A DNA stretch of 64,000 bases from Leisingera sp. ANG1 (GTDB taxonomy: Bacteria > Pseudomonadota > Alphaproteobacteria > Rhodobacterales > Rhodobacteraceae): the NCBI RefSeq assembly GCF_000203975.2, contig NZ_AFCF02000006.1, positions 62,001 to 126,000 on the forward strand, read 5' to 3'. Below, piece after piece: positions 1 to 64,000 of this stretch. Made by a program: the position numbers and the translations under genes. The notes under the pieces were generated by a model. That model had not been told where the DNA came from and ran no database searches. It worked only from the letters and a program-made list of their open reading frames with translations. Within the stretch, counting starts at the first letter, position 1; each line of letters opens with the position of its first letter.

Positions 1-133
1 GATCACCCTGAACCAGACCGGCCGCGCCATTGAATGCGTTCTCCTCCTGATGCTGTTCTATCTGACCGCTTCTCTGACCATTTCGATGGTGATGAACGTC
101 TACAACGCATCTGTTAAGTTGAAGGAGCGCTGA
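1..133 (+). CDS. bztB: Amino-acid ABC transporter permease, C-terminal end (partial)
   Basis: Only the last 43 codons are in the window; the gene begins upstream. The visible tail reads through one hydrophobic membrane segment and ends in VKLKER. It stops 3 bases before the next permease. In the Bzt/Aap family of glutamate/glutamine/aspartate/asparagine importers two permeases are followed by the ATPase, and this tail occupies the first permease position. The assignment rests on position and a plausible C-terminal membrane helix, so the symbol is an inference from the operon. Confidence 0.75.
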   Translation, partial: ITLNQTGRAIECVLLLMLFYLTASLTISMVMNVYNASVKLKER

Positions 134-136
134 GAC

Positions 137-1435
137 ATGAGCGATACACACGCACACTCCATCGCCTTTGTCCGCGAAACCGAAATCCCGCCGGCCCCGC
201 CGCCGGCAGGGGAAACCGGCCCGGTCAAATGGCTGCGCGAGAACCTGTTCTCCAACGCGGTGAACTCCGCCCTGACCATCGCGGCGCTGCTGGTCATCTA
301 TTTGCTGCTCAGCAAGACCCTGCCGTGGCTGCTGAACGGGGTCTGGACCACCAGCTCTCTGGCGGAATGCCGCGAGGTTCTGCAAGGCAAGACAGGCGCC
401 TGTTTCTCGGTCCTGACCGAGCGCTGGAACCAGCTTCTGTATGGTTTCAAATACCCCTCCGATCAGTACTGGCGCCCGAACCTGGCCCTTGTGCTGCTGT
501 TGTTTGCCATTGCGCCGGTGCTGTTCTTTGACCTGCCGCGCAAGCTGCTGGCTTTCACCGCCGTCTACCCCTTCCTGGCCTTCTGGCTGATCTGGGGTGG
601 CACCATCCTGGCGCCGATTGTTGCGCTGGTGGGCTTTGTAGCAGGCGCCTTTGTATTCCAGACCTACGGTAAGAGCAGCTTTGCGGTCGGCTTCTTCGGA
701 GCGATTGCCGCAGCCTTTGCTGTCTGGATCATCGGCGGAATGCTGATCCCGGACGGGGCGTCCGACAACGCCATGCTGCAGGCCGTGCCGTCGCGCGATC
801 TGGGCGGCTTCATGCTGAACCTGATGCTGGGCGTGACCTGTGTGTCGCTGTCGCTGCCCTTGGGCATCGCGCTGGCGCTGGGCCGTCAGTCGGACATGCC
901 GCTGATCAAGTGGATCTGCGTTGTCTTCATCGAGTTCGTCCGCGGCGTGCCGCTGATCACCCTGCTGTTCGTGGCATCGGTGATGCTGGCCTACTTCTTC
1001 CCGCCGGAAAGCACCGTCGACCTGTTCCTGCGTGTGGTGATCATGATTACCATGTTCTCGGCAGCCTATATCGCCGAGGTGATCCGCGGCGGCTTGGCAG
1101 CCCTGCCGAAGGGACAGTACGAAGCGGCGGACAGCCTTGGCCTGGACTACCCCCAGGCGATGCGTCTGATCATCCTGCCGCAGGCGCTGAAGATCTCCAT
1201 CCCGGGCATCGTGAACGTGGCCGTCGGCCTGTTCAAGGACACCACCCTGGTCTCGGTCATCTCGATGTTCGACCTGGTTGGCATGATCCGCGGCCCGATC
1301 CTCGCCTCCACCGAGTGGAACGGGGTTTACTGGGAGCTTCTGGGCTTTGCTGCGCTTCTGTTCTTCGTCGTCTGCTACGGCATTTCTCAATACTCACAGT
1401 GGCTCGAGCGCCGTCTCGCCACCGACCACCGTTAA
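137..1435 (+). CDS. bztC: Polar amino-acid ABC transporter permease (BztC/AapM type)
   Basis: Inner-membrane permease of 432 residues that would pair with the upstream permease to form the channel for glutamate/aspartate-type amino acids. It has a long N-terminal membrane region of several helices before the HisM-type permease core, which is typical of AapM/BztC and longer than ordinary HisM permeases. The cytoplasmic coupling (EAA) loop is visible as EVIRGGLAALPKGQYEAA. It starts 3 bases after the previous stop, and the AAGGAG ribosome site of the next gene overlaps its own stop codon, so the genes are one operon. Confidence 0.9.
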   Translation: MSDTHAHSIAFVRETEIPPAPPPAGETGPVKWLRENLFSNAVNSALTIAALLVIYLLLSKTLPWLLNGVWTTSSLAECREVLQGKTGACFSVLTERWNQLLYGFKYPSDQYWRPNLALVLLLFAIAPVLFFDLPRKLLAFTAVYPFLAFWLIWGGTILAPIVALVGFVAGAFVFQTYGKSSFAVGFFGAIAAAFAVWIIGGMLIPDGASDNAMLQAVPSRDLGGFMLNLMLGVTCVSLSLPLGIALALGRQSDMPLIKWICVVFIEFVRGVPLITLLFVASVMLAYFFPPESTVDLFLRVVIMITMFSAAYIAEVIRGGLAALPKGQYEAADSLGLDYPQAMRLIILPQALKISIPGIVNVAVGLFKDTTLVSVISMFDLVGMIRGPILASTEWNGVYWELLGFAALLFFVVCYGISQYSQWLERRLATDHR

Positions 1436-1447
1436 GGAGTTCAACAT

Positions 1448-2239
1448 ATGTCTGAACTTATGTCCGACCGCGCAATCGACCGCTCCAAAATGCAGGTGAG
1501 CGACGAGGTTGCTATTGAAATCAATGGGATGAACAAGTGGTACGGGTCCTTCCACGTGCTGCGCGACATCAATCTGACCGTCAATCAGGGCGAGCGGATC
1601 GTGATCGCGGGGCCGTCGGGTTCCGGCAAATCCACCCTGATCCGCTGCCTGAACGCGCTGGAAGAGCATCAGCAGGGCAAGATCGTGGTGGATGGCACCG
1701 AGCTGTCCAACGACCTCAAGAACATCGACAAGATCCGGTCCGAGGTCGGGATGGTGTTCCAGCACTTCAACCTGTTCCCGCATCTGACCATCCTGGAGAA
1801 CTGCACCCTGGCGCCGATCTGGGTCCGCAAGACCCCCAAGAAGGAAGCCGAAGAGCGGGCGATGCACTTCCTGGAGAAGGTGAAGATCCCGGAGCAAGCG
1901 CATAAGTACCCGGGCATGCTGTCGGGCGGCCAGCAGCAGCGTGTGGCCATCGCGCGCTCGCTCTGCATGATGCCGCGCATCATGCTGTTCGATGAACCGA
2001 CATCGGCGCTCGACCCGGAGATGATCAAAGAGGTGCTCGACACCATGATCGAACTGGCCGAAGAAGGCATGACCATGCTGTGCGTGACCCACGAGATGGG
2101 CTTTGCCCGTCAGGTGGCGAACCGGGTGATCTTCATGGATGCGGGCCAGATCGTCGAACAGAACGAGCCGGAAGAGTTCTTCAACAACCCGAAGAGCGAC
2201 CGCACCAAGCTGTTCCTCAGCCAGATCCTGGGTCACTGA
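1448..2239 (+). CDS. bztD: Polar amino-acid ABC transporter ATP-binding protein
   Basis: Cytoplasmic ATPase (263 residues) that powers the Bzt/Aap importer. The sequence shows Walker [10 protein letters not shown], the Q-loop region, the ABC signature [12 protein letters not shown], Walker [13 protein letters not shown] and the switch histidine in VTHEM. An AAGGAG ribosome site about 8 bases before the ATG supports this start. It is the last gene of the operon and is followed by an intrinsic terminator. The periplasmic binding protein gene is not in the window and is probably upstream. Confidence 0.92.
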
Positions 2240-2260
2240 GGCAACCGCTTCACCAAACAG

Positions 2261-2290
2261 AAAGGCCGGGCAATGCGCCCGGCCTTTTTT
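2261..2290 (+). terminator. Intrinsic terminator of the bzt operon
   Basis: A 9-bp perfect stem, AAGGCCGGG pairing with CCCGGCCTT around a 7-base loop, is followed by a run of T. It lies about 20 bases after the ATPase stop codon. Confidence 0.9.
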
Positions 2291-2322
2291 GTTTCGGAAC
2301 CTGCCTTCAGGAATGGGTGAGA

Positions 2323-2775
2323 TCAGGAATGGCTGGCAAACACTTCGGTGGTGCCGTCCGCCAGGATCAGCAGGGTGTCAAACGCCTCGCGCTCATCGCC
2401 CATTTCCATCCCCGGCGAGCCGATCGGCATCCCCGGCACGGAGAGCCCCAGCGCGGCCGGCTGTTCCGCCAGCAGCCGCTGGATGTCTTCGGCAGGCACA
2501 TGGCCCTCGATCACATAAGGCCCGGCCATCGCGGTGTGGCAGGAGGCGAGATCGCCGCTGACACCCAGCCGCTCCTTCATTGCCCACAGCTCCTCATCCG
2601 CGACATTGCGCACCTCGGTCTGAAAACCGGCGGCGGTCACATGATCGGCCCAGGCGGTGCAGCAGCCGCAGCTGGGCGACTTCATGATGCGAATGGTCTC
2701 TGCCGCCGCGGCAAAACCGGGCAGGGATGCGAGGGGGAGGGCGGCTGCGGCCAGCAGCAGGGAACGGCGGTGCAT
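2323..2775 (-). CDS. DUF411 family exported metal-binding protein
   Basis: The 150-residue product begins MHRRSLLLAAAALPLASLPG, an export signal with an arginine pair that could be Tat or Sec. The mature part opens with the DUF411 hallmark SPSCGCCTAWADH, whose CGCC motif is thought to bind copper or a similar soft metal. DUF411 proteins are often found near copper-handling genes, but none is adjacent here: it stands alone, convergent with the bzt operon and about 100 bases downstream of the sixA-like gene. A role in periplasmic metal binding is inferred from the family. Confidence 0.85.
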   Translation of the reverse strand: MHRRSLLLAAAALPLASLPGFAAAAETIRIMKSPSCGCCTAWADHVTAAGFQTEVRNVADEELWAMKERLGVSGDLASCHTAMAGPYVIEGHVPAEDIQRLLAEQPAALGLSVPGMPIGSPGMEMGDEREAFDTLLILADGTTEVFASHS

Positions 2776-2876
2776 GACGGTCTCCAGTCCGGGAAAGGTC
2801 TGTCAGGCAACCTAGGCACGCAGCCGCACCTGTGCCAGAGCCCTCCCGCGCGGGATGCGCCAGCTTGCCGCAGGTC

Positions 2877-3374
2877 TCACTCGCCCAAAAGCCCCCGCGG
2901 CACCGCAAAGTCGATCACCTTGCCGCTGCTCCAGCTCAGCTCTTTCCAGCTGCCGATATCGAACTCCGCCACCAGCGTCGCACCCGTCGGGTAGTCGTCG
3001 AACCGCGCATGGTCCGGCGGGCTGGACACGATGGTATGGGCAAAGGCGGCAATGCCGGGATTGTGGCCGACCAGCATGACCCGCGGTTTCTCCGCCTGGC
3101 TCAGCACCTTGAACAGGATGTCCGAATTGGCGTGATACAGCCGCTCGGTGAAAGTTGCTGGCACCCCCAGCTCCATCAGCTCGCAGGTCTCGCGGGTGCG
3201 CTGGGCAGAGGAGGAGATGATCTGATCCGGCAGGTAGCCGCATTCGCGCATCCAGGCGGCAATGGCCGGGGCTGAGCGGCGTCCGCGCTTGTTCAGCGGG
3301 CGGGCGTGGTCGCTGGGCACATTGGTGTCCCAGGCGGATTTGGCGTGGCGGGTCAGGATCAGGGTGCAGGTCAT
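2877..3374 (-). CDS. SixA-type histidine phosphatase
   Basis: A 165-residue cytoplasmic member of the histidine (RHG) phosphatase superfamily. The catalytic R-H pair is at residues 9-10 (LTRHAKSAW), the family LNKRGR motif follows, and the second catalytic region is VMLVGHNPG. Length and motif pattern match the short SixA branch, which dephosphorylates phosphohistidine proteins; the actual target is unknown. It overlaps the preceding ferredoxin-like gene by 4 bases, so the two are translationally coupled. Confidence 0.87.
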   Translation of the reverse strand: MTCTLILTRHAKSAWDTNVPSDHARPLNKRGRRSAPAIAAWMRECGYLPDQIISSSAQRTRETCELMELGVPATFTERLYHANSDILFKVLSQAEKPRVMLVGHNPGIAAFAHTIVSSPPDHARFDDYPTGATLVAEFDIGSWKELSWSSGKVIDFAVPRGLLGE

Positions 3375-4072
3375 TGCGGGTGAAAATGCCTCATGTGATG
3401 TGCGGTTTGTTCTGGGTCGCGGCCGGCGCTGCGGCTCAGCGGGCAGGCCCGCCGGGCAAGGCAGCCGCCGGACATGCAGCCGGCGCCTGCGCTGGTGTCG
3501 AGATACGCGTGGCAGGCCGCCAGATCGTAGGGGCCTCCGTCGGCCAGGGCGCTGACGGGGCAGGCGGCAAGGCAGGGACGCGAGGGGCAGCTGTCGCAGG
3601 GAGACTGTGCCAAAGGTGCAGGGGGGATGTCAAATTCCTGTTCAAAATGAATGGCCCCCCGCAAGGAAATCATCATGCCGGCAGTATCATGCACCAGCAT
3701 CTGTGACGGTGATGTGAAGAACCGCCCCGACGCCAGCGCCCAGTTGATGAAAGGCGTGTAGGGCGGGCCGCCAAAAGGGAAATAGGCGGTGCCGCCCAAA
3801 TCCCTTGCCAGCGCGCCAACCACCCGCCCGGACCAGCTGTCGACCGGGTCGGGCACGCTGTCCTGGTATTCGGGGCTGGTCTTGAACAGCGGCCAGAAGG
3901 CGGTGCCGGTGCCCAGAAGGATCAGGGTGCCGCCCGCCAGCGCCTGAACCGGCTGGCGCGCCGGATGCAGGGCCGCGCAGACCTCCAGCCCGGCCGCAGC
4001 GGCGGCCGTTTCGATGCTGCACCAGGTCGGCAGGCTGCGGGGGGCGGGGGCAGGCTGGTCTGTCAGGGTCAT
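3371..4072 (-). CDS. Ferredoxin-like 4Fe-4S protein of unknown role
   Basis: A 233-residue protein whose C-terminal third is cysteine-rich. A first motif CDSCPSRPCLAACP gives C-x2-C-x4-C-x3-C-P spacing, and a second motif CMSGGCLARRACP follows about 35 residues later. This is reminiscent of the iron-sulfur tail of QueG-like proteins, but no cobalamin-binding domain is seen. The N-terminal 150 residues have no recognisable fold for me. It is the first gene of a two-gene unit with the SixA-like phosphatase. Function is unknown; redox or electron transfer is a guess from the cysteines. Confidence 0.7.
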   Translation of the reverse strand: MTLTDQPAPAPRSLPTWCSIETAAAAAGLEVCAALHPARQPVQALAGGTLILLGTGTAFWPLFKTSPEYQDSVPDPVDSWSGRVVGALARDLGGTAYFPFGGPPYTPFINWALASGRFFTSPSQMLVHDTAGMMISLRGAIHFEQEFDIPPAPLAQSPCDSCPSRPCLAACPVSALADGGPYDLAACHAYLDTSAGAGCMSGGCLARRACPLSRSAGRDPEQTAHHMRHFHPQ

Positions 4073-4310
4073 TGGCGGTGTCCTTCCGGCGGGCTTGGGA
4101 TGAGCCTAGCAGCGCCCGGAGCCTGGCCGGAGGGCAAAAAACGTCCCGCAATCGCCTGCCGGCGTCTTCCCGCCGTCCGCTGCCGCCGCGGCCGGGCACA
4201 TATGCTGAAAAGCGGATTTGTGGTATCCTCCGCCCCGGGGGCATGCAGGCCGCAAAGTTCGGCATCCTGCCTAGCAGCGGCGTGCATTTTCCACCCCAGG
4301 GAGTGACCAA

Positions 4311-4643
4311 ATGCCGAGATTTATCGTGACCGGGAACTACACGTCTTCCGCAATGAAGGCGATGATCGAGAACCCCAGCGACCGCGAGGCCGCGGCGCGG
4401 GCCCTTGTCGAGGCAGCGGGCGGCAAGCTGGAGACCTTCTATCTGACCACGGGGGACCGCGATTTTGCGATCAAGGTCACGATTGACGACATCAGCGGTC
4501 TGCTGGCGGGCCTGTTGGCAACCGGCGCCAGCGGCGCGGTCAGCAACCTCAGGACCGTGCGTGCCTTCACCTCGGATGAATTTACGGAAATTCAGAAGAA
4601 GGCGGGATCGATTGCAGGTGCCTACAAGGCGCCGGGAAGCTGA
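4311..4643 (+). CDS. GYD domain protein
   Basis: A 110-residue soluble protein with the GYD-family pattern: an N-terminal strand (MPRFIVTGNY), a central helix (AARALVEAAGGKLE) and the strand FYLTTGDRDFAIKV. GYD proteins are small dimeric alpha-beta barrels of unknown biochemical role. It stands alone between divergent and convergent neighbours, with a ribosome site (AGGGAG) just before the ATG. Confidence 0.85.
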   Translation: MPRFIVTGNYTSSAMKAMIENPSDREAAARALVEAAGGKLETFYLTTGDRDFAIKVTIDDISGLLAGLLATGASGAVSNLRTVRAFTSDEFTEIQKKAGSIAGAYKAPGS

Positions 4644-4703
4644 GGCCCAGCCCTCCGTTCATCTGACTGAAAATATCCCGGGGCGGATTGGCCCGGGAGA
4701 GCC

Positions 4704-4724
4704 AAGAGGGGCAGCGCCCCTCTT
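4704..4724. repeat. Perfect hairpin with GGGCAGCGCCC core
   Basis: Arms AAGAGGGGC and GCCCCTCTT (9 bp) enclose AGC. It lies between the convergent GYD gene and argB, and has no clear T-run on either strand. Its core sequence recurs in the long inverted repeat at 6498-6595, so it may belong to an intergenic repeat family. Confidence 0.7.
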
Positions 4725-4744
4725 GACCTGATCTCCTGACGCCA

Positions 4745-5605
4745 TCAGGCGCGGATCATCGAGCCTGCGCCGTGGTCGGTGTAAAGCTCCAGCAGCACCG
4801 CGTTCTGCACCCGTCCGTCGACGATAATGCAGGCGCGCACGCCGCCGCGGACCGCGTCCAGCGCGGTTTCGGTCTTGGGGATCATGCCGCCGGCGATGAC
4901 GCCGCTGGCGGTCATCTCCTCGACGTCCGCGGCCTTCAGCTCGGTCACCACTTCACCCTCGGCGTTTTTGACGCCGGCCACATCCGTCAGCAGCAGCAGG
5001 CGGTCGGCCTGCAGCGCCTTTGCGATGGCGCCGGCAGCCGTGTCGCCGTTGATGTTGTAGGTCTCGCCATTCCGGCCTGCGCCGATAGGGGCAATGACCG
5101 GGATCATGTTCTTCTCAAACAGCCCGTGCAGCACCTTGGGGTCCATTTCGGCTGGCGCGCCGACAAAGCCCAGATCCGGGTCGGCCTGATCGCAGGTGAT
5201 CAGGTTCGCGTCCTTGCCCGACAGGCCGACGGCGCGGCCGCCCTGGCTGTTGATCGCCTGCACGATACGCTTGTTGACGACGCCGGACAGCACCATCTCC
5301 ACCACTTCCATGGTGGCGGCATCAGTGACCCGCTTGCCGTTCACGAACTCCGACTTGATCTGCAGCTTTTCCAGCATCGCGTTGATCATCGGTCCGCCGC
5401 CATGCACGATAACCGGGTTTACCCCCACTTGGCGCATCAGCACGATGTCGCGGGCAAAGGTCTCCATCGCCTCGTCGCTGCCCATGGCGTGGCCACCCAG
5501 CTTGATGACGACAATCGCCCCGGCAAAGCGCTGGAAATACGGCAGCGCGCTGGAGAGGGTTTCGGCGGTGGCAATCCAATCGCGGTTCATGTCTTGTTTC
5601 TTCAT
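4745..5605 (-). CDS. argB: Acetylglutamate kinase
   Basis: Second enzyme of arginine synthesis: phosphorylates N-acetyl-L-glutamate with ATP in the cytoplasm. The 286-residue sequence shows the amino-acid kinase fold signatures [10 protein letters not shown] (phosphate-binding lysine), [10 protein letters not shown] (substrate glycines) and [12 protein letters not shown] (ATP site). Length matches the family. In many alphaproteobacteria argB lies close behind engB in the rpmH-yidC-engB gene string; here a short-chain dehydrogenase, a PepSY gene and a DUF2946 gene intervene. Confidence 0.96.
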
Positions 5606-5739
5606 TGCTGCATCATCCCTTGGTCAGGATGTGTTACGGGGTTCCGGCGCTGCTGCCAAGGGGAGGGTTTGGCGCAGCCCGTTGCAGATGGCGGCGCGGA
5701 TGCTAGGCTCGGCGCAGATTCTCTCATCAGGAGGGCGCC

Positions 5740-6468
5740 ATGCGCCAGAAGACACTACTGCTGACGGGGGCCAGCCGCGGCATCGGCCATGCCACCGTGC
5801 GCCGCTTCAATGCCGAGGGCTGGCGGGTCATCACCTGCTCGCGCCAGCCGTTCCCGCAGGAATGCCCCTGGGGCGGCGGTCAGGAAAACCATGTGCAGCT
5901 GGACCTGTCGGACCCGTCGGACACCATCAACGCGGTGGGCCGGATCCAGGAGATGCTGGACGGGCAGCTGGATGCCCTGGTCAACAACGCGGGCATCTCG
6001 CCCAAGGGGCCGGAGGGGGAGCGGCTCAGCACGCTCAACACCGACCTGATGGATTGGGGCAAGGTGTTTCACGTGAACTTCTTTGCCTCGGTGGTTCTGG
6101 CGCGCGGCCTGAAGGACGAACTGGCGGCAGCCAAGGGCTCTGTGGTCAACGTGACCTCGATCGCGGGCAGCCGGGTGCATCCCTTTGCTGGCGCGGCCTA
6201 TGCCACGTCAAAGGCGGCACTGGCGGCGCTGACGCGGGAGATGGCGCATGATTTCGGGCCGATGGGGGTGCGGGTCAACGCGATTGCGCCGGGGGAGGTG
6301 GAGACCTCGATCCTGTCGCCCGGCACCGAGAAGATCGTCGAGAAGCTGCCGATGCAGCGGCTGGGCCAGCCGGAGGAGGTCGCCTCAGCGATCTATTTCC
6401 TGTGCTCGGAGGGCAGTTCCTACATCTCCGGCGCCGAGATCGAGGTGAACGGCGCGCAGCACGTGTAG
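5740..6468 (+). CDS. Short-chain dehydrogenase/reductase
   Basis: A 242-residue classical SDR oxidoreductase using NAD(P)H. The nucleotide motif TGASRGIG is at residues 9-16, NNAG near 82-85, and the catalytic S140, Y154 and K158 (YATSK) are all present. The C-terminus IEVNGAQHV has the FabG-like form. An AGGAGG ribosome site precedes the ATG. The substrate cannot be read from the sequence. It is transcribed divergently from argB and has no co-directional partner. Confidence 0.9.
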   Translation: MRQKTLLLTGASRGIGHATVRRFNAEGWRVITCSRQPFPQECPWGGGQENHVQLDLSDPSDTINAVGRIQEMLDGQLDALVNNAGISPKGPEGERLSTLNTDLMDWGKVFHVNFFASVVLARGLKDELAAAKGSVVNVTSIAGSRVHPFAGAAYATSKAALAALTREMAHDFGPMGVRVNAIAPGEVETSILSPGTEKIVEKLPMQRLGQPEEVASAIYFLCSEGSSYISGAEIEVNGAQHV

Positions 6469-6497
6469 TTGCAGATCTACCGCCTGGCCGTGAGGCC

Positions 6498-6595
6498 GGG
6501 CAGCGCCCGTCCCGCCCTCCGTCATGCCGGAGGCGTGCTTCCAGCACGACGGGGCGGGCGCTTCGCATCCCACCCCGCCGGGACGGGCGCTGCCC
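6498..6595. repeat. Long inverted repeat in intergenic space
   Basis: A perfect 17-bp inverted repeat has its outer arms at 6498-6514 (starts GGGCAGCGCCC) and 6579-6595. Between them is a smaller hairpin, CGTGC-TTCCA-GCACG. The element fills most of the gap between the convergent SDR and PepSY genes. It could end transcription from both sides, or be a mobile REP-like element. Confidence 0.8.
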
Positions 6596-6606
6596 TCCGT
6601 TTTTCT

Positions 6607-8004
6607 TCAACTCACCGCGCGTTTCAGCACCGGCAGGTTGCCCAGCAGCAGCACGTCGAACGCCAGCACTGCCAGCAGCGCCAGGCCGGTCAGCGGGAAG
6701 GCCAGCGAGACCAGCACCGCGATCAGCGCAGCACCTTTCCAGAACGGCATATCTGCCGGTTCCGGCGGGGCGGCGAGGCGGGCGGCACCGGCGGGGCGGC
6801 GCTTGACCCACATCACCAGGCCGGAGACGCAGACAAAGATCACCGCGAGGCAGAACACCACGTTCAGCATAAAGCTCCAGGTGCCCATCAGCCCCATGTG
6901 GAAGGGGATGCTGACCGCCATGGCTTTGCCGGCCCAGGAGTAGTCGTCGTATTTCACATCGGCGAGGATCTTGCCGCTGTACTGGTCCACATGCACGGTG
7001 CGGTCGATGAAGGGGCTGTCGCCGTCGCCGCTCATGCTGTCGCGGTTGAGGGTCCAGACGCCTGTTTCGCCGCCGGGGTAGGCGAGGCGGAAGCGGCCCT
7101 CCATACCCAGGGTGCGGCCCAGGGCGATCAGGCTGGCGGCATCGACGGCTGCGCCTTCAGCGACGCCGGTGATCCCGGCGTCAGAGCCGGAGGCGGGCAT
7201 CGGGGTCTGCTCCAGCGCCCAGGGGACATCGTTGGTATGCCCATGGTTCATGCTGGCGTGGATGTCATCCGACAGGGGCACGTTGTCCCATTTGGCTGCC
7301 GGGAAGGTGCTCCAGGCCTGCATCAACTGGCCGCCCCAGATGCCGGTCCAGGACAAGCCCGAGATCAGGAAGATCACCAGCAGGGCCGACATCCAGAAGC
7401 CGGTCACGGCGTGCAGGTTCTTCCACAAAGCGCGGCCACGGGCGCGGAGGTTGGGGACAAAGGCGCTGATGGCGTTGCCGCGCGGCCACCACAGGTAGAG
7501 GCCGGTCAGCACCAGAACGATACCGAGGCCTGCGGCGATTTCGATCAGCCGGTCGCCGGTGTCGCCAATCAGAAGGGTGGAGTGGATGTTGTCGGCAAAG
7601 TCGTACCAGCCGGCGCGGCGGTCCCAAACCTGGATCACCTCGCCGCTGTACTGGTCCAGGGCGACCAGCCGTTGGCCTTCATCGGTTTTGACGCGGAACA
7701 CGGCGGCCAGATCAGGCGCCTTGGGGCCGATCCATTCGGCGATGGTGCCGGGCTGGGCGGCCAGCACGGCGGCCTCTTGCTCCGGCAGGCTCAGCTCAGC
7801 CGCGCCTTGGGTGACGGTGATTTTCTCGCCGTCGCGCCCGTCGAATTGGGTGATGAACATCATCATCAGGCCGGTCACGGCCAGCATGATCAGGAAGGGG
7901 ATAACAAACAGGCCGGCATAGAAATGCCAGCGCCAGACGGCGGCGTAGAATTTTTGGGAAAGCGGGCGCGATTGGCCCGCGGATTGCGGTTGGCTGGTTG
8001 CCAT
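6607..8004 (-). CDS. PepSY-associated transmembrane protein
   Basis: A 465-residue inner-membrane protein. It opens with a conserved helix pair (FYAAVWRWHFYAGLFVIPFLIM), has further helices near residues 180, 230, 375 and 420, and two PepSY-like periplasmic regions carrying the VDQYSG-type repeat (LDQYSGEVIQVWD and VDQYSGKILADVK). Members of this family often accompany siderophore, haem or copper genes and some are proposed ferric reductases. Here it sits directly behind a DUF2946 gene on the same strand, a recurrent pairing. Its function is not established. Confidence 0.88.
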   Translation of the reverse strand: MATSQPQSAGQSRPLSQKFYAAVWRWHFYAGLFVIPFLIMLAVTGLMMMFITQFDGRDGEKITVTQGAAELSLPEQEAAVLAAQPGTIAEWIGPKAPDLAAVFRVKTDEGQRLVALDQYSGEVIQVWDRRAGWYDFADNIHSTLLIGDTGDRLIEIAAGLGIVLVLTGLYLWWPRGNAISAFVPNLRARGRALWKNLHAVTGFWMSALLVIFLISGLSWTGIWGGQLMQAWSTFPAAKWDNVPLSDDIHASMNHGHTNDVPWALEQTPMPASGSDAGITGVAEGAAVDAASLIALGRTLGMEGRFRLAYPGGETGVWTLNRDSMSGDGDSPFIDRTVHVDQYSGKILADVKYDDYSWAGKAMAVSIPFHMGLMGTWSFMLNVVFCLAVIFVCVSGLVMWVKRRPAGAARLAAPPEPADMPFWKGAALIAVLVSLAFPLTGLALLAVLAFDVLLLGNLPVLKRAVS

Positions 8005-8075
8005 TGGGTCTCTCCATATCGGAACAGGGCCGGGCGCGCGGGGCGCCGGCGGAAATGTCAGGTGTGTTCAGAAAG

Positions 8076-8441
8076 TCAGGAGAGCGCGGGCGGGCCGCGG
8101 GCGTCATAGCGCCAGTGGAAACCGGCGGTGTGATGGGTGAAAGCCTCGCGCGACCAGCGGTCGCTGAGAGGTGTGTCCAGGTTCAGATCAATCAGGCTGT
8201 CCGGCAGCAGCGCCACCGCGCCAAGCGCGGCGAAGGGACAGCTGCGGTCTTCCATCTGCTCGGCGGGCGCATGGGGTTCGCCGCTGTCCAGGTCAACCCA
8301 GGTTTCCACCGGCCCGTGGCCGGTACAGATCACCAGCAGCACCTTGCCGTCCTGCGCCGAGGCCGGCATCCAGCCGGAGGGGATCAGCCCGGCCACGGCC
8401 AGGGCGATCACAACCAGCAGGGAGGGCAGGCGGCTGAGCAC
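8076..8441 (-). CDS. DUF2946 family small exported protein
   Basis: A 121-residue protein with an N-terminal signal or anchor helix (LLVVIALAVAGLIP) and the DUF2946 pattern: a cysteine in VICTGHG and a downstream SCPFA motif. Both cysteines and nearby histidines suggest metal binding, though this is untested. It ends 71 bases before the PepSY gene, with which it is probably co-transcribed, and starts 5 bases after engB ends, so it may also receive engB transcripts. Confidence 0.75.
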   Translation of the reverse strand: MLSRLPSLLVVIALAVAGLIPSGWMPASAQDGKVLLVICTGHGPVETWVDLDSGEPHAPAEQMEDRSCPFAALGAVALLPDSLIDLNLDTPLSDRWSREAFTHHTAGFHWRYDARGPPALS

Positions 8442-8446
8442 GGGTG

Positions 8447-9094
8447 TTACAGCCCCGCGATGATGGAGCGCAGGGTGGCGATGCCGTCGCCCTTCTCAGA
8501 CGAGGTCAGCACGATCTCAGGGTAGGCGGCGGGGTGTTTCGCCAGCGCGCCCTTGACCTGTTCCAGCACCTTGGCGCGGTCCTTTTCCTTGACCTTGTCG
8601 GCCTTGGTCATCACGCATTGGAAGGTAACGGCGGAGCTGTCCAAGAGCTTCATGATCTCGTCATCCACCGCCTTCACGCCATGGCGGCTGTCGATCAGCA
8701 CAAAGGCGCGGCGCAGGTTCTGGCGGCCTGACAGATAGCGTTTCAAGAGTTTCTGCCATTGCTCCACCACCTTGAGCGGCGCGTTGGCATAGCCATAGCC
8801 GGGCAGGTCGACCAGATAGAGCTCAGGCCCCTGGGTGAAGAAGTTGATCTCCTGGGTGCGGCCCGGTGTGTTGGAGGCGCGGGCGATGCCCTTGGTGCCG
8901 GTCAGCGCGTTGATCAGGCTCGACTTGCCGACGTTGGAACGGCCGGCAAAGCAGACCTCCACCCGGTCGGCATCCGGCAGGCCGTTCATCGCGACCACGC
9001 CTTTCAGGAACTCGGTCTCGCCCGCAAACAGCTTGCGGCCCTTTTCAGCGGAAATGTCGTCCGGCGCTTCGGCCAGGGAAAATTGCATCTGCAT
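8447..9094 (-). CDS. engB: Ribosome biogenesis GTPase YihA/EngB
   Basis: Essential GTPase needed for 50S subunit assembly. The 215-residue protein has the P-loop AGRSNVGKSS, the DLPGYGYA G3 region and TKADK G4. The reading frame is open further upstream, but the start at MQMQFSLAEA is chosen because its ATG overlaps the stop of the MOSC gene by one base (TGATG), a usual coupling signal, and because length then matches the family. It is part of the yidC-MOSC-engB string. Confidence 0.95.
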   Translation of the reverse strand: MQMQFSLAEAPDDISAEKGRKLFAGETEFLKGVVAMNGLPDADRVEVCFAGRSNVGKSSLINALTGTKGIARASNTPGRTQEINFFTQGPELYLVDLPGYGYANAPLKVVEQWQKLLKRYLSGRQNLRRAFVLIDSRHGVKAVDDEIMKLLDSSAVTFQCVMTKADKVKEKDRAKVLEQVKGALAKHPAAYPEIVLTSSEKGDGIATLRSIIAGL

Positions 9095-9846
9095 CACAGC
9101 ACCTTTACCGCGTCGCCCAGGCGGATTTCGCCGCCGCGCACCACCTCGGCGTAGACCGAGAAATCCTGGTGGCCCCAGTTGTCCTTGAGGGTCTTGAGCG
9201 TATCGGCGTCGCGTTCGCCGGTTTCGGGGTTGGCGGTGGTCGCCAGGCAGCGCACCACCCGCTCGCGCACCGCAAAGACGGCCGCGCCGATCTGCACCTC
9301 GCGGCCCAGCCAATCGTTCTCGGCCCAAGGATCATCCAGGTCGAACCAGATGTTGCCGCGCCAGCGCAGGGGAGAGAGTTCGTGCCCAATGGCCTGCTCT
9401 ACCGCGCGGTGGGAAGCCCAATTGCACAGGGTGATCGAGGGGAAGTCAGTGTCAGTCATGCCGCGGCCCGGCACCCGGATGATGCGGGCTGAGGCGCGGG
9501 CGGTAGCGGGCAGCAGCGGCTTTTCCCAATCAAGAAAGCGCTGCAGGTCCGCCGGATTTTCGGGATCAAAGGTAAAGTCGGGCCGCTGCGGGTGGGTCAG
9601 CGTGAGAAGCCCGGTGGCATCGTCCAGCCGCGCGTTGATGGCCATCAGGGCAGGGGACTGCGACCCGCGGGAGAAGTTGCCGCAGACCACCCATTTGCTG
9701 CCGTCGGCCTTGGACTGTTCGTTTGCAACCGCCCAAACGCGGTCGCCGGGCATGGTCTGCCCGGCGATCATGGTGACGCTTTCCAGTGCCTCCCGCCCAT
9801 GGGATTTGAGCGGGTGGCGCCAGATGTCTGTGACCTTTGCGGTCAT
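9094..9846 (-). CDS. MOSC domain protein
   Basis: A 250-residue protein with the N-terminal beta-barrel region (VTDIWRHPLKSHG) and a C-terminal MOSC domain in which the conserved cysteine is in ERVVRCLAT. MOSC domains occur in molybdenum-cofactor sulfurases and mARC/YcbX-type reductases. The family role here is unassigned. It overlaps yidC by 4 bases and engB by 1 base, so it is translated as part of this operon. Confidence 0.9.
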   Translation of the reverse strand: MTAKVTDIWRHPLKSHGREALESVTMIAGQTMPGDRVWAVANEQSKADGSKWVVCGNFSRGSQSPALMAINARLDDATGLLTLTHPQRPDFTFDPENPADLQRFLDWEKPLLPATARASARIIRVPGRGMTDTDFPSITLCNWASHRAVEQAIGHELSPLRWRGNIWFDLDDPWAENDWLGREVQIGAAVFAVRERVVRCLATTANPETGERDADTLKTLKDNWGHQDFSVYAEVVRGGEIRLGDAVKVL

Positions 9847-11651
9847 TCCTTCTCAGCCTTCGGCTTCTTCTTGAAGCTCGACTTGATGTTGCCGAACACG
9901 TCCGGTTTGTAGCCGTGGCTGCGCATGATCAGGTACTGCTGGCTGAAGGTGATCGTGTTGTTGGCGATCCAGTAGACCACCAGGCCGGAGGCGAAGCCGC
10001 CGAGCATGAACATGAACACCCAAGGCATCCAGGCAAAGATCATCTGCTGGGTCGGGTCGGTGGGCGCCGGGTTCAGCTTCTGCTGCAGCCACATCGAGAT
10101 GCCGAGCAGGATCGGCAGGATACCGATGAAGACCAGGGCCAGGATGCTTTCCGGTGCCGGGGAGGCGAAGGGCAGCAGGCCGAACAGGTTCATGATCGAG
10201 GTCGGGTCCGGCGCGCTGAGGTCCTGGAACGGGCCGAAGAACGGGGCGTGGCGCAGTTCCAGGGTGACGAAGATCACCTTGTAGAGCGAGAAGAAGATCG
10301 GGATCTGGATCAGGATCGGCAGACAGCCCGCGGCGGGGTTCACCTTCTCCTTTTTGTAGAGCTCCATCATCTCCTTTTGCATCTTCTGGCGGTCGTCGCC
10401 GGCGCGCTCCTTGAGCTTCTCCATCTCCGGCTGAAGCTCTTTCATCTTCGCCATGGAGGCATAGGATTTATAGGCCAGCGGGAACACCAGGATCTTGATC
10501 ACCACCGTGAGGCCGATGATAGCCCAGCCCATGTTGCCGATCAGGACGTTCAGGTTGTGCAGCAGCCAGAACATCGGCTTGGTCAGGAAGAAGAACCAGC
10601 CCCAGTCGATCACGTCCAGGAAGCCCTCTATGCCCGCTTTCTCGTAGCCGCGGATGGCGTCCCATTCCTTGGCGCCGGCAAACAGCTGGGTGGTGACTTC
10701 AGAGGACTGGCCCTCTGCCACGGTGACGGTCGGCAGCACGATGTCGGTCTGATAGATCTCGCGGCGCTCGTCGAATTTGGCGATGGAGCGGAAGCCCTGG
10801 CCCGGTGCGGGCACCAGGGTGGACATCCAGTAGTGATCGGTGAAGCCGATCCAGCCGTTGGCTTCGACCTGCTTGACGCTGGACTTGGAACCGTCGCGCG
10901 GATCGGGCTCGAAATCGGCCATGTCGTCATAATCGGTCTCGGCCAGCTCGCCATCGGTCATGCCGACCAGGCCCTCGTGCAGGATGAAGAAGTTCTTCAG
11001 CCCCTCGGGCTGGCCGTGGCGGGCCAAGGTGCCGTAGGGCGCCAGCGACACGGTGCCGCCGGAGGCATTGGCAACCGACTGGGTGACCGAGAACATGTAG
11101 TCCTCATCCACCGCGATGGTGCGGGAGAAGGTCAGGCCCTTGCCGTTGTCCCAGGTGAGCGTCACCGGGCTGTCCGCGGACAGGGTGGCGCCGTCCGGGG
11201 CAGACCAGATGGTGTTGGCGCCCGGCACGTCGTTCAGGGTCAGGCCCGCACCCGGGGCCCAGCCGTAGAGCGCGTAATAGGCGCCGGCCTCGCCCACCGG
11301 TTTCAGCAGTTTGACGATCGGGGAGCCTTCATCCAGCGTCTCGCGGTAGTCCTTCAGCGACAGGTCGTCGATCCGGCCGCCCTGCAGCGAGATGCTGCCG
11401 GTGACGCGGGGCGTGTCGATGGCGACGCGCGGCGCATCCGGGGCGGCGGCGTCTTCCGGGGCAGCCTCGGCCACGGCATCGGCACCAGCGGCGCTGGGCG
11501 CTGCGGCGGTGTCGCCGGCCGGGGCGGTTTCAGTGACCGCGGTTTCCGGCGCCTGTTCCGGTTCCGGCGGCGGGAAGAAAGTATACCACCCGAGGATCAC
11601 CAGAAAGCTGAGTACGGTTGCGAGAATAAGATTTTTGTTCTGATCGTCCAT
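9843..11651 (-). CDS. yidC: Membrane protein insertase YidC
   Basis: Inserts and folds inner-membrane proteins alone or with SecYEG. The 602-residue product has the Gram-negative plan: an N-terminal anchor helix (ATVLSFLVILGWYTFF), a large periplasmic beta domain, and a C-terminal five-helix insertase core, with a cytoplasmic helical hairpin rich in KMKELQPEMEKLKERA and a basic tail (FKKKPKAEKE). A low-complexity Ala/Pro/Glu segment follows the first helix. It lies in the classical neighbourhood of rnpA and yidD, although ttcA and an EAL gene separate them here. Confidence 0.97.
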   Translation of the reverse strand: MDDQNKNLILATVLSFLVILGWYTFFPPPEPEQAPETAVTETAPAGDTAAAPSAAGADAVAEAAPEDAAAPDAPRVAIDTPRVTGSISLQGGRIDDLSLKDYRETLDEGSPIVKLLKPVGEAGAYYALYGWAPGAGLTLNDVPGANTIWSAPDGATLSADSPVTLTWDNGKGLTFSRTIAVDEDYMFSVTQSVANASGGTVSLAPYGTLARHGQPEGLKNFFILHEGLVGMTDGELAETDYDDMADFEPDPRDGSKSSVKQVEANGWIGFTDHYWMSTLVPAPGQGFRSIAKFDERREIYQTDIVLPTVTVAEGQSSEVTTQLFAGAKEWDAIRGYEKAGIEGFLDVIDWGWFFFLTKPMFWLLHNLNVLIGNMGWAIIGLTVVIKILVFPLAYKSYASMAKMKELQPEMEKLKERAGDDRQKMQKEMMELYKKEKVNPAAGCLPILIQIPIFFSLYKVIFVTLELRHAPFFGPFQDLSAPDPTSIMNLFGLLPFASPAPESILALVFIGILPILLGISMWLQQKLNPAPTDPTQQMIFAWMPWVFMFMLGGFASGLVVYWIANNTITFSQQYLIMRSHGYKPDVFGNIKSSFKKKPKAEKE

Positions 11652-11796
11652 TGGGGACTGCCACCTCGTGTAGGGAAGGACACGTGGGGTTCAACAGAGG
11701 TGGGCCGCAAAGGTCAAGCAGAATCGCGGTGCAGCGGCGCGTCAAAGGGCACCGCTGCGGCAGAAAATCAAAGGAATTGAGCGTTCAGGGGGGCTG

Positions 11797-13338
11797 TCAG
11801 GGCGTTTGGCGGCCAATCGCGGGCGCATCCTGCAGCTTGGCCTCATGCGCGGCGATCCAATCAAGCGTCTGGTCGAACGGCATCGGGCGGCCGATGCCAA
11901 AGCCCTGCACATGGCCGCAGCCCAGCTGTGCCAGCAGCGCGTGTTCGCCTGCGGTTTCCACCCCTTCGGCCAGGGTCTCCAGCTCCAGCCGCTCGGCCAT
12001 GGTCAGAATGGCAGAGATCAGTTTCTGCTGCTCCGGGTCCTGATCGGCCTTCATCACAAAGGACCGGTCGATCTTGATGCGGGAGATATTGAAGCGGCGC
12101 ACCGCGGAGATCGAGGCATGGCCGGTGCCGAAATCGTCGAGGTCGATCGGGCAGCCCATCTCGCTGAGGGAGAGGATATTGCGGGTGACCACATCGTCGG
12201 GCTGATCGGTCATCACGGTTTCCAGGATTTCCACGCAGAGCCGGTCCGCGGGCAGGCCGAAACGCTCCAGCTCCCATTTGACGCGGCCTGCAAGGCCCGG
12301 GTTGCGCAGCTCCTGGGTGGCGAAGTTGACGCCGACGCAAGGCACTTTCACCCCGGCCTCGTCCCAGGCCCTGATGGCGACCAGCGCGTTATAGAGCATC
12401 ACCTGGCTCAGCCGGTCCATCAGCCCGGCCTCCTCCAGCGCGGGCAGGAAGGTAGAGGGCGGGATCAGCCCCTGCACCGGGTGCAGCCAGCGGGCCAGCG
12501 CCTCAAACCCCGAAACCCGGCCGGTGTCGGTGCAGATCTGCGGCTGGAACCAGGCCTGGATCTGGCCGGTCTCCAGTGCCGCTGCGGCTTCGTCGCGCAG
12601 GCTGGAGCGGCTGCTGGCGTGGCCGGGCATATCGGCGGAATAGGCGCGGATGCCGCCGGGGCCGTTGCTTTGCGCCTCCGACAGGGCGGCGATGGCGGCG
12701 CTGTTCCATTCGGCGCTGGTGCTGCCGGGCGCCCGGTTATGCTGGCAGAAGCCAAGCGAGGAGGTCATGTAGAGAGTGGTGCCGTCCAGCGCCACCGGCT
12801 CCTCCGTCGCGGATTGCATCCGCCCGGCCAGCTGAATGCACAGCTCCAGATCCAGTTGCAGGGTCGGTGCCAGGCAGACCGCAAAGCGGCTGTCGCCGAT
12901 CCGGGCGATGATGTCGTTCTGGCGCAGCGCCGACACGATTTGCGCGCCGCAATGCTGCATGATCCGGTCGCCGGCCTCCTGCCCGTGGCGGTCGGTCAGC
13001 TCCTTGTAGTCGTCAAGCTCCAGCACGAAGATGGCAGAGCGCAGGCCGCCCTCGCTGCATTCCGTGTGGATCCGGGCGGCCTCCTGCTCAAACCCGTCGC
13101 GCAGGATCATGCCAGTGACAGCGTCGCGCGGCACAGTGTTGCCGCGCTTGCTGAAGCCGCCGGCAGCGGCAATCAGCACGGGCAGGCCCAGGGCAACTGC
13201 CAGCAGCGCGGTTTCGCCGCCAAGCCAGAAAGTGGCAAGCGTCAGGGCGGGCAGAAAGGCCAGCATCGCAGGTCCCGCAAGAGCGGGGGCAAGGGTCTGC
13301 CTGAGGCGTGCCAAAATGCCTGAACCCGTATTTGTCAT
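11797..13338 (-). CDS. Degenerate-GGDEF / EAL domain protein, likely cyclic-di-GMP phosphodiesterase
   Basis: A 513-residue protein with two N-terminal membrane helices (about residues 20-60), a GGDEF-like domain (about 75-200) and an EAL domain (about 250-500). The GGDEF signature is degraded to GDSRF at residues 148-152, so cyclase activity is unlikely. The EAL domain keeps EAL at 279-281, a CVEILET motif and DDFGTGHAS, so cyclic-di-GMP hydrolysis is plausible. The degenerate domain may sense GTP, as in related proteins. It sits between ttcA and yidC in an otherwise housekeeping string. Confidence 0.9.
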   Translation of the reverse strand: MTNTGSGILARLRQTLAPALAGPAMLAFLPALTLATFWLGGETALLAVALGLPVLIAAAGGFSKRGNTVPRDAVTGMILRDGFEQEAARIHTECSEGGLRSAIFVLELDDYKELTDRHGQEAGDRIMQHCGAQIVSALRQNDIIARIGDSRFAVCLAPTLQLDLELCIQLAGRMQSATEEPVALDGTTLYMTSSLGFCQHNRAPGSTSAEWNSAAIAALSEAQSNGPGGIRAYSADMPGHASSRSSLRDEAAAALETGQIQAWFQPQICTDTGRVSGFEALARWLHPVQGLIPPSTFLPALEEAGLMDRLSQVMLYNALVAIRAWDEAGVKVPCVGVNFATQELRNPGLAGRVKWELERFGLPADRLCVEILETVMTDQPDDVVTRNILSLSEMGCPIDLDDFGTGHASISAVRRFNISRIKIDRSFVMKADQDPEQQKLISAILTMAERLELETLAEGVETAGEHALLAQLGCGHVQGFGIGRPMPFDQTLDWIAAHEAKLQDAPAIGRQTP

Positions 13339-13404
13339 TCCCAGACCTTTCGTCTGCAGCCGTTCGTTCGGCCCTGAGACTAAGGTGCTGATATAACCCG
13401 GGAG

Positions 13405-14292
13405 TTAACGCAGCTGGGGAATTTCCGGATTTTCGTCCGCGGAATCGGCAATCTTCAGCTCAAGGCCCGTGAAATCGAACAGTTTCGGGTCCAGAAGATG
13501 CGAGGGCCGTGCATTCATCAGTGCCCGGAACATTACCTGGCGGCGGCCCGGCGAGTTTGATTCCCACTGGTCCAGGATCTGTTTCACCTGCTGGCGCTGC
13601 AATCCGTCCTGGCTGCCGCAGAGGTCGCAGGGGATGATCGGATAGTTCATGGAGCGGGCAAATTTCTCGCAGTCGGCCTCTGCCACATGGGCCAGCGGGC
13701 GGAACACGAACAGGTCGCCTTCCTCATTGACCAGTTTGGGCGGCATCGTCGCCAGGCGCCCGCCGTGAAACAGGTTCATGAAGAAGGTTTCCAGGATGTC
13801 GTCGCGGTGATGGCCCAGCACCACGGCGGAGCAGCCTTCCTCCCGCGCGATGCGGTAGAGGTTGCCGCGGCGCAGACGCGAGCAGAGCGCGCAGTAGGTG
13901 CGCCCCTGCGGCACTTTGTCGACGACGATGGAATAGGTGTCCTGATATTCGATCCGGTGCGGCACGCCCATCTTTTCCAGGAACTCCGGCAGCACCGTCG
14001 CCGGAAAGCCGGGCTGGCCCTGATCCAGGTTGCAGGCCAAGAGGTCCACCGGCAGCAACCCGCGCCATTTCAGCTCATAGAGAACGGCCAGCAGGGTATA
14101 GCTGTCCTTGCCGCCCGACAGGCAGACCAGCCACTTGGGCGTGCTGCCGTCCTCGCGGCGCTCCACCATGCCGTATTGCTCAATCGCCTCGCGCGCGTAG
14201 CGCACGATGCGCTTCCTGAGTTTCTTGAACTCAGTGGTCGAGGGGGCGCCGGCAAACAGCGGGTGGATTTCGTCCAGATCATCATCAAGCAT
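13405..14292 (-). CDS. ttcA: tRNA 2-thiocytidine(32) synthetase TtcA
   Basis: Thiolates cytidine 32 of certain tRNAs using ATP and an iron-sulfur cluster. The 295-residue sequence has the PP-loop SGGKDS at residues 59-64 and the paired cysteines CALC at 133-136, and a further CDLC motif lies downstream. Length fits the family. It follows yidD by about 55 bases on the same strand. tRNA-Arg(ACG), a known TtcA target in enterobacteria, is encoded about 5 kb away, which is probably coincidence. Confidence 0.93.
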
Positions 14293-14348
14293 GCGCGCGC
14301 CCTAGCCGAGGACGGGCGTTTTGCCAAGGAAAAAAGGCGTGCGAGGGA

Positions 14349-14579
14349 TCAGTCCCTTTTCTCCGGCACCGGGTCATAGCCATCGCCGCCGAACGGGTGG
14401 CAGCGTCCGATGCGCCGCGCGGTCAGCCAGGCGCCTTTGATGGCGCCGTGTTTCTCCAGCGCTTCCAAAGCATAAGCCGAGCAGGTGGGCTGGTAGCGGC
14501 AGTTGAAGCCGACCCAAGGCGAGAACAGCAGCCGGTAGGCGCGCACAGGCAGGGCAAAGAGATGGGCCAGCGGGGTCAT
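14349..14579 (-). CDS. yidD: Membrane protein insertion efficiency factor YidD
   Basis: A 76-residue protein that assists YidC-dependent insertion. It shows the family signature [17 protein letters not shown] and the [17 protein letters not shown] motif with conserved cysteines. It lies 56 bases downstream of rnpA on the same strand, the position it holds across bacteria. Confidence 0.95.
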
Positions 14580-14635
14580 GGCGGATAGATAGGGGCAGGG
14601 CGGCCCGGTGGCAATGCGGCCAAAAGCCGGAGCGT

Positions 14636-15061
14636 TTACTGGCCGTGGATCTTCTTCAATGCATAGATCAGGTCGCGCTTCAGCTCCTCGAACGGGCGCT
14701 GGGCGGTCTCAATCGCGCGGCCAATCAGGACATAGTCCCAGCCCGGGCGGCCATGGGTGGGCAGAATCATCCGGGCGGCCTCGCGCAGGCGGCGCTTGGC
14801 GCGGTTGCGGGCCACCGCATTGCCGACTTTCTTGGAGCAGGTGAATCCCATGCGGATGCCACAGTCATCGTGGCGGTTGCGGCCCTGCACCATCATCGCC
14901 TTGGTGCCCTGCTTGCGGGCAGGGGGGCGGGCGCAGGCGAGGAAATCACGGCGCTTGGCCATGACCTCGATCTTTTGGGTGTCAGGCGGACAAACGGACA
15001 CCGCCGGAGGTGTGTCCCCACGGGCAGCGTTGCCGTCCTTGGGGGCCTCCGGCGGTGTCAT
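14636..15061 (-). CDS. rnpA: Ribonuclease P protein component
   Basis: Protein subunit of RNase P, which matures the 5' end of tRNAs. The RNR-type signature is visible as [14 protein letters not shown], followed by a typical C-terminal half ([18 protein letters not shown]). The 141-residue version has a longer N-terminus than many homologues. A later start at [13 protein letters not shown] (14962) is possible, but roseobacter RnpA proteins usually carry an extension, so I keep the upstream ATG. It follows rpmH by 23 bases. Confidence 0.93.
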
Positions 15062-15084
15062 GTCCGTCAGAACAGGAACTGAGC

Positions 15085-15219
15085 TTATGCGCTCAGTTCT
15101 TTACGGCCGCGGGCGCGGCGTGCGTTCAGGATCTTGCGGCCTGCCTTGGTGGCCATGCGCGCACGGAAGCCGTGGCGGCGTTTGCGAACCAGGTTCGAAG
15201 GCTGATAGGTGCGTTTCAT
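15085..15219 (-). CDS. rpmH: 50S ribosomal protein L34
   Basis: A 44-residue, very basic ribosomal protein; the translation begins [18 protein letters not shown] and ends GRKELSA, which matches L34 along its whole length. It is the first gene of the rpmH-rnpA-yidD string. Confidence 0.97.
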
Positions 15220-15537
15220 CGCTCCGGTCTCCACATTTTTTCTTCGGGTGCGCGGAATCGCCCGCCCGGGGTCTATCTCGAAGCCCGGTCTTTAGGAGGG
15301 AATGGCGGGTAAGTCAAACCCTGCAAGGCGGGTTTTCGGGGAGATATGCAACATTTCTGCCAAAAACCGCGCCGGAGCGGCCTCCGGGCAGGGCGGATGT
15401 AACATCGGGGCAGTGATTCTGCCACAAAGCTCACGAATCCGGGGCAGGCGATCAAGCGCCTGTGATCCGGGGCTGCCGGACCTCGCGCAGGGGCCATTTT
15501 ATGCGTAGCAACAAAGAGCTTCATTTGAGACGGACCG
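15220..15537. other. Divergent intergenic region rpmH / VTT protein
   Basis: A 318-base gap between rpmH and the VTT-domain gene. Besides the rpmH promoter it holds GC-rich inverted stretches around 15370-15480 but no coding sequence or structured RNA that I can recognise. Any promoter for the rightward genes is not obvious. Confidence 0.6.
15289..15317 (-). promoter_or_regulatory. Sigma-70 type promoter of rpmH
   Basis: On the minus strand a TTGACT -35 box and a TAAAGA -10 box are separated by exactly 17 bases, about 70 bases upstream of the rpmH start. Both boxes are close to consensus and fit strong expression of a ribosomal gene. Confidence 0.7.
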
Positions 15538-16323
15538 ATGAGTGACATGACAGAGACACCGGAAACAGGCCCCCAGCCCAAGGAACAGGACGGCGCCAAG
15601 CCGGGCCTGGCGCGGCATCTGCCGCTGATTGCGGTGGTGGCGGTGGCGCTGACCGGCGCTGTGGTGCTGAAGGATTACCTGACCTTTGACACGCTGCGCG
15701 ACAACCGCGAGGCGCTGATGGCGTTCCGGGATCAGAACTACCTGGGGCTGGTTGCGCTGTTCATGGGGATCTACATCGTGATCGTGGTGTTCTCGCTGCC
15801 CGGTGCGGCGGTGGCGTCGGTCACCGGCGGGTTCCTGTTCGGGCTGGCGGCAGGCACGGCGTTCAACGTGATCTCAGCCACCATCGGCGCGGCGGGTATC
15901 TTTCTGGCGGCGCGCATGGGGCTGGGGGCCTGGCTCACTGCCAAGATCGAAGCGGCAGAGGGCCGGGTGCAGATGCTGAAACAGGCGCTGCGCGAAAATG
16001 AGGTCGAGGTTCTGCTGCTGCTGCGGCTGGTGCCGGCGGTGCCGTTTTTTGTCGCCAATCTGCTGCCCGCGCTGGTGGGGGTGAAATTCCGCAACTTCCT
16101 GTGGACCACCGCGGCGGGCATCATTCCCGGTGCCATCGTGTTTACCTGGATCGGCGTTGGCGTCGGCTCTGTCTTTGACCGCGGCGGCGATCCGGACCTG
16201 AGCCTGCTGTGGGAGCCGCATGTGATCGGGCCGATTCTGGGCCTCTGTGTGCTGGCGGCGATGCCGATCATTGTGAAAGCGGTGCGCGGGAACCTGCGCG
16301 GCCAAGCGAAGAAGGACAGCTGA
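15538..16323 (+). CDS. TVP38/TMEM64 (VTT domain) membrane protein
   Basis: A 261-residue inner-membrane protein with about five to six helices and the VTT/DedA-like core: FSLPGAAVASVTGGFLFG, then RLVPAVPFFVANLLPAL and GIIPGAIVFTWIG. Related eukaryotic and bacterial proteins are linked to lipid scrambling or transport. The bacterial role is not settled. The next gene starts 2 bases after its stop, so it forms an operon with the disulfide oxidoreductase. The same VTT plus oxidoreductase pairing recurs in other bacteria. Confidence 0.88.
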   Translation: MSDMTETPETGPQPKEQDGAKPGLARHLPLIAVVAVALTGAVVLKDYLTFDTLRDNREALMAFRDQNYLGLVALFMGIYIVIVVFSLPGAAVASVTGGFLFGLAAGTAFNVISATIGAAGIFLAARMGLGAWLTAKIEAAEGRVQMLKQALRENEVEVLLLLRLVPAVPFFVANLLPALVGVKFRNFLWTTAAGIIPGAIVFTWIGVGVGSVFDRGGDPDLSLLWEPHVIGPILGLCVLAAMPIIVKAVRGNLRGQAKKDS

Positions 16324-16325
16324 AC

Positions 16326-17744
16326 ATGCAAAGCATCACATGCGATCTTCTGGTGATCGGGGCTGGTTCCGGCGGGCTGTCGGTGGCGGCGGGCGCCAGC
16401 CAGATGGGGGCTGACGTGGTGCTGCTGGAAGGCCACAAGATGGGCGGCGACTGCCTGAACTACGGCTGTGTGCCCTCCAAGGCGCTGCTGGCCAGTGCCA
16501 AGGCGGCCCATGGCCAGGCGCATACGGCGGCGTTCGGCGTGGCGGATCAGGTGCCGCAGGCAGATTATGCAGCGGCCAAGGATCATGTGCGCGACGTCAT
16601 CGAAACCATCGCCCCGGTGGACAGCCAGGAGCGGTTTGAGGGCTTCGGCGTGCGGGTGATCCGCGAATTCGGGCATTTCGTCTCGGAAACCGAGGTGGCC
16701 GCCGGAGACTACCGCATCACAGCGCGGCGGATGGTGATTGCCACCGGTTCGGCGCCGCTGGTGCCGCCTATTCCGGGACTAGACAAGGTTCCCTATGAAA
16801 CCAACGAGACACTGTTCGACCTGCGCGAGAAGCCAGAGCATCTGCTGATCATCGGCGGCGGTCCAATTGGCATGGAAATGGCGCAGGCGCATATCCGTCT
16901 GGGCTGCAAGGTCACGGTGATCGAAGGCTTCAAGGCGCTGGGCAAGGATGATCCGGAAGCGGCGGCGCTGGTGCTGGATGCGCTGCGGGAGGAAGGCGTC
17001 GAGATTGCCGAGGGCGCCATGGTCTCCCGCATTGGCGGCCAGGCCGGGGCGATTGAGGTTGAGACCAAGGACGGCAGCACCTTCAAGGGCAGCCACCTGC
17101 TGATGGCGGTGGGGCGCAAGGCCAACATGGAACGGCTGAACCTCGCCGCCGCCGGGATCGAAACAGAAGGCAACGGCATCAAGGTGGACGAGAGCCTGCT
17201 GACCACCAACCGCCGCGTCTATGCCATTGGCGATGTGGCGGGCGGGATGCAGTTCACTCATGTAGCGGGTTATCATGCCAGCGTCATCATCCGCTCTGCC
17301 CTGTTCGGCCTGCCGTCCAAGGCGAAGACCAGCCATATCCCCTGGGCCACATATACCGATCCGGAGCTGGCACAGGTGGGGCTGACCGAAATGCAGGCGC
17401 GTGATCGTTACGGGGTGAAGCTTGAGGTGGCACGGTTCGACTACCATCACAACGACCGCGCCATTGCCGAGCGCAAGACCAAAGGATTTATCAAGGTGAT
17501 GGTGGTCAAGGGCCGTCCCGTGGGCGCGACCATCGCGGGCCATCAGGCGGGGGAGCACATCGCCTTTTGGTCGATGGCCATCGCCAACACCCTGAAAATG
17601 AGCCAAGTGGCTGCAATGGTTGCGCCTTATCCCAGTATGAGCGAGATTAACAAACGGGTGGCGGGGGCCTATTTCTCCCCGCGGCTGTTTGAGAGTAGCT
17701 TTGTTAAACGCGCCGTGCGCTTTGTTCAGCGCTGGATTTCATGA
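16326..17744 (+). CDS. FAD-dependent pyridine-nucleotide disulfide oxidoreductase
   Basis: A 472-residue flavoenzyme of the mercuric reductase/dihydrolipoamide dehydrogenase superfamily. It has the N-terminal FAD site VIGAGSGGLS, the redox-active disulfide C43-LNYG-C48, a second nucleotide site IIGGGPIGMEMA and a C-terminal dimerisation domain. It lacks the N-terminal metal-binding domain and the C-terminal cysteine pair of true MerA, so mercury reduction is unlikely. The start chosen is the ATG 2 bases after the VTT gene stop; an upstream in-frame start would extend into that gene. Confidence 0.87.
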   Translation: MQSITCDLLVIGAGSGGLSVAAGASQMGADVVLLEGHKMGGDCLNYGCVPSKALLASAKAAHGQAHTAAFGVADQVPQADYAAAKDHVRDVIETIAPVDSQERFEGFGVRVIREFGHFVSETEVAAGDYRITARRMVIATGSAPLVPPIPGLDKVPYETNETLFDLREKPEHLLIIGGGPIGMEMAQAHIRLGCKVTVIEGFKALGKDDPEAAALVLDALREEGVEIAEGAMVSRIGGQAGAIEVETKDGSTFKGSHLLMAVGRKANMERLNLAAAGIETEGNGIKVDESLLTTNRRVYAIGDVAGGMQFTHVAGYHASVIIRSALFGLPSKAKTSHIPWATYTDPELAQVGLTEMQARDRYGVKLEVARFDYHHNDRAIAERKTKGFIKVMVVKGRPVGATIAGHQAGEHIAFWSMAIANTLKMSQVAAMVAPYPSMSEINKRVAGAYFSPRLFESSFVKRAVRFVQRWIS

Positions 17745-17759
17745 ACTGAAGGCCGCTTC

Positions 17760-19145
17760 ATGCTCAACACGCTCTCGGGCCGATTCCTGATCCTGACCAC
17801 GGTCTTCGTGATGCTGGCCGAGGTGCTGATCTTTGTGCCGTCGATCGCGCGGTTCCGCGAGGATTATCTGGCCGACCGGCTGGAGCGGGCGCAGATCGCC
17901 TCGCTGGCGCTTTTGGCCGATGACATGCTGGAGACAGAGCTGGAAGCGGAACTGCTGGAGAACGCGGGCGTCTACAACGTGGTGCTGCGCCGCGATGAGA
18001 TTCGCCAGCTGATGCTGGCCTCGCCGATCCCGCGGGAGATCACCGGCACCTATGACCTGCGCATGGCCGGTGCCATGACCCTGATCCGCGATGCGGTGAT
18101 GCGGCTGGCCCGCCCGGAGAATGAGATCATCCGGGTGATCGGCGCGCCAGTGCGCGAGGCGGGGCTGCTGATCGAGGTCACGATGGAGACCGCGCCGCTG
18201 CGCACTGCAATGATCGACTACGGGGTGCGGATCCTGATCCTGTCCGCCGTGATCTCTGTCTTTACCGCGGTGCTGCTGTTCATCGCGGTGCGGATCGTGC
18301 TGGTGAAGCCGATCAAGGGCGTCGTGGGCTACATGCAGCGCTATGCGGCGGCGCCGGAGGATGCGCGCGGCATCATCCACCCGAGCTCCAGCGTGGTGGA
18401 GCTGCGCGAGGCCGAGGAAGCGCTGATGCAGCTGCAGACCGAGCTGACCCAGGCGCTGAAGCAGCGCGAGCGGCTGGCGCAGCTGGGCGGCGCGGTCGCC
18501 AAAGTCAGCCATGATTTGCGCAACATCCTGACCTCGGCGCAGCTGTTCACCGACCGCATCGAGATGAGCGAAGACCCGCTGGTGCGCCGCCTGGCGCCGA
18601 AGCTGGTGAACTCGATCACCCGCGCGGTGTCGCTGTGCGAAGGCACATTGGCCTTTGGCAAGGCAGAGGAACCGTCGCCCACATTCGGCGTGGTCTGCCT
18701 GCATGAGATCACCGCCGACATCGCCGAAAGCGAACTGCTGGCAGCGGACAGCGGCAATGTGGAGATCATCAATGCGGTGGCCAAGCCGATGATGCTGCGC
18801 GCCGACCCGGAGCAGTTGTTCCGCATCGTGCTGAACCTGGTGCGCAATGCCCGCCAGGCGATTGCAGCCAGCGGCAAGCCGGGCCGTATCACGGTGGACG
18901 CGCGCGAAGAGGACGAGGCCTGGTACATCACGGTTGCCGACACCGGGCCGGGTCTGCCGAAGAAGGCGCAGGACAATCTGTTCACGCCGTTTCAGGGCGG
19001 CATCCGCAAGGGCGGCACCGGCCTGGGGCTGGCGATTGCCGGCGAGCTGGCCCGCGGCCATGGCGGCAGCGTGAAGCTGACGCAAACCGGCCCTGAAGGC
19101 ACCGTTTTCGAAATCTGCCTGCCCAAGGGTGACGGCACCCTCTGA
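17760..19145 (+). CDS. Orphan membrane sensor histidine kinase
   Basis: A 461-residue sensor kinase with helices near residues 8-28 and 155-180 flanking a periplasmic sensor, a linker after the second helix, a HisKA-type helix with the phospho-acceptor H251 (KVSHDLRN) and an ATPase domain with NLVRNARQA (N box), DTGPGLP (G1) and GTGLGLAI (G2). It starts 15 bases after the oxidoreductase, so it belongs to that unit. No response regulator gene is near, so the partner is elsewhere. The signal is unknown. Confidence 0.9.
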   Translation: MLNTLSGRFLILTTVFVMLAEVLIFVPSIARFREDYLADRLERAQIASLALLADDMLETELEAELLENAGVYNVVLRRDEIRQLMLASPIPREITGTYDLRMAGAMTLIRDAVMRLARPENEIIRVIGAPVREAGLLIEVTMETAPLRTAMIDYGVRILILSAVISVFTAVLLFIAVRIVLVKPIKGVVGYMQRYAAAPEDARGIIHPSSSVVELREAEEALMQLQTELTQALKQRERLAQLGGAVAKVSHDLRNILTSAQLFTDRIEMSEDPLVRRLAPKLVNSITRAVSLCEGTLAFGKAEEPSPTFGVVCLHEITADIAESELLAADSGNVEIINAVAKPMMLRADPEQLFRIVLNLVRNARQAIAASGKPGRITVDAREEDEAWYITVADTGPGLPKKAQDNLFTPFQGGIRKGGTGLGLAIAGELARGHGGSVKLTQTGPEGTVFEICLPKGDGTL

Positions 19146-19236
19146 CCTCTGCGGCCGCGGTGTGCGGCAGGGCAGCAGAAAATTTTTCTTTTTGGGGTTG
19201 CGACTCCCTGATGCTAAGATTAAACCCCGCCGCAGT

Positions 19237-19313
19237 GGACCGATAGCTCAGCTGGATAGAGTACTTGACTACGAATCAAGGGGTCGGGGGTTCGAATCCT
19301 CCTCGGTCCGCCA
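19237..19313 (+). tRNA. tRNA-Arg (anticodon ACG)
   Basis: A full 77-base cloverleaf including an encoded CCA. The acceptor stem pairs GGACCGA with TCGGTCC, the anticodon stem CTTGA/TCAAG holds the loop CTACGAA (anticodon ACG, expected to be read as ICG), and the T arm has GGTTCGAATCC. The A34 would be converted to inosine by TadA. Confidence 0.97.
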
Positions 19314-19391
19314 CTTCCTAAATTTTCAGGCGATGCCTCATGATTCCTCGGCTGATGCGCTGCCCGGGGTGAACGGCCGATGTCCTTGCGA

Positions 19392-20294
19392 TCAGCCTGG
19401 GTGCACAGTGTTTTGCAGGGTATCCCTATCGGCCTGAACACTTTTGGCAAACTCCATAAAGGCGCGGATCACCCGGACGTCGCGGCGCTGGGTCAGGTAG
19501 ATGATGCTTTCGCTCATCTCCAGATCCGCATCGCGCAGGCCGTATTTGACCAGGCGGTTGTCATGGCCGAACTCGGCCTCGGAGACAAACCCGATGCCAG
19601 CACCGGAGGCCACAAGCTCACGCACGGCCTCGCGGCCTTCGGCGACGATCGCGGGCTTCAGGCGGATGCCGTGTTCGCGGGCGGCCATCTCCACTTTCTC
19701 ACGGGTCTTTGAGCCTTCCTCGCGGAAGACCAGCGGAAGCTGCGCCAGTTCCTGGAACGAGAGAGCCGTTTGCGAAGCCATCAGCAGTCCGCGGGCGGCA
19801 AAGGCGACGATGCCGGTGGCGCCGAGGTTCAGCACGCTCATGTCCTTGCCCGGAGACAGGCTGCCGGCCACGCCGATTTCGGCATTATAGGCGCGCAGCT
19901 CGTCAATGATTTCACCAGTGTTTCCGGCCCGCAGAGAGATCACGACATTCGGATAGCGTTTCTGGAACGGGCCCAGGAAACCGGTCATGTGCTGGGCGGA
20001 GTCCGCGATGATGCGCAGTTCCCCTTCCACCGCGGCGCGGGTGGCTGACAGATAGTCCCCGATCTGGGTTTCGACCTCGAAATACTGCTTGGTCAGATGC
20101 AGCAGCTCCTCGCCCGCTTCTGTCAGGAACACCCGCTTCTTCTCGCGCCGGAACAGCAGCAGATCGTGGTCCTGCTCCAGCTTGCGCACCTGTTCGGAGA
20201 CCGCGGGCTGGGTCAGGCGCAGCGCCTCTGCAGCGCGGGAAAAGCCGCCCAGGAGGGCCACGTGGTGAAAGGCCTTGAGCTGTGAATGGCGCAT
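19392..20294 (-). CDS. LysR-type regulator divergent from the phosphonate operon
   Basis: A 300-residue LysR regulator: winged helix-turn-helix at the N-terminus (AFHHVALLGGFSRAAEALRLTQPAVSEQVRKLE would be the helix-turn-helix region, residues 7-39) and a substrate-binding-like effector domain from about residue 90. The reading frame extends further upstream, but the ATG at MRHSQLKAF gives the standard LysR length. It is transcribed away from phnW, with two palindromes in the gap, so control of phnWAY, with aminoethylphosphonate or a derivative as inducer, is likely. A LysR gene beside phnWAY is also known in Sinorhizobium meliloti. Confidence 0.92.
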   Translation of the reverse strand: MRHSQLKAFHHVALLGGFSRAAEALRLTQPAVSEQVRKLEQDHDLLLFRREKKRVFLTEAGEELLHLTKQYFEVETQIGDYLSATRAAVEGELRIIADSAQHMTGFLGPFQKRYPNVVISLRAGNTGEIIDELRAYNAEIGVAGSLSPGKDMSVLNLGATGIVAFAARGLLMASQTALSFQELAQLPLVFREEGSKTREKVEMAAREHGIRLKPAIVAEGREAVRELVASGAGIGFVSEAEFGHDNRLVKYGLRDADLEMSESIIYLTQRRDVRVIRAFMEFAKSVQADRDTLQNTVHPG

Positions 20295-20315
20295 GATCCG
20301 TCCCTGTGACTTTGT

Positions 20316-20330
20316 ATAGGCATGGCCTAT
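20316..20330. promoter_or_regulatory. Putative LysR operator between lysR and phnW
   Basis: A perfect 15-base palindrome, ATAGGC-ATG-GCCTAT, fits the T-N11-A rule for LysR-family sites. It is 22 bases from the lysR start and about 80 bases before phnW. Confidence 0.65.
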
Positions 20331-20358
20331 CATTGAATTGTTTTTTGCAATTTTACAT

Positions 20359-20381
20359 ATGATTGAGGCTGGCGCAATCAT
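20359..20381. promoter_or_regulatory. Second inverted repeat upstream of phnW
   Basis: Arms ATGATTG and CAATCAT are separated by 9 bases, about 30 bases before the phnW start and overlapping an AT-rich stretch that could contain the promoter. LysR regulators often use a second, lower-affinity activation site near the promoter. Confidence 0.45.
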
Positions 20382-20410
20382 GCTCTCGAACCATGCATTG
20401 GAGACAGGCA

Positions 20411-21598
20411 ATGACCGCTTCCGCACCGCAGATTGACCCGCCTTTTCTAGGCGAACCTTACCTCCTGACCCCTGGGCCGCTGACCACATCCTATGAGGTG
20501 AAACAAGCCATGCTGCGGGACTGGGGCAGCTGGGACGACGACTTCCGCGCCATGACCCGCGACATGCGCAGCCGCCTGCTGGCGCTGTTGGGGGAGGGGG
20601 CTGGCGAATATGACTGCGTGCCGATGCAGGGCTCCGGCAGCTTTGCGGTGGAGGCGATGCTGGCGTCCTTTGTGCCGCGGGACGGTAAGGCGCTGGTGCT
20701 GGCCAATGGCGCCTACGGGCTGCGCTCGGCGCAGACGCTGCAATACCTGGGCCGCGCCTATCAGCTGCTGGACAAGGGCGATTACCTGCCACCGCGCGGC
20801 GATGAAGTGGCGCAGATCCTGGCAAATGATCCGTCGATCACCCATGTGGTGGCGATCCACTGCGAAACCTCCTCGGGCATTCTGAACCCGGTGGAGGAGA
20901 TTTCCGAGGCTGTTTACGCCGCGGGCCGCAAGCTGCTGATCGACTCGATGTCAGCGTTTGGCGCCATTGAACTGCAGCCGTCGCAGATCCGCTATGAAGC
21001 GATGGTGTCCTCGGCCAACAAATGCATAGAGGGCGTGCCGGGCTTCGGCTTTGTCATTGCCCGCAAGGCGGAGCTGGAAGCCGCCAGGGGCAACAGCCAT
21101 TCGCTGTCGCTGGATGTGCATGCGCAATGGGCGCATATGGAAAAGACCGGCCAATGGCGGTTCACCCCGCCGACCCATGTGGTTGCGGCTTTCCTTGAGG
21201 CGCTCAAGGCGCATGAGGCTGAAGGCGGCGTCGCGGGGCGCGGCGGCCGCTATACCCGCAACCGCGATGTGATGGTTGCTGGCATGCGCGATCTGGGGTT
21301 CGAGACGCTGCTGCAGAACCGCTGGCTGTCGCCCATCATCGTCACATTCTTTTGCCCTGCGGATGCGAATTTCGTCTTCGACCGCTTCTACGATCTGATG
21401 AAGGAAAAGGGCTTTATCATCTACCCGGGCAAACTGACAGTTGTGGACAGTTTCCGCGTCGGCTGCATTGGGCAGATGGATGAACACGTGATGCGGCAGG
21501 TCGTGTCTGCCGCCAAGGAAACACTTGCCGAAATGGGCGTCGCCAGCGCGGCCCCGCCCGCCGCGGCGCTGGAAGAACGCGCCAAACTGGCTGCCTGA
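20411..21598 (+). CDS. phnW: 2-aminoethylphosphonate:pyruvate transaminase
   Basis: Converts 2-aminoethylphosphonate and pyruvate to phosphonoacetaldehyde and alanine, with PLP. The 395-residue class-V aminotransferase has LLTPGPLTTS and MLRDWGSWDDDF near the N-terminus (a PhnW hallmark), the PLP aspartate D178 (IDSMSAFG) and the Schiff-base lysine K204 (SSANKCIEG). The start is the ATG after GAGACAGGCA rather than an upstream in-frame one, because it gives the family length. First gene of phnW-phnA-phnY. Confidence 0.96.
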   Translation: MTASAPQIDPPFLGEPYLLTPGPLTTSYEVKQAMLRDWGSWDDDFRAMTRDMRSRLLALLGEGAGEYDCVPMQGSGSFAVEAMLASFVPRDGKALVLANGAYGLRSAQTLQYLGRAYQLLDKGDYLPPRGDEVAQILANDPSITHVVAIHCETSSGILNPVEEISEAVYAAGRKLLIDSMSAFGAIELQPSQIRYEAMVSSANKCIEGVPGFGFVIARKAELEAARGNSHSLSLDVHAQWAHMEKTGQWRFTPPTHVVAAFLEALKAHEAEGGVAGRGGRYTRNRDVMVAGMRDLGFETLLQNRWLSPIIVTFFCPADANFVFDRFYDLMKEKGFIIYPGKLTVVDSFRVGCIGQMDEHVMRQVVSAAKETLAEMGVASAAPPAAALEERAKLAA

Positions 21599-21618
21599 GA
21601 CACAAAGGACTTCGACAT

Positions 21619-22863
21619 ATGACCATTCAATCCCCCGTCGTGGCAAACGGCCGCGCCTATGATGTGCCCAAGACCTGCGCGATTGCCATCTGTCTGGACG
21701 GCTGCGAGCCGGAGTATCTGGACAAGGCAATTGCTGACGGTCTGATGCCCACGCTCAAGCGGATGCGCACGGAAGGCACCGACCGGCTGGCGCATTCGGT
21801 GGTGCCCTCGTTCACCAACCCCAACAACCTGTCGATTGCGACAGGCCGTCCGCCGGTGGTGCACGGGATCTGCGGCAACTACCTGATCGACCCGGACACC
21901 GGCGAAGAGGTGATGATGAACGACGTGCGCTTTTTGCGGGCGCCGACGGTGTTCAAGGCGTTCTATGACGCTGGCGCGCGGGTGGCCGTGGTCACTGCCA
22001 AGGACAAGCTGCGGGCGCTCTTGGGGGCAGGCCTGGAGTGCGGCGACGACCGAGCCAAGTGCTTCTCGGCGGAGAAATCCGACACATCGACCGCAGCCGA
22101 GCATGGTCAGGAGAAGGCATCCGAGTGGCTGGGCATGGCGCAGCCCGAGGTCTACTCGGCTGAACTCAGCGAGTTTGTCTTTGCCGCCGGTGTAAAACTG
22201 CTGAAGGAATGGGCGCCGGATGTGATGTATTTGACCACCACCGACTATGTGCAGCACAAGTACAGCCCCGATCAGGCAGAGGCCAAGGCCTTCTATGAGA
22301 TGTTCGACAAGTACCTGACGGAGCTTGACGCGCTGGGCGCTGCCATCGTGGTAACCGCCGACCACGGCATGAAGCCCAAGCACCACGCCGATGGCTCCCC
22401 CAGCGTGATCTATGTGCAGGACCTGATGGACGACTGGCTGGGCGAGGGCCAGGCCCGGGTGATCCTGCCGATCACCGACCCTTATGTGGTGCATCACGGC
22501 GCGCTCGGCTCCTTTGCCACCTGCTACTTGCCAGAGGGCGCGGACCGGGCGGAGATCATGGAGCGGCTCGCGGGTTATGACGCGATTACCGATGTGCTGA
22601 CCCGCGAGGAGGCGGTGGCCCGGTTCGAGCTGCCCGCCGACCGGATCGGCGACATCATTCTGGTGTCCGGCGAGAACATCTGCATCGGCACGTCTGAGCA
22701 CCGCCACGATCTGGCCGCGCTCAATGAACCGCTGCGCAGCCATGGCGGGCTGACCGAACAGGAGGTACCCTTCATCTGCAACCGCGTTCTGCCGCTGCCG
22801 GAGCGCCCGGTGCTGCGCAACTTTGATGCGTTTTTCTATGCCGCGCAGGCGGCGGCGCTGTAA
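21619..22863 (+). CDS. phnA: Phosphonoacetate hydrolase
   Basis: Cleaves the C-P bond of phosphonoacetate to acetate and phosphate with two zinc ions. The 414-residue alkaline-phosphatase-superfamily protein carries the first metal ligand D27 ([10 protein letters not shown]), the nucleophilic threonine T66 (PSFTNPNN) and a later [11 protein letters not shown] ligand block. It lies 20 bases after phnW and an AAGGA ribosome site precedes the ATG. With PhnW and PhnY it completes the aminoethylphosphonate to acetate route. Confidence 0.95.
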
Positions 22864-22880
22864 CCATGAAGGATCAGGCG

Positions 22881-24329
22881 ATGAGCGATACCGAAATCCG
22901 CAACGAGGGCATGCGCATCGGCGGCGAGGTGGTCTTTACCGAGGAAACCGTGCCGGTTCTCTACCCTTATACCAACGAGGTGGTGGGCCATGTGCCGGCC
23001 GGTCAGGCCGAGCACGCCCGCAAGGCGTTTGAGATTGCCGCGAACTATACGCCCAAGCTGACCCGCTATGAGCGCAGTCAGATCCTGCAGCGGGCAGGGG
23101 AGCTGATCGGCGAGAAGCGCGAGTGGCTGGCCAAATGGCTGACGCTGGAGCTGGGCATCTGCCACCAGCACGCGATCTATGAGACCAAGCGCGCCCAGGA
23201 CGTCTATCAGTTTGCCGCGGCCGAGGCGCTGAAGGATGATGGTGAGATCTTCTCCTGCGATCTGACGCACAACGGCAAGGCGCGCAAGATCTTCACCAAG
23301 CGCGAGCCGGTCAAGGCGATCTCGGCGATCACTCCGTTCAACCACCCTTTGAACATGGTGAGCCACAAGATTGCGCCCGCGATTGCGACCAACAACTGCA
23401 TGGTCTGCAAACCGACGGAACTGACGCCGCTGACCTGCATCGCGCTGGCCGATATCCTCTATGAAGCGGGGCTGCCGCCGGAGATGTTCCAGGTGGTCAC
23501 GGGCTGGCCCAAGGACATTGGCGACGAGATGATCACCAATGAAAACATCGACATCATCACCTTCACCGGTGGTGTGCCGGTGGGCAAGATGATTGCCGAA
23601 AAGGGCGTCTACAAGCGCCAGGCGCTGGAACTGGGTGGCAACGATCCGTTGATCGTGCTGAATGATCTGTCCGATGCCGATCTGGAAAAGGCGGCCACCA
23701 TTGCCGTGGCGGGCGCCACCGGCAACTCCGGCCAGCGCTGCACCGCGATCAAGCGCATCCTGGTGCAGGAAAGTGTCGCGGAGCGCTTCGTGCCGCTGGT
23801 TCTGGAAAAAGCCAAGAAGATCAAGTTCGGCGATCCGCAGGATCCCGAGACGGAACTCGGCTGCGTCATCCACGACAAGGCGGCGGAGCTGTTCGAGAAA
23901 CGTGTCTACATGGCCGAGGCCGAGGGGGCCGAGATCCTCTACCACCCTGGCCGCCAGGGCGCGCTGCTGCCGCCGATCGTGGTCGACAAGGTGCCGCACA
24001 ACAGCGAGTTGGTGATGGAGGAGACCTTTGGCCCCATCGTGCCCATCGTCCGGGTGCCGGATGACGACGCTGAGGTGATGCGGATCTCCAACTCCACCGA
24101 GTTCGGGCTGTCGTCGGGTGTCTGCACCAATGATCTGAACCGGGCGATTGCCTATATCAACGGTCTGGACGTGGGCACCTGCAACATCTGGGAGCAGCCC
24201 GGCTACCGGATCGAGATGTCCCCTTTCGGCGGCATCAAGGATTCCGGCAACGGGGTCAAGGAAGGCGTTATTGAGGCGATGAAATTCTTCACCAACGTGA
24301 AGACCTACTCACTCCCCTGGCCGGAATAA
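22881..24329 (+). CDS. phnY: Phosphonoacetaldehyde dehydrogenase
   Basis: NAD-dependent oxidation of phosphonoacetaldehyde to phosphonoacetate. The 482-residue aldehyde dehydrogenase has the catalytic glutamate (ALELGGND, E250) and cysteine ([10 protein letters not shown]287). Two starts are possible; I chose the ATG at [10 protein letters not shown] because AAGGA lies 7 bases before it, whereas the ATG at 22866 has no ribosome site. Position between phnA and a terminator, and the complete W-A-Y set, identify it as PhnY rather than a general aldehyde dehydrogenase. Confidence 0.94.
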
Positions 24330-24338
24330 CACCGGCCC

Positions 24339-24372
24339 GCCGGGGCTGGCTCCACCTGGCCCCGGCCTTTTT
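24339..24372 (+). terminator. Intrinsic terminator after phnY
   Basis: Stem GCCGGGG/CCCCGGC with a 14-base loop is followed by CTTTTT. It separates phnWAY from the next PLP-enzyme gene, which may therefore have its own promoter or depend on readthrough. Confidence 0.75.
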
Positions 24373-24408
24373 AGCTTTCTCCTTTGACCCCCTGCACGGA
24401 GGCACCAC

Positions 24409-25755
24409 ATGCTCGTCCATACGGAAGGTGAATCCAACACGTCCGAGGCCCGCAAGGCCTGGCTGAAAACATCCATCGGCCCCCATTCCGCACCGCTGCT
24501 GGAGCGGGATGCGGATGCCTTCCTGCACCAGAGCCTATCCAGCCCCTGCGTCAGCACCATCGCCAAGGCCGAGGGTATCTGGATCGAGGATATGGACGGC
24601 CGCCGCTACATGGATTTCCACGGCAACTCTGTGCACCATCTGGGCTATGGCCACCCCAAGCTGGTCGCCGCGATCAAGCAGCAACTGGACGACCTGCCCT
24701 TTGCACCGCGCCGCTTCACCAATGAACCCGCAGTGGAATTGGCAGAGAAGCTGACGGCAATCACCCCCGGCGATCTGGGCAAGACCCTGTTCACCACCGG
24801 CGGATCCGACGCCAACGAGGTGGCGCTGAAAATCGCCCGCGCCGCCACCGGTCGGTTCAAGACGCTCAGCTTCTGGGATGCGTTCCATGGCGCGGGGTTT
24901 GGCGCTGCCTCGGTCGGGGGAGAGGCCACTTTCCGCAGCCATATCGCAGGGCCCTTGCTGCCTGGAACGGAGCATGTGGCGCCGTTCAGCCCGTCAAACT
25001 GCGCCTATGGCCACAAGTCGCTGGAGGCCAGCGCCGAGGCCTGCGCGCGGATGATCGACTATGTGCTGGGCCGCGACGGCGACTATTGCGCCTTCATCGC
25101 CGAGGCGATGCGTGCGGTCCCGAATGTGCCGCCGCCGGGGTTCTGGAAATCGGTGCGCGAGATCTGCGACAAGCATGGCGTGCTGCTGATCCTGGATGAA
25201 ATCCCCACCGGGCTGGGCAAGACCGGGCAGATGTTCTCCTTCCAGCATGACGGAATCGTGCCGGACATCGTGACGCTGGGCAAATCGCTGGGTGGCGGCA
25301 TTCTGCCCATCGCTGCCTGCGTGGCGCGGCGCGATCTGGATGTCTGCGGAGATTTTGCCATCGGCCATTACACGCATGAGAAAAACCCGGTGACTGCCCG
25401 CGCCGCCCTGACCACGCTGCAGATCATTGAAGAGGAAGGGTTGGTGGAGCGTTCTGCCGATTTGGGACGCCACGCGCTGGAGCGGCTGCGCGATGCGCTG
25501 GGCCAGGTGGCCATCGTCGGCGACATCCGCGGCCGCGGGCTGATGTTCGGGGTGGAGATTGTCGAGGACCGCCAGACCATGACGCCCGGCATCACCAAGG
25601 CAGAGCAGATCTATTACGCCTGCCTTGAGGCCGGCCTCAGCTACAAGATCAGCCAGGGCAGCGTGCTGACCCTGTCACCGCCGCTGACCATTTCCCGCGA
25701 GGACCTGGACCGGGCATTGGACATCGTGATTGCCGCAGTGAAAGCCGCAGCCTGA
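24409..25755 (+). CDS. Class-III PLP enzyme, candidate (R)-1-hydroxy-2-aminoethylphosphonate ammonia-lyase
   Basis: A 448-residue member of the class-III aminotransferase fold with the PLP contacts TTGGSDANE, LDEIPTGLGKTG (D263) and the lysine K292 in LGKSLGGG. A plain transaminase is not needed after PhnW. In several bacteria a gene of this family next to phnW encodes PbfA, which removes ammonia from hydroxylated aminoethylphosphonate to give phosphonoacetaldehyde and so feeds the same pathway. The context fits PbfA, but the assignment is inference; another amino-phosphonate or beta-amino acid transaminase is possible. An upstream GGAGGC ribosome site supports the start. Confidence 0.65.
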   Translation: MLVHTEGESNTSEARKAWLKTSIGPHSAPLLERDADAFLHQSLSSPCVSTIAKAEGIWIEDMDGRRYMDFHGNSVHHLGYGHPKLVAAIKQQLDDLPFAPRRFTNEPAVELAEKLTAITPGDLGKTLFTTGGSDANEVALKIARAATGRFKTLSFWDAFHGAGFGAASVGGEATFRSHIAGPLLPGTEHVAPFSPSNCAYGHKSLEASAEACARMIDYVLGRDGDYCAFIAEAMRAVPNVPPPGFWKSVREICDKHGVLLILDEIPTGLGKTGQMFSFQHDGIVPDIVTLGKSLGGGILPIAACVARRDLDVCGDFAIGHYTHEKNPVTARAALTTLQIIEEEGLVERSADLGRHALERLRDALGQVAIVGDIRGRGLMFGVEIVEDRQTMTPGITKAEQIYYACLEAGLSYKISQGSVLTLSPPLTISREDLDRALDIVIAAVKAAA

Positions 25756-25775
25756 TTTGGCTCTCCGGCGCACAG

Positions 25776-25803
25776 GAAAAGCCCCGCCATCGGCGGGGCT
25801 TTC
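25776..25803. terminator. Bidirectional terminator between convergent genes
   Basis: A stem of AAAGCCCCGCC with GGCGGGGCTTT around a short loop, with A-runs and T-runs on the two sides, lies between the PLP-enzyme gene and the convergent transporter gene. It can end transcription from both. Confidence 0.85.
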
Positions 25804-25824
25804 CATTTGCCTGGTGCCTTGCGG

Positions 25825-27192
25825 TCAGTCCAGGAACCGCTTGGCGGCCGGCAGGTGCTGCATCAGCAGGTAGTAGGAGACACCGGCGGGCAGCAAGCTG
25901 GCGTACCAGGAGATGCCGGAGAAGATCAGCGCTGCTGCAACCCCGATGCCCATGGCGATGACCGCGGCCCAGTTCACGCCCTGGTAGGGGCCGGTTTCAT
26001 CGTAAAGCTTGTCCAGATCCAGCTTCTGCTTGCGCAGGATAAAGTAGTCCACCACCAGGATCGCAAAGATCGGGCCCAGGAAGGCGGAATAGGTCTGGAT
26101 GAACAGGCTGAGGCCAGCGGCGGATTCATCCTTGACCAGCTCCCAGGGGAAGGTGGCGAAGGCCAAGAGGCCGACGATAACGGCGGAGGTCTTGAACTTG
26201 ATCTTGAAGATATCCATCAGTGCGTAGGCCGGCGGCACCACGTTGTTCAGGATGTTGGTGGTGACCTGCGCGAAGGCGATGAACAGCAGGGTGATGACCA
26301 GCAGCGGCTTGTTGTCGACGGCGCTGGAGAACACCTTGATCGGGTCGACCTCGCCGGTGGCGCCGGAGACCATCAGGCCGATCAGCCCCATAAACAGTGT
26401 CGCGGGCAGGATCGAGTTGGCATAAATTGCGACCTGGCGGAACGGGCCGACGTTGCGGCGCAGCTCGCGCGAGTAGTCGGAGACGTTCAGCATCATGGTG
26501 CTGTAGATGCCCAGGAACAGCATGGTGGCTCCCCAGAAGGGCGCGCCCCAGGTGCCTTCAACATTGACCAGATTGGCGGAGATTTCCTCGCCGTATTTGC
26601 TGATCACGCTGAAGAACATGTAGACCAGCGAGCCGATGATGAAGACGGAGCCGATGTTCTCCAGCCACTTGATGCCGTGGAAGCCCAGCACCGACAGGCC
26701 GATCTGCAGCAGCTGGAAGCCGATGAAGAACACCACGATGTTGTCGTAGCCGAACAGCGTGTCGGAGACGAGGTTCAGGGCGCCTGCGCCGATCCAGCTC
26801 TGGAAACCGAACCAGACGATGGCGGGAACGGAACGCACCAGCGCCGGCAGGCGGGTTCCGGCAAAGCCGAAGGCAGAGCGTGCCTGCACCATGAAGGGAA
26901 TGCCGTATTTGTGCCCGGCCTGGCCGTTGATCATCAGCGCGAGGCCGATCACGGTGCAGCCGATGGCGATGGCAACAAAGGTCTGCAGCAGGTTCAGTGT
27001 GCCCACCAGGCCGGAGCCGATGGTGAAGGTGCCGATCGACACGCAGCCGCCCAGCCAGGCAAAGAGATAGGACCACGGATCCATGATCCGCGTTTCCTGC
27101 GGTGCAAGGCTCTCCTCCCCGATGCCCTTGCTGCTGTGGTCCTCGGTGACGCCGCCGGGGCTGGCGGCTTCCAGTTCTGCGTTCATGGTCAT
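25825..27192 (-). CDS. NCS1 family nucleobase/hydantoin:cation symporter
   Basis: A 455-residue inner-membrane transporter with about 12 helices of the NCS1 (Mhp1, CodB, PucI) family; the N-terminal segment GCVSIGTFTIGSGLVGTLN and the GIPFMVQARSAFG stretch are family-like. The start is placed at MTMNAELEA because AGGGAGG lies 6 bases before it; an upstream start has no such site. It lies 22 bases downstream of a racemase-family gene on the same strand, suggesting uptake of hydantoin, allantoin or a pyrimidine, but the substrate cannot be read from the sequence. Confidence 0.87.
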   Translation of the reverse strand: MTMNAELEAASPGGVTEDHSSKGIGEESLAPQETRIMDPWSYLFAWLGGCVSIGTFTIGSGLVGTLNLLQTFVAIAIGCTVIGLALMINGQAGHKYGIPFMVQARSAFGFAGTRLPALVRSVPAIVWFGFQSWIGAGALNLVSDTLFGYDNIVVFFIGFQLLQIGLSVLGFHGIKWLENIGSVFIIGSLVYMFFSVISKYGEEISANLVNVEGTWGAPFWGATMLFLGIYSTMMLNVSDYSRELRRNVGPFRQVAIYANSILPATLFMGLIGLMVSGATGEVDPIKVFSSAVDNKPLLVITLLFIAFAQVTTNILNNVVPPAYALMDIFKIKFKTSAVIVGLLAFATFPWELVKDESAAGLSLFIQTYSAFLGPIFAILVVDYFILRKQKLDLDKLYDETGPYQGVNWAAVIAMGIGVAAALIFSGISWYASLLPAGVSYYLLMQHLPAAKRFLD

Positions 27193-27214
27193 GTTGTCCT
27201 CCCTGACGATACCA

Positions 27215-27913
27215 TTATTTCCGGTTGGGGCGCGCATAGGCGTTGATCTTGCTGGTCTTCAGGCCGCAGCCCGCCAGCGCCTCGATCATCCGCGTTGCCG
27301 CGCTGACCCCGTCGATGACGGGAATGCCTGTCTCCTGGCTGAGCCATTGGGTGAGGTCGGCCATGCCGGCACAGCCCAGCACCACCGCTTCGCAATGGTC
27401 CTCCTCGATGGCGCGCAGGATCTCGGCGCGGATTTTCTGGCGCGCGTCTGATCCTTCCTCCTCCAGCGCCAGCACCGGGATCGCGGCAGAGCGCACCCGG
27501 CGGCACTGGTGGCTGAGGCCGTAGCCGTGGACCAAATGTTCGATCACCGGCACTGCGCGAGGCAGAGTGGTGACCACGGTGAAAGAGGTGGCCAGCATGC
27601 TGGCCGCCTTTACCGCCGCTTCGCAGATGCCCAGCACCGGGCCGGTGGCCAGTTCGCGGCAGGCGCCGATGCCGGGATCGTCGAAACAGGCGACAACGAT
27701 GCCGTCCACGCCCTGCTCCTCGCCCGCCGCCACCTGGGCCAGCAGGCCGGGCAGCGACATCGCCTCGTCGAAATGGCCTTCGATGCTGGCGGGCGCACCT
27801 GCTGCGGTGGCACCCATGATGGTGACACCGGGGCTGGCAGCGGCCTCCGCGGCCGCGACGATCTTCCGCGTCATCGACTCGGTCGAGTTGGGATTGACGA
27901 CCAGGATTTTCAT
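27215..27913 (-). CDS. Asp/Glu/hydantoin racemase family protein
   Basis: A 232-residue soluble enzyme opening MKILVVNPNSTESMT, typical of the hydantoin/allantoin racemase branch. The two catalytic cysteines expected for cofactor-independent racemases are present at C76 (VVACFDDPG) and C181 (VVLGCAGMAD). GGAGG 5 bases before the ATG fixes the start. It leads the operon with the NCS1 transporter. A maleate isomerase or allantoin racemase role is also possible. No hydantoinase or allantoinase gene is nearby. Confidence 0.87.
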   Translation of the reverse strand: MKILVVNPNSTESMTRKIVAAAEAAASPGVTIMGATAAGAPASIEGHFDEAMSLPGLLAQVAAGEEQGVDGIVVACFDDPGIGACRELATGPVLGICEAAVKAASMLATSFTVVTTLPRAVPVIEHLVHGYGLSHQCRRVRSAAIPVLALEEEGSDARQKIRAEILRAIEEDHCEAVVLGCAGMADLTQWLSQETGIPVIDGVSAATRMIEALAGCGLKTSKINAYARPNRK

Positions 27914-27936
27914 GCGCTCCTCCTTTGTTGTCATTT

Positions 27937-27948
27937 ATTGTTAACAAT
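27937..27948. promoter_or_regulatory. Putative GntR operator
   Basis: A perfect 12-base palindrome, ATTGTTAACAAT, lies 24 bases before the racemase start and 99 bases before the divergent GntR gene. Sites of this type are used by GntR regulators of the FadR/VanR group. A nearby TGATAACA may extend the site. Confidence 0.6.
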
Positions 27949-28047
27949 ATTTGATAACACGTCAAGCCGGCCACGCCGCGGCGCCATTGCCAAGCGCTCT
28001 AACGGCCCTTAAGTTGCGGCGGCGCAGGAAAACTTTTTTGAGGCTCC

Positions 28048-28743
28048 ATGAAGGATTCTCCCGAAGATCTGATCGTGAATGCGATTCTCGACGCGATTGC
28101 CGAACAGCGGCTGCCAGCGGGCACCAAGCTGGGCGAGCAGGCGCTGAGCGATCTGTTTTCCTGCAACCGCGCCAATGTGCGCCGGGCGCTGGCCTCCTTG
28201 GCGGCGCAGCAGGTGGTGGAGCTGCGCCCGAACCGCGGCGCCTTTGTGATGACGCCTTCGCCCAAGGAGGCGCGCGACATTTTCCAGGCCCGCCGCGCGA
28301 TCGAGCGCACCATTGCGCGCCACGCCTCCGGGCAGGCCTCGCCGGACGACATTGCCTTTCTGCGGGGCAACATCCTGGAGGAAGCCGCGGCGCGCAGAGC
28401 GGGCGACAAGCCGGCGGAGCTGCGCGCCTCGCGCCAGTTTCATATGCGGATTGCGCAGATTGCCGGCAATCTGGTGCTGGAGCGGTTCCTGTCGGAGCTG
28501 ACCATGCGCAGCACGCTGATCCTGGGGCTTTACTCCCCCACCGGCAGTTCCTCCTGCGCCGAGGATGAGCACGACCGGATTGTCGATGCGCTGGAGGCCG
28601 GCAGTACCGATGAGCTGGTCCGGCTGGCCGACGAGCACCTGCGCCATCTGGAGGCAGGGCTGAACTTCGACGAGCCGCCTGCCGCACCGATGAGCCTGCA
28701 GGAGCAGCTGATGGTGCCGCGCAGCACACCGTCGGCCAAGTAA
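28048..28743 (+). CDS. GntR family regulator (FCD domain)
   Basis: A 231-residue regulator with an N-terminal winged helix (residues 10-75; LGEQALSDLFSCNRANVRRA is the recognition region) and a C-terminal all-helical FCD effector domain whose histidine-bearing segments (FHMRIAQIAGN, DEHLRHLEAG) suggest metal-assisted ligand binding. It is divergent from the racemase and NCS1 genes and probably represses them, releasing on binding a ureide or hydantoin-like compound. Confidence 0.9.
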   Translation: MKDSPEDLIVNAILDAIAEQRLPAGTKLGEQALSDLFSCNRANVRRALASLAAQQVVELRPNRGAFVMTPSPKEARDIFQARRAIERTIARHASGQASPDDIAFLRGNILEEAAARRAGDKPAELRASRQFHMRIAQIAGNLVLERFLSELTMRSTLILGLYSPTGSSSCAEDEHDRIVDALEAGSTDELVRLADEHLRHLEAGLNFDEPPAAPMSLQEQLMVPRSTPSAK

Positions 28744-28972
28744 GGCGGCGCGCAGAGCACATCTGCTGCGGTCAAACTCCCTGTCCTGACGACTCCCCTT
28801 CCAAGCCCGTGAGGTCCGCGGGGACAAATACATCCATGACGTGTGTTTCTGGTCTTTCCGGCTGATGCGCTGCGCGTTTCGCGCCCGCTAGAGTCAATGC
28901 AGGCCGGTGCCGGATGGTGCTGCAGCCATATGAACCGCCGGCGTGCCGGTGTTTATCTGATGGGAGACTGAC

Positions 28973-29170
28973 ATGACTGGATATGTGAAAAAGATGCTGT
29001 CCAAGCTGCGCCGTGATGAGCGCGGTGTGACGCTGGTGGAATACGGCATTGCCATTGCGCTGGCAGTGGCGCTGGGCGTGACTGCCCTGAGCAACCTGGC
29101 GCTGGATGTCGAAGGCGGCATGATCGCCGCGGGCAACGAAATGCCCGGCGAACGCCCTGCAACTCAGTAG
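28973..29170 (+). CDS. flp: Flp family type IVb pilin
   Basis: A 65-residue prepilin. A basic leader ends at G18, and the mature part begins VTLVEYGIAIALAVALG: glutamate at +5 and tyrosine at +6 is the Flp hallmark. The prepilin peptidase encoded at the end of the locus should cleave after G18. It heads the Tad locus, with an extended upstream gap of 229 bases that holds no gene, and is followed by a strong hairpin that may uncouple its expression from the assembly genes. Confidence 0.93.
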   Translation: MTGYVKKMLSKLRRDERGVTLVEYGIAIALAVALGVTALSNLALDVEGGMIAAGNEMPGERPATQ

Positions 29171-29188
29171 GGTTTCGCCAGCAAGGCA

Positions 29189-29222
29189 GCACAGGCTCTG
29201 CAAGGGGGAGCAGAGCCTGTGC
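29189..29222 (+). terminator. Hairpin between flp and cpaB
   Basis: A perfect 13-bp stem (GCACAGGCTCTGC with GCAGAGCCTGTGC) with an 8-base loop lies 19 bases after the flp stop. There is no T-run, so it is more likely an attenuator or mRNA-stabilising structure than a full terminator, allowing much more pilin than assembly proteins. Confidence 0.6.
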
Positions 29223-29351
29223 GCCTGAAGGCCGCCCGGCAGAAGGGCGGCGGCAAGCATGGCAGGAAGCAGAAGCCTGCGGACTCAGTCGTCAACCACA
29301 TGCCGGGACCGTCCTTCTGCTGCGTCAGCCAGCGACGAAAGGATGTTTGGC

Positions 29352-30164
29352 ATGAATATTTCATCACTTCTCAGCATGATTTCCGGGCTGGCCCTGGCGG
29401 GCGGTTCCGCCTATGTCGCCAAGGATTACATCGACGGCCAGGCCGTGACGGGCGGTTCAGAAGGCCCAGCGCTGGTCGAGGTCGTCGTTGCGTCGCAGGA
29501 TATTGCTTTCGGGACAGCGCTGACGGCGCAGTCCCTGACTACCATCGCCTGGCCGGCCGAAGCGCGGCCCGCAGGCACATTCACCAGCTATGATGTGCTG
29601 CTGCCGGATCCCGGCCAGCCGCCGCGCCGCGCCCGCCGCGCGATTGCGCAGGGGGAGCTGATCCGGGCTGCGAAGATTTCCAAGTTCGGCGAGAAGGTGA
29701 CCATCGTGCAGACGCTCAGCCCGGACCACCGGGCGATGGCCATCAAGGTCAGCGCGGAAACCGCGGTGGGCGGTTTTGTGACGCCGGGTGACAGCGTTGA
29801 TGTCCTGCTGACCCAGGGCCGCGGTGCCGGCCTGAAGACCGTGACAATTCTGCAGAACGCCCGGGTGATCGGGGTGGACCAGGATGCCAACGAAGAATCC
29901 GAAACGCCCGGTGTGGCCCGCACCGTCACGGTTGAGGTGACCCCGGACGAAGGCCAGCGCCTGGCGCTGGCGCAGCGGGCCGGCACGCTGAGCCTGACCC
30001 TGCGCAATCTGGATGCACCGGCAGAGGAAGTGCCGCTGGACTCGATCAGCCTGAACGACGTGCTGCGCAACCTGCGGCCGCAGCAGGAGGAGGCCGAACA
30101 GCCGGTTCGGAAGACCGTTTTGATCCGCCGCGGCACCGAAGTGTCCGAAACCGAAATCCGCTGA
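29352..30164 (+). CDS. cpaB: Flp pilus assembly protein CpaB/RcpC
   Basis: A 270-residue protein with one N-terminal membrane helix (LLSMISGLALAGGSAYVAKDY), then SAF-like beta-clip and RcpC domains (GPALVEVVVASQDIAFG; HRAMAIKVSAETAVGGFVTPGDSVDVLLT). CpaB is thought to act in the periplasm with the secretin. The start at MNISSLLS is chosen because AAAGGA lies 8 bases upstream; the alternative ATG at 29343 overlaps that site. No secretin gene follows it, which is unusual. Confidence 0.92.
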   Translation: MNISSLLSMISGLALAGGSAYVAKDYIDGQAVTGGSEGPALVEVVVASQDIAFGTALTAQSLTTIAWPAEARPAGTFTSYDVLLPDPGQPPRRARRAIAQGELIRAAKISKFGEKVTIVQTLSPDHRAMAIKVSAETAVGGFVTPGDSVDVLLTQGRGAGLKTVTILQNARVIGVDQDANEESETPGVARTVTVEVTPDEGQRLALAQRAGTLSLTLRNLDAPAEEVPLDSISLNDVLRNLRPQQEEAEQPVRKTVLIRRGTEVSETEIR

Positions 30165-30194
30165 GGGCCGCGGCCCCGGGAGCCTTGCCAGACC

Positions 30195-31649
30195 ATGAGC
30201 CTGAATACCCGCATAAGACAGTTTGCCCGGGAAGACAGCGGCACCATGCTGGTCACCTGGGGGCTGACTTTCGTGGTGCTTCTGGGCATTGCCGCGATGT
30301 CCTTCGATCTGGGGCGCACCGGCATCACCCGCAGCGAGCTGCAATCGTTCACGGACAATGTAGCGCTGGCCGCAGCCGGAGAACTGGACGGCAAGGACGA
30401 TGCCATCACCCGCGCCCGCGCCGCAGCGGCCAATCTGATCAGCGACCGCAAGACCTTTGGCAGCGGTGGCAGCGTGCTGAGCGGCGATACCGATTACACG
30501 CTGACGTTTTTTTCCGAGCTGCCCGCAGACGATACTGCTGCCCTGACATCTGTGACCACCGATCCGGCAGAGGCGGCTTTTGTCCGTGCCGTGGCAACGC
30601 CCAGCACGGTTGGCGCCTATTACGGCGCGGCCTTTGCTGCGCTGACCGGAACAACCCGCCCGAACGAACAGGCGCGGGCATCGTCCGTGGCCGGCTTCAC
30701 CCAATATGCCTGTGATATCACGCCGCTGATGTTCTGCGTGCCGCCGGGGTTTTCGGCGGATGCCAGCATCGGCGAAATGATCCTGCTGCGCTCCGGCGGC
30801 AATGGGGCCGCCTGGGGGCCGGGGGATTTCGGTTTTCTTGATCCGGGCAAGGTGCTGGTCGATGAGGATGGCCCCTGTGCGGGTCTCAGCGGCGCGCAGC
30901 TGGATGCCTGCCTGCTGGGCGCCGAGGGCAGCATTACCCAGTGTTTCAGCCAGCGCGGCGTCGATATCGAGCCGGGCCAGAAGGTCGGCATCCGCGATGC
31001 GGTCTTCAATGTGCGCTTCGACATGTATCACGCGATCATGAACGGCAAGCGCAATGACCCCGACTACCCGCCCGCACCCAATGTCATCAAGGGGCGCAAG
31101 CCAAAGGGAGGTGGCAGCTGCATCGGCAACAATGAGGAAGCCGCCGATTCAGTGGCGCTGCCCAGGGACAACTGTTTCGAGAGCGGCGGATGCGCCCGCT
31201 TTGGAGATGGGAACTGGGCGGCGGGCCGGACCAAATATGTGGACGCAAACTATGGTGGTGTGGATCCGCACCCCGCCGCCGCCACGCGGTTTGAATACTA
31301 TGTGGCAGAGATAAACGCAGCAGGCGGGCCAGGGTCCGGCAATCCTATTCTCTCGGGTCTGGATGAAACCGGCCGCCCTATGTGCTCACCCAATCAAAGC
31401 GCTGACATTAACCGCCGCGTTGTCATTGCAGCCGGGATCGACTGCACGGCAAATCCGGTCAGCGGGTCCGTCACCGGTGTTCCGGTTGAGGAATTCGTGA
31501 AGATCTTCCTGACTGAGCCGGTTGGCACCCACACAACCTCTCCTCCGACGCTCAATATCTGGGGCGAGGTTGTCGGCAGCGCTGGCGGCGGGGCAGGGGG
31601 CACCGGCGATGCGGGCATCTTCCGCGACGTCGTGCAGCTCTACAGGTGA
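30195..31649 (+). CDS. TadG-like pilus-assembly protein
   Basis: A 484-residue exported protein with an N-terminal TadE/TadG-type helix (LVTWGLTFVVLLGIAAMSFDLGR) and a long cysteine-containing periplasmic part rich in Gly, Ala and Asp. In the leader region the residue at +5 after G16 is threonine rather than the glutamate of pseudopilins, so processing by the prepilin peptidase is doubtful. No clear von Willebrand A motif is seen. The next gene starts with GTG inside its stop codon region (4-base overlap), so translation is coupled. Confidence 0.8.
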   Translation: MSLNTRIRQFAREDSGTMLVTWGLTFVVLLGIAAMSFDLGRTGITRSELQSFTDNVALAAAGELDGKDDAITRARAAAANLISDRKTFGSGGSVLSGDTDYTLTFFSELPADDTAALTSVTTDPAEAAFVRAVATPSTVGAYYGAAFAALTGTTRPNEQARASSVAGFTQYACDITPLMFCVPPGFSADASIGEMILLRSGGNGAAWGPGDFGFLDPGKVLVDEDGPCAGLSGAQLDACLLGAEGSITQCFSQRGVDIEPGQKVGIRDAVFNVRFDMYHAIMNGKRNDPDYPPAPNVIKGRKPKGGGSCIGNNEEAADSVALPRDNCFESGGCARFGDGNWAAGRTKYVDANYGGVDPHPAAATRFEYYVAEINAAGGPGSGNPILSGLDETGRPMCSPNQSADINRRVVIAAGIDCTANPVSGSVTGVPVEEFVKIFLTEPVGTHTTSPPTLNIWGEVVGSAGGGAGGTGDAGIFRDVVQLYR

Positions 31650-32158
31650 GCGGGATGGGGGAGGCAAAACATACCGCCGCCCGCTGGGCCGCCTTTCGCA
31701 AAGGAGAAGAGGGGGCGGTGCTGGTGGAGTTTGCCCTGATGCTGCCGCTGATGCTGCTGGTCTTTGCGGTGATCATCGAAGGCGGGCGGATGATGTGGTC
31801 TTACCAGGCGGCAATCTCCGGTGTGCGCGATGCTGCGCGCTACCTGGCGCGGGTGGCGCCGCAGGACATCTGCTCCACCGGCGGCTCCGTCGCCGCGCAC
31901 CAGCCGCAGCTGCTGGACATCGTGCGTGAGAGCATTGATGGCGATGCGCTGTTTCCACCCAGCCTGAACGTGACCGCAGTCACCCCCAGCCTGACCTGCC
32001 AAGCCGGAAGCTACCGGATTTCACCGGCTCCGGTGGTGGAGGTGCAGGCCAATCTGACCATGACCTTTCCGTTTGCCGGCATCTTTGCGCTGAACGGCGG
32101 CAGCCTGAACACCATCAACACGGTCATCACCGATCAAAGCCGGGTGTTCGGGACATGA
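31646..32158 (+). CDS. tadE: TadE family pseudopilin
   Basis: A 170-residue protein with the pseudopilin pattern EEG|AVLVEFALMLPLML: processing glycine, glutamate at +5 and a 20-residue helix. TadE is a minor pseudopilin needed for Flp fibre assembly. The start is GTG at 31646, overlapping the previous stop by 4 bases; an ATG three codons later is possible. It overlaps the following gene by 4 bases. Confidence 0.88.
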   Translation: MSGMGEAKHTAARWAAFRKGEEGAVLVEFALMLPLMLLVFAVIIEGGRMMWSYQAAISGVRDAARYLARVAPQDICSTGGSVAAHQPQLLDIVRESIDGDALFPPSLNVTAVTPSLTCQAGSYRISPAPVVEVQANLTMTFPFAGIFALNGGSLNTINTVITDQSRVFGT

Positions 32159-32799
32159 GCGGGCCAGGCCGGGCATATGCCGCATTGCGCCGGTTCCGCC
32201 GGGACCAGAACGGCGCCGCGCTGGTGGAGCTGGGGGTTGCGATCCCGCTGTTCCTGCTCTTGTTCATGGGCATCATCGATTACGGCCGCATGGCGTTTCA
32301 CTATGTGGTGGCGGAGCGGGCGATGAATGTGGCCGCGCGGGTGGCGGCGGTGCGCCCGCCTGCCTGTGCCGGGGTGCCGGAGATCCACCGGCGCGATCCG
32401 TCTGCCAATGCCCCGCTGCCCATTTACGGCACCTCCTGCCGGGCAGGGCCGGACATCTGCCTGAATGCGGGCACGGTGACCTGCTCAGGTTCCGCGGCCA
32501 ACGCCACAGCGAATGAAATCTGGGCACTGGTAGGCGGTGCGATGCCGCCCGACGCCACCATTGCCGCGCTGTCGTTCAGCTACAGCTACGACGGCAGCCT
32601 CGGCTTCCTGGGCGGGCCCTATGTTCCCGTGGTCACGGTGGAGCTGCAAAACCAGACGTTTGAATTCGTATCGCCGCTTGGGCGGCTGGCAGCGCTGGCG
32701 GGGTCCGCCGGGGGAGGCGCGCTGGGCGCTTCGGTGCCGTTTCCGTCGATGAGTGTGTCATTGCCGGGCGAGGATCTGGCACTGGGCCAGAGCGGCTGA
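32155..32799 (+). CDS. tadF: TadE/TadF family pseudopilin
   Basis: A 214-residue second pseudopilin, with the leader QNG|AALVELGVAIPLFLLLF and glutamate at +5, followed by a cysteine-bearing periplasmic domain (CAGVPEIH, CRAGPDICL, GTVTCSG). Its place directly after TadE suggests TadF, though TadE and TadF are told apart mainly by context. Confidence 0.82.
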   Translation: MSGPGRAYAALRRFRRDQNGAALVELGVAIPLFLLLFMGIIDYGRMAFHYVVAERAMNVAARVAAVRPPACAGVPEIHRRDPSANAPLPIYGTSCRAGPDICLNAGTVTCSGSAANATANEIWALVGGAMPPDATIAALSFSYSYDGSLGFLGGPYVPVVTVELQNQTFEFVSPLGRLAALAGSAGGGALGASVPFPSMSVSLPGEDLALGQSG

Positions 32800-32822
32800 A
32801 GCGATAGAGGAAGGAGAGGCCG

Positions 32823-34052
32823 ATGCAGGCTGAGACACAATCCATCGTGGTCATCTCAGAAGACCCGGCTGTCTGTGCGCTGGTTGCCAGCGTGGCGCAG
32901 TTCCAGCCGGGCACCGGGGTGCGGAAATGCGCCTCGGCGCTCAGCGAAATTAACGGCACCGCGCTGCAGCTGGCCAAGGAAAACGACCTGATCATCTTCC
33001 GTGCCGGGGCAGATGCGGCTCGCGATGCCGCTGCGGTGCAAGAGATGATGCGCCACACTGGCGGTGCGGCGCGGATCCTGGCTCTGGCGGGTTCCAGTAT
33101 GCCGTTTGCCGATTTGCGGCAATTGACAGAGGCCGGGGTGCAGGACGTGCTGCCTGATACGGCCTCTGCCGATGAGATGTCGGCGGCGATCCGCAAATGC
33201 CTGCGGGCAGATGAGCCGCAGCCCGTCCCCGGCGGTGCCCGGGGCAACCGTGAGGGGATGGTGATTGCGGTCAGCCAGTCCTGCGGGGGTGCCGGGGCGA
33301 CGACGCTGGCGGTGAACCTGGCTGATTGCATGACCTGCCGGCGCGGGCTGCGGCGGCAGGAGGCGGAATTCAAGGTCGCTCTCCTTGACTTCGACCTGCA
33401 GTTCGGTGCCATCGGCAGCTTTCTCGATCTGCCGCCGAACCGCTGCCTTTATGAACTGGCAAGCGAAGGTTTCGTGCCTGACCAGGTTTTTGCGGAACAG
33501 TCGCTGAGCGAGGCGGCGCCGGGCCTGTGGGTCTTGGCCGCACCGGCCGAGATCGCGCCGCTGCATGCGCTGCGGCCGGAACAAGTGCAGGCGCTGATTG
33601 CGCATCTGCGCCTGCAGTTCGATTTTGTGGTGATCGGCCTGCCGCGCGCCTTGGCAGACTGGCTGACACCGGTTCTGGAGGCCAGCGAGCGGCTGCTGAT
33701 GGTGACCGGCAGCTCAGTGCCGGCAATCAGCCAGGCGCGGCGGCTGCTGGATTTCTACGCCGAGGCCAGCATGAGCCTGCAGACCGACATCGTGATCAGC
33801 CGCGAGCGCAAGCCGCTGATCGCTGCCAGCCACCACAAGGAAGCGGCCAAGCTTTTGCAGAAGCCGTTCAAGTACTGGCTGCCCAATGATCCGTCGGCGG
33901 CCTCTGCTGCGGCGGACAGGGGCGTGCCGTTGTCGGCAGCCGCTGGGCGTTCCAGCCTGGCCAAGGCGATCCGGCGGCTGTCCCGCGATCTGATTGAAAC
34001 TAAGAATGCCCGCGCCGGTGCGGCGCAGCCCCAGCACGGAAAGGCGGTTTGA
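32823..34052 (+). CDS. cpaE: Pilus localisation ATPase-like protein CpaE/TadZ
   Basis: A 409-residue protein with an N-terminal receiver-like domain (residues 5-125, no full phospho-acceptor set) and a MinD/ParA-like domain from residue 145. Its deviant Walker A reads CGGAGATT at 154-161, lacking both lysines of the usual KGGxGKT, so strong ATP hydrolysis is doubtful; a Walker-A'-like DFDLQFGAIG follows. CpaE/TadZ places the Tad machine at the pole. cpaF begins 2 bases after its stop. Confidence 0.88.
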   Translation: MQAETQSIVVISEDPAVCALVASVAQFQPGTGVRKCASALSEINGTALQLAKENDLIIFRAGADAARDAAAVQEMMRHTGGAARILALAGSSMPFADLRQLTEAGVQDVLPDTASADEMSAAIRKCLRADEPQPVPGGARGNREGMVIAVSQSCGGAGATTLAVNLADCMTCRRGLRRQEAEFKVALLDFDLQFGAIGSFLDLPPNRCLYELASEGFVPDQVFAEQSLSEAAPGLWVLAAPAEIAPLHALRPEQVQALIAHLRLQFDFVVIGLPRALADWLTPVLEASERLLMVTGSSVPAISQARRLLDFYAEASMSLQTDIVISRERKPLIAASHHKEAAKLLQKPFKYWLPNDPSAASAAADRGVPLSAAAGRSSLAKAIRRLSRDLIETKNARAGAAQPQHGKAV

Positions 34053-34053
34053 G

Positions 34054-35447
<1,394 letters not shown>

Positions 35448-35448
<1 letters not shown>

Positions 35449-36440
35449 TGCTGAATGATCTGTTGAAAGAACTGCATGGATGGAACGGCCATCTGGGCGG
35501 ATATGCGGTGTACTGCGGCCTGGCGGTGGGCGTTCTGCTGCTGCTGTCCGGCCTGCGGCAGCTGACCAGCCGCAAGAGCCGTTCAGTGGTCTTCCGCAGC
35601 CGCCGGATGCGGCTGATCAATCAGGGGCGCAGCGGCAGCGAGCGCCTTGCCATCCTGAAGCCGCCGCCGCGCCGCACCGGCTGGCAGCGCATTCCCGTGG
35701 CGGGCGCGCTGCCGAAGATCCTGCGCCAGGCGGATGTGCCGCTAAGCACAGGCGTGTTCTGGACCGCATGCGGCGCATTGGGGGTGCTGATCTTTCTTGC
35801 CGCGGCGGGATTTGCGGGGCTGTTGCAGGCCGCTGCGATTGCGGTCCTGGGCGGCTTTGGGCTGCCATTTGCCCTGCTGATCGGGCGTCAGCGCAAGCAG
35901 ATGGACAAGCTGGTTCACCAGCTGCCGGATGCGCTGGAAATGCTCGCGCGCGGGCTGAAGGTAGGCCATCCGCTGAACAACTCCATCGGCATCGCAGCGC
36001 GGGAGATGCCGGACCCGGCGGGCACTGAACTGGGCATTATCTATGATCAGGTGACCTATGGCGATGACCTGCCGGATGCGGTGCAGGAATTCGCAGACAG
36101 GACCGGCCTGGAGGATGCGCAATACCTGGCCGCCAGCATCAGCATCCAGCATGGCACCGGCAGCGACCTGTCGGTGATGCTGGAAACCCTGGCACGGGTC
36201 ATCCGCAACCGGATTGCCCTGCGCCGCAAGGTGCATGCACTGGCCTCGGAAGGACGGCTGACGGCCTGGCTGCTGTCGGCGCTGCCGCTGGTGATTTTTG
36301 CCACCGTGTCGGTTCTGACACCCAGCTACTACGCCGGGGTGGCCGATGACCCGATGTTCCGGCCGATGATGGGCGCGATCGTCCTGCTGACGGTGCTGAA
36401 TGCGCTGACGCTGCGCAAGCTTGTCAATTTCCGGATCTGA
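35448..36440 (+). CDS. tadB: Tad inner-membrane platform protein TadB
   Basis: A 330-residue T2SF-type platform protein, with an N-terminal helix (YCGLAVGVLLLLSG), two central helices (about 95-145) and the cytoplasmic four-helix domain seen as LPDALEMLARGLKVGHPLNN followed by the GTGSDLSVMLETLA stretch. It forms the membrane base of the pilus with TadC. The ATG overlaps the cpaF stop (TGATG). Confidence 0.93.
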
Positions 36441-36455
36441 TAGGGGAGGTTTGCC

Positions 36456-37457
36456 ATGGAAGAGTTTGCCACACGCCTCCTGACCCAGACCGGGCTTCCG
36501 CCCGGCGCATTGGCAGCGGTTGGGGCTGCCGCTGCCGTGCTGCTCCTGTATTTCGGCGCTGCTGCCAGCCTGGCGCGGAAATCACCCGCCGCGGCACGGC
36601 TGTCGTCTCTGGGCGAGGCCCGCCGCCGCCAATCTGGCGACCTGGCGCTGCTGAAGGCTCCCGGTGCCCAGCCGGGCGGGCTGATGAAGGCCTTTGTGCC
36701 TGCCAGCCGGAGCGAACGGTCGGAGCTGGAGAACAAGCTGTCGCAGGCCGGTTTTTCGCAAGAGGGAGCGCTGCGCAGGTTTACTCTGATCCGGGTTTTT
36801 CTCGGGCTGGCGGTGCCGGGGCTGCTGCTTCTGGTCATCGCCGCCGCCAAGACGCCCGGTCTGCTGCCGCCCAACCCGTTCACGGCGCAGGTGGCCGGAT
36901 GGACAAATCTGCAAGTCTTTCAGGCCCTGAGCGGGCTGGTTGGGACAGGTTACTTCGGCCCGGTTTATGTGCTGAACGCCCGCGCCGCCGCCCGCCGCCG
37001 CCGGATCGAGGAGGCCTTTCCCAATGCGCTGGACCTGATGAGGATTTCAGTGGACTCCGGGCTGGGTTTCGACGCCGCGATGACCCGCGTCGGCAACGAA
37101 CTGGGGCAGGTTTCGCCGGATCTGGCCTTTGAGCTGCTTAGCGTGCAGCGGCAGATTCAGGCGGGCCGCGCCCGCGGTGATGCGCTGCTGGACATGGCTG
37201 GCCGCACCGGAGTGGACACGGTCCGGTCGTTTGCAAATGTTGCCCTGCAGTCGATGCAGTTTGGCACCAGCATGGCCTCGGCGCTGGCGACCTATTCCGA
37301 GGATTTGCGCAGCCAGCGGGAGATGCGGGCGCAGGAAATGGCCAGCAAGCTTCCGGTCAAGATGTCGGCGGTGCTGGCCTCTCTGATGCTTCCTGCATTG
37401 GTCATGATCACCATCGGCCCGGTGGTGATCCGCTACATCCGCTTTATCGCAAGCTGA
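36456..37457 (+). CDS. tadC: Tad inner-membrane platform protein TadC
   Basis: A 333-residue T2SF-type platform protein, partner of TadB. The diagnostic region FPNALDLMRISVDSGLGFDAAM and the GTSMASALATYSEDLR stretch are visible, with helices at both ends. It ends the continuous run of machine genes; 242 bases without a gene follow before the LuxR-type regulator. No TadD gene follows, unlike typical loci. Confidence 0.93.
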   Translation: MEEFATRLLTQTGLPPGALAAVGAAAAVLLLYFGAAASLARKSPAAARLSSLGEARRRQSGDLALLKAPGAQPGGLMKAFVPASRSERSELENKLSQAGFSQEGALRRFTLIRVFLGLAVPGLLLLVIAAAKTPGLLPPNPFTAQVAGWTNLQVFQALSGLVGTGYFGPVYVLNARAAARRRRIEEAFPNALDLMRISVDSGLGFDAAMTRVGNELGQVSPDLAFELLSVQRQIQAGRARGDALLDMAGRTGVDTVRSFANVALQSMQFGTSMASALATYSEDLRSQREMRAQEMASKLPVKMSAVLASLMLPALVMITIGPVVIRYIRFIAS

Positions 37458-37699
37458 TTCGAATTCCGTTTGGACAATTGCAGCAATCGGCAGCCATTGG
37501 TTCGGCGGGTCAGCTCCGGAGTACTGAATAAATCTCCTTATGATTGCAAAAATGCGCGTTTACCTGCAATTTGCGCCAAATTCTTGACGCAATTGAAAGA
37601 ACCGGCCAGCATGGCGGGACGCAATAAGGAGATGATTGGTACGGGCGCTTGCTAAGTTACTAAAAGCGCTATGTTAAAAGTTAGTATTGCTGTGGGGGG

Positions 37700-38548
37700 A
37701 TGCGCGTTATGGGGACCAATGCGCTATTTGACACCCACACCATTCGGGCTGCTGAGGCCGGAATGATCGCGCCAATTGCGCGATGGTGTGAGTGTTTGCA
37801 CGGCTGTGCGCCTTTCAGGGACGCGTTGAGCGGACTGGCGGCGGCCATTAAGGGGGAAGCAGCTGCAATTTGCAGGGTATCGGCTGGCAAGGGCCGGGCT
37901 TCAGGATCAGTTATCTATGACAGGGCCGCGGGCAGCGGAAACGGCTTGCCATTGGAGCGCTCCTTTGCCTGCTCGGTGCTGGGCAGTTATCTGGACAAGG
38001 CCAAACCAGGGCTGATCTGGTACAAATCCATGAGCGATGAGGCGGCGGATCCGGCATTGGACCGGTTCCACAGCGATCGCAAACTGGTGGAGCTGGCGGT
38101 GATCCCGCTGTCTTCCGGCGAGCAGCACACCGATTTCCTGGAGTTGCATTTCGCAACCCGGCCCGGTGCGGTGCAGCAAGCGCTGCTGAACATCATTTCC
38201 GGCACTTTGGTGCGGACATGGACCAACCGCTCTCCCGGCCTCTATGCTGAGGCCTGCCTGAAGGAACGCCGCGTAGCCCGGAATGCCGAAGTCGCGGCGC
38301 ATCTGCTAAGCATGGAAAACCCGGCCCAGCTGAGCCGCGCCGAATACCGGGTCTGCGTTCTGCTGAGCAAGGGCCAGCCGGCCAAGCGGGTGCAGTCGGA
38401 CCTGGGGATCTCGAAATCGACGCTGCGCACCCATCTGCGCAACATCTACGCCAAGACACACACCCGCAATATGAGCGAGCTGGTCTATCAGCTGGTCTCG
38501 GTTGACACCTTCGCCGGCCAGACACCGCGGCGAAGCTCTGCTGCATGA
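37700..38548 (+). CDS. LuxR-family regulator within the Tad locus
   Basis: A 282-residue regulator. The C-terminal 65 residues form a LuxR/GerE helix-turn-helix (LSRAEYRVCVLLSKGQPAKRV, then ISKSTLRTHLRNIYAKT). The N-terminal 200 residues match no sensory domain I can name; there is no acyl-homoserine-lactone pattern and no receiver aspartate set. It overlaps the prepilin peptidase gene by 4 bases (ATGA) and is preceded by an AT-rich 242-base region with a TTGACG box near 37583, so it and cpaA probably form a separate transcript controlling the pilus. Confidence 0.85.
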   Translation: MRVMGTNALFDTHTIRAAEAGMIAPIARWCECLHGCAPFRDALSGLAAAIKGEAAAICRVSAGKGRASGSVIYDRAAGSGNGLPLERSFACSVLGSYLDKAKPGLIWYKSMSDEAADPALDRFHSDRKLVELAVIPLSSGEQHTDFLELHFATRPGAVQQALLNIISGTLVRTWTNRSPGLYAEACLKERRVARNAEVAAHLLSMENPAQLSRAEYRVCVLLSKGQPAKRVQSDLGISKSTLRTHLRNIYAKTHTRNMSELVYQLVSVDTFAGQTPRRSSAA

Positions 38549-39027
38549 CGGGCTTTGTTGAGCTGCTGCCGCTGGCCGCAGCCCTGCCGGTTCTGATCTG
38601 TGCCGGGCTGGGGGACCTGCGATGCCTGCGGATTTCCAACCGCCAGATGCTGGGATTGGCAGCCGTGTTTCTGCTGACAGCACCGCTGCTGCCGCTGGCG
38701 GAAACGGGGCTGCGGGTGCTGGCAGCGGGCACTGTCTTTGCGCTGTGTTTCGCGCTGTTCTGCTTGCGGGTGCTGGCGGGTGGCGACGTCAAGATGATGG
38801 CACTGGCCATGCTGTTTGTGCCGTCTTCTGCGCTTGCCGCCTTCGGCTGGAGTTTCAGCGCTGCAATGCTCACCGTGCCCTTGGCTTTGACGCTGCTGGG
38901 CCGGACAGAGGCCGCCGCCGGCTGGCGGCAGTGGGCCTCGCTTCAGACGCCGGGGAAAATGCCGATGGGGGCGGCAATTTCCCTGGCTCTGATGCTCTTG
39001 CTTATTCTTCAGGCTGGCAGGGTCTGA
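38545..39027 (+). CDS. cpaA: Prepilin peptidase CpaA/TadV
   Basis: A 160-residue membrane aspartyl protease that cleaves Flp and the pseudopilins. The first catalytic aspartate is in AGLGDLRCLRISN, and the second is in the family motif GGDVKMMAL. It has about four to five helices, the short TadV form lacking the methylase domain of PilD. Translation is coupled to the LuxR-type gene. Confidence 0.92.
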   Translation: MTGFVELLPLAAALPVLICAGLGDLRCLRISNRQMLGLAAVFLLTAPLLPLAETGLRVLAAGTVFALCFALFCLRVLAGGDVKMMALAMLFVPSSALAAFGWSFSAAMLTVPLALTLLGRTEAAAGWRQWASLQTPGKMPMGAAISLALMLLLILQAGRV

Positions 39028-39048
39028 TCCTGAATGGCGGCTGGCAAC

Positions 39049-39507
39049 TTAGCGGGCAGGCGGAAACACCGCCGTCCGCTTGACCGTTCCATACACAAAA
39101 CTGGTGTCGATGGAGGCAATGCCGCCGACCGGGTGGATGCGGGTGCGGATAAACTCCTCATAGGCCTCCAGGTCCGGCACGAGCACCCGCAACTGGTAAT
39201 CCATCGCACCGGTCAGCACGTGGCATTCCAGCACCTCGTCGATCAGCTGCATCTTGCGTTCGAAATTCTTCACATCCGCCTCGCCGTGCCGCTCCAGCTT
39301 GATGCGGACAAAGACGGTGATTGGCAGCCCGTAGGATTTGGCATCAACCACCGCGCTGTAGCCCTGGATCACGCCCTGGGCCTCCAGATTGCGCACTCGC
39401 CGCAGGCAGGGGGAGGGGGAGAGACTCACTGCCTCCGCCAGGTCCTGGTTGGTCATCCGGCCGTCCCGCTGCAGGGCGCGGATGATCTGGCGGTCCTTGC
39501 TGTCCAT
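39049..39507 (-). CDS. Lrp/AsnC family regulator (MdeR-like)
   Basis: A 152-residue regulator with an N-terminal helix-turn-helix (LDxx-like MTNQDLAEAVSLSPSPCLRRV) and a C-terminal RAM domain. The ATG at MDSKDRQII has AGGA 7 bases upstream and is preferred to an upstream TTG. It is divergent from the methionine gamma-lyase gene, as MdeR is in Pseudomonas putida, where it activates mdeAB in response to methionine. Role here inferred from that match. Confidence 0.9.
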   Translation of the reverse strand: MDSKDRQIIRALQRDGRMTNQDLAEAVSLSPSPCLRRVRNLEAQGVIQGYSAVVDAKSYGLPITVFVRIKLERHGEADVKNFERKMQLIDEVLECHVLTGAMDYQLRVLVPDLEAYEEFIRTRIHPVGGIASIDTSFVYGTVKRTAVFPPAR

Positions 39508-39538
39508 TTTGAGGTCCTGTTTGGCATAATCTGCCAAA

Positions 39539-39562
39539 AATTATATCTAATCAGAAATAATT
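39539..39562. promoter_or_regulatory. Putative Lrp/MdeR operator
   Basis: Arms AATTATATCT and AGAAATAATT, complementary at 9 of 10 positions with a 4-base spacer, lie between the divergent lrp and megL genes. AT-rich imperfect palindromes of this kind are typical for Lrp-family sites. Confidence 0.6.
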
Positions 39563-39622
39563 CGCAATCCATTGCCGCTGAAACAGGCGGATGATGCCTG
39601 TAACAACAGACAGGAGCATCCC

Positions 39623-40825
39623 ATGAAAACCTCCGGCGGCTTTGCCACCCGTGCCATCCACCACGCCTATGACCCGCAGGACAACGAAGGCGCGCTGACG
39701 CCGCCGTTGCACCTGACCTCGACCTTCACGTTTGAGACCGCCGAGGCCGGTGGCGAGATGTTCGCAGGCGAACGCCAGGGCCATATCTACAGCCGGATCT
39801 CCAACCCGACCTGCGACTTGCTGGAGCAGCGCATAGCCACGCTGGAAGGCGCCGAGGCGGGCCTAGCGCTCAGCAGCGGCATGGGCGCCATCACTGCGGT
39901 TCTGTGGACACTGCTATCACCCGGTGACGAGGTGATCGTGGACAAGACGCTTTATGGCTGCACCTTTGCCTTCATGCGCCACGGGCTGGCGAAATGGGGC
40001 GTCACCATCACCCATGTGGACATGACCGACATGGAAAATCTGCGCGCAGCAGTGTCGGACAAGACCCGGGTGGTGTATTTCGAGACCCCGGCCAACCCGA
40101 ACATGCGGCTGGTGGACATCGCGGCGGCATCTGAAATCGCCCACGCCGCAGGTGCGCAGGTGGTGGTCGACAACACCTATGCCACCCCTTATCTGACCCG
40201 CCCGCTTGAGCTGGGCGCTGATATCGTGCTGCATTCCGCCACCAAATACCTGGGCGGCCACGGCGATGTGGTGGCGGGCCTTGTCGCGGGCACCGCGGAG
40301 CAGATTGCTGAAATCCGCCTGGTCGGTATGAAAGACATGACCGGCGCAGTGATGGCGCCCTTCAATGCCATGCTGATCCTGCGCGGCCTCAAGACCCTGG
40401 CGCTGCGGATGGACCGCCACTGCGCCTCTGCCGTCACCGTGGCCGATTATCTTGCCGCCCACCCGGCAGTGAAGTCGGTGTCCTTCCCGGGGCACGAGAG
40501 CTTTGCCCAGGCCGATGTGGCCAAGCGCCAGATGGCACAGCCCGGCGCCATGATCGCCTTTGAGGTCGAGGGCGGCCTGCAGGGCGGCATTGCCTTCATG
40601 AACGGTCTGCAGATGATCCAACGGGCGGTATCGCTAGGCGATGCGGAAACCCTGATCCAGCATCCGGCCTCGATGACCCATTCGACCTACACCCCGGAAG
40701 AGCGCGCCGAGCACGGCATCAGCGACGGGCTGATCCGCCTGTCGGTGGGGCTGGAGGATGTGGCCGACATTCTGGCCGATCTGGAACAGGCCTTGCCCGC
40801 CCCCGTGCAGCACGCCGCCGAGTAA
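39623..40825 (+). CDS. megL: Methionine gamma-lyase
   Basis: PLP enzyme splitting methionine to methanethiol, 2-oxobutyrate and ammonia. The 400-residue sequence has the PLP lysine K208 (HSATKYLGGHGD) and the Y111-G-C113-T motif; the cysteine at this place distinguishes methionine gamma-lyase from cystathionine enzymes, where other residues occur. The start at MKTSGGFATR has a CAGGAG ribosome site. The next gene encodes an E1 enzyme that could oxidise the 2-oxobutyrate. Confidence 0.93.
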   Translation: MKTSGGFATRAIHHAYDPQDNEGALTPPLHLTSTFTFETAEAGGEMFAGERQGHIYSRISNPTCDLLEQRIATLEGAEAGLALSSGMGAITAVLWTLLSPGDEVIVDKTLYGCTFAFMRHGLAKWGVTITHVDMTDMENLRAAVSDKTRVVYFETPANPNMRLVDIAAASEIAHAAGAQVVVDNTYATPYLTRPLELGADIVLHSATKYLGGHGDVVAGLVAGTAEQIAEIRLVGMKDMTGAVMAPFNAMLILRGLKTLALRMDRHCASAVTVADYLAAHPAVKSVSFPGHESFAQADVAKRQMAQPGAMIAFEVEGGLQGGIAFMNGLQMIQRAVSLGDAETLIQHPASMTHSTYTPEERAEHGISDGLIRLSVGLEDVADILADLEQALPAPVQHAAE

Positions 40826-40835
40826 GGAGAGAGCC

Positions 40836-43220
40836 ATGCGCCCCGATCTGACCCACCTCAAGACCATCGAACAGCGGCTCTTGTGGCTGTCGCATTGGAT
40901 GATCCACAACGCGAACCACATCCGCCCCAAGGCGGACGGGATCAAGATCGGGGGGCACCAGGCCTCTTCGGCGTCGATGGTGTCGATCATGACGGCGCTT
41001 TATTTCTCGGCGCTGAAACCGGGCGACCGGGTGGCGGTGAAACCGCATGCCTCGCCCGTCTTTCACGCGATGCAGTACCTGATGGGCAATCAGACGCGCG
41101 AGAAAATGGAGAACTTCCGCGGCTTCGGCGGTGTGCAAAGCTATCCCAGCCGCACCAAGGACGTGGATGACGTGGATTTTTCCACCGGCTCTGTCGGGCT
41201 GGGTGTCGGGATCACCGCGCTGGCCTCCATGGTGCAGGACTTCATCACCGCCAAGGACTGGGGCAAGGATGCCCGCACCGGCCGCATGGTGGCACTGGCG
41301 GGCGATGCAGAACTGGACGAGGGCAACATCTACGAAGTGCTGCAGGAGGGCTGGAAGAACGATCTGCGCAACACCTGGTGGATCATCGACTACAACCGCC
41401 AGTCGCTGGACGGCATTGTCCGCGAAGGCCTGTTCGAGCGGATCGAGAAGATCTTTGACGCCTTCGGCTGGGACGTGGTGCGGGTGAAATACGGCGCCCT
41501 GCAGCGGACCGCGTTCGAGGAGCCGGGCGGCGAAGCTTTGCGCGCCTGGATCGACGCCTGCCCGAACCAGCAGTATTCCGCGCTCACCTACATGGGCGGC
41601 GCGGTTTGGCGGCAGCACCTGATGGATGATCTGGGCGACCAGGGCGATGTCAGCGCGCTGATTGAGAAACGCAGCGATGATGAGCTGGCGGAGCTGATGG
41701 AAAACCTCGGCGGCAACTGCGTCGAGACGATGGCGGATGTGTTCGCTTCCATCACCCACGACCGCCCGGTCTGCTTCCTGGCCTATACGGTCAAGGGCTG
41801 GGGTACGCCGATTGCCGGCCACAAGGACAACCACGGCGGCCTGATGACCAAGGCCCAGATGACGGACTGGCAGGCCCATATGGGCGTCGCCGCAGGGGAG
41901 GAGTGGGAGCCCTTCGCCACCGTCGCCGACCCCGCCGCGCTGCAAGGCTTTCTTCGCCAGGTGCCGTTCTTTGCCGAAGGCCCGCGCCGCCATTTCGACG
42001 CGCCGCTGCCGGTGCCCGCGATTGCCATCGACACCTCCCGCGAAATCTCCACCCAGATGGCGTTCGGCAAGATCCTTGATGATCTGTCCAAGGGGGACAG
42101 CGAACTGGCGGCTCGGATCCTCACCACCTCGCCCGATGTGACCGGCACCACCGGGCTGGGGCCGTGGGTCAACCGGCGCAAGCTGTTTGCCCGTGAGGTG
42201 CAGCAGGACGCCTTCATCGAGCACCGCATCCCCTCCACCGCGAAGTGGAACTTTGCTCCCGAGGGCCAGCACCTGGAGTTGGGCATCGCAGAGATGAACC
42301 TGTTCCTGCTGCTGGGCGCCGCAGGGCTGTCGCATTCGCTGTTCGGCAAGCGGGTGATCCCCATCGGCACGGTTTACGACCCCTTTGTCTGCCGCGGTCT
42401 CGATGCGCTGAACTATGCCTGCTATCAGGATGCGCGTTTCATGATCGTCGGCACCCCCTCCGGGGTGACGCTGGCGCCCGAAGGCGGCGCGCATCAGTCC
42501 ATCGGCACGCCGCTCATCGGGATGTCACAGGACGGGCTGGCGTCGTTTGAGCCTTCTTTTGCCGATGAACTGGCGGTGATCATGGAATGGGCCTTCGACT
42601 ACCTGCAGCGCGACGGCGAGGGCGATCCGGATGAGCGCACCTGGCTGCGCGACGAGACCGGCGGCTCGGTCTACCTGCGCCTCACCACCAGCCCGATGGA
42701 GCAGCCCGGAAAGCGCGCCGACGAGGACTTCCGCCAGGGCGCCATCGACGGCGGCTACTGGCTGCGCAAGCCGGGGCCAAACTGCGATGTTGTAATTGCC
42801 TATCAGGGCGCAGTGGCGCCGGAGGCGATCAAGGCCGCGGGCATCATCGGCGAAAGCCGCCGCGACGTGGGCGTGCTGGCGGTGACCTCTGCCGACCGGC
42901 TGAATGCGGGCTGGACCGCGGCGCAGCGGGCGCGCTCGCGCGGCAACGCCGCCGCCAGGTCCCATATTGAGACGCTGATGCAGGACCTGCCGCCGCACTG
43001 CAAGGTGATCACCGTGATTGACGGCCACCCGGCGACGCTGGCCTGGCTGGGCGGGGTTGCGGGCCACCAGACCGTGCCCCTGGGTGTGGAGCATTTCGGC
43101 CAGACCGGCACCATCGGCGATCTCTACCGCCACCACGGGCTGGACGCTGCCGCCATCGTGGCCAAGGTGAACGGCCTGACCGCCGGCAAACGGGTCAGCA
43201 ACGCCGTGCCGGCCGGGTAA
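40836..43220 (+). CDS. AceE-like thiamine-diphosphate E1 enzyme, probable 2-oxobutyrate dehydrogenase (MdeB-like)
   Basis: A 794-residue homodimeric-type 2-oxoacid dehydrogenase E1, related to AceE and transketolase. The thiamine-diphosphate motif GDAELDEG is at 156-163, ending in DYNRQSLDG, and a transketolase-like pyrimidine domain and C-terminal domain follow. In P. putida mdeB encodes an E1 homologue that decarboxylates 2-oxobutyrate from methionine gamma-lyase; the lrp-megL-E1 order here is the same. It begins 10 bases after megL. No E2 or E3 gene is adjacent, so it must borrow them or act as a decarboxylase. Confidence 0.85.
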   Translation: MRPDLTHLKTIEQRLLWLSHWMIHNANHIRPKADGIKIGGHQASSASMVSIMTALYFSALKPGDRVAVKPHASPVFHAMQYLMGNQTREKMENFRGFGGVQSYPSRTKDVDDVDFSTGSVGLGVGITALASMVQDFITAKDWGKDARTGRMVALAGDAELDEGNIYEVLQEGWKNDLRNTWWIIDYNRQSLDGIVREGLFERIEKIFDAFGWDVVRVKYGALQRTAFEEPGGEALRAWIDACPNQQYSALTYMGGAVWRQHLMDDLGDQGDVSALIEKRSDDELAELMENLGGNCVETMADVFASITHDRPVCFLAYTVKGWGTPIAGHKDNHGGLMTKAQMTDWQAHMGVAAGEEWEPFATVADPAALQGFLRQVPFFAEGPRRHFDAPLPVPAIAIDTSREISTQMAFGKILDDLSKGDSELAARILTTSPDVTGTTGLGPWVNRRKLFAREVQQDAFIEHRIPSTAKWNFAPEGQHLELGIAEMNLFLLLGAAGLSHSLFGKRVIPIGTVYDPFVCRGLDALNYACYQDARFMIVGTPSGVTLAPEGGAHQSIGTPLIGMSQDGLASFEPSFADELAVIMEWAFDYLQRDGEGDPDERTWLRDETGGSVYLRLTTSPMEQPGKRADEDFRQGAIDGGYWLRKPGPNCDVVIAYQGAVAPEAIKAAGIIGESRRDVGVLAVTSADRLNAGWTAAQRARSRGNAAARSHIETLMQDLPPHCKVITVIDGHPATLAWLGGVAGHQTVPLGVEHFGQTGTIGDLYRHHGLDAAAIVAKVNGLTAGKRVSNAVPAG

Positions 43221-43257
43221 TCACCCGTCTGAGCTTGCTGGATCAGACTGAAGTACA

Positions 43258-43290
43258 GGGGCGGCCGCGCGGAAGCACGGCCGCCCTTTT
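43258..43290 (+). terminator. Intrinsic terminator after the megL operon
   Basis: Stem GGGCGGCCG/CGGCCGCCC, loop of about 10 bases, then TTTT. It lies between the E1 gene and the convergent decarboxylase gene. Confidence 0.85.
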
Positions 43291-43293
43291 GCG

Positions 43294-45582
43294 TTATTCC
43301 GCCACGCAGTCGGCGAAGTAATGGGTTAGCCCGTCGGGGCCGGTCTCCTGCACCAGCCCGTGAATGTCGGTCTCGAAACCGGGACAGTCCCGCGCAAAAG
43401 CGCGGTTGAATTTCAGGTATTCCACGATCTTCTTGTTGAACACCTCGCCGGGGATCAACAGCGGAATGCCGGGCGGGTAGGGGGTCACCAGGCTGGTGGT
43501 GATGCGCCCCTCCAGATCATCAATCGGCACCCGCTGGGTGGTGCGCCGGGCGATGTGGCTGAAGGCATCGCTCGGTTTCATCGCTGGGGTCAGGTCGCTC
43601 AGGTACATCTCGGTCGACAGCCGTGCCACGTTGTTTTTGGAGTACAGCGCATGCACATGTTCGCACAGGTCGCGCAGGCCCATCTGCTCATACCGCGGCT
43701 GGCTGGCGCAGAATTCCGGCATCGCGCGCGGCACGGCCAGGTTGCGGGCAAAGTCGTCCTTGAACTGCTGCAGCGCGCTCAGCAGCGAGTTCCAGCGGCC
43801 CTTGGTGATGCCGATGGTGAACATGATGAAGAAGGAATAGAGTCCGGTCTTTTCCACCACCACGCCGTGCTCGGCCAGGTATTTGGTCACGATCGAGGCG
43901 GGGATGCCCCAGTCTTCGAACCGGCCGTCCAAATTGAGGCCCGGGGTGATGATGGTGGCCTTGATCGGGTCCAGCATGTTGAAGCCCGGCGCCATGTCGC
44001 CAAAGCCGTGCCAGCTGTCCTCGCCGCCTGCCTGCACACCGTCGGCATCGGTTTTCCTCAGCACCCAGTCTTTCGTGCTGCCGATGCCGTCCTCGGCCAG
44101 ATCCTCCGGCCCCCAGACTTGGAACCACCAGTCATCGGCGCCGTACTCTTCGTCGACCTTGCGCATGGCGCGGCGGAAATCCAGGGCCTCCATGATGCTT
44201 TCCTCGACCAGCGCGGTGCCGCCCGGCGGCTCCATCATCGCTGCCGCCACATCGCAGCTGGCGATGATCGAATACTGCGGGCTGGTGGAGGTGTGCATCA
44301 GATAGGCTTCGTTGAACAGATGCCGGTCCAGCTTGGTCTCCTCGCTGTCCTGCACCAGCACATGGCTGGCCTGGCTGATGCCCGCCAGCAGCTTGTGGAT
44401 CGACTGGGTGGCATAGGTCACCGAATGCTTGGTGCGCGCCCGCTTGCGGCCCATCGCGTGATAGCTGCCGTAAAACGGGTGGAAGGCCGCATGCGGCAGC
44501 CAGGCCTCGTCGAAATGCAGGTTCTCGGTATAGCCGTCCAGCTGCCCCTTGATCACCTCGGTGTTGTACAGCACCCCGTCATAGGTCGACTGGGTCAGGG
44601 TCAGGATCCGCGGTTTCACCGCATCGGCATCCACATCCTCCAGCAGCGGGTTGGCGCGGATCTTGGCCTTGATGCTGTCAATTTCGAACTCTGAATGCGG
44701 GATCGGGCCGATGATCCCCCAGTGGTTGCGGGTCGGCTTCAGGAACACCGGGATGGCGCCGGTCATGATGATCGAATGCAGGATCGACTTGTGGCAGTTG
44801 CGGTCCACCACCACCACATCGCCCGGCGCCACCGTGTGGTGCCAGACCATCTTGTTGGAGGTCGAGGTGCCATTGGTCACGAAATAGCAGTGATCGGCGT
44901 TGAAGATCCGTGCCGCGTTGCGTTCCGAGGCGCCAATCGCACCGTTGTGGTCCAGCAGCTGCCCCAACTCCTCCACCGCGTTGCAGACATCGGCCCGCAG
45001 CATGTTTTCGCCGTAGAACTGGTGGTACATCTGCCCGACCGGGCTTTTCAGGAATGCCACGCCGCCGGAATGCCCCGGGCAGTGCCAGGAATAGGAGCCG
45101 TCCTCGGCATAATCCAATAGCTTCTTGAAGAATGGCGGCTGGATGCTTTCCAGGTAACTCTTCGCCTCGCGGATGATGTGGCGGGCGACAAATTCCGGCG
45201 TGTCCTCGAACATGTGGATGAAGCCGTGCAGCTCCCGCAGGATGTCGTTGGGCAGGTGGCGGCTGGTCTTGGTCTCGCCGTAGATATAGATCGGCACATC
45301 GGCGTTCTTCCAGCGTACTTCCTCAATGAAGGTGCGCAGGGCGACTACCGCGGGGTCCAGATCCGGTCCGGGTGTGAACTCCTCGTCGTCGATCGACAGC
45401 ACAAAGGCGCTGGCGCGGGACTGTTGCTGCGCATATTGCGACAAGTCGCCGTAGCCGGTGACGCCCTGCACCTCGAACCCTTCGTCCTCGATGGCCTGCG
45501 CCAAGGCGCGGATGCCGGAGCCTGAGGAGTTTTCGGAGCGGAAATCTTCGTCAATGATGACAATGGGAAAGCGGAATTTCAT
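43294..45582 (-). CDS. Fold-I arginine/lysine/ornithine decarboxylase
   Basis: A 762-residue PLP decarboxylase with an N-terminal receiver-like wing domain (MKFRFPIVIIDEDFRSEN), the catalytic domain with D358 (NLHFDEAW) and Schiff-base lysine K397 (YATQSIHKLL), and a C-terminal domain. Length is nearest to the acid-inducible arginine decarboxylase AdiA (about 755 residues), but lysine or ornithine cannot be excluded. The ATG has a CAGGAGA ribosome site. No adjacent antiporter gene (AdiC/CadB type), so a polyamine or biosynthetic role is as likely as acid resistance. Confidence 0.88.
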   Translation of the reverse strand: MKFRFPIVIIDEDFRSENSSGSGIRALAQAIEDEGFEVQGVTGYGDLSQYAQQQSRASAFVLSIDDEEFTPGPDLDPAVVALRTFIEEVRWKNADVPIYIYGETKTSRHLPNDILRELHGFIHMFEDTPEFVARHIIREAKSYLESIQPPFFKKLLDYAEDGSYSWHCPGHSGGVAFLKSPVGQMYHQFYGENMLRADVCNAVEELGQLLDHNGAIGASERNAARIFNADHCYFVTNGTSTSNKMVWHHTVAPGDVVVVDRNCHKSILHSIIMTGAIPVFLKPTRNHWGIIGPIPHSEFEIDSIKAKIRANPLLEDVDADAVKPRILTLTQSTYDGVLYNTEVIKGQLDGYTENLHFDEAWLPHAAFHPFYGSYHAMGRKRARTKHSVTYATQSIHKLLAGISQASHVLVQDSEETKLDRHLFNEAYLMHTSTSPQYSIIASCDVAAAMMEPPGGTALVEESIMEALDFRRAMRKVDEEYGADDWWFQVWGPEDLAEDGIGSTKDWVLRKTDADGVQAGGEDSWHGFGDMAPGFNMLDPIKATIITPGLNLDGRFEDWGIPASIVTKYLAEHGVVVEKTGLYSFFIMFTIGITKGRWNSLLSALQQFKDDFARNLAVPRAMPEFCASQPRYEQMGLRDLCEHVHALYSKNNVARLSTEMYLSDLTPAMKPSDAFSHIARRTTQRVPIDDLEGRITTSLVTPYPPGIPLLIPGEVFNKKIVEYLKFNRAFARDCPGFETDIHGLVQETGPDGLTHYFADCVAE

Positions 45583-45727
45583 GCTGTTCTCCTGGAAGCA
45601 TGCCTGATTTGACGATACAGGCTGTCCGCGCTGATGCAACGCCCGCGGCAGGGCGCAGTTCGCGTTACGCTCAACCGTAAAGCCCGCCAAGAGGGCATGT
45701 GCAGAATTCGCTGGCATTTGACGGGCA

Positions 45728-45750
45728 GATAGTTGACATTGTCAATTATC
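45728..45750. promoter_or_regulatory. MarR-type operator abutting the marR start codon
   Basis: A 23-base palindrome with arms GATAGTTGACA and TGTCAATTATC around a single T, matching at 10 of 11 positions, ends exactly at the base before the ATG. It contains a TTGACA box. No ribosome-binding site fits between, so the transcript may be leaderless, and binding here would block transcription. Confidence 0.75.
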
Positions 45751-46203
45751 ATGACCCAGACACGCTTTCACCTGCATCACTCCCTTGGCTACCAGATCAC
45801 CATGCTGGCGCGTGTGATCGAACGCCGCTTTGAACAGCGCATCGCGGAACACGGGCTGACACGCGTGACTTGGTGCGTGCTGCTGGCTGCAGGGGAGGAG
45901 GGACTGGCAACGCCTTCGGAGATTGCGGATTTCATCGGCATCGACCGCACCGCCACCTCCCGCGCCTTGCGGCAGATGGAGGCGGGCGGGCTGATCACCC
46001 GCCGCAGCGGAGAGGGCGACGGGCGCTCGATCCGGGTGATGCTGACCGCGGCAGGCCAGTCGGCGTTGCAGGCGGTGCTGCCCATCGCGCAGGAGAACGC
46101 CGCGCATTTCGAGGCCAAGCTGAGCGGCGAAGAGCTTTCCGAGCTGCGCCAGTCCGCCGTCAAGCTGCTGCAGGACGAGCCGCGCATCGTCGCCAAGCTG
46201 TAA
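45751..46203 (+). CDS. MarR family regulator of the dehalogenase gene
   Basis: A 150-residue winged-helix regulator with the MarR plan: SLGYQITMLARVIERRFEQ dimer helix, a recognition helix in ADFIGIDRTATSRALRQM, and the wing ITRRSGEGDGRS. MarR proteins usually release DNA on binding an aromatic ligand. An upstream in-frame TTG at 45733 lies inside the operator and is rejected. rdhA starts 16 bases after its stop, so both form one operon, and several reductive dehalogenase genes are controlled by MarR proteins. Confidence 0.92.
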   Translation: MTQTRFHLHHSLGYQITMLARVIERRFEQRIAEHGLTRVTWCVLLAAGEEGLATPSEIADFIGIDRTATSRALRQMEAGGLITRRSGEGDGRSIRVMLTAAGQSALQAVLPIAQENAAHFEAKLSGEELSELRQSAVKLLQDEPRIVAKL

Positions 46204-46219
46204 CTCAAAGGGGCCATCC

Positions 46220-49200
46220 ATGGGCAAACTGTTTTCCTACCGCAACCGGCCCGTGCACCTGGGGCCGTACCCGATGGAGACCCTGAACCGGCAGGCCGGG
46301 CCGGAAGGGCTGGACGCGCTGCCGCCACAGGAGCAGGTCAGTTTCCGCCGCCCCGATGCACCGCTCTCCCTCGTCAATGCGATGCGCGACTACCAGGCGA
46401 TGCTGGACGCCACCCGCGAAGGACTGGTGAAAAAGGAACGCGCAGAAATCCCTTCGGACCCGCAGGAGCGCACCGATCATCTGAAGGCTTTCGGCTACTT
46501 CTGCGACGCCTCTCTGGCCGGTGCCTGCGCGGTGCCTTCCGGCGCCTGGCTGGAGGCGCCGCTGGTGAACCCGGATGTGGCGGCGCTTTCGGAAACCCTG
46601 CGCAGCAAGCAGACCAAAACCTTCGCCTCCGGCATCGACGTGGTGATGGCTTCCTTGCGCGAGGCGATGCAGGCCCCGCCCGCGGACTGCCGCCACCACA
46701 CGCATGCGCTGGTCTGCATCTACGAGTTCCCGCGTGATCCTGAAGCCGGTGAAGACGGCACCGGCTGGCTGGCGGATGCACAGGATCAGCGCGCCTGCTT
46801 GCGGGCGGCGGAAACCGTGGTGACGCTGGCCAATTACATCCGCCTGCTGGGGTGGGAGGCGCGCGCGCATACCGGTGCCGCCAGTGATGTGCATCTGGGC
46901 CAGCTGGCGGTGCAGGCGGGGCTTGCCACCTGCGAGGATGGCGTGCTGACAAACCCGTTCCTTGGCAATCGCTTCGGCATCGCCGCCGTCACCACCACCC
47001 TGGAACTGGCCGCCGATCTGCCGCTGGTGCCGGGGCAGGCGCCGGGCCTCAAATACCGGCTGGGCCTTGGTAGCCACGCCAAAAGCGCTGCCAGCCGCGA
47101 CCCCTATGCCAAGCGCCGCTTCATGGACGGCCCGCACCCGTTCGAGACCCTGAAGCGGGTGGCTGACCCCACCACCTATATTGACGAGGTGAACGTGGCG
47201 CGCGTGCCAAAGCGCGCCGACATGTTCGCACGCTCCCTGTTCGGCGACCTTGGCAAAGGCCCGCAGGAAGCGGCGAAGAACGGCAATTACGTCCGCAAGT
47301 CCTCCTCCGCCTTTGCCTTCCGATCCTCGCTTGCGGCCTTCGTGCTGCTGCAGGACGGCGAGCCCGCGCCGCAGGTTGACCCCAGCGCCGCCGATGCTGA
47401 ACGCAACGCCGCCAACATCAAGGCTGCGGCCTATTTCCTCGGTTGCGACGCTGTGGGGATCTCACGCTGCCCTGACTGGGCCTACTACTCCCACGACGCT
47501 GCAGGCGAACCACTGGCCCCCTACCACGAAAACGCCATCAGCATCATCATCGACCAAGGCCATGAGACGATGGAGGGCGCCTCCGGCGACGACTGGATCG
47601 CCTGCGCCCAGTCGATGCGCGCCTACCTGCGGTTTTCGCTGCTGGGCGGGGTGATCGCGCAACAAATCCGCAACCTCGGCTATACCGCCCGGGTGCATTC
47701 GGTGATGGACGGCGAGGTGCTGCAGCCGCCGCTGTTGCTGCTGTCCGGCCTTGGCGAGGTCTCCCGCATCGGCGAGGTGATCCTGAACCCCTTCCTCGGC
47801 CCCCGCCTGAAATCCGGTGCCGTGACCACCAATCTGCCCATGACCCATGACAAACCTGTCGACTTCGGCCTGCAGCGCTTCTGCGAGGCCTGCAACAAAT
47901 GCGCCCGCGAATGCCCTTCCGGCGCTATCACTGCGGGCCCTAAGCTGATGTTCAACGGCTACGAGATCTGGAAATCCGACAGCCAGAAATGCACCACCTA
48001 CCGGGTCACCGTGCCCGGCGGCGCCATGTGCGGCCGCTGCATGAAGACCTGTCCCTGGAACCTGGAGGGCCTGTTTGCCGAGGCGCCGTTCCGCTGGGCC
48101 GCGATGAATGTGCCCGGCAGTGCGCCGCTCTTGGCAAAACTCGACGACGCGCTGGGCAACGGCGAGGTGAACCCGGCCAAGAAATGGTGGTGGGATCTGG
48201 AGATGGTGGAAGAGGGGCCTTATTCCCCTTCGCAGCATCCGGTGAATGCCCGCAAGCTCTCCAAAAATCTGGACTTGAAGTTCGAGGATCAGACCCTGGC
48301 GGTCTATCCCGCACCGCTGGCGCCGCCGCCCTATGCCTGGCCCGCCCCGATGGACCGAGAGGCCGGGATCGCGGCTTATCAGGCGATGATACCCGCAGCG
48401 GAGCACAAGCGCCGCCGCGCGCAGGGCCTGCCGCCGGAGCATGTCTATTCTGCCGATCAGGGTGCTGCGCCGGTCATGCGGGTGCGTCTGTCGAAGGTCG
48501 AGCACGTGACGGAGGCCGTCACCAAGTATGAGTTCTCCCTCCCGGACGGTTCTCTGCTGCCGCCTGCAACAGCCGGTGCCCATATCGACGTGGTCGTCGC
48601 GCCGGAGTTCTTCCGCCAGTACTCGCTGTCGGGCGACCCGGCGGACCGCTCGAAATACCAGATCGCAGTGCTGCGCGAGGATCAGGGCCGCGGCGGTTCC
48701 AAGCTGATGCACCGCATCTTCGAGGAGGGGCGCATGGTCTTCATCTCCAAGCCGATCAACCACTTCCGGCTGGTGGAGGATGCCGCCAAATCCTACCTGA
48801 TGGGGGGCGGTATCGGGGTGACGCCGATGATCGCCATGGCCCACCGCCTGCACGCGCTGGGGCGGAATTTCGAATTCCGCTATTCCTGTTCGAAAATGAC
48901 GAATGCCGGCTTCCTGCAAGACCTGCAGAACTTCCCTTGGGCAGACAAAGTGCATCTGCATTTCTCCGATCAGGGCACCCGCGCAGACCTGAACGAAGTG
49001 CTGCAATACGTGCCCGGCAGCCACGTCTATGCCTGCGGGCCGGAGGTCTATATGCAGGCGGTGCTGGAGGCGGCAGAAGCCAATGGCTTCCCGGAAGAGG
49101 CCCGCCATATGGAATACTTCTCGGTTCCCGAACAGCCCGAATACGAAAACCATCCCTTCACTCTGAAGCTTGCTAAATCAGGCCGGGAAATCCTGGTTCC

Positions 49201-49417
49201 GGCAGAGCAGACTGCCACAGAAGCGCTGGCAGACAGCGGCATCCACGTGGATGTGAAATGCTCTGACGGTATCTGCGGCGTCTGCAAGTGCGGGCTGATC
49301 TCCGGCGACGCCGAGCACCGCGACTTTGTGCTGTCGAATAAGCAGCGCGAGGGCGCCATCATCCTGTGCCAGTCCCGGGCGCAGGCGCCGGACGGGGTGC
49401 TGGAAATCGATCTCTGA
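46220..49417 (+). CDS. rdhA: Self-sufficient cobalamin-dependent reductive dehalogenase fused to a flavin/2Fe-2S reductase
   Basis: A 1065-residue cytoplasmic fusion. Residues 1-545 form the dehalogenase core, with 4Fe-4S motifs CEACNKCARECP (C555-C565) and CTTYRVTVPGGAMCGRCMKTCP (from C591; cysteine ligands 591, 604, 607, 611). Residues 750-965 are a phthalate-dioxygenase-reductase-like domain: flavin site RQYSLSG (799-805), nucleotide site GGGIGVTPM (862-870). Residues 975-1065 are a 2Fe-2S ferredoxin with C1014, C1019, C1022 and C1050. There is no Tat signal, and no rdhB or corrinoid genes lie nearby. This is the plan of the aerobic, NAD(P)H-driven catabolic dehalogenases such as BhbA. Halophenol-type substrates are likely but not shown. 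Confidence 0.9.
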   Translation: MGKLFSYRNRPVHLGPYPMETLNRQAGPEGLDALPPQEQVSFRRPDAPLSLVNAMRDYQAMLDATREGLVKKERAEIPSDPQERTDHLKAFGYFCDASLAGACAVPSGAWLEAPLVNPDVAALSETLRSKQTKTFASGIDVVMASLREAMQAPPADCRHHTHALVCIYEFPRDPEAGEDGTGWLADAQDQRACLRAAETVVTLANYIRLLGWEARAHTGAASDVHLGQLAVQAGLATCEDGVLTNPFLGNRFGIAAVTTTLELAADLPLVPGQAPGLKYRLGLGSHAKSAASRDPYAKRRFMDGPHPFETLKRVADPTTYIDEVNVARVPKRADMFARSLFGDLGKGPQEAAKNGNYVRKSSSAFAFRSSLAAFVLLQDGEPAPQVDPSAADAERNAANIKAAAYFLGCDAVGISRCPDWAYYSHDAAGEPLAPYHENAISIIIDQGHETMEGASGDDWIACAQSMRAYLRFSLLGGVIAQQIRNLGYTARVHSVMDGEVLQPPLLLLSGLGEVSRIGEVILNPFLGPRLKSGAVTTNLPMTHDKPVDFGLQRFCEACNKCARECPSGAITAGPKLMFNGYEIWKSDSQKCTTYRVTVPGGAMCGRCMKTCPWNLEGLFAEAPFRWAAMNVPGSAPLLAKLDDALGNGEVNPAKKWWWDLEMVEEGPYSPSQHPVNARKLSKNLDLKFEDQTLAVYPAPLAPPPYAWPAPMDREAGIAAYQAMIPAAEHKRRRAQGLPPEHVYSADQGAAPVMRVRLSKVEHVTEAVTKYEFSLPDGSLLPPATAGAHIDVVVAPEFFRQYSLSGDPADRSKYQIAVLREDQGRGGSKLMHRIFEEGRMVFISKPINHFRLVEDAAKSYLMGGGIGVTPMIAMAHRLHALGRNFEFRYSCSKMTNAGFLQDLQNFPWADKVHLHFSDQGTRADLNEVLQYVPGSHVYACGPEVYMQAVLEAAEANGFPEEARHMEYFSVPEQPEYENHPFTLKLAKSGREILVPAEQTATEALADSGIHVDVKCSDGICGVCKCGLISGDAEHRDFVLSNKQREGAIILCQSRAQAPDGVLEIDL

Positions 49418-49441
49418 GCCGCGGGGCTGGAAGGGGCGGCA

Positions 49442-49490
49442 CAATTTTCTTGTGAAAGAAAATTGCCAAAAGTTTTGCTGAAAACTTTTG
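49442..49490. repeat. Two tandem AT-rich hairpins after rdhA
   Basis: Hairpin one pairs CAATTTTCTT (49442) with AAGAAAATTG around GTGA. Hairpin two pairs CAAAAGTTTT (49467) with AAAACTTTTG around GCTG. Both stems are perfect 10 bp, in a region far richer in A+T than its surroundings. They may terminate rdhA and the convergent membrane-protein gene, or be a mobile intergenic repeat. Confidence 0.8.
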
Positions 49491-49509
49491 CGCGCGGGGC
49501 AGCGGCGGT

Positions 49510-49902
49510 TCAGTACGCTTGCCGCTCTCCCAGCAAATAGCGCGCTGCATCCGCGTAATCGAATACCAGCGAGACCACGATCACCGCGCACACCGTCAGA
49601 ATGATCCGCCGCGGCCAGACGGGCATATCCGGGCGCGCCTGCTGGCGCCACAGCCAGACCACGAGTGGCGTCCACAGGATCACATGCGGCACCCCCAAAA
49701 GCCGCACATATCCCAGCTGCCCGTAGATCCAGTAGACTCCACCAGCCGCCAGCACACTGGCTGCCACGGTCACCAGACCGGCGATCCGGCTGGGCTTCCA
49801 GATCAGCAGTGCCAGCGGCAGCACAAAGGCACCCAGAAACAGGATGTTGACCCAGACCTGCACCCACAGCGGCTGGGTTGCAATTGCCTCTTCCAGTGTC
49901 AT
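49510..49902 (-). CDS. Small four-helix membrane protein of unknown function
   Basis: A 130-residue protein with four predicted membrane helices (about residues 12-33, 41-60, 68-87 and 100-118) and short loops. No domain or motif is recognised. It lies 53 bases downstream of the sulfatase gene on the same strand and convergent with rdhA, so it may share the sulfatase transcript. Confidence 0.7.
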   Translation of the reverse strand: MTLEEAIATQPLWVQVWVNILFLGAFVLPLALLIWKPSRIAGLVTVAASVLAAGGVYWIYGQLGYVRLLGVPHVILWTPLVVWLWRQQARPDMPVWPRRIILTVCAVIVVSLVFDYADAARYLLGERQAY

Positions 49903-49955
49903 GGCACGGCCCTCCTGCCGGCGACCCTAGGCAAGGGCAGGGCGGGCGGCAAGAG

Positions 49956-51422
49956 CTACAATGGAGAGCCTTCGCGCATCTTGTCCTGCTCCGAAGGAGT
50001 CGGCGTATGGTTGAAGACATAGGCGGTGCGGCAGGCCTCCTCACCGCCCAGTTCCTCGATCCTGCGGCGCTGATCGGCAAAGGCGCGGGCGTTCACCTCC
50101 TCCGGGTCGCAAATTGCGTGCAGCCGCCGTTCGCCTTCGCTAAGCGCCGCCCTGATTTCTGGGTCATTCGCCCCGTCCATCGCCCGGTTCACGAGTTCAT
50201 GCGGGTCGCCTTCCAGATCGAACAACTGCGGCTGTACCCCGGCGTAGTAGACGTACTTCCACTTACCCCAGCGCACCATGAAGGCGCCGGTTTTCGAGCC
50301 GCCGTCGTGGTATTCGCTAAAGCCGGTGCGGCTCTCGTCATAGGGGGCATTGGCAATCGCGCGCAGCGACACGCCCGGCAGCTCCGCATCCTCCGCCACG
50401 CCGCAAACCTCGCGCGCGGTGGCGGCGATGTCGGTCAGGCTGGTGCAGGTCGCCACCCTTTGCCCCGCCGGAATCCCCGGCCCGGCGGCGATCATCGGCA
50501 CCCCGGCGGATTGCTCATACATCACCTGCTTGGTCCAGAACCCCTGATCCCCCATCATGTCGCCATGATCCGACACATAGAGGATCACCGTGTTCTCCAG
50601 CTGGCCGCTGGCCTCCAGCGCGCGGATCACCCGGCCCGCGCAATCATCCATAAAGGAGGTGAGCCCGTAATAGGCCGCCTTGGCCTCGCGCATCTTCTGC
50701 TCGTCGAAGTAATCATCGTAGTTGAAGAAACCTGCGATGTTGCGCAGCTCCTCATGCTCCGGCAGCCCTTCGCCATAGCCCACGGGCAGGTCCATCTCTG
50801 CCGGGTCATACAGGCTGTACCACTCCTCTGGGCAGGTGAGGGGGTAATGCGGGCTGACCAAGGACACAAAGGCCGCCCAGGGCTGCTGCTGCCGCTTGGG
50901 ATCCGCCAGCCAGGCCTCCGCCGCCCCGGTGATGGCGAGATCATAGTCGGTATAGGTGCTCGACCCGGTGCCCACATCACCCGCCAGCTCCGCTGCCGAG
51001 TCATAGGGCGGCGGGTTTTCCCGCAGCAGGCCAATCGCCCAGCCGACGCCGCCGACCACATGCATCGGCAGGATTTCCTCGGTAAACCCATTGTCGTCCT
51101 CCGCAGACCGGAAATGCAGCTTGCCGATCGAGACCACCTCGCGGCCCGCCTCCCGCAGTGCGTGCATCCAGCTGCGCGGGGCTCCGGCGTAGGGTGTCGC
51201 GCTGTCCCAGTGGCCGGTCTTGTGCACCCAGTTGCCGGTGGCCAGCGCCGCGCGGGTCGGCACGCACATGGGAGAGGGCGTATAGGCCGCGGTGAACATC
51301 GTGCCGCGCGCCGCCAATGCATCCAGGTTCGGGGTCTTCACGATGGGATGTCCTGCGCAGCCCATCGCATCCTTGCGGTGCTCGTCCGAGATGATCACCA
51401 GTAAGTTCGGTTGCTGCGCCAT
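49956..51422 (-). CDS. Sulfatase (arylsulfatase/choline-sulfatase-like)
   Basis: A 488-residue type-I sulfatase of the alkaline-phosphatase superfamily. The formylglycine signature C53-V-P-T-R57 is intact and the metal aspartate D13 lies in VIISDEH. A later SDHGDMMGDQG block supplies more ligands. Activation would need a formylglycine-generating enzyme, not encoded here. There is no obvious export signal, so it may be cytoplasmic; phosphonate monoester hydrolase activity is an alternative for this superfamily. Confidence 0.9.
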   Translation of the reverse strand: MAQQPNLLVIISDEHRKDAMGCAGHPIVKTPNLDALAARGTMFTAAYTPSPMCVPTRAALATGNWVHKTGHWDSATPYAGAPRSWMHALREAGREVVSIGKLHFRSAEDDNGFTEEILPMHVVGGVGWAIGLLRENPPPYDSAAELAGDVGTGSSTYTDYDLAITGAAEAWLADPKRQQQPWAAFVSLVSPHYPLTCPEEWYSLYDPAEMDLPVGYGEGLPEHEELRNIAGFFNYDDYFDEQKMREAKAAYYGLTSFMDDCAGRVIRALEASGQLENTVILYVSDHGDMMGDQGFWTKQVMYEQSAGVPMIAAGPGIPAGQRVATCTSLTDIAATAREVCGVAEDAELPGVSLRAIANAPYDESRTGFSEYHDGGSKTGAFMVRWGKWKYVYYAGVQPQLFDLEGDPHELVNRAMDGANDPEIRAALSEGERRLHAICDPEEVNARAFADQRRRIEELGGEEACRTAYVFNHTPTPSEQDKMREGSPL

Positions 51423-51586
51423 CCTTCCCTCCCAATTTTGTCCTTCTCCCTAGACTGAAGGCGAAAGGCGGCGCCTGAACGTCAGTTTGCGGCACTCGGG
51501 CGGCGGATTGCTCCACCGGATGCTTGCCGTTTCCTGGCTTTCTGGGTTGTGAGCTGAGCAGCCGGGTGCTATCTCGCAGACGGTAC

Positions 51587-51601
51587 TGTTATGATATAAC
51601 A
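51587..51601. promoter_or_regulatory. Zur-like palindrome upstream of the COG0523 GTPase
   Basis: TGTTATG-A-TATAACA, a near-perfect AT-rich palindrome (6 of 7 positions), lies 15 bases before the GTPase start. Its form resembles Zur (zinc uptake regulator) sites of proteobacteria, and COG0523 proteins are often zinc-regulated. Confidence 0.55.
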
Positions 51602-51616
51602 TAATTGGATTCGCAA

Positions 51617-52819
51617 ATGACGAACAACAGACTGCCGGTAACTGTGCTCTCGGGCTTCCTTGGGGCGGGCAAAACCACGCTTTTGAACCACGTCCTGAAC
51701 AACCGCGCGGGCCGCCGGGTTGCGGTGATTGTCAACGACATGAGCGAGGTGAACATCGACGCGGACCTGGTGCGCGGCGGAACGGAACTGTCGCGGCAGG
51801 ATGAGAAGCTGGTGGAAATGACCAACGGCTGCATCTGCTGCACTTTGCGCGACGACTTGCTGCAGGAGGTGCGCCGCCTCGCGGCTGAAGGGCGGTTCGA
51901 CTATCTGCTGATCGAAAGCACCGGCATTGCTGAGCCGCTCCCGGTGGCCGCAACTTTCGATTTCCGGGATGAGCAGGGCGCAAGCCTGTCGGACGTCGCC
52001 CGCCTCGATACCATGGTGACTGTGGTGGATGCGGTGAACCTGCTCAAGGACTTCTCCAGCCATGATTTCCTCAGCGACCGCGGCGAAAGCCTGGGCGCCG
52101 AGGACGACCGCACTCTGGTCAATCTGCTGACCGACCAGATCGAATTTTCCAACGTCATCATCCTGAACAAGGTAACTGAAGCGGGGCCGGCCCAAACAGA
52201 AGCGGCGATGCTGGTGATCAAGGCGCTGAACCCGGATGCCGAGGTGATCCAGACCGACTTCTCCGAGGTGGACGGGGAACGCATCTTCGACACCGGGCGC
52301 TTTGACTTTGACAAGGCCCACGAGCACCCCCTCTGGGCCAAGGAGCTCTACGGGTTTGAGCACCATGTGCCGGAAACCGAGGAATACGGCATCTCCTCCT
52401 TTGTCTACCGCGCCAAACGCCCCTTTGATCCTGCCAAGATCCATGCGCTGCTGAATGGCGACCTGCCCGGTGTGATCCGCGCCAAGGGTCACTTCTGGTT
52501 GGCCACCCGCCCGGAATGGGCCGCTGAATTCTCGCTGGCCGGAGCCATCTCTTCGGTCCGCCCTCTGGGCTTGTGGTGGGCGGCGGTGCCAACGGAACGC
52601 TGGCCCACGCATCCTGAGGCCCGGCGGGAATTCCTGCAGAACTGGGACGAGACCTGGGGCGACCGGCGGCAGGAACTGGTGTTCATCGGTGCAGGCCTCG
52701 ACAAGGAAGCCACCACCGCCCGCCTCGACGCCTGCCTGATGCCGGAACCGGCGAATGGCTTCGACCCGGCCTGGGCCTCCCTGGAGGACCCATTCCCAAG
52801 CTGGCGCCGCAATGGCTGA
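51617..52819 (+). CDS. COG0523 (CobW/ZigA-type) metal-chaperone GTPase
   Basis: A 400-residue G3E-family GTPase with the P-loop GFLGAGKTT (13-21), the metal motif C72-I-C74-C75 (NGCICCTLR), an NKVT-type nucleotide motif and a C-terminal CobW domain ending near the WRRNG tail. The ATG at [10 protein letters not shown] is preferred to a TTG four codons upstream. The Zur-like palindrome suggests it is made in zinc shortage and helps allocate zinc. A cobalt/cobalamin role is possible but no cob genes are near. Confidence 0.87.
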
Positions 52820-53081
52820 CCGCAGGGCGCGCCGCAACCTGAACTCCCGCCTGAAGCGGCGGCGCAGGGCAGGGGATCCGATGCAGGCCTATGATGCCTT
52901 GCCGCCGGGGCTGCGGCAGTGGTTGGCCTCCGCCTGCCTGCCCTGGAGCCCGGCCTCAGCGCTCAGGATCTGGACCAGGGCGGGCGGCAGCCGCGATCCA
53001 GCTGCCGCGGCCGCACGGCTGGACGCCGCTGAACAGGCTATGCTGAAACGGGACGCCCGTGTCTGGACGTTGCGGTATTAA
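52812..53081 (+). CDS. Small basic protein of DUF6525-like type
   Basis: An 89-residue protein whose ATG overlaps the GTPase stop by 8 bases. It starts with a highly basic stretch ([18 protein letters not shown]), then [22 protein letters not shown] and SALRIW. This pattern occurs in a small conserved roseobacter family of unknown function. The overlap suggests translational coupling to the GTPase. The family assignment is from memory of the motif and is tentative. Confidence 0.6.
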
Positions 53082-53096
53082 TGGGTCCTGCTCCTA

Positions 53097-53132
53097 GACA
53101 AGAAGACCGCCGCCTCAGGCGGTCTTCTTGTC
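53097..53132. terminator. Hairpin overlapping the hxlR stop codon
   Basis: A perfect 15-bp stem, starting GACAAGAAGACCGCC, with loop GCCTCA. One arm encodes the last five codons of the HxlR-type protein (DKKTA) and its TGA is in the loop. T-rich sequence lies only on the minus-strand exit, so it fits termination of the HxlR gene and perhaps of the opposing gene. Confidence 0.75.
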
Positions 53133-53492
53133 CGCTTCGGCTGCAGCGTCGAACTCTGCCCGGGCCGCATCGATTACCGGCAGATGCTCCAGCGCCCACA
53201 GCCCCAGCGCCCTGACCGGCTCGCGGAACGACTCGCCCAGGGGCGTCAGCGCATATTCCACCTTGGGCGGGATCGTCGGGTGATAGGTGCGGCTCACCAG
53301 CCCGTCCCGCTCCAGCTCGCGCAGGGTCAGGCTCAGCATCCGCTGGGAAATCCCCAGATGCCGCTTCAGCGCGTTGAACCGCAGCACACCGTATTGCGCC
53401 AATGAAATCACGATCAGCACGCTCCAGCGGTCGCCGACCCGCGACAGCACTTCGTTGATGCGCCCGCATTCCGGGCATTGACCCTCCGCCAT
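53115..53492 (-). CDS. HxlR family regulator
   Basis: A 125-residue winged-helix regulator of the HxlR/YodB type: CPECGRINEVLSRVGDRWSVLIV N-terminal core with conserved C7 and C10 region, then LRFNALKRHLGISQRMLSLTLRELERDGL recognition segment. HxlR proteins frequently sense thiol-reactive quinones or aldehydes through a cysteine. It is divergent from the nitroreductase gene and probably represses it. AAGGA lies 6 bases before the ATG. Confidence 0.9.
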   Translation of the reverse strand: MAEGQCPECGRINEVLSRVGDRWSVLIVISLAQYGVLRFNALKRHLGISQRMLSLTLRELERDGLVSRTYHPTIPPKVEYALTPLGESFREPVRALGLWALEHLPVIDAARAEFDAAAEADKKTA

Positions 53493-53615
53493 GGCGGTTC
53501 CTTCCGTGTTACCGGGGCTAAAGAATGTGCCTTCTTGTGCCCTTTCCGGTACCGCTTATATAGCCGGTTACAAATTTATACCACCATCACATAAGGCCCC
53601 GAAAGGACCGGACAC

Positions 53616-54257
53616 ATGAGCAAGAGCACCCTGATCGAGAAGCTGAACTGGCGCTACGCCACCAAGAAGATGGACCCCGCCAAGGCGGTTCCGCAGGAGA
53701 AGGTCGACCAGATCATCGAGGCGATCCGCATGGCGCCGACCTCCTCCGGCACCCAGCCGTTTGAGGTCTTCGTGATCACCAACCCGGAAATCCGCGCGCA
53801 GATCCGTCCGCACGCCTGGGACCAGGCCCAGATCACTGACGGCTCGCACCTGATCGTTTTTGCCGCCTGGGACAACTACTCCGAAGACCGCATCGACGCC
53901 GTCACCCGCCAGATGACCGAGGAGCGGGGCGAGATCCCGATGCTGAACCAGTATTACGATAACCTCAAGGCGACCTACCTGCCGCGCGAGTCGCGCACCA
54001 ACCACGACCACGCCGCCCGCCAGGCTTATATCGCGCTGGGCTTTGCGCTGGCCGCCGCGGCTGAGCTGGAAGTGGACAGCACCCCGATGGAAGGTTTCAC
54101 GCCTGACAAAATCGACGAGATCCTGAACCTGCGCGAGAAGGGCCTGCGCTCCGTGCTGTTGCTGCCGCTGGGCTACCGCCAGGAGGACGGCGATTGGCTG
54201 CTGCCAATGAAAAAAGTGCGCAAATCCCGTGAAACCATCGTGACAGAGATCGCCTGA
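53616..54257 (+). CDS. Nitroreductase family NAD(P)H flavin oxidoreductase
   Basis: A 213-residue FMN enzyme of the NfsB/YfkO type. The N-terminal KLNWRYATKKMDP, IRMAPTSSGTQPFEV FMN contact and the C-terminal LPLGYRQEDGDW are family features. It likely reduces quinones, nitro compounds or unsaturated carbonyls. The divergent HxlR gene suggests induction by an electrophile such as a quinone; a TTATAT element near 53557 is a candidate promoter box. Confidence 0.9.
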   Translation: MSKSTLIEKLNWRYATKKMDPAKAVPQEKVDQIIEAIRMAPTSSGTQPFEVFVITNPEIRAQIRPHAWDQAQITDGSHLIVFAAWDNYSEDRIDAVTRQMTEERGEIPMLNQYYDNLKATYLPRESRTNHDHAARQAYIALGFALAAAAELEVDSTPMEGFTPDKIDEILNLREKGLRSVLLLPLGYRQEDGDWLLPMKKVRKSRETIVTEIA

Positions 54258-54270
54258 GCATTCCCCGCAT

Positions 54271-54309
54271 GAGGGCAGCAGGCGGCATTTCCGGCCGCCT
54301 GCTGCCCTC
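54271..54309 (+). terminator. Strong hairpin after the nitroreductase gene
   Basis: A perfect 16-bp stem, GAGGGCAGCAGGCGGC with its complement, around ATTTCCG. No T-run follows, so termination may be only partial. It lies 14 bases after the stop. Confidence 0.65.
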
Positions 54310-54462
54310 CGTGCGGAACACGAAAGGCAATCAATTCGAATTGAATCCTTTAATGCGCTGATTTCAGGCTACATTAACAGCTGAGTGTTATTGATTAAGG
54401 TACGGCTCTTGCCGCTTCCAAAGGGCCGCAGAGTGGTGTGATTTTGCCGGGGCTGCCCAAGC

Positions 54463-54951
54463 GTGTTTACTTCTGATTTCTCTGCAGGCGAATTGCAGCC
54501 GGAGCTGAAGCAGGTCTTCTTCCACTGGCGGAACGCTGCTGAAGACGGGAAATTCCCGCGGCTCACCCAATTCGAACTGCCAAATGCCCATCCGGCACCG
54601 AACATCCTGTCAGTGTTTGAAATAGAACGGACACAAACCGGTGAACCTGCTGACTTCAAGGCGCTGTATATCCGCAACAAGATCATCAACACGCTGAGTC
54701 GCAAGTACGTCGGCACCCGGCTGTCCGAACATCCCGGCTTTGGACCCGGATCGATGATCTGGAGCTGTTTTCACGAAGTGGCATCCACCTCCCGGCCATC
54801 GCTCGCTGCACTGCCCTATGTCGGACCGCTGCCGGAATACCGCAGCACCTCCGAACTCTACCTGCCGTTGCGGGGGGAGGGGGTGTCGGTTGACTACGTG
54901 TTTGTGGGTGTCGTCCTGCTGGAACAGGAATACAGCCACAAGGCACCCTGA
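54463..54951 (+). CDS. PAS_5-type protein
   Basis: A 162-residue single-domain protein. The pattern of a helix WRNAAEDGKFPRLTQFELP, strand NILSVFEIE, KALYIRNKIINTLSRKYVGTRLSEHP and a terminal VFVGVVLLEQ resembles the alphaproteobacterial PAS_5 family of small putative sensors. The only start is a GTG with no clear ribosome site; an in-frame TGA lies shortly upstream. Function unknown. It stands alone before the rpsA promoter region. Confidence 0.65.
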   Translation: MFTSDFSAGELQPELKQVFFHWRNAAEDGKFPRLTQFELPNAHPAPNILSVFEIERTQTGEPADFKALYIRNKIINTLSRKYVGTRLSEHPGFGPGSMIWSCFHEVASTSRPSLAALPYVGPLPEYRSTSELYLPLRGEGVSVDYVFVGVVLLEQEYSHKAP

Positions 54952-55026
54952 ACCGTCCGCAGAGAGCGGCAGCGGGCAGCCAGCCGCCGTAAAACCCTCT
55001 TCCCCTTGCCATGCAGGGCTTTTCCC

Positions 55027-55055
55027 TTGCGCGCCCCCGGGAATCCGCTTATATC
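55027..55055 (+). promoter_or_regulatory. Promoter of rpsA
   Basis: TTGCGC and TATATC (17-base spacing; or TTATAT at 16) lie about 185 bases upstream of rpsA. The long leader after it leaves room for S1 autogenous control, which is known in other bacteria, but I see no conserved structure. Confidence 0.55.
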
Positions 55056-55239
55056 GCGCGCTGTCAGAACACGGGCGGCCAACGTCCGGACGGCATATCT
55101 GAGCAGGGCTGAGGACTACCTCGGCCCTTTGTGTTTGTTTGATCAGATGTGCTCCGGGCCACGTTCTGGACTGGCTTAACCAAGACCGGCGGAGACAACC
55201 GCCCGGCCAGAAACACTAGTAAAGGAAACCTGAGACCTC

Positions 55240-56919
55240 ATGGCTCAAAACGCATCGATGGAGGAATTCGAAGCCCTCCTGAACGAAAGCTTCGAAATGG
55301 ACACCCCGGACGAAGGTTCGGTTGTCAAAGGCAAAGTGCTGGCAATCGAAGCCGGCCAGGCCATCATCGACGTCGGCTACAAGATGGAAGGCCGCGTTGA
55401 TCTGAAAGAATTCGCAAACCCCGGCGAAGCCGCTGAAATCGCAGTCGGCGACGAAGTGGAAGTCTTCCTGCGTTCGGCAGAAAACGCCCGTGGCGAAGCC
55501 GTCATCTCCCGTGAGATGGCCCGCCGCGAAGAAGCCTGGGACCGCCTGGAAAAAGCATACGCAGACGATCAGCGCGTCGAAGGCGCGATCTTCGGCCGCG
55601 TCAAGGGCGGCTTCACTGTCGACCTGGGCGGCGCTGTTGCCTTCCTGCCCGGCTCGCAAGTTGACGTCCGCCCCGTGCGCGATGCCGGCCCGCTGATGGG
55701 TCTGAAGCAGCCGTTCCAGATCCTGAAGATGGACCGCCGCCGCGGCAACATCGTGGTTTCGCGCCGTGCGATCCTCGAAGAGTCCCGCGCCGAGCAGCGC
55801 GCCGAAGTCATCGGCAACCTGTCCGAAGGCCAGGCCGTGGACGGTGTCGTCAAGAACATCACCGAATACGGTGCGTTTGTTGACCTGGGCGGCGTTGACG
55901 GCCTGCTGCACGTCACCGACATGGCATGGCGCCGTGTGAACCACCCCTCCGAGATCCTGTCGATCGGCGAAACCGTCAAGGTTCAGGTCATCAAGATCAA
56001 CAAAGAGACCCACCGCATCTCCCTCGGCATGAAGCAGCTGCAGGAAGATCCGTGGGATCTGGTTGGCGCCAAGTACCCGCTGTCCTCCGTGCACAAGGGC
56101 CGCGTCACCAACATCACCGATTACGGTGCATTTGTTGAGCTGGAGCCGGGCGTCGAAGGTCTGGTCCACGTCTCCGAGATGTCCTGGACCAAGAAAAACG
56201 TCCACCCGGGCAAAATCGTCTCCACTTCCCAGGAAGTCGACGTCATGGTTCTGGAAATCGACGGTGCCAAGCGCCGCGTGTCCCTGGGCCTCAAGCAGAC
56301 CATGCGCAACCCGTGGGAAGTGTTCTCCGAGAACAACCCCGAGGGCACTCAGGTCGAAGGCGAAGTCAAGAACATCACCGAATTCGGTCTGTTCATCGGC
56401 CTCGACGGCGACATCGACGGCATGGTTCACCTGTCCGACCTTTCCTGGGACGAGCGCGGCGAAGACGCGATCCAGAACTACCGCAAAGGCGACATGGTTT
56501 CGGCCGTTGTCTCCGAAGTGGATGTCGACAAAGAGCGTATCTCGCTGTCGATCAAAGCCCTGGGCGGTGACAAGTTCGCTGAAGCCGTGGGCGGCGTGAA
56601 GCGCGGCTCGATCGTGACCGTGGAAGTGACCGCGATCGAAGACGGCGGCATCGAAGTGGAATACGAAGGCATGAAGTCCTTCATCCGCCGCTCCGACCTG
56701 TCCCGCGACCGTGCCGACCAGCGTCCCGAGCGTTTCTCGGTGGGCGACAAGGTTGATGTGCGCGTCACCAACGTCGACTCCAAGACCCGCCGCCTGGGCC
56801 TGTCCATCAAGGCGCGCGAGATCGCGGAAGAGAAAGAAGCAGTGGAACAGTATGGCTCCTCGGACTCCGGCGCATCGCTGGGCGACATCCTGGGCGCCGC
56901 ACTGAAGTCGGGCGACTAA
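55240..56919 (+). CDS. rpsA: 30S ribosomal protein S1
   Basis: A 559-residue ribosomal protein needed for binding and unfolding of most mRNAs. Six S1 RNA-binding repeats are visible, starting near residues 21, 105, 192, 277, 364 and 451; repeats three to six carry motifs such as NITEYGAFVDLGGVDGLLH and NITDYGAFVELEPGVEGLVH. AAAGGAAACC precedes the ATG. It is followed by a strong terminator, and ihfB, its direct neighbour in many proteobacteria, is 3.8 kb away here. Confidence 0.98.
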   Translation: MAQNASMEEFEALLNESFEMDTPDEGSVVKGKVLAIEAGQAIIDVGYKMEGRVDLKEFANPGEAAEIAVGDEVEVFLRSAENARGEAVISREMARREEAWDRLEKAYADDQRVEGAIFGRVKGGFTVDLGGAVAFLPGSQVDVRPVRDAGPLMGLKQPFQILKMDRRRGNIVVSRRAILEESRAEQRAEVIGNLSEGQAVDGVVKNITEYGAFVDLGGVDGLLHVTDMAWRRVNHPSEILSIGETVKVQVIKINKETHRISLGMKQLQEDPWDLVGAKYPLSSVHKGRVTNITDYGAFVELEPGVEGLVHVSEMSWTKKNVHPGKIVSTSQEVDVMVLEIDGAKRRVSLGLKQTMRNPWEVFSENNPEGTQVEGEVKNITEFGLFIGLDGDIDGMVHLSDLSWDERGEDAIQNYRKGDMVSAVVSEVDVDKERISLSIKALGGDKFAEAVGGVKRGSIVTVEVTAIEDGGIEVEYEGMKSFIRRSDLSRDRADQRPERFSVGDKVDVRVTNVDSKTRRLGLSIKAREIAEEKEAVEQYGSSDSGASLGDILGAALKSGD

Positions 56920-56948
56920 TCTCCCCGGCCTCACGGCTTAAAAAACGG

Positions 56949-56978
56949 AAAGCCCCGCAGATATCTGCGGGGCTTTTT
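56949..56978 (+). terminator. Intrinsic terminator of rpsA
   Basis: A 14-bp self-complementary stem, AAAGCCCCGCAGAT with its complement and essentially no free loop, followed by TTTTTG about 30 bases after the rpsA stop. Confidence 0.9.
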
Positions 56979-57016
56979 GTTTGGCGAAAGAGCGTTAGTT
57001 CTCGGCAGCCACAGCG

Positions 57017-57505
57017 TCAGCTTGCGCTGCTGCTGTCTTCCTGGGGCAGAGCCGCTTCCTCCAGCCGCGCTTTGAGACGGCCAATAACTTGCTGCGCGGC
57101 TGCAATTTCCTCCGGCAGCAGGCCGCTGGCAAGCGCGTTTACCCAGGGGATCTGCTTTGCAATGGCGGCATCGTACAGGTCCTTTCCTTTGGGCGTCATG
57201 ACGACCAGCTGCGCGCGTTTGTGCTGAGGGTTGGGCTGGAACTCCAGGACCCCTTCGCGCTTGAGCTCATTGACGATCCTTTGAATGCCCTGCCTGTGAA
57301 CACCCATGGCACGGGCGTGCCAGGCGACAGTTTCCGCCTTTTCCGCATAGGCAATGGCGCCAAGTATCTGCCATCGCGCGCTGGTCAGCCCCAGCCCGGA
57401 AACCAGGCGGTCACCAGCAATCTGCAACCGGCCATTCAGCCGGAACACATCCAGGATCAGCTCCGTTACCGCTTCTCCCGCCTCGCTTCGTTGCACTTCA
57501 GGCAT
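57017..57505 (-). CDS. MarR family regulator
   Basis: A 162-residue winged-helix regulator with the MarR layout: SARWQILGAIAYAEKAETVAWHA, recognition helix GVHRQGIQRIVNELKREG and wing FQPNPQHKRAQL. It is divergent from a monooxygenase-domain gene with a perfect inverted repeat 18 bases from its start, so it likely represses both. GGGGG precedes the ATG. Confidence 0.9.
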   Translation of the reverse strand: MPEVQRSEAGEAVTELILDVFRLNGRLQIAGDRLVSGLGLTSARWQILGAIAYAEKAETVAWHARAMGVHRQGIQRIVNELKREGVLEFQPNPQHKRAQLVVMTPKGKDLYDAAIAKQIPWVNALASGLLPEEIAAAQQVIGRLKARLEEAALPQEDSSSAS

Positions 57506-57522
57506 GACGCCCCCTGAATTTT

Positions 57523-57538
57523 TGACAATGTGTTGTCA
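57523..57538. promoter_or_regulatory. MarR operator candidate
   Basis: TGACAA-TGTG-TTGTCA is a perfect inverted repeat between divergent genes. The half-site recurs at 57560 (TGACAAC) and 57568 region (TGACA). It resembles the half-sites of the operator before the dehalogenase-linked MarR gene at 45728-45750. Confidence 0.65.
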
Positions 57539-57606
57539 TTGTGGTTTGTGGTTCCTATATGACAACATGACACCAAGTTTAAGCGGCATACAAGGAGCAC
57601 CCTGCG

Positions 57607-57975
57607 ATGGTCAATTTCAAACCTCTGGACCCTGAGTTCCCTATTGATCATCAACTGGCGGTCGAGGCAGGGCCTGTTGTTCTGGTCAATCTTTTTACGG
57701 TTGATCCCGCTGAACAGGACGCATTGGTCGAAGCGTGGAGGAGTGATGCCCTGTGGATGAAGAAACAGCCGGGCTACATCAGCACCCAGCTCCACAAGGC
57801 CATCGGCGATGGCAGCATGTATCTGAACTATGCGGTCTGGGATTCCGTGGCTGACTTCCGTGCGGCGTTTTCCAATCCGGAGTTCCAGCAGCAGCTCAGC
57901 CACTATCCCTCCAGTGCCGTAACGGCTCCGCATCTGTTCGAAAAGATTGCCGTGCCGAACTGCTGCACGTCCTGA
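57607..57975 (+). CDS. Antibiotic biosynthesis monooxygenase (ABM) domain protein
   Basis: A 122-residue protein with the ABM/dimeric alpha-beta barrel pattern: VVLVNLFTVDPAEQDALVEAW, then PGYISTQLHKAIGD and LNYAVWDSVADFRAAF. Such proteins can be cofactor-free quinone-forming monooxygenases or of unknown role. Divergent from a MarR gene and followed after 36 bases by a membrane-protein gene, so a small inducible operon. Aromatic or quinone stress is a reasonable guess. Confidence 0.85.
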   Translation: MVNFKPLDPEFPIDHQLAVEAGPVVLVNLFTVDPAEQDALVEAWRSDALWMKKQPGYISTQLHKAIGDGSMYLNYAVWDSVADFRAAFSNPEFQQQLSHYPSSAVTAPHLFEKIAVPNCCTS

Positions 57976-58011
57976 CGGCCTGTTCTGCGGATCTACTAAT
58001 TGGGAAGTAAA

Positions 58012-58455
58012 ATGAAGACGAAGATTCACGCCATTGCAGGCGCCATCGGTTTTCTGATGATCCTGGTGTTCTGGACATCGACGGCCCTAAGTGAATTGTT
58101 TGCCGGCCACGAGACGGTCGCGGCGGTCAAAGCATCGATCCTGAAGGGTATGCTCGTCCTTATACCGGCCATGATCATAGTTGGCGGGTCCGGGATGGCG
58201 ATGGGCCGGCGGCGCAAAGACGCGCCGGCGAGGGCCAAGAAGAAGCGCATGCCGGTTATTGCACTGAATGGTTTGCTGGTTCTCGTCCCTGCCGCCTGGT
58301 TTCTGGCCGGGAAAGCTGCTGCCGGCGAATTTGACGGCACGTTTTACGCGGTCCAAACGGTCGAGCTGATCGCCGGCGCCGGAAACCTGTTCATGATGGG
58401 CTTGAATTTCCGCGATGGTCTGAAGATGACCGGGCGGCTCCGGCGTTCCCGCTAA
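58012..58455 (+). CDS. Small membrane protein of unknown function
   Basis: A 147-residue protein with four likely membrane helices (about residues 5-25, 45-62, 82-100 and 113-130) and a basic cytoplasmic loop (GRRRKDAPARAKKKR). No known domain is recognised. The ATG at MKTKIHAIAG has GGGAAG upstream and is preferred over an upstream TTG. It is the second gene of the MarR-controlled unit. Confidence 0.75.
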   Translation: MKTKIHAIAGAIGFLMILVFWTSTALSELFAGHETVAAVKASILKGMLVLIPAMIIVGGSGMAMGRRRKDAPARAKKKRMPVIALNGLLVLVPAAWFLAGKAAAGEFDGTFYAVQTVELIAGAGNLFMMGLNFRDGLKMTGRLRRSR

Positions 58456-58499
58456 GGGCGCCGCGGCACGATCAGGCTGCCGCGGTGCCCAGGATGCCC

Positions 58500-58697
58500 C
58501 TAGTTCGGCCGCACCGCCACCAGCACGACGCCTAGTTCCTCTTCCAGTTCCTGCAGCTTCTTCAGCTTCTCGTCAGGCAGGGCGGCGGTGGTTGTCTCAA
58601 CACCTGCCAGCGCCACCACCGGGCTGCCGATGTCTTTTTCGAGGCTCTTGATCGCGTCCAGTTTGTCAGCCTCAAGCGAGGCAAGCGGGTACAGCAT
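58500..58697 (-). CDS. Small hypothetical protein of 65 residues
   Basis: Starts at MLYPLASLEADKL with GAGGAG just upstream; a longer frame upstream lacks a site. The product is largely helical, with KLKKLQELEEELG near the C-terminus suggesting a short coiled coil. I recognise no family. It lies downstream of the amt terminator on the same strand and has its own TTGACTAT-like upstream sequence only weakly. Confidence 0.65.
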   Translation of the reverse strand: MLYPLASLEADKLDAIKSLEKDIGSPVVALAGVETTTAALPDEKLKKLQELEEELGVVLVAVRPN

Positions 58698-58763
58698 GGT
58701 CGTCTCCTCATTGTTGATGGGTTTGACTATAGCCGATTCTTGGCGGTGCCGGCCTGAACGGCA

Positions 58764-58792
58764 CAAAAAAGGCCCCGGCTATTGCCGGGGCC
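58764..58792 (-). terminator. Intrinsic terminator of amt
   Basis: On the minus strand a GGCCCCGGC/GCCGGGGCC stem with a 4-base loop is followed by TTTTTT, directly after the amt stop codon. Confidence 0.9.
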
Positions 58793-58811
58793 TGATGCGG
58801 TTCGTGATGGA

Positions 58812-60185
58812 TCAGGCGTGCTGGGTGCTGTCCGCGTGGGTGACAACATCCGGCTCCAGGTCCCAGTTCTTGCCGTCCAGACCGTCGATCTGGTCGTCCT
58901 CGGACACCTTCAAGCCCACGGTGCGCTCCAGGAGGAAGGACAGGATCAACGCCGTGACCACCCCGGTTCCGATGCAGACGGCAGTACCCGCCAGCTGCAT
59001 CACCAGCGAAATCTCGCCGTGCTGGAACGCATAGGCGCCTTCCTCGATGCCGAAGTAGCCGCCGCGCGGGGTGCCCGCCTTGAACAGGCCCAGCAGAACC
59101 ATGCCGAGGGTGCCGCAGCCCAGGAACAGCGGGAACAGCTTGTGCTCGTCAATGCCGCGCTTCAGCGTGAACTCATAGACCGCATAGGCCGCGAAAGGCG
59201 CCACCAGGCCCACGATGAAGGCCTGCCAGGGCAGATAGACATCAAAGCCGGATGCGCCGGCGACATAGCCCGCCAGCGGGCCCAGCAGCGTATAGGCATA
59301 TTTGCCGGTGGCATAGGCGATCAGCAGCCCGGTGATGGCGCCGCCGGCCCAGACCATGGCATAGTTGTTGATGGCGATGCCGACGCTGGTGTCGGCCATG
59401 GTGACGCTGACGGCCAGCGCTTCGGGATCAAAGAAGAACAGGCACGACAGGATCACCATCGGCAGGCCCGCAAAAATCAGCAGCAAGCCCGGCGCACACA
59501 GGCCGATGCTGGGAGCCAGATAGGCCGAGATCCGCGGATGCGGCGCCATCATGCCGGGGCGGGCGCCCAGCTTGGGGGTGAACACCAGCGCCATGCCTGC
59601 CGGGAACAGGTAGACAAAACCGACGCCGAAGAAGTCATGGAAACCCGCATTGGTCAGCGGCCCGACAGAGCCCCAGGTTGCCCAGCTGAGCGCCGAGGAG
59701 ACCACCGCAGCGACGATGCAGGTGATGAAATAGGCCGAGGCCTTCATCCGCTCCGACACCGCGAAATGCAGCAGGATGTTGATGATGCCGGCAAACACCG
59801 CCAGGAAAAAGATGAAGATCTGGAACGTGTTCAGCCCCGGAAACGTTGCCGGGTCGGTGTGATGCGCCAGCGCATTGGTCATGGCGCCGCCCAGCCACCA
59901 GTCCTTGATCGAATCCATCATGGTCGCGCCTTCCATGATGTAATACTGCCCGGCCCACAGGCCGAAACCGATGACGTAATAGGTGGCAAAGCCGAGGAAG
60001 AACCCCAGCGTCTTTTCAATGGTCGAGTTGAACAGGTTCCTGCGCCGCGCGGTGCCCGCGTCGATCAGCAGCAGGCCGACAACGACCAGGATGGCCCCGA
60101 CGATGCCCGATGCGTACAGAATGTTCTGCACCAGGGAGTTCAGGGTAACTTGCTGCACATGTATCGTGCTCATGTCCAATGGCAT
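58812..60185 (-). CDS. amt: Ammonium transporter (Amt family)
   Basis: A 457-residue inner-membrane ammonium channel with about 11 helices. Family features include the N-terminal GIVGAILVVVGLLLIDAG helix region, FGLWAGQYYIMEG, the pore-area AGAITGLLIAYATG-like stretch and a cytosolic tail ending ADSTQHA. Start is MPLDMSTIHV with GGAGAG upstream; a second ATG four codons later is possible. No glnK gene is adjacent, so this may be a stand-alone Amt rather than the glnK-amtB pair. No clear sigma-54 promoter was found upstream. Confidence 0.9.
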   Translation of the reverse strand: MPLDMSTIHVQQVTLNSLVQNILYASGIVGAILVVVGLLLIDAGTARRRNLFNSTIEKTLGFFLGFATYYVIGFGLWAGQYYIMEGATMMDSIKDWWLGGAMTNALAHHTDPATFPGLNTFQIFIFFLAVFAGIINILLHFAVSERMKASAYFITCIVAAVVSSALSWATWGSVGPLTNAGFHDFFGVGFVYLFPAGMALVFTPKLGARPGMMAPHPRISAYLAPSIGLCAPGLLLIFAGLPMVILSCLFFFDPEALAVSVTMADTSVGIAINNYAMVWAGGAITGLLIAYATGKYAYTLLGPLAGYVAGASGFDVYLPWQAFIVGLVAPFAAYAVYEFTLKRGIDEHKLFPLFLGCGTLGMVLLGLFKAGTPRGGYFGIEEGAYAFQHGEISLVMQLAGTAVCIGTGVVTALILSFLLERTVGLKVSEDDQIDGLDGKNWDLEPDVVTHADSTQHA

Positions 60186-60705
60186 TTCCAGTTCTCTCCA
60201 AGTTGGTTTGGCTGCCTGCCGGTTGTTCGCCACCAGCTTCGGCAGTCCGGCGCCCGGTGCCGCCATGAGGCGGGCGCGCCGGTTCGTTTGGCACCAGATC
60301 CGGTCAGTTTGCTGACGCGCCTGGTTAGGAAAAGGATGGGCGATGCGGGGCGCTTTACAATGAAAAATTTTACTTTGCGGAAATATAGTTTCATATGCGG
60401 CACGCGGGGCGGGCTGATGCCGCATCCCGCGCTGCCTGACCGGCAAGGTGACGGAATCCGGGCAATGAAGAGAGCTGCCGGCAGCCCCCCCGAATCAATC
60501 GGACCCCGGCCTGCGCAGTTGACGCCGATGCCGCGCTGCGGCGGCGGTTTGCCGCCCGCGATTGGGGCCCGGCGGCCTGAAAAGGGGGTAAAGTGCCGCT
60601 GATTTGGCCGTCAAACCTGCGGCATTTTGTTCCCCCGCGCGCGAATTTTTCCTATACTCTCAGAATAATAGCCAAAACATACCGGCACCTGGGAGGAAAA
60701 AGAAC
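60186..60705. other. Divergent amt / ihfB intergenic region
   Basis: A 520-base gap with no credible gene. An AT-rich island at 60357-60396 is the likely amt promoter or regulator site. For ihfB, a TATACT -10 box at 60653-60658 lies about 50 bases before the ATG, with no good -35 at standard spacing. The rest is GC-rich and unstructured as far as I can see. Confidence 0.6.
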
Positions 60706-60990
60706 ATGATCCGCTCTGAGTTGATTCAGAAGATTGCAGACGAAAACCCGCACCTGTATCAGCGGGATGTGGAGAGGATCGTGAACACGGTGTTCGAGGA
60801 AGTGACCGATGCCATGGCCCGCGGCGACCGGGTCGAGCTGCGCGGCTTCGGGGCCTTTTCGGTCAAGAAGCGGGACGCGCGCACCGGCCGCAACCCGCGC
60901 ACCGGCGAGACGGTCGAAGTCGAAGAGAAACATGTGCCGTTCTTCAAGACGGGTAAACTCTTGAGGGACCGCCTGAACGGGAAAGCCTGA
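60706..60990 (+). CDS. ihfB: Integration host factor subunit beta
   Basis: DNA-bending protein, partner of IhfA. The 94-residue sequence has [17 protein letters not shown], the IHF/HU signature region [14 protein letters not shown] and the [10 protein letters not shown] arm. The frame runs further upstream but MIRSEL after a GGGAGG ribosome site is the standard start. It overlaps the lapA gene by one base. Confidence 0.96.
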
Positions 60991-61340
60991 TGCGTTACAT
61001 TCGCTACGCGGTTCTTGGGGCCCTGGCCATCGTGCTGGTGTCCGTCTGTCTGGCCAACAGCACGGTGGTTGAGCTGAAACTGATGCCCGCTGCGCTGGCG
61101 GAGCTGTTCGGCTTTAACTACAGCATTTCGCTGCCGCTGTTCGTGGTGGTGCTGGGCGGGGTCGGCGCCGGGCTGGTGATCGGCTTCCTGTGGGAATGGA
61201 TCCGCGAGCACAAGCACCGCAGCGAGGCCGCGCAGAAGGCCCGCGAGGCGCGCAAGCTGAACCGCGAAGTGACCCGGCTCAAGAAGCAGAAGAACCAAGG
61301 CAAGGACGAGGTCCTGGCGCTTCTCGAAGACGCAAACTGA
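60990..61340 (+). CDS. LapA domain membrane protein
   Basis: A 116-residue inner-membrane protein of the LapA (DUF1049, YciS-like) family, with two helices ([17 protein letters not shown] and [19 protein letters not shown]) and a C-terminal basic coiled-coil tail ([16 protein letters not shown]). In E. coli LapA works with LapB in controlling lipopolysaccharide synthesis; no lapB is adjacent here. ATG overlaps the ihfB stop (TGATG). Confidence 0.87.
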
Positions 61341-61347
61341 GCCAGCC

Positions 61348-62001
61348 ATGAGCAATATCCGGGTCAAGATCTGCGGGCTCAGCGTCCCGCAGGATGTGGC
61401 TGCCGTTGCCGCTGCCGGTGCGGCCTATGCGGGTTTCGTGTTCTTCCCGAAATCGCCGCGCAATGTTTCCATCGCCCAGGCCGCCGCGCTGGCGATCGAG
61501 GCGCCTATTGGTCTGTGCAAGGTTGCACTGACGGTGAATGCCTCTGATGATGAACTGGATGCCATCACCGGTGCGGTGCCGCTCGACATGCTGCAGCTCC
61601 ATGGGCGTGAAACCCCGGAACGGGTGGCAGAGGTGCGCGCCCGCTACGGGCTGCCGGTTATGAAGGCGGTGGGCATTGCGGATGCCGCCGACATTCCCCA
61701 GATCGCGCTTTATGAACAAGTGGCCGACCAGCTGTTGATCGACGCCAAGCCGCCCAAGGAGGCCGAGCTGCCCGGCGGCAACGGCCTCGCCTTTGACTGG
61801 CGGCTGCTAGCGGGGCGGAAATACTGGCAGAAACCTTGGATGCTGGCCGGCGGGCTGACACCTGAAAACGTGGCGGAGGCCATCCGCATGACCGGAGCCC
61901 GGCAAGTTGATGTCTCCTCGGGTGTCGAAAGCGCGCCGGGCGAAAAGGATGCAGGTCTGATCGAGGCATTTACAAAGGCGGCCCACGCCGCCCGCGGCTG
62001 A
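61348..62001 (+). CDS. trpF: Phosphoribosylanthranilate isomerase
   Basis: Third step branch of tryptophan synthesis: an (beta-alpha)8 barrel that isomerises phosphoribosylanthranilate. The 217-residue sequence shows the catalytic cysteine KICGLS, the LQLHGRE segment, and the C-terminal phosphate-binding ALxGGL-like [11 protein letters not shown] and VDVSSGVES. It follows lapA by 7 bases and precedes trpB by 490 bases. Confidence 0.95.
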
Positions 62002-62491
62002 CGGCCTCCCCGCCGCGGGTTTCAGGATATGCCGCAATGAGAGGGATTTGAGTATTTGGAGAAAGATGAAAACACTGGGCCTGCGCCTTCATCTTTTCAT
62101 AAATACTCACAGCGCAACCGCAGCGCCCAGGGTGTTGCGCCCCCGGCGTACGCTGGTCACACGCGATCTTAAGTCCCATATGCCACGATCTTTCCTGATC
62201 GCGGTCACCGCCGGGCCTGACACCCCCGGCACTTTGGAACAGGGCCCTTTGGCAGGGGCACGCACAGACGACGTTTCGCGTGCGGGAGGAAACTCCCGTC
62301 CCGCCTCCGCCCCTTGGCGGCGCCGCCAAACTTAAACTTCCGGCCTTTTGACAGGCAGATCACAGCAGAAACCAGCAGCACACCGGCAGGGCAGGCGCCT
62401 TGGCCGGATGCAGCCGCTTGCGCAATCTCCCTTTACCAAGGCGCTGGCGCGCTATAGTCATGGCGGGCGCTGCGAAAGTGAGGGAAGAACC
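62002..62491. other. trpF-trpB intergenic region
   Basis: A 490-base gap without a credible gene. It holds the long imperfect hairpin at 62050-62108 and a small GGGAG-GAAA-CTCCC stem around 62286. No tryptophan leader peptide with a run of Trp codons and no T-box-like structure was found. The last 50 bases carry the trpB ribosome site GAGGGAAG. Confidence 0.6.
62050..62108. repeat. Long imperfect hairpin between trpF and trpB
   Basis: Arms of 21 bases, GAGTATTTGGAGAAAGATGAA and TTCATCTTTTCATAAATACTC in effect (62050-62070 and 62088-62108), pair with a short internal mismatch zone around a 17-base GC-rich loop. Its AT-rich arms stand out from the region, in the manner of an intergenic repeat element. 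Confidence 0.7.
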
Positions 62492-63751
62492 ATGGCCGAC
62501 GATCTTTTCAACAGCTTCATGAACGGTCCGGATGAACAGGGCCGTTTTGGCATCTTTGGCGGGCGTTTCGTCTCCGAAACCCTGATGCCGCTGATCCTGA
62601 GCCTTGAGGAAGAATACAACAAAGCCAAGGACGACCCCTCCTTCTGGGCCGAGATGGAAGACCTGTGGAAACACTACGTTGGCCGTCCAAGCCCGCTGTA
62701 CTTCGCCGAACGCCTGACCGCGGAACTGGGCGGTGCCAAGATCTACATGAAGCGCGACGAGCTCAATCACACCGGCGCGCATAAGGTGAACAACGTGCTG
62801 GGCCAGATCCTGCTGGCACGCCGCATGGGCAAGACCCGCATCATCGCTGAAACCGGCGCCGGGCAGCACGGAGTGGCGACTGCCACCGTCTGCGCCAAGT
62901 TCGGGCTCAAGTGCATCGTCTACATGGGCGCGCACGACGTGAAGCGGCAGGCGCCCAACGTGTTCCGCATGCGCCTGCTGGGTGCTGAGGTGATCCCGGT
63001 GACGTCGGGCCGCGGCACCCTGAAGGATGCAATGAACGACGCGCTGCGCGACTGGGTAACCAACGTGCGCGACACATTCTATTGCATCGGCACCGCAGCC
63101 GGCCCGCACCCCTATCCGGCGATGGTGCGCGACTTCCAGTCGGTTATCGGCAAGGAAGTCCGCTGGCAGCTGGCTGAGCAGGAAGGCGAAGGCCGCCTGC
63201 CGGACACCGTGATTGCCGCGATCGGCGGCGGCTCCAACGCCATTGGTCTGTTCTACCCGTTCCTTGATGATGCTTCCGTCAATATCATTGGCGTCGAGGC
63301 AGGCGGCAAAGGCGTTGATGACCGGATGCAGCACTGCGCGTCCCTCACTGGCGGGCGCCCCGGCGTGCTGCATGGCAACCGCACCTACCTGCTGCAGGAT
63401 GAGGATGGCCAGATCCAGGAGGGCTTCTCGATCTCCGCGGGCCTCGACTACCCGGGCATCGGGCCGGAGCATTCCTGGCTGCACGACACGGGCCGCGCCC
63501 AGTATGTCTCGATCACCGACAAGGAAGCGCTGGAGGCGTTCCAGGTCAGCTGCCGTACCGAGGGCATCATTCCGGCGCTGGAGCCCAGCCACGCGCTGGC
63601 CCATGTGATGAAGATCGCGCCGGACCTGCCGAAGGACCACATCATCGTGATGAACATGTGCGGCCGCGGCGACAAGGACGTGTTCACCGTCGCCAAGCAC
63701 CTGGGCTTTGACATGTCCGACACCGAAGAAGGGCGCACCTTCGAGGAGTGA
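62492..63751 (+). CDS. trpB: Tryptophan synthase beta subunit
   Basis: PLP enzyme joining indole and serine to tryptophan. The 419-residue sequence has the PLP lysine K98 ([10 protein letters not shown]), the E120 catalytic glutamate ([10 protein letters not shown]) and the GGGSNA phosphate site. An upstream reading frame adds 48 codons, but MADDLFNSF behind GAGGGAAG gives the family length. trpA does not follow; the next gene is on the opposite strand. Confidence 0.97.
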
Positions 63752-63775
63752 GGCCGGACAGCACGGTAGAATATT

Positions 63776-63799
63776 AGGCGCCCCGCGGGGCGCCTTTTT
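63776..63799 (+). terminator. Intrinsic terminator of trpB
   Basis: Stem AGGCGCCCC/GGGGCGCCT with a 2-base loop followed by TTTTTC, 25 bases after the trpB stop. Confidence 0.88.
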
Positions 63800-63822
63800 C
63801 TTGCCGCCCTTTGGCGCGCTGT

Positions 63823-64000
63823 TCAGGCCGGATCGGCGGCGTAGCTTTGCAGCACGCTCAGCGGCACAATGTCGAGCGCGCGCACATGAGTGGCCTCCAG
63901 GATGACCTTGGGCGCGCAGCCCTCATCGGCGGCCTGCAGGAAGCGCGCGGCGCAGAGGCACCAGCGGTCGCCGGGCTGCAGGCCCGTAAAGCTGAACTCG
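63823..64000 (-). CDS. DUF2237 family protein, C-terminal part (partial)
   Basis: The last 58 codons, running off the right edge of the window. The visible sequence has GDRWCLCAARFLQA and ILEATHVRALDIVPLSVL, which match the DUF2237 family of small conserved proteins of unknown function. Convergent with trpB across the terminator. Confidence 0.8.
   Translation of the reverse strand, partial: EFSFTGLQPGDRWCLCAARFLQAADEGCAPKVILEATHVRALDIVPLSVLQSYAADPA

Follow-up and report, generated by a model that had tools for sequence, protein, structure and literature searches.

A marR-linked gene of Leisingera sp. ANG1 predicted to encode a cytoplasmic, self-sufficient reductive dehalogenase of the BhbA/JtRdhA type

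The window, i.e. the whole stretch of 64,000 nucleotides of Leisingera sp. ANG1 DNA that was analysed, contains on its forward strand a gene, designated rdhA (46220–49417), that reads from ATG to stop with no internal stop codon and encodes a fused protein of 1065 amino acids. It is preceded on the same strand by marR (45751–46203), a gene for a MarR-family regulator (MarR_2, E value 4.9e–14), the stop codon of which lies 16 bp before the rdhA start. A palindrome, ATAGTTGACATTGTCAATTAT (45729–45749), ends one base ahead of the marR ATG and represents a putative MarR operator. The marR frame as listed starts at a TTG at 45733; because that codon falls within the palindrome, translation more probably begins at the ATG at 45751.

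The domain composition of the rdhA product was determined by family-library and structure-library searches. The reductive dehalogenase core scores 199.5 bits against TIGR02486 of NCBIfam, for which the cut-off is 160.35. It includes two 4Fe-4S motifs (47882–48061, forward strand), CxxCxxCxxxCP at residues 555–566 and C591 with CxxCxxxCP at residues 604–612, which match Pfam Fer4_7 and Fer4_16; Pfam places a 4Fe-4S dicluster at residues 555–614, and the available text of PMC6299228 gives CxxCxxCxxxCP and CxxCxxxCP as the two 4Fe-4S motifs. Residues 753–1062 (48476–49405, forward strand) form a phthalate-dioxygenase-reductase-like flavin/NAD(P)/2Fe-2S module (2pia, E value 2.2e–55), with RQYSL at residue 799, GGGIGVTPM at residue 862 and the Pfam 2Fe-2S domain Fer2 at residues 985–1054 (49172–49381, forward strand). 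Among solved structures, this module also matches P450 fusions with a phthalate-dioxygenase-reductase-type reductase. The best solved-structure match by sequence is NpRdhA (4ras, E value 3.1e–159), over residues 3–105 and 156–734. A second alignment with the NpRdhA catalytic core, at residues 9–269 (46244–47026, forward strand; 25 % identity, E value 4e–20), points to a vestigial N-terminal copy of the cobalamin-binding domain. An apparent insert of 110 residues relative to NpRdhA proved to be an artefact, NpRdhA having been entered only from residue 108.

Reading of the N-terminus by eye revealed no twin-arginine motif with a hydrophobic stretch, i.e. no Tat signal, and a respiratory reductive dehalogenase was rejected on that ground. 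The initial annotation, which had described a dehalogenase core fused to two 4Fe-4S clusters, a flavin/NAD(P) reductase domain and a 2Fe-2S domain, with no Tat signal, is borne out by this reading and by the TIGR02486, Pfam, 4ras and 2pia matches. The assignment of the predicted rdhA product of this roseobacter to the cytoplasmic, self-sufficient reductive dehalogenases exemplified by BhbA and JtRdhA is supported by its own sequence, by its relatives and by how the family is defined in the literature. A structure model was built from 37 sequences (mean pLDDT 72.4, pTM 0.70). A fold search with it returned NpRdhA chains at ranks 1–14, followed by PDR-type reductases. The iron-sulfur part of the model is poor, with pLDDT below 50 at residues 559–620, so the model supports the domains and not their geometry.

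Residues of known role in NpRdhA, as given in the available text of PMC7565698 and PMC10463259, were located by alignment. Tyr426, the proton donor in NpRdhA, corresponds to Tyr469 of rdhA (47624–47626), Lys488 to Lys531 (47810–47812) and Arg552 to Arg595 (48002–48004), all on the forward strand; NpRdhA S422, M423 and F291 align to S465, M466 and F336. All six residues are the same in rdhA, BhbA and NpRdhA. The catalytic tyrosine, lysine and arginine that the initial annotation had proposed to check against these proteins are thus kept; of the candidates it named, K531 was correct, while Y422/Y423 and R553 give way to Y469 and R595. Conservation was assessed in 80 rows, comprising the window protein and 79 of the best 80 of 271 related stretches, which are the nearest relatives and not a fair sample; L013 (927 aa, broken frame) was excluded. 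Y469, K531, R595, S465 and the eight 4Fe-4S cysteines are invariant in 80/80 rows. One of the five 2Fe-2S cysteines is likewise present in every row and the other four in 79/80, the missing row (L074) stopping at a contig edge ahead of them. A comparison of 12 pocket positions showed five (M335, A352, Y357, C462 and V495) that are unlike both NpRdhA and BhbA, position 352 being near an alignment gap; the substrate may therefore differ.

The rdhA gene is under purifying selection. Its dN/dS values against eight close sequences (L005–L012) are 0.076–0.096, with 0.064–0.096 for the first 740 codons and 0.077–0.119 for the remainder.

The distribution of rdhA was examined at an E value of 1e–100. 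Within the genus, 17 of 21 genomes, its own included, gave matches (that of G011 only over residues 1–911) and four gave none. In the family, 123 of 296 sampled genomes match (122 of 295 by genus), a few only in pieces, and in the class 33 of 337. Of these 33, by our reading of the table, 10 are full-length matches, including five from outside the family; in the remaining 23 the match at this threshold is confined to the dehalogenase part. It is apparent that the description of the gene as a further, uncharacterised member of its group holds as regards characterisation, while understating how common the gene is. The spread as such is not a new finding, since a published study already describes putative bhbA homologues as widespread across the Roseobacter clade (PMC13101508). 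No study of this Leisingera rdhA gene is known within the literature searched, and its status as an uncharacterised member of a known, characterised subfamily is well supported. This distribution points to aerobic dehalogenation as a potential that many of these bacteria share. In a tree of 30 rows, with NpRdhA as the root, BhbA and the fused protein of Nitratireductor sp. OM-1 are separated from a group of 27 that comprises the window protein, other roseobacters, one Stappiaceae row and Aminobacter; the NpRdhA outgroup is a very long branch, and the root is therefore unsure.

It was of interest to determine how regularly marR accompanies the fused gene. Among the best 80 of 271 loci, a same-strand MarR homologue lies upstream in 43 and none is seen in 37. 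In individual genomes, the fused gene of Aminobacter sp. SS-2016 (59 % identical) has a MarR gene directly ahead, that of Jannaschia sp. M317 adjoins a MarR gene on the opposite strand, and that of Ruegeria sp. TM1040 has no MarR gene listed adjoining it. In a FastTree tree of 81 rows, 80 of which were counted (L041 was left out, having too little upstream sequence), 7 changes account for the MarR label, whereas shuffled labels need 26.6 on average; none of 500 shuffles was as low, and the label is present on both sides of the midpoint. This pattern fits an old pairing with losses, as far as the tree can indicate, neither gain nor loss being proven.

By our own count, 20 of these 43 MarR loci (best 80 of 271) have ahead of marR a palindrome in which 8 or more of the 9 arm positions match, a level reached in 0 to 9 of 100 shuffles; the other 23 have no strong palindrome, and the distance between palindrome and marR varies. 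With up to one mismatch allowed, TTGACANTGTCAA occurs at a single site in the window (0.08 expected; one or more in 7 of 100 shuffles). That site is exact and is the sole exact copy in the genome, where two one-mismatch sites were also found. A wider MarR regulon was rejected, as these genomic sites are no more frequent than those of the reversed control, which numbered 8 at up to one mismatch. For comparison, a MarR regulator (activator) of a 3-bromo-4-hydroxybenzoate operon binds TTGATT-N5-AATCAA, according to the available text of PMC12016517.

The neighbouring genes were searched against Pfam and NCBIfam, the searches covering about 39.6–54.3 kb of the window and three phosphonate genes. 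No catabolic or ring-cleavage gene was found among the nine neighbouring genes so searched, in agreement with the earlier statement that no degradation genes lie beside rdhA. The nearest downstream gene (49510–49902, opposite strand; 130 aa) has no Pfam or NCBIfam match, and a sulfatase gene is located at 49956–51422. Within the best 80 of 271, the nine nearest loci (88–95 % identical) belong to eight named Leisingera and a Rhodobacteraceae MAG; seven of these nine carry the sulfatase and the 130-aa gene and five carry a decarboxylase gene, and the remaining 71 loci gave no match to any of the three at an E value of 1e–15. The four genomes of the genus that lack rdhA gave no match to the decarboxylase neighbour in a search that had no positive control. 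Beyond the Leisingera group, 60 of 71 loci carry at least one of five recurring genes in their fetched flanks. Pfam identified one representative of each, as a HAD hydrolase, a response regulator with GGDEF, an MttB methyltransferase, a DUF3572 protein and a haem-NO-binding protein. The fused gene thus often lies at a common chromosomal place outside the Leisingera group, and at a different one within it.

A CobW-like neighbour (51605–52819) scores 597.2 bits for the zinc chaperone ZigA (cut-off 600) and 145.9 for CobW (cut-off 332.1); it was therefore not counted for cobalamin synthesis. The genome-wide check for cobalamin genes proposed in the initial annotation did yield CobN, encoded above cut-off. 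Also above cut-off, and elsewhere in the genome, is pobA (4-hydroxybenzoate 3-monooxygenase).

One further gene of the genome exceeds the TIGR02486 cut-off. It encodes a short RDase of 390 aa, is preceded by a LysR-like gene (named by eye) and shares 29 % identity with the window protein over 343 columns. Its iron-sulfur motifs, at 283 and 337, are placed as published for Ros_A3X954 of Roseobacter sp. MED193, a cytoplasmic roseobacter RDase that debrominates 2,6-dibromophenol (PMC13101508). The short gene of MED193 is 83 % identical to it, with the motifs at the same positions. Elsewhere in the genus, 15 of the 20 other genomes match the short Leisingera gene, the match in one being limited to residues 2–158, with a stop. 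MED193 has, in addition, a fused gene whose product shares 68.7 % identity with the window protein. Ros_A3X954 was considered as the rdhA orthologue and rejected: its published motifs (283–294 and 337–345) fit the short protein of this genome and its MED193 relative (L002), and not the fused one. The window protein, with 1065 aa and a reductase module, is accordingly not of the Ros_A3X954 type, which has about 390 aa and no such module.

From these data it is considered highly probable that rdhA encodes an NAD(P)H-driven, cytoplasmic and probably oxygen-tolerant dehalogenase of ortho-brominated or ortho-iodinated phenols, belonging to the self-sufficient catabolic subfamily. In the scheme envisaged, NAD(P)H would pass hydride to the flavin of the C-terminal module, and electrons would then travel singly, via the 2Fe-2S cluster and both 4Fe-4S clusters, to cobalamin in its base-off form. 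The halogen of the substrate would bind cobalt, with the phenol oxygen held by Lys531, Arg595 and Ser465; Tyr469 would donate a proton, and halide and the dehalogenated phenol would be released. The MarR protein probably acts on the palindrome at its own start, with a (halo)phenol as the signal that switches the marR–rdhA pair. PobA could take over a product such as 4-hydroxybenzoate. The presence of pobA, together with that of a dedicated MarR regulator, leaves the class of substrate less open than the initial annotation had held, while its caution about the natural substrate stands.

Two alternatives concern the substrate and the purpose of this activity. The enzyme might act mainly on another substrate, such as halogenated tyrosine derivatives, chlorinated phenols or algal polybromophenols, and only slightly on bromohydroxybenzoate. 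The five divergent pocket positions, and the lack of a bromoxynil-type pathway among the tested neighbours, are in keeping with this suggestion. The residues that hold the phenol oxygen are nevertheless retained, and JtRdhA, in the available text of PMC10463259, takes many ortho-bromo- and ortho-iodophenols and none of the tested chlorinated ones; a different main substrate is thus possible, although somewhat doubtful. Alternatively, rdhA may serve to detoxify halophenols rather than to support growth on them. A marR–rdhA unit with no ring-cleavage gene among the nine neighbours searched would suit detoxification, whereas pobA in the genome argues against it, as do fused relatives near ring-degradation genes in Comamonas and in Nitratireductor sp. 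OM-1, where the fused gene (50 % identical) lies near pobA and an extradiol dioxygenase gene. Detoxification is accordingly a serious possibility, albeit not the favoured one.

Two further alternatives would deny the activity altogether. A weak match to TIGR00276 might suggest a non-dehalogenating class III cobalamin reductase resembling epoxyqueuosine reductase, but its 25.8 bits fall far below the cut-off of 200, by which QueG itself was ruled out; with TIGR02486 passed and the dehalogenase Tyr/Lys/Arg set complete, such an enzyme is very improbable. It is equally hard to credit that rdhA is decaying or non-functional. The genus genomes with no match (4/21) or a partial one (G011), and the broken frame of L013, could be taken as signs of decay, but the copy in the window has an intact frame, retains its catalytic and cluster residues and shows a dN/dS near 0.08.

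A dehalogenase of ortho-brominated or ortho-iodinated phenols remains the preferred reading, and a broader proposal, speculative and rather unlikely, may be built upon it. Sulfated bromophenols exist in red algae. The marR–rdhA unit could be an old, mostly vertically inherited Rhodobacteraceae trait directed at natural marine bromo- and iodophenols and not a response to pollutants; in Leisingera, it might have become linked to the sulfatase, which would desulfate such algal compounds before their debromination, with the short RDase taking other congeners. In any event, rdhA brings a cultured marine genus into a dehalogenase family that is amenable to biochemical work, the correct targets for mutation (Y469, K531 and R595) are now identified, and marR indicates a local regulatory switch, from whose effector the natural substrate might be learned.

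Comparison with known dehalogenases places rdhA among the long, fused enzymes. Ros_A3X954, in contrast, is short and unfused, and is reported to be highly oxygen-sensitive (PMC13101508). BhbA of Comamonas sp. 7D-2 was present in the plasmid collection searched (plasmid pBHB, NC_021077.1; WP_015585978.1, as cited in the available text of PMC10463259). It has the same full-length architecture and is 50.6 % identical over 1059 aligned columns and 50.2 % over the whole length, the identity being 30.7 % at residues 1–155, 56.6 % at 156–745 and 49.2 % at 746–1065. The bhbA gene, however, is carried on a conjugative IncP plasmid and adjoins protocatechuate 4,5-dioxygenase genes, whereas rdhA has a MarR partner and no such pathway adjoining it. 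The core of NpRdhA from Nitratireductor pacificus (4ras, 6zxu) is 44.9 % identical to that of rdhA over 577 columns, with the catalytic trio kept; residues of about 106–155 in rdhA have no NpRdhA counterpart in the alignment, and NpRdhA, unlike rdhA, has no fused reductase according to the available text of PMC10463259. The same text describes JtRdhA of the marine Jhaorihella thermophila (WP_104007082), to which the window protein was likened by that description. JtRdhA has been characterised biochemically, while the window protein is known here from its sequence; JtRdhA debrominates and deiodinates ortho-halophenols with NADPH, also in air. Like the window protein, it is described there as an RdhA fused to a phthalate-dioxygenase-reductase-like domain, with no Tat signal, a duplicated cobalamin-binding domain and the Tyr/Lys/Arg set.

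Downstream of the fused reductive dehalogenase (RDase) gene, two genes are situated on the reverse strand, encoding a 130-aa protein without a family match (49510-49902) and a sulfatase (49956-51422). The latter, in which a CVPTR motif was observed by eye, scores above the cut-off for Pfam Sulfatase and under those of the choline-sulfatase and arylsulfatase models. Among the best 80 of 271 relatives, both genes were present in 7 of the 9 loci of the Leisingera group, and neither was found in the remaining 71. The CobW-family GTPase at 51605-52819 (forward strand) scored 597.2 bits for the zinc chaperone ZigA (cut-off 600) and far lower for CobW.

Elsewhere on the forward strand, phnW (transaminase), phnA (phosphonoacetate hydrolase) and phnY (phosphonoacetaldehyde dehydrogenase), genes for 2-aminoethylphosphonate use, occupy 20363-24329, each over an NCBIfam cut-off. 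At 39572-43220 (+), a methionine gamma-lyase, above its cut-off, is followed by a pyruvate-dehydrogenase-E1-like protein, which falls under the cut-offs of its models and is possibly a 2-oxobutyrate dehydrogenase.

A fused RDase was also found in L049, from a MAG titled Pimelobacter (Actinomycetota). It adjoins a Maritimibacter row in the tree, and L049 is probably a mis-binned contig.

On contig C19 of the ANG1 genome itself, at about 328 kb (L002:1015-2187), lies the gene for another RDase, a short protein of 390 aa; a LysR-like gene precedes it by 53 bp. This second RDase is 83% identical to one encoded by Roseobacter sp. MED193, and the motif positions of the MED193 gene match those of the characterised debrominase Ros_A3X954, an unfused cytoplasmic RDase (PMC13101508).
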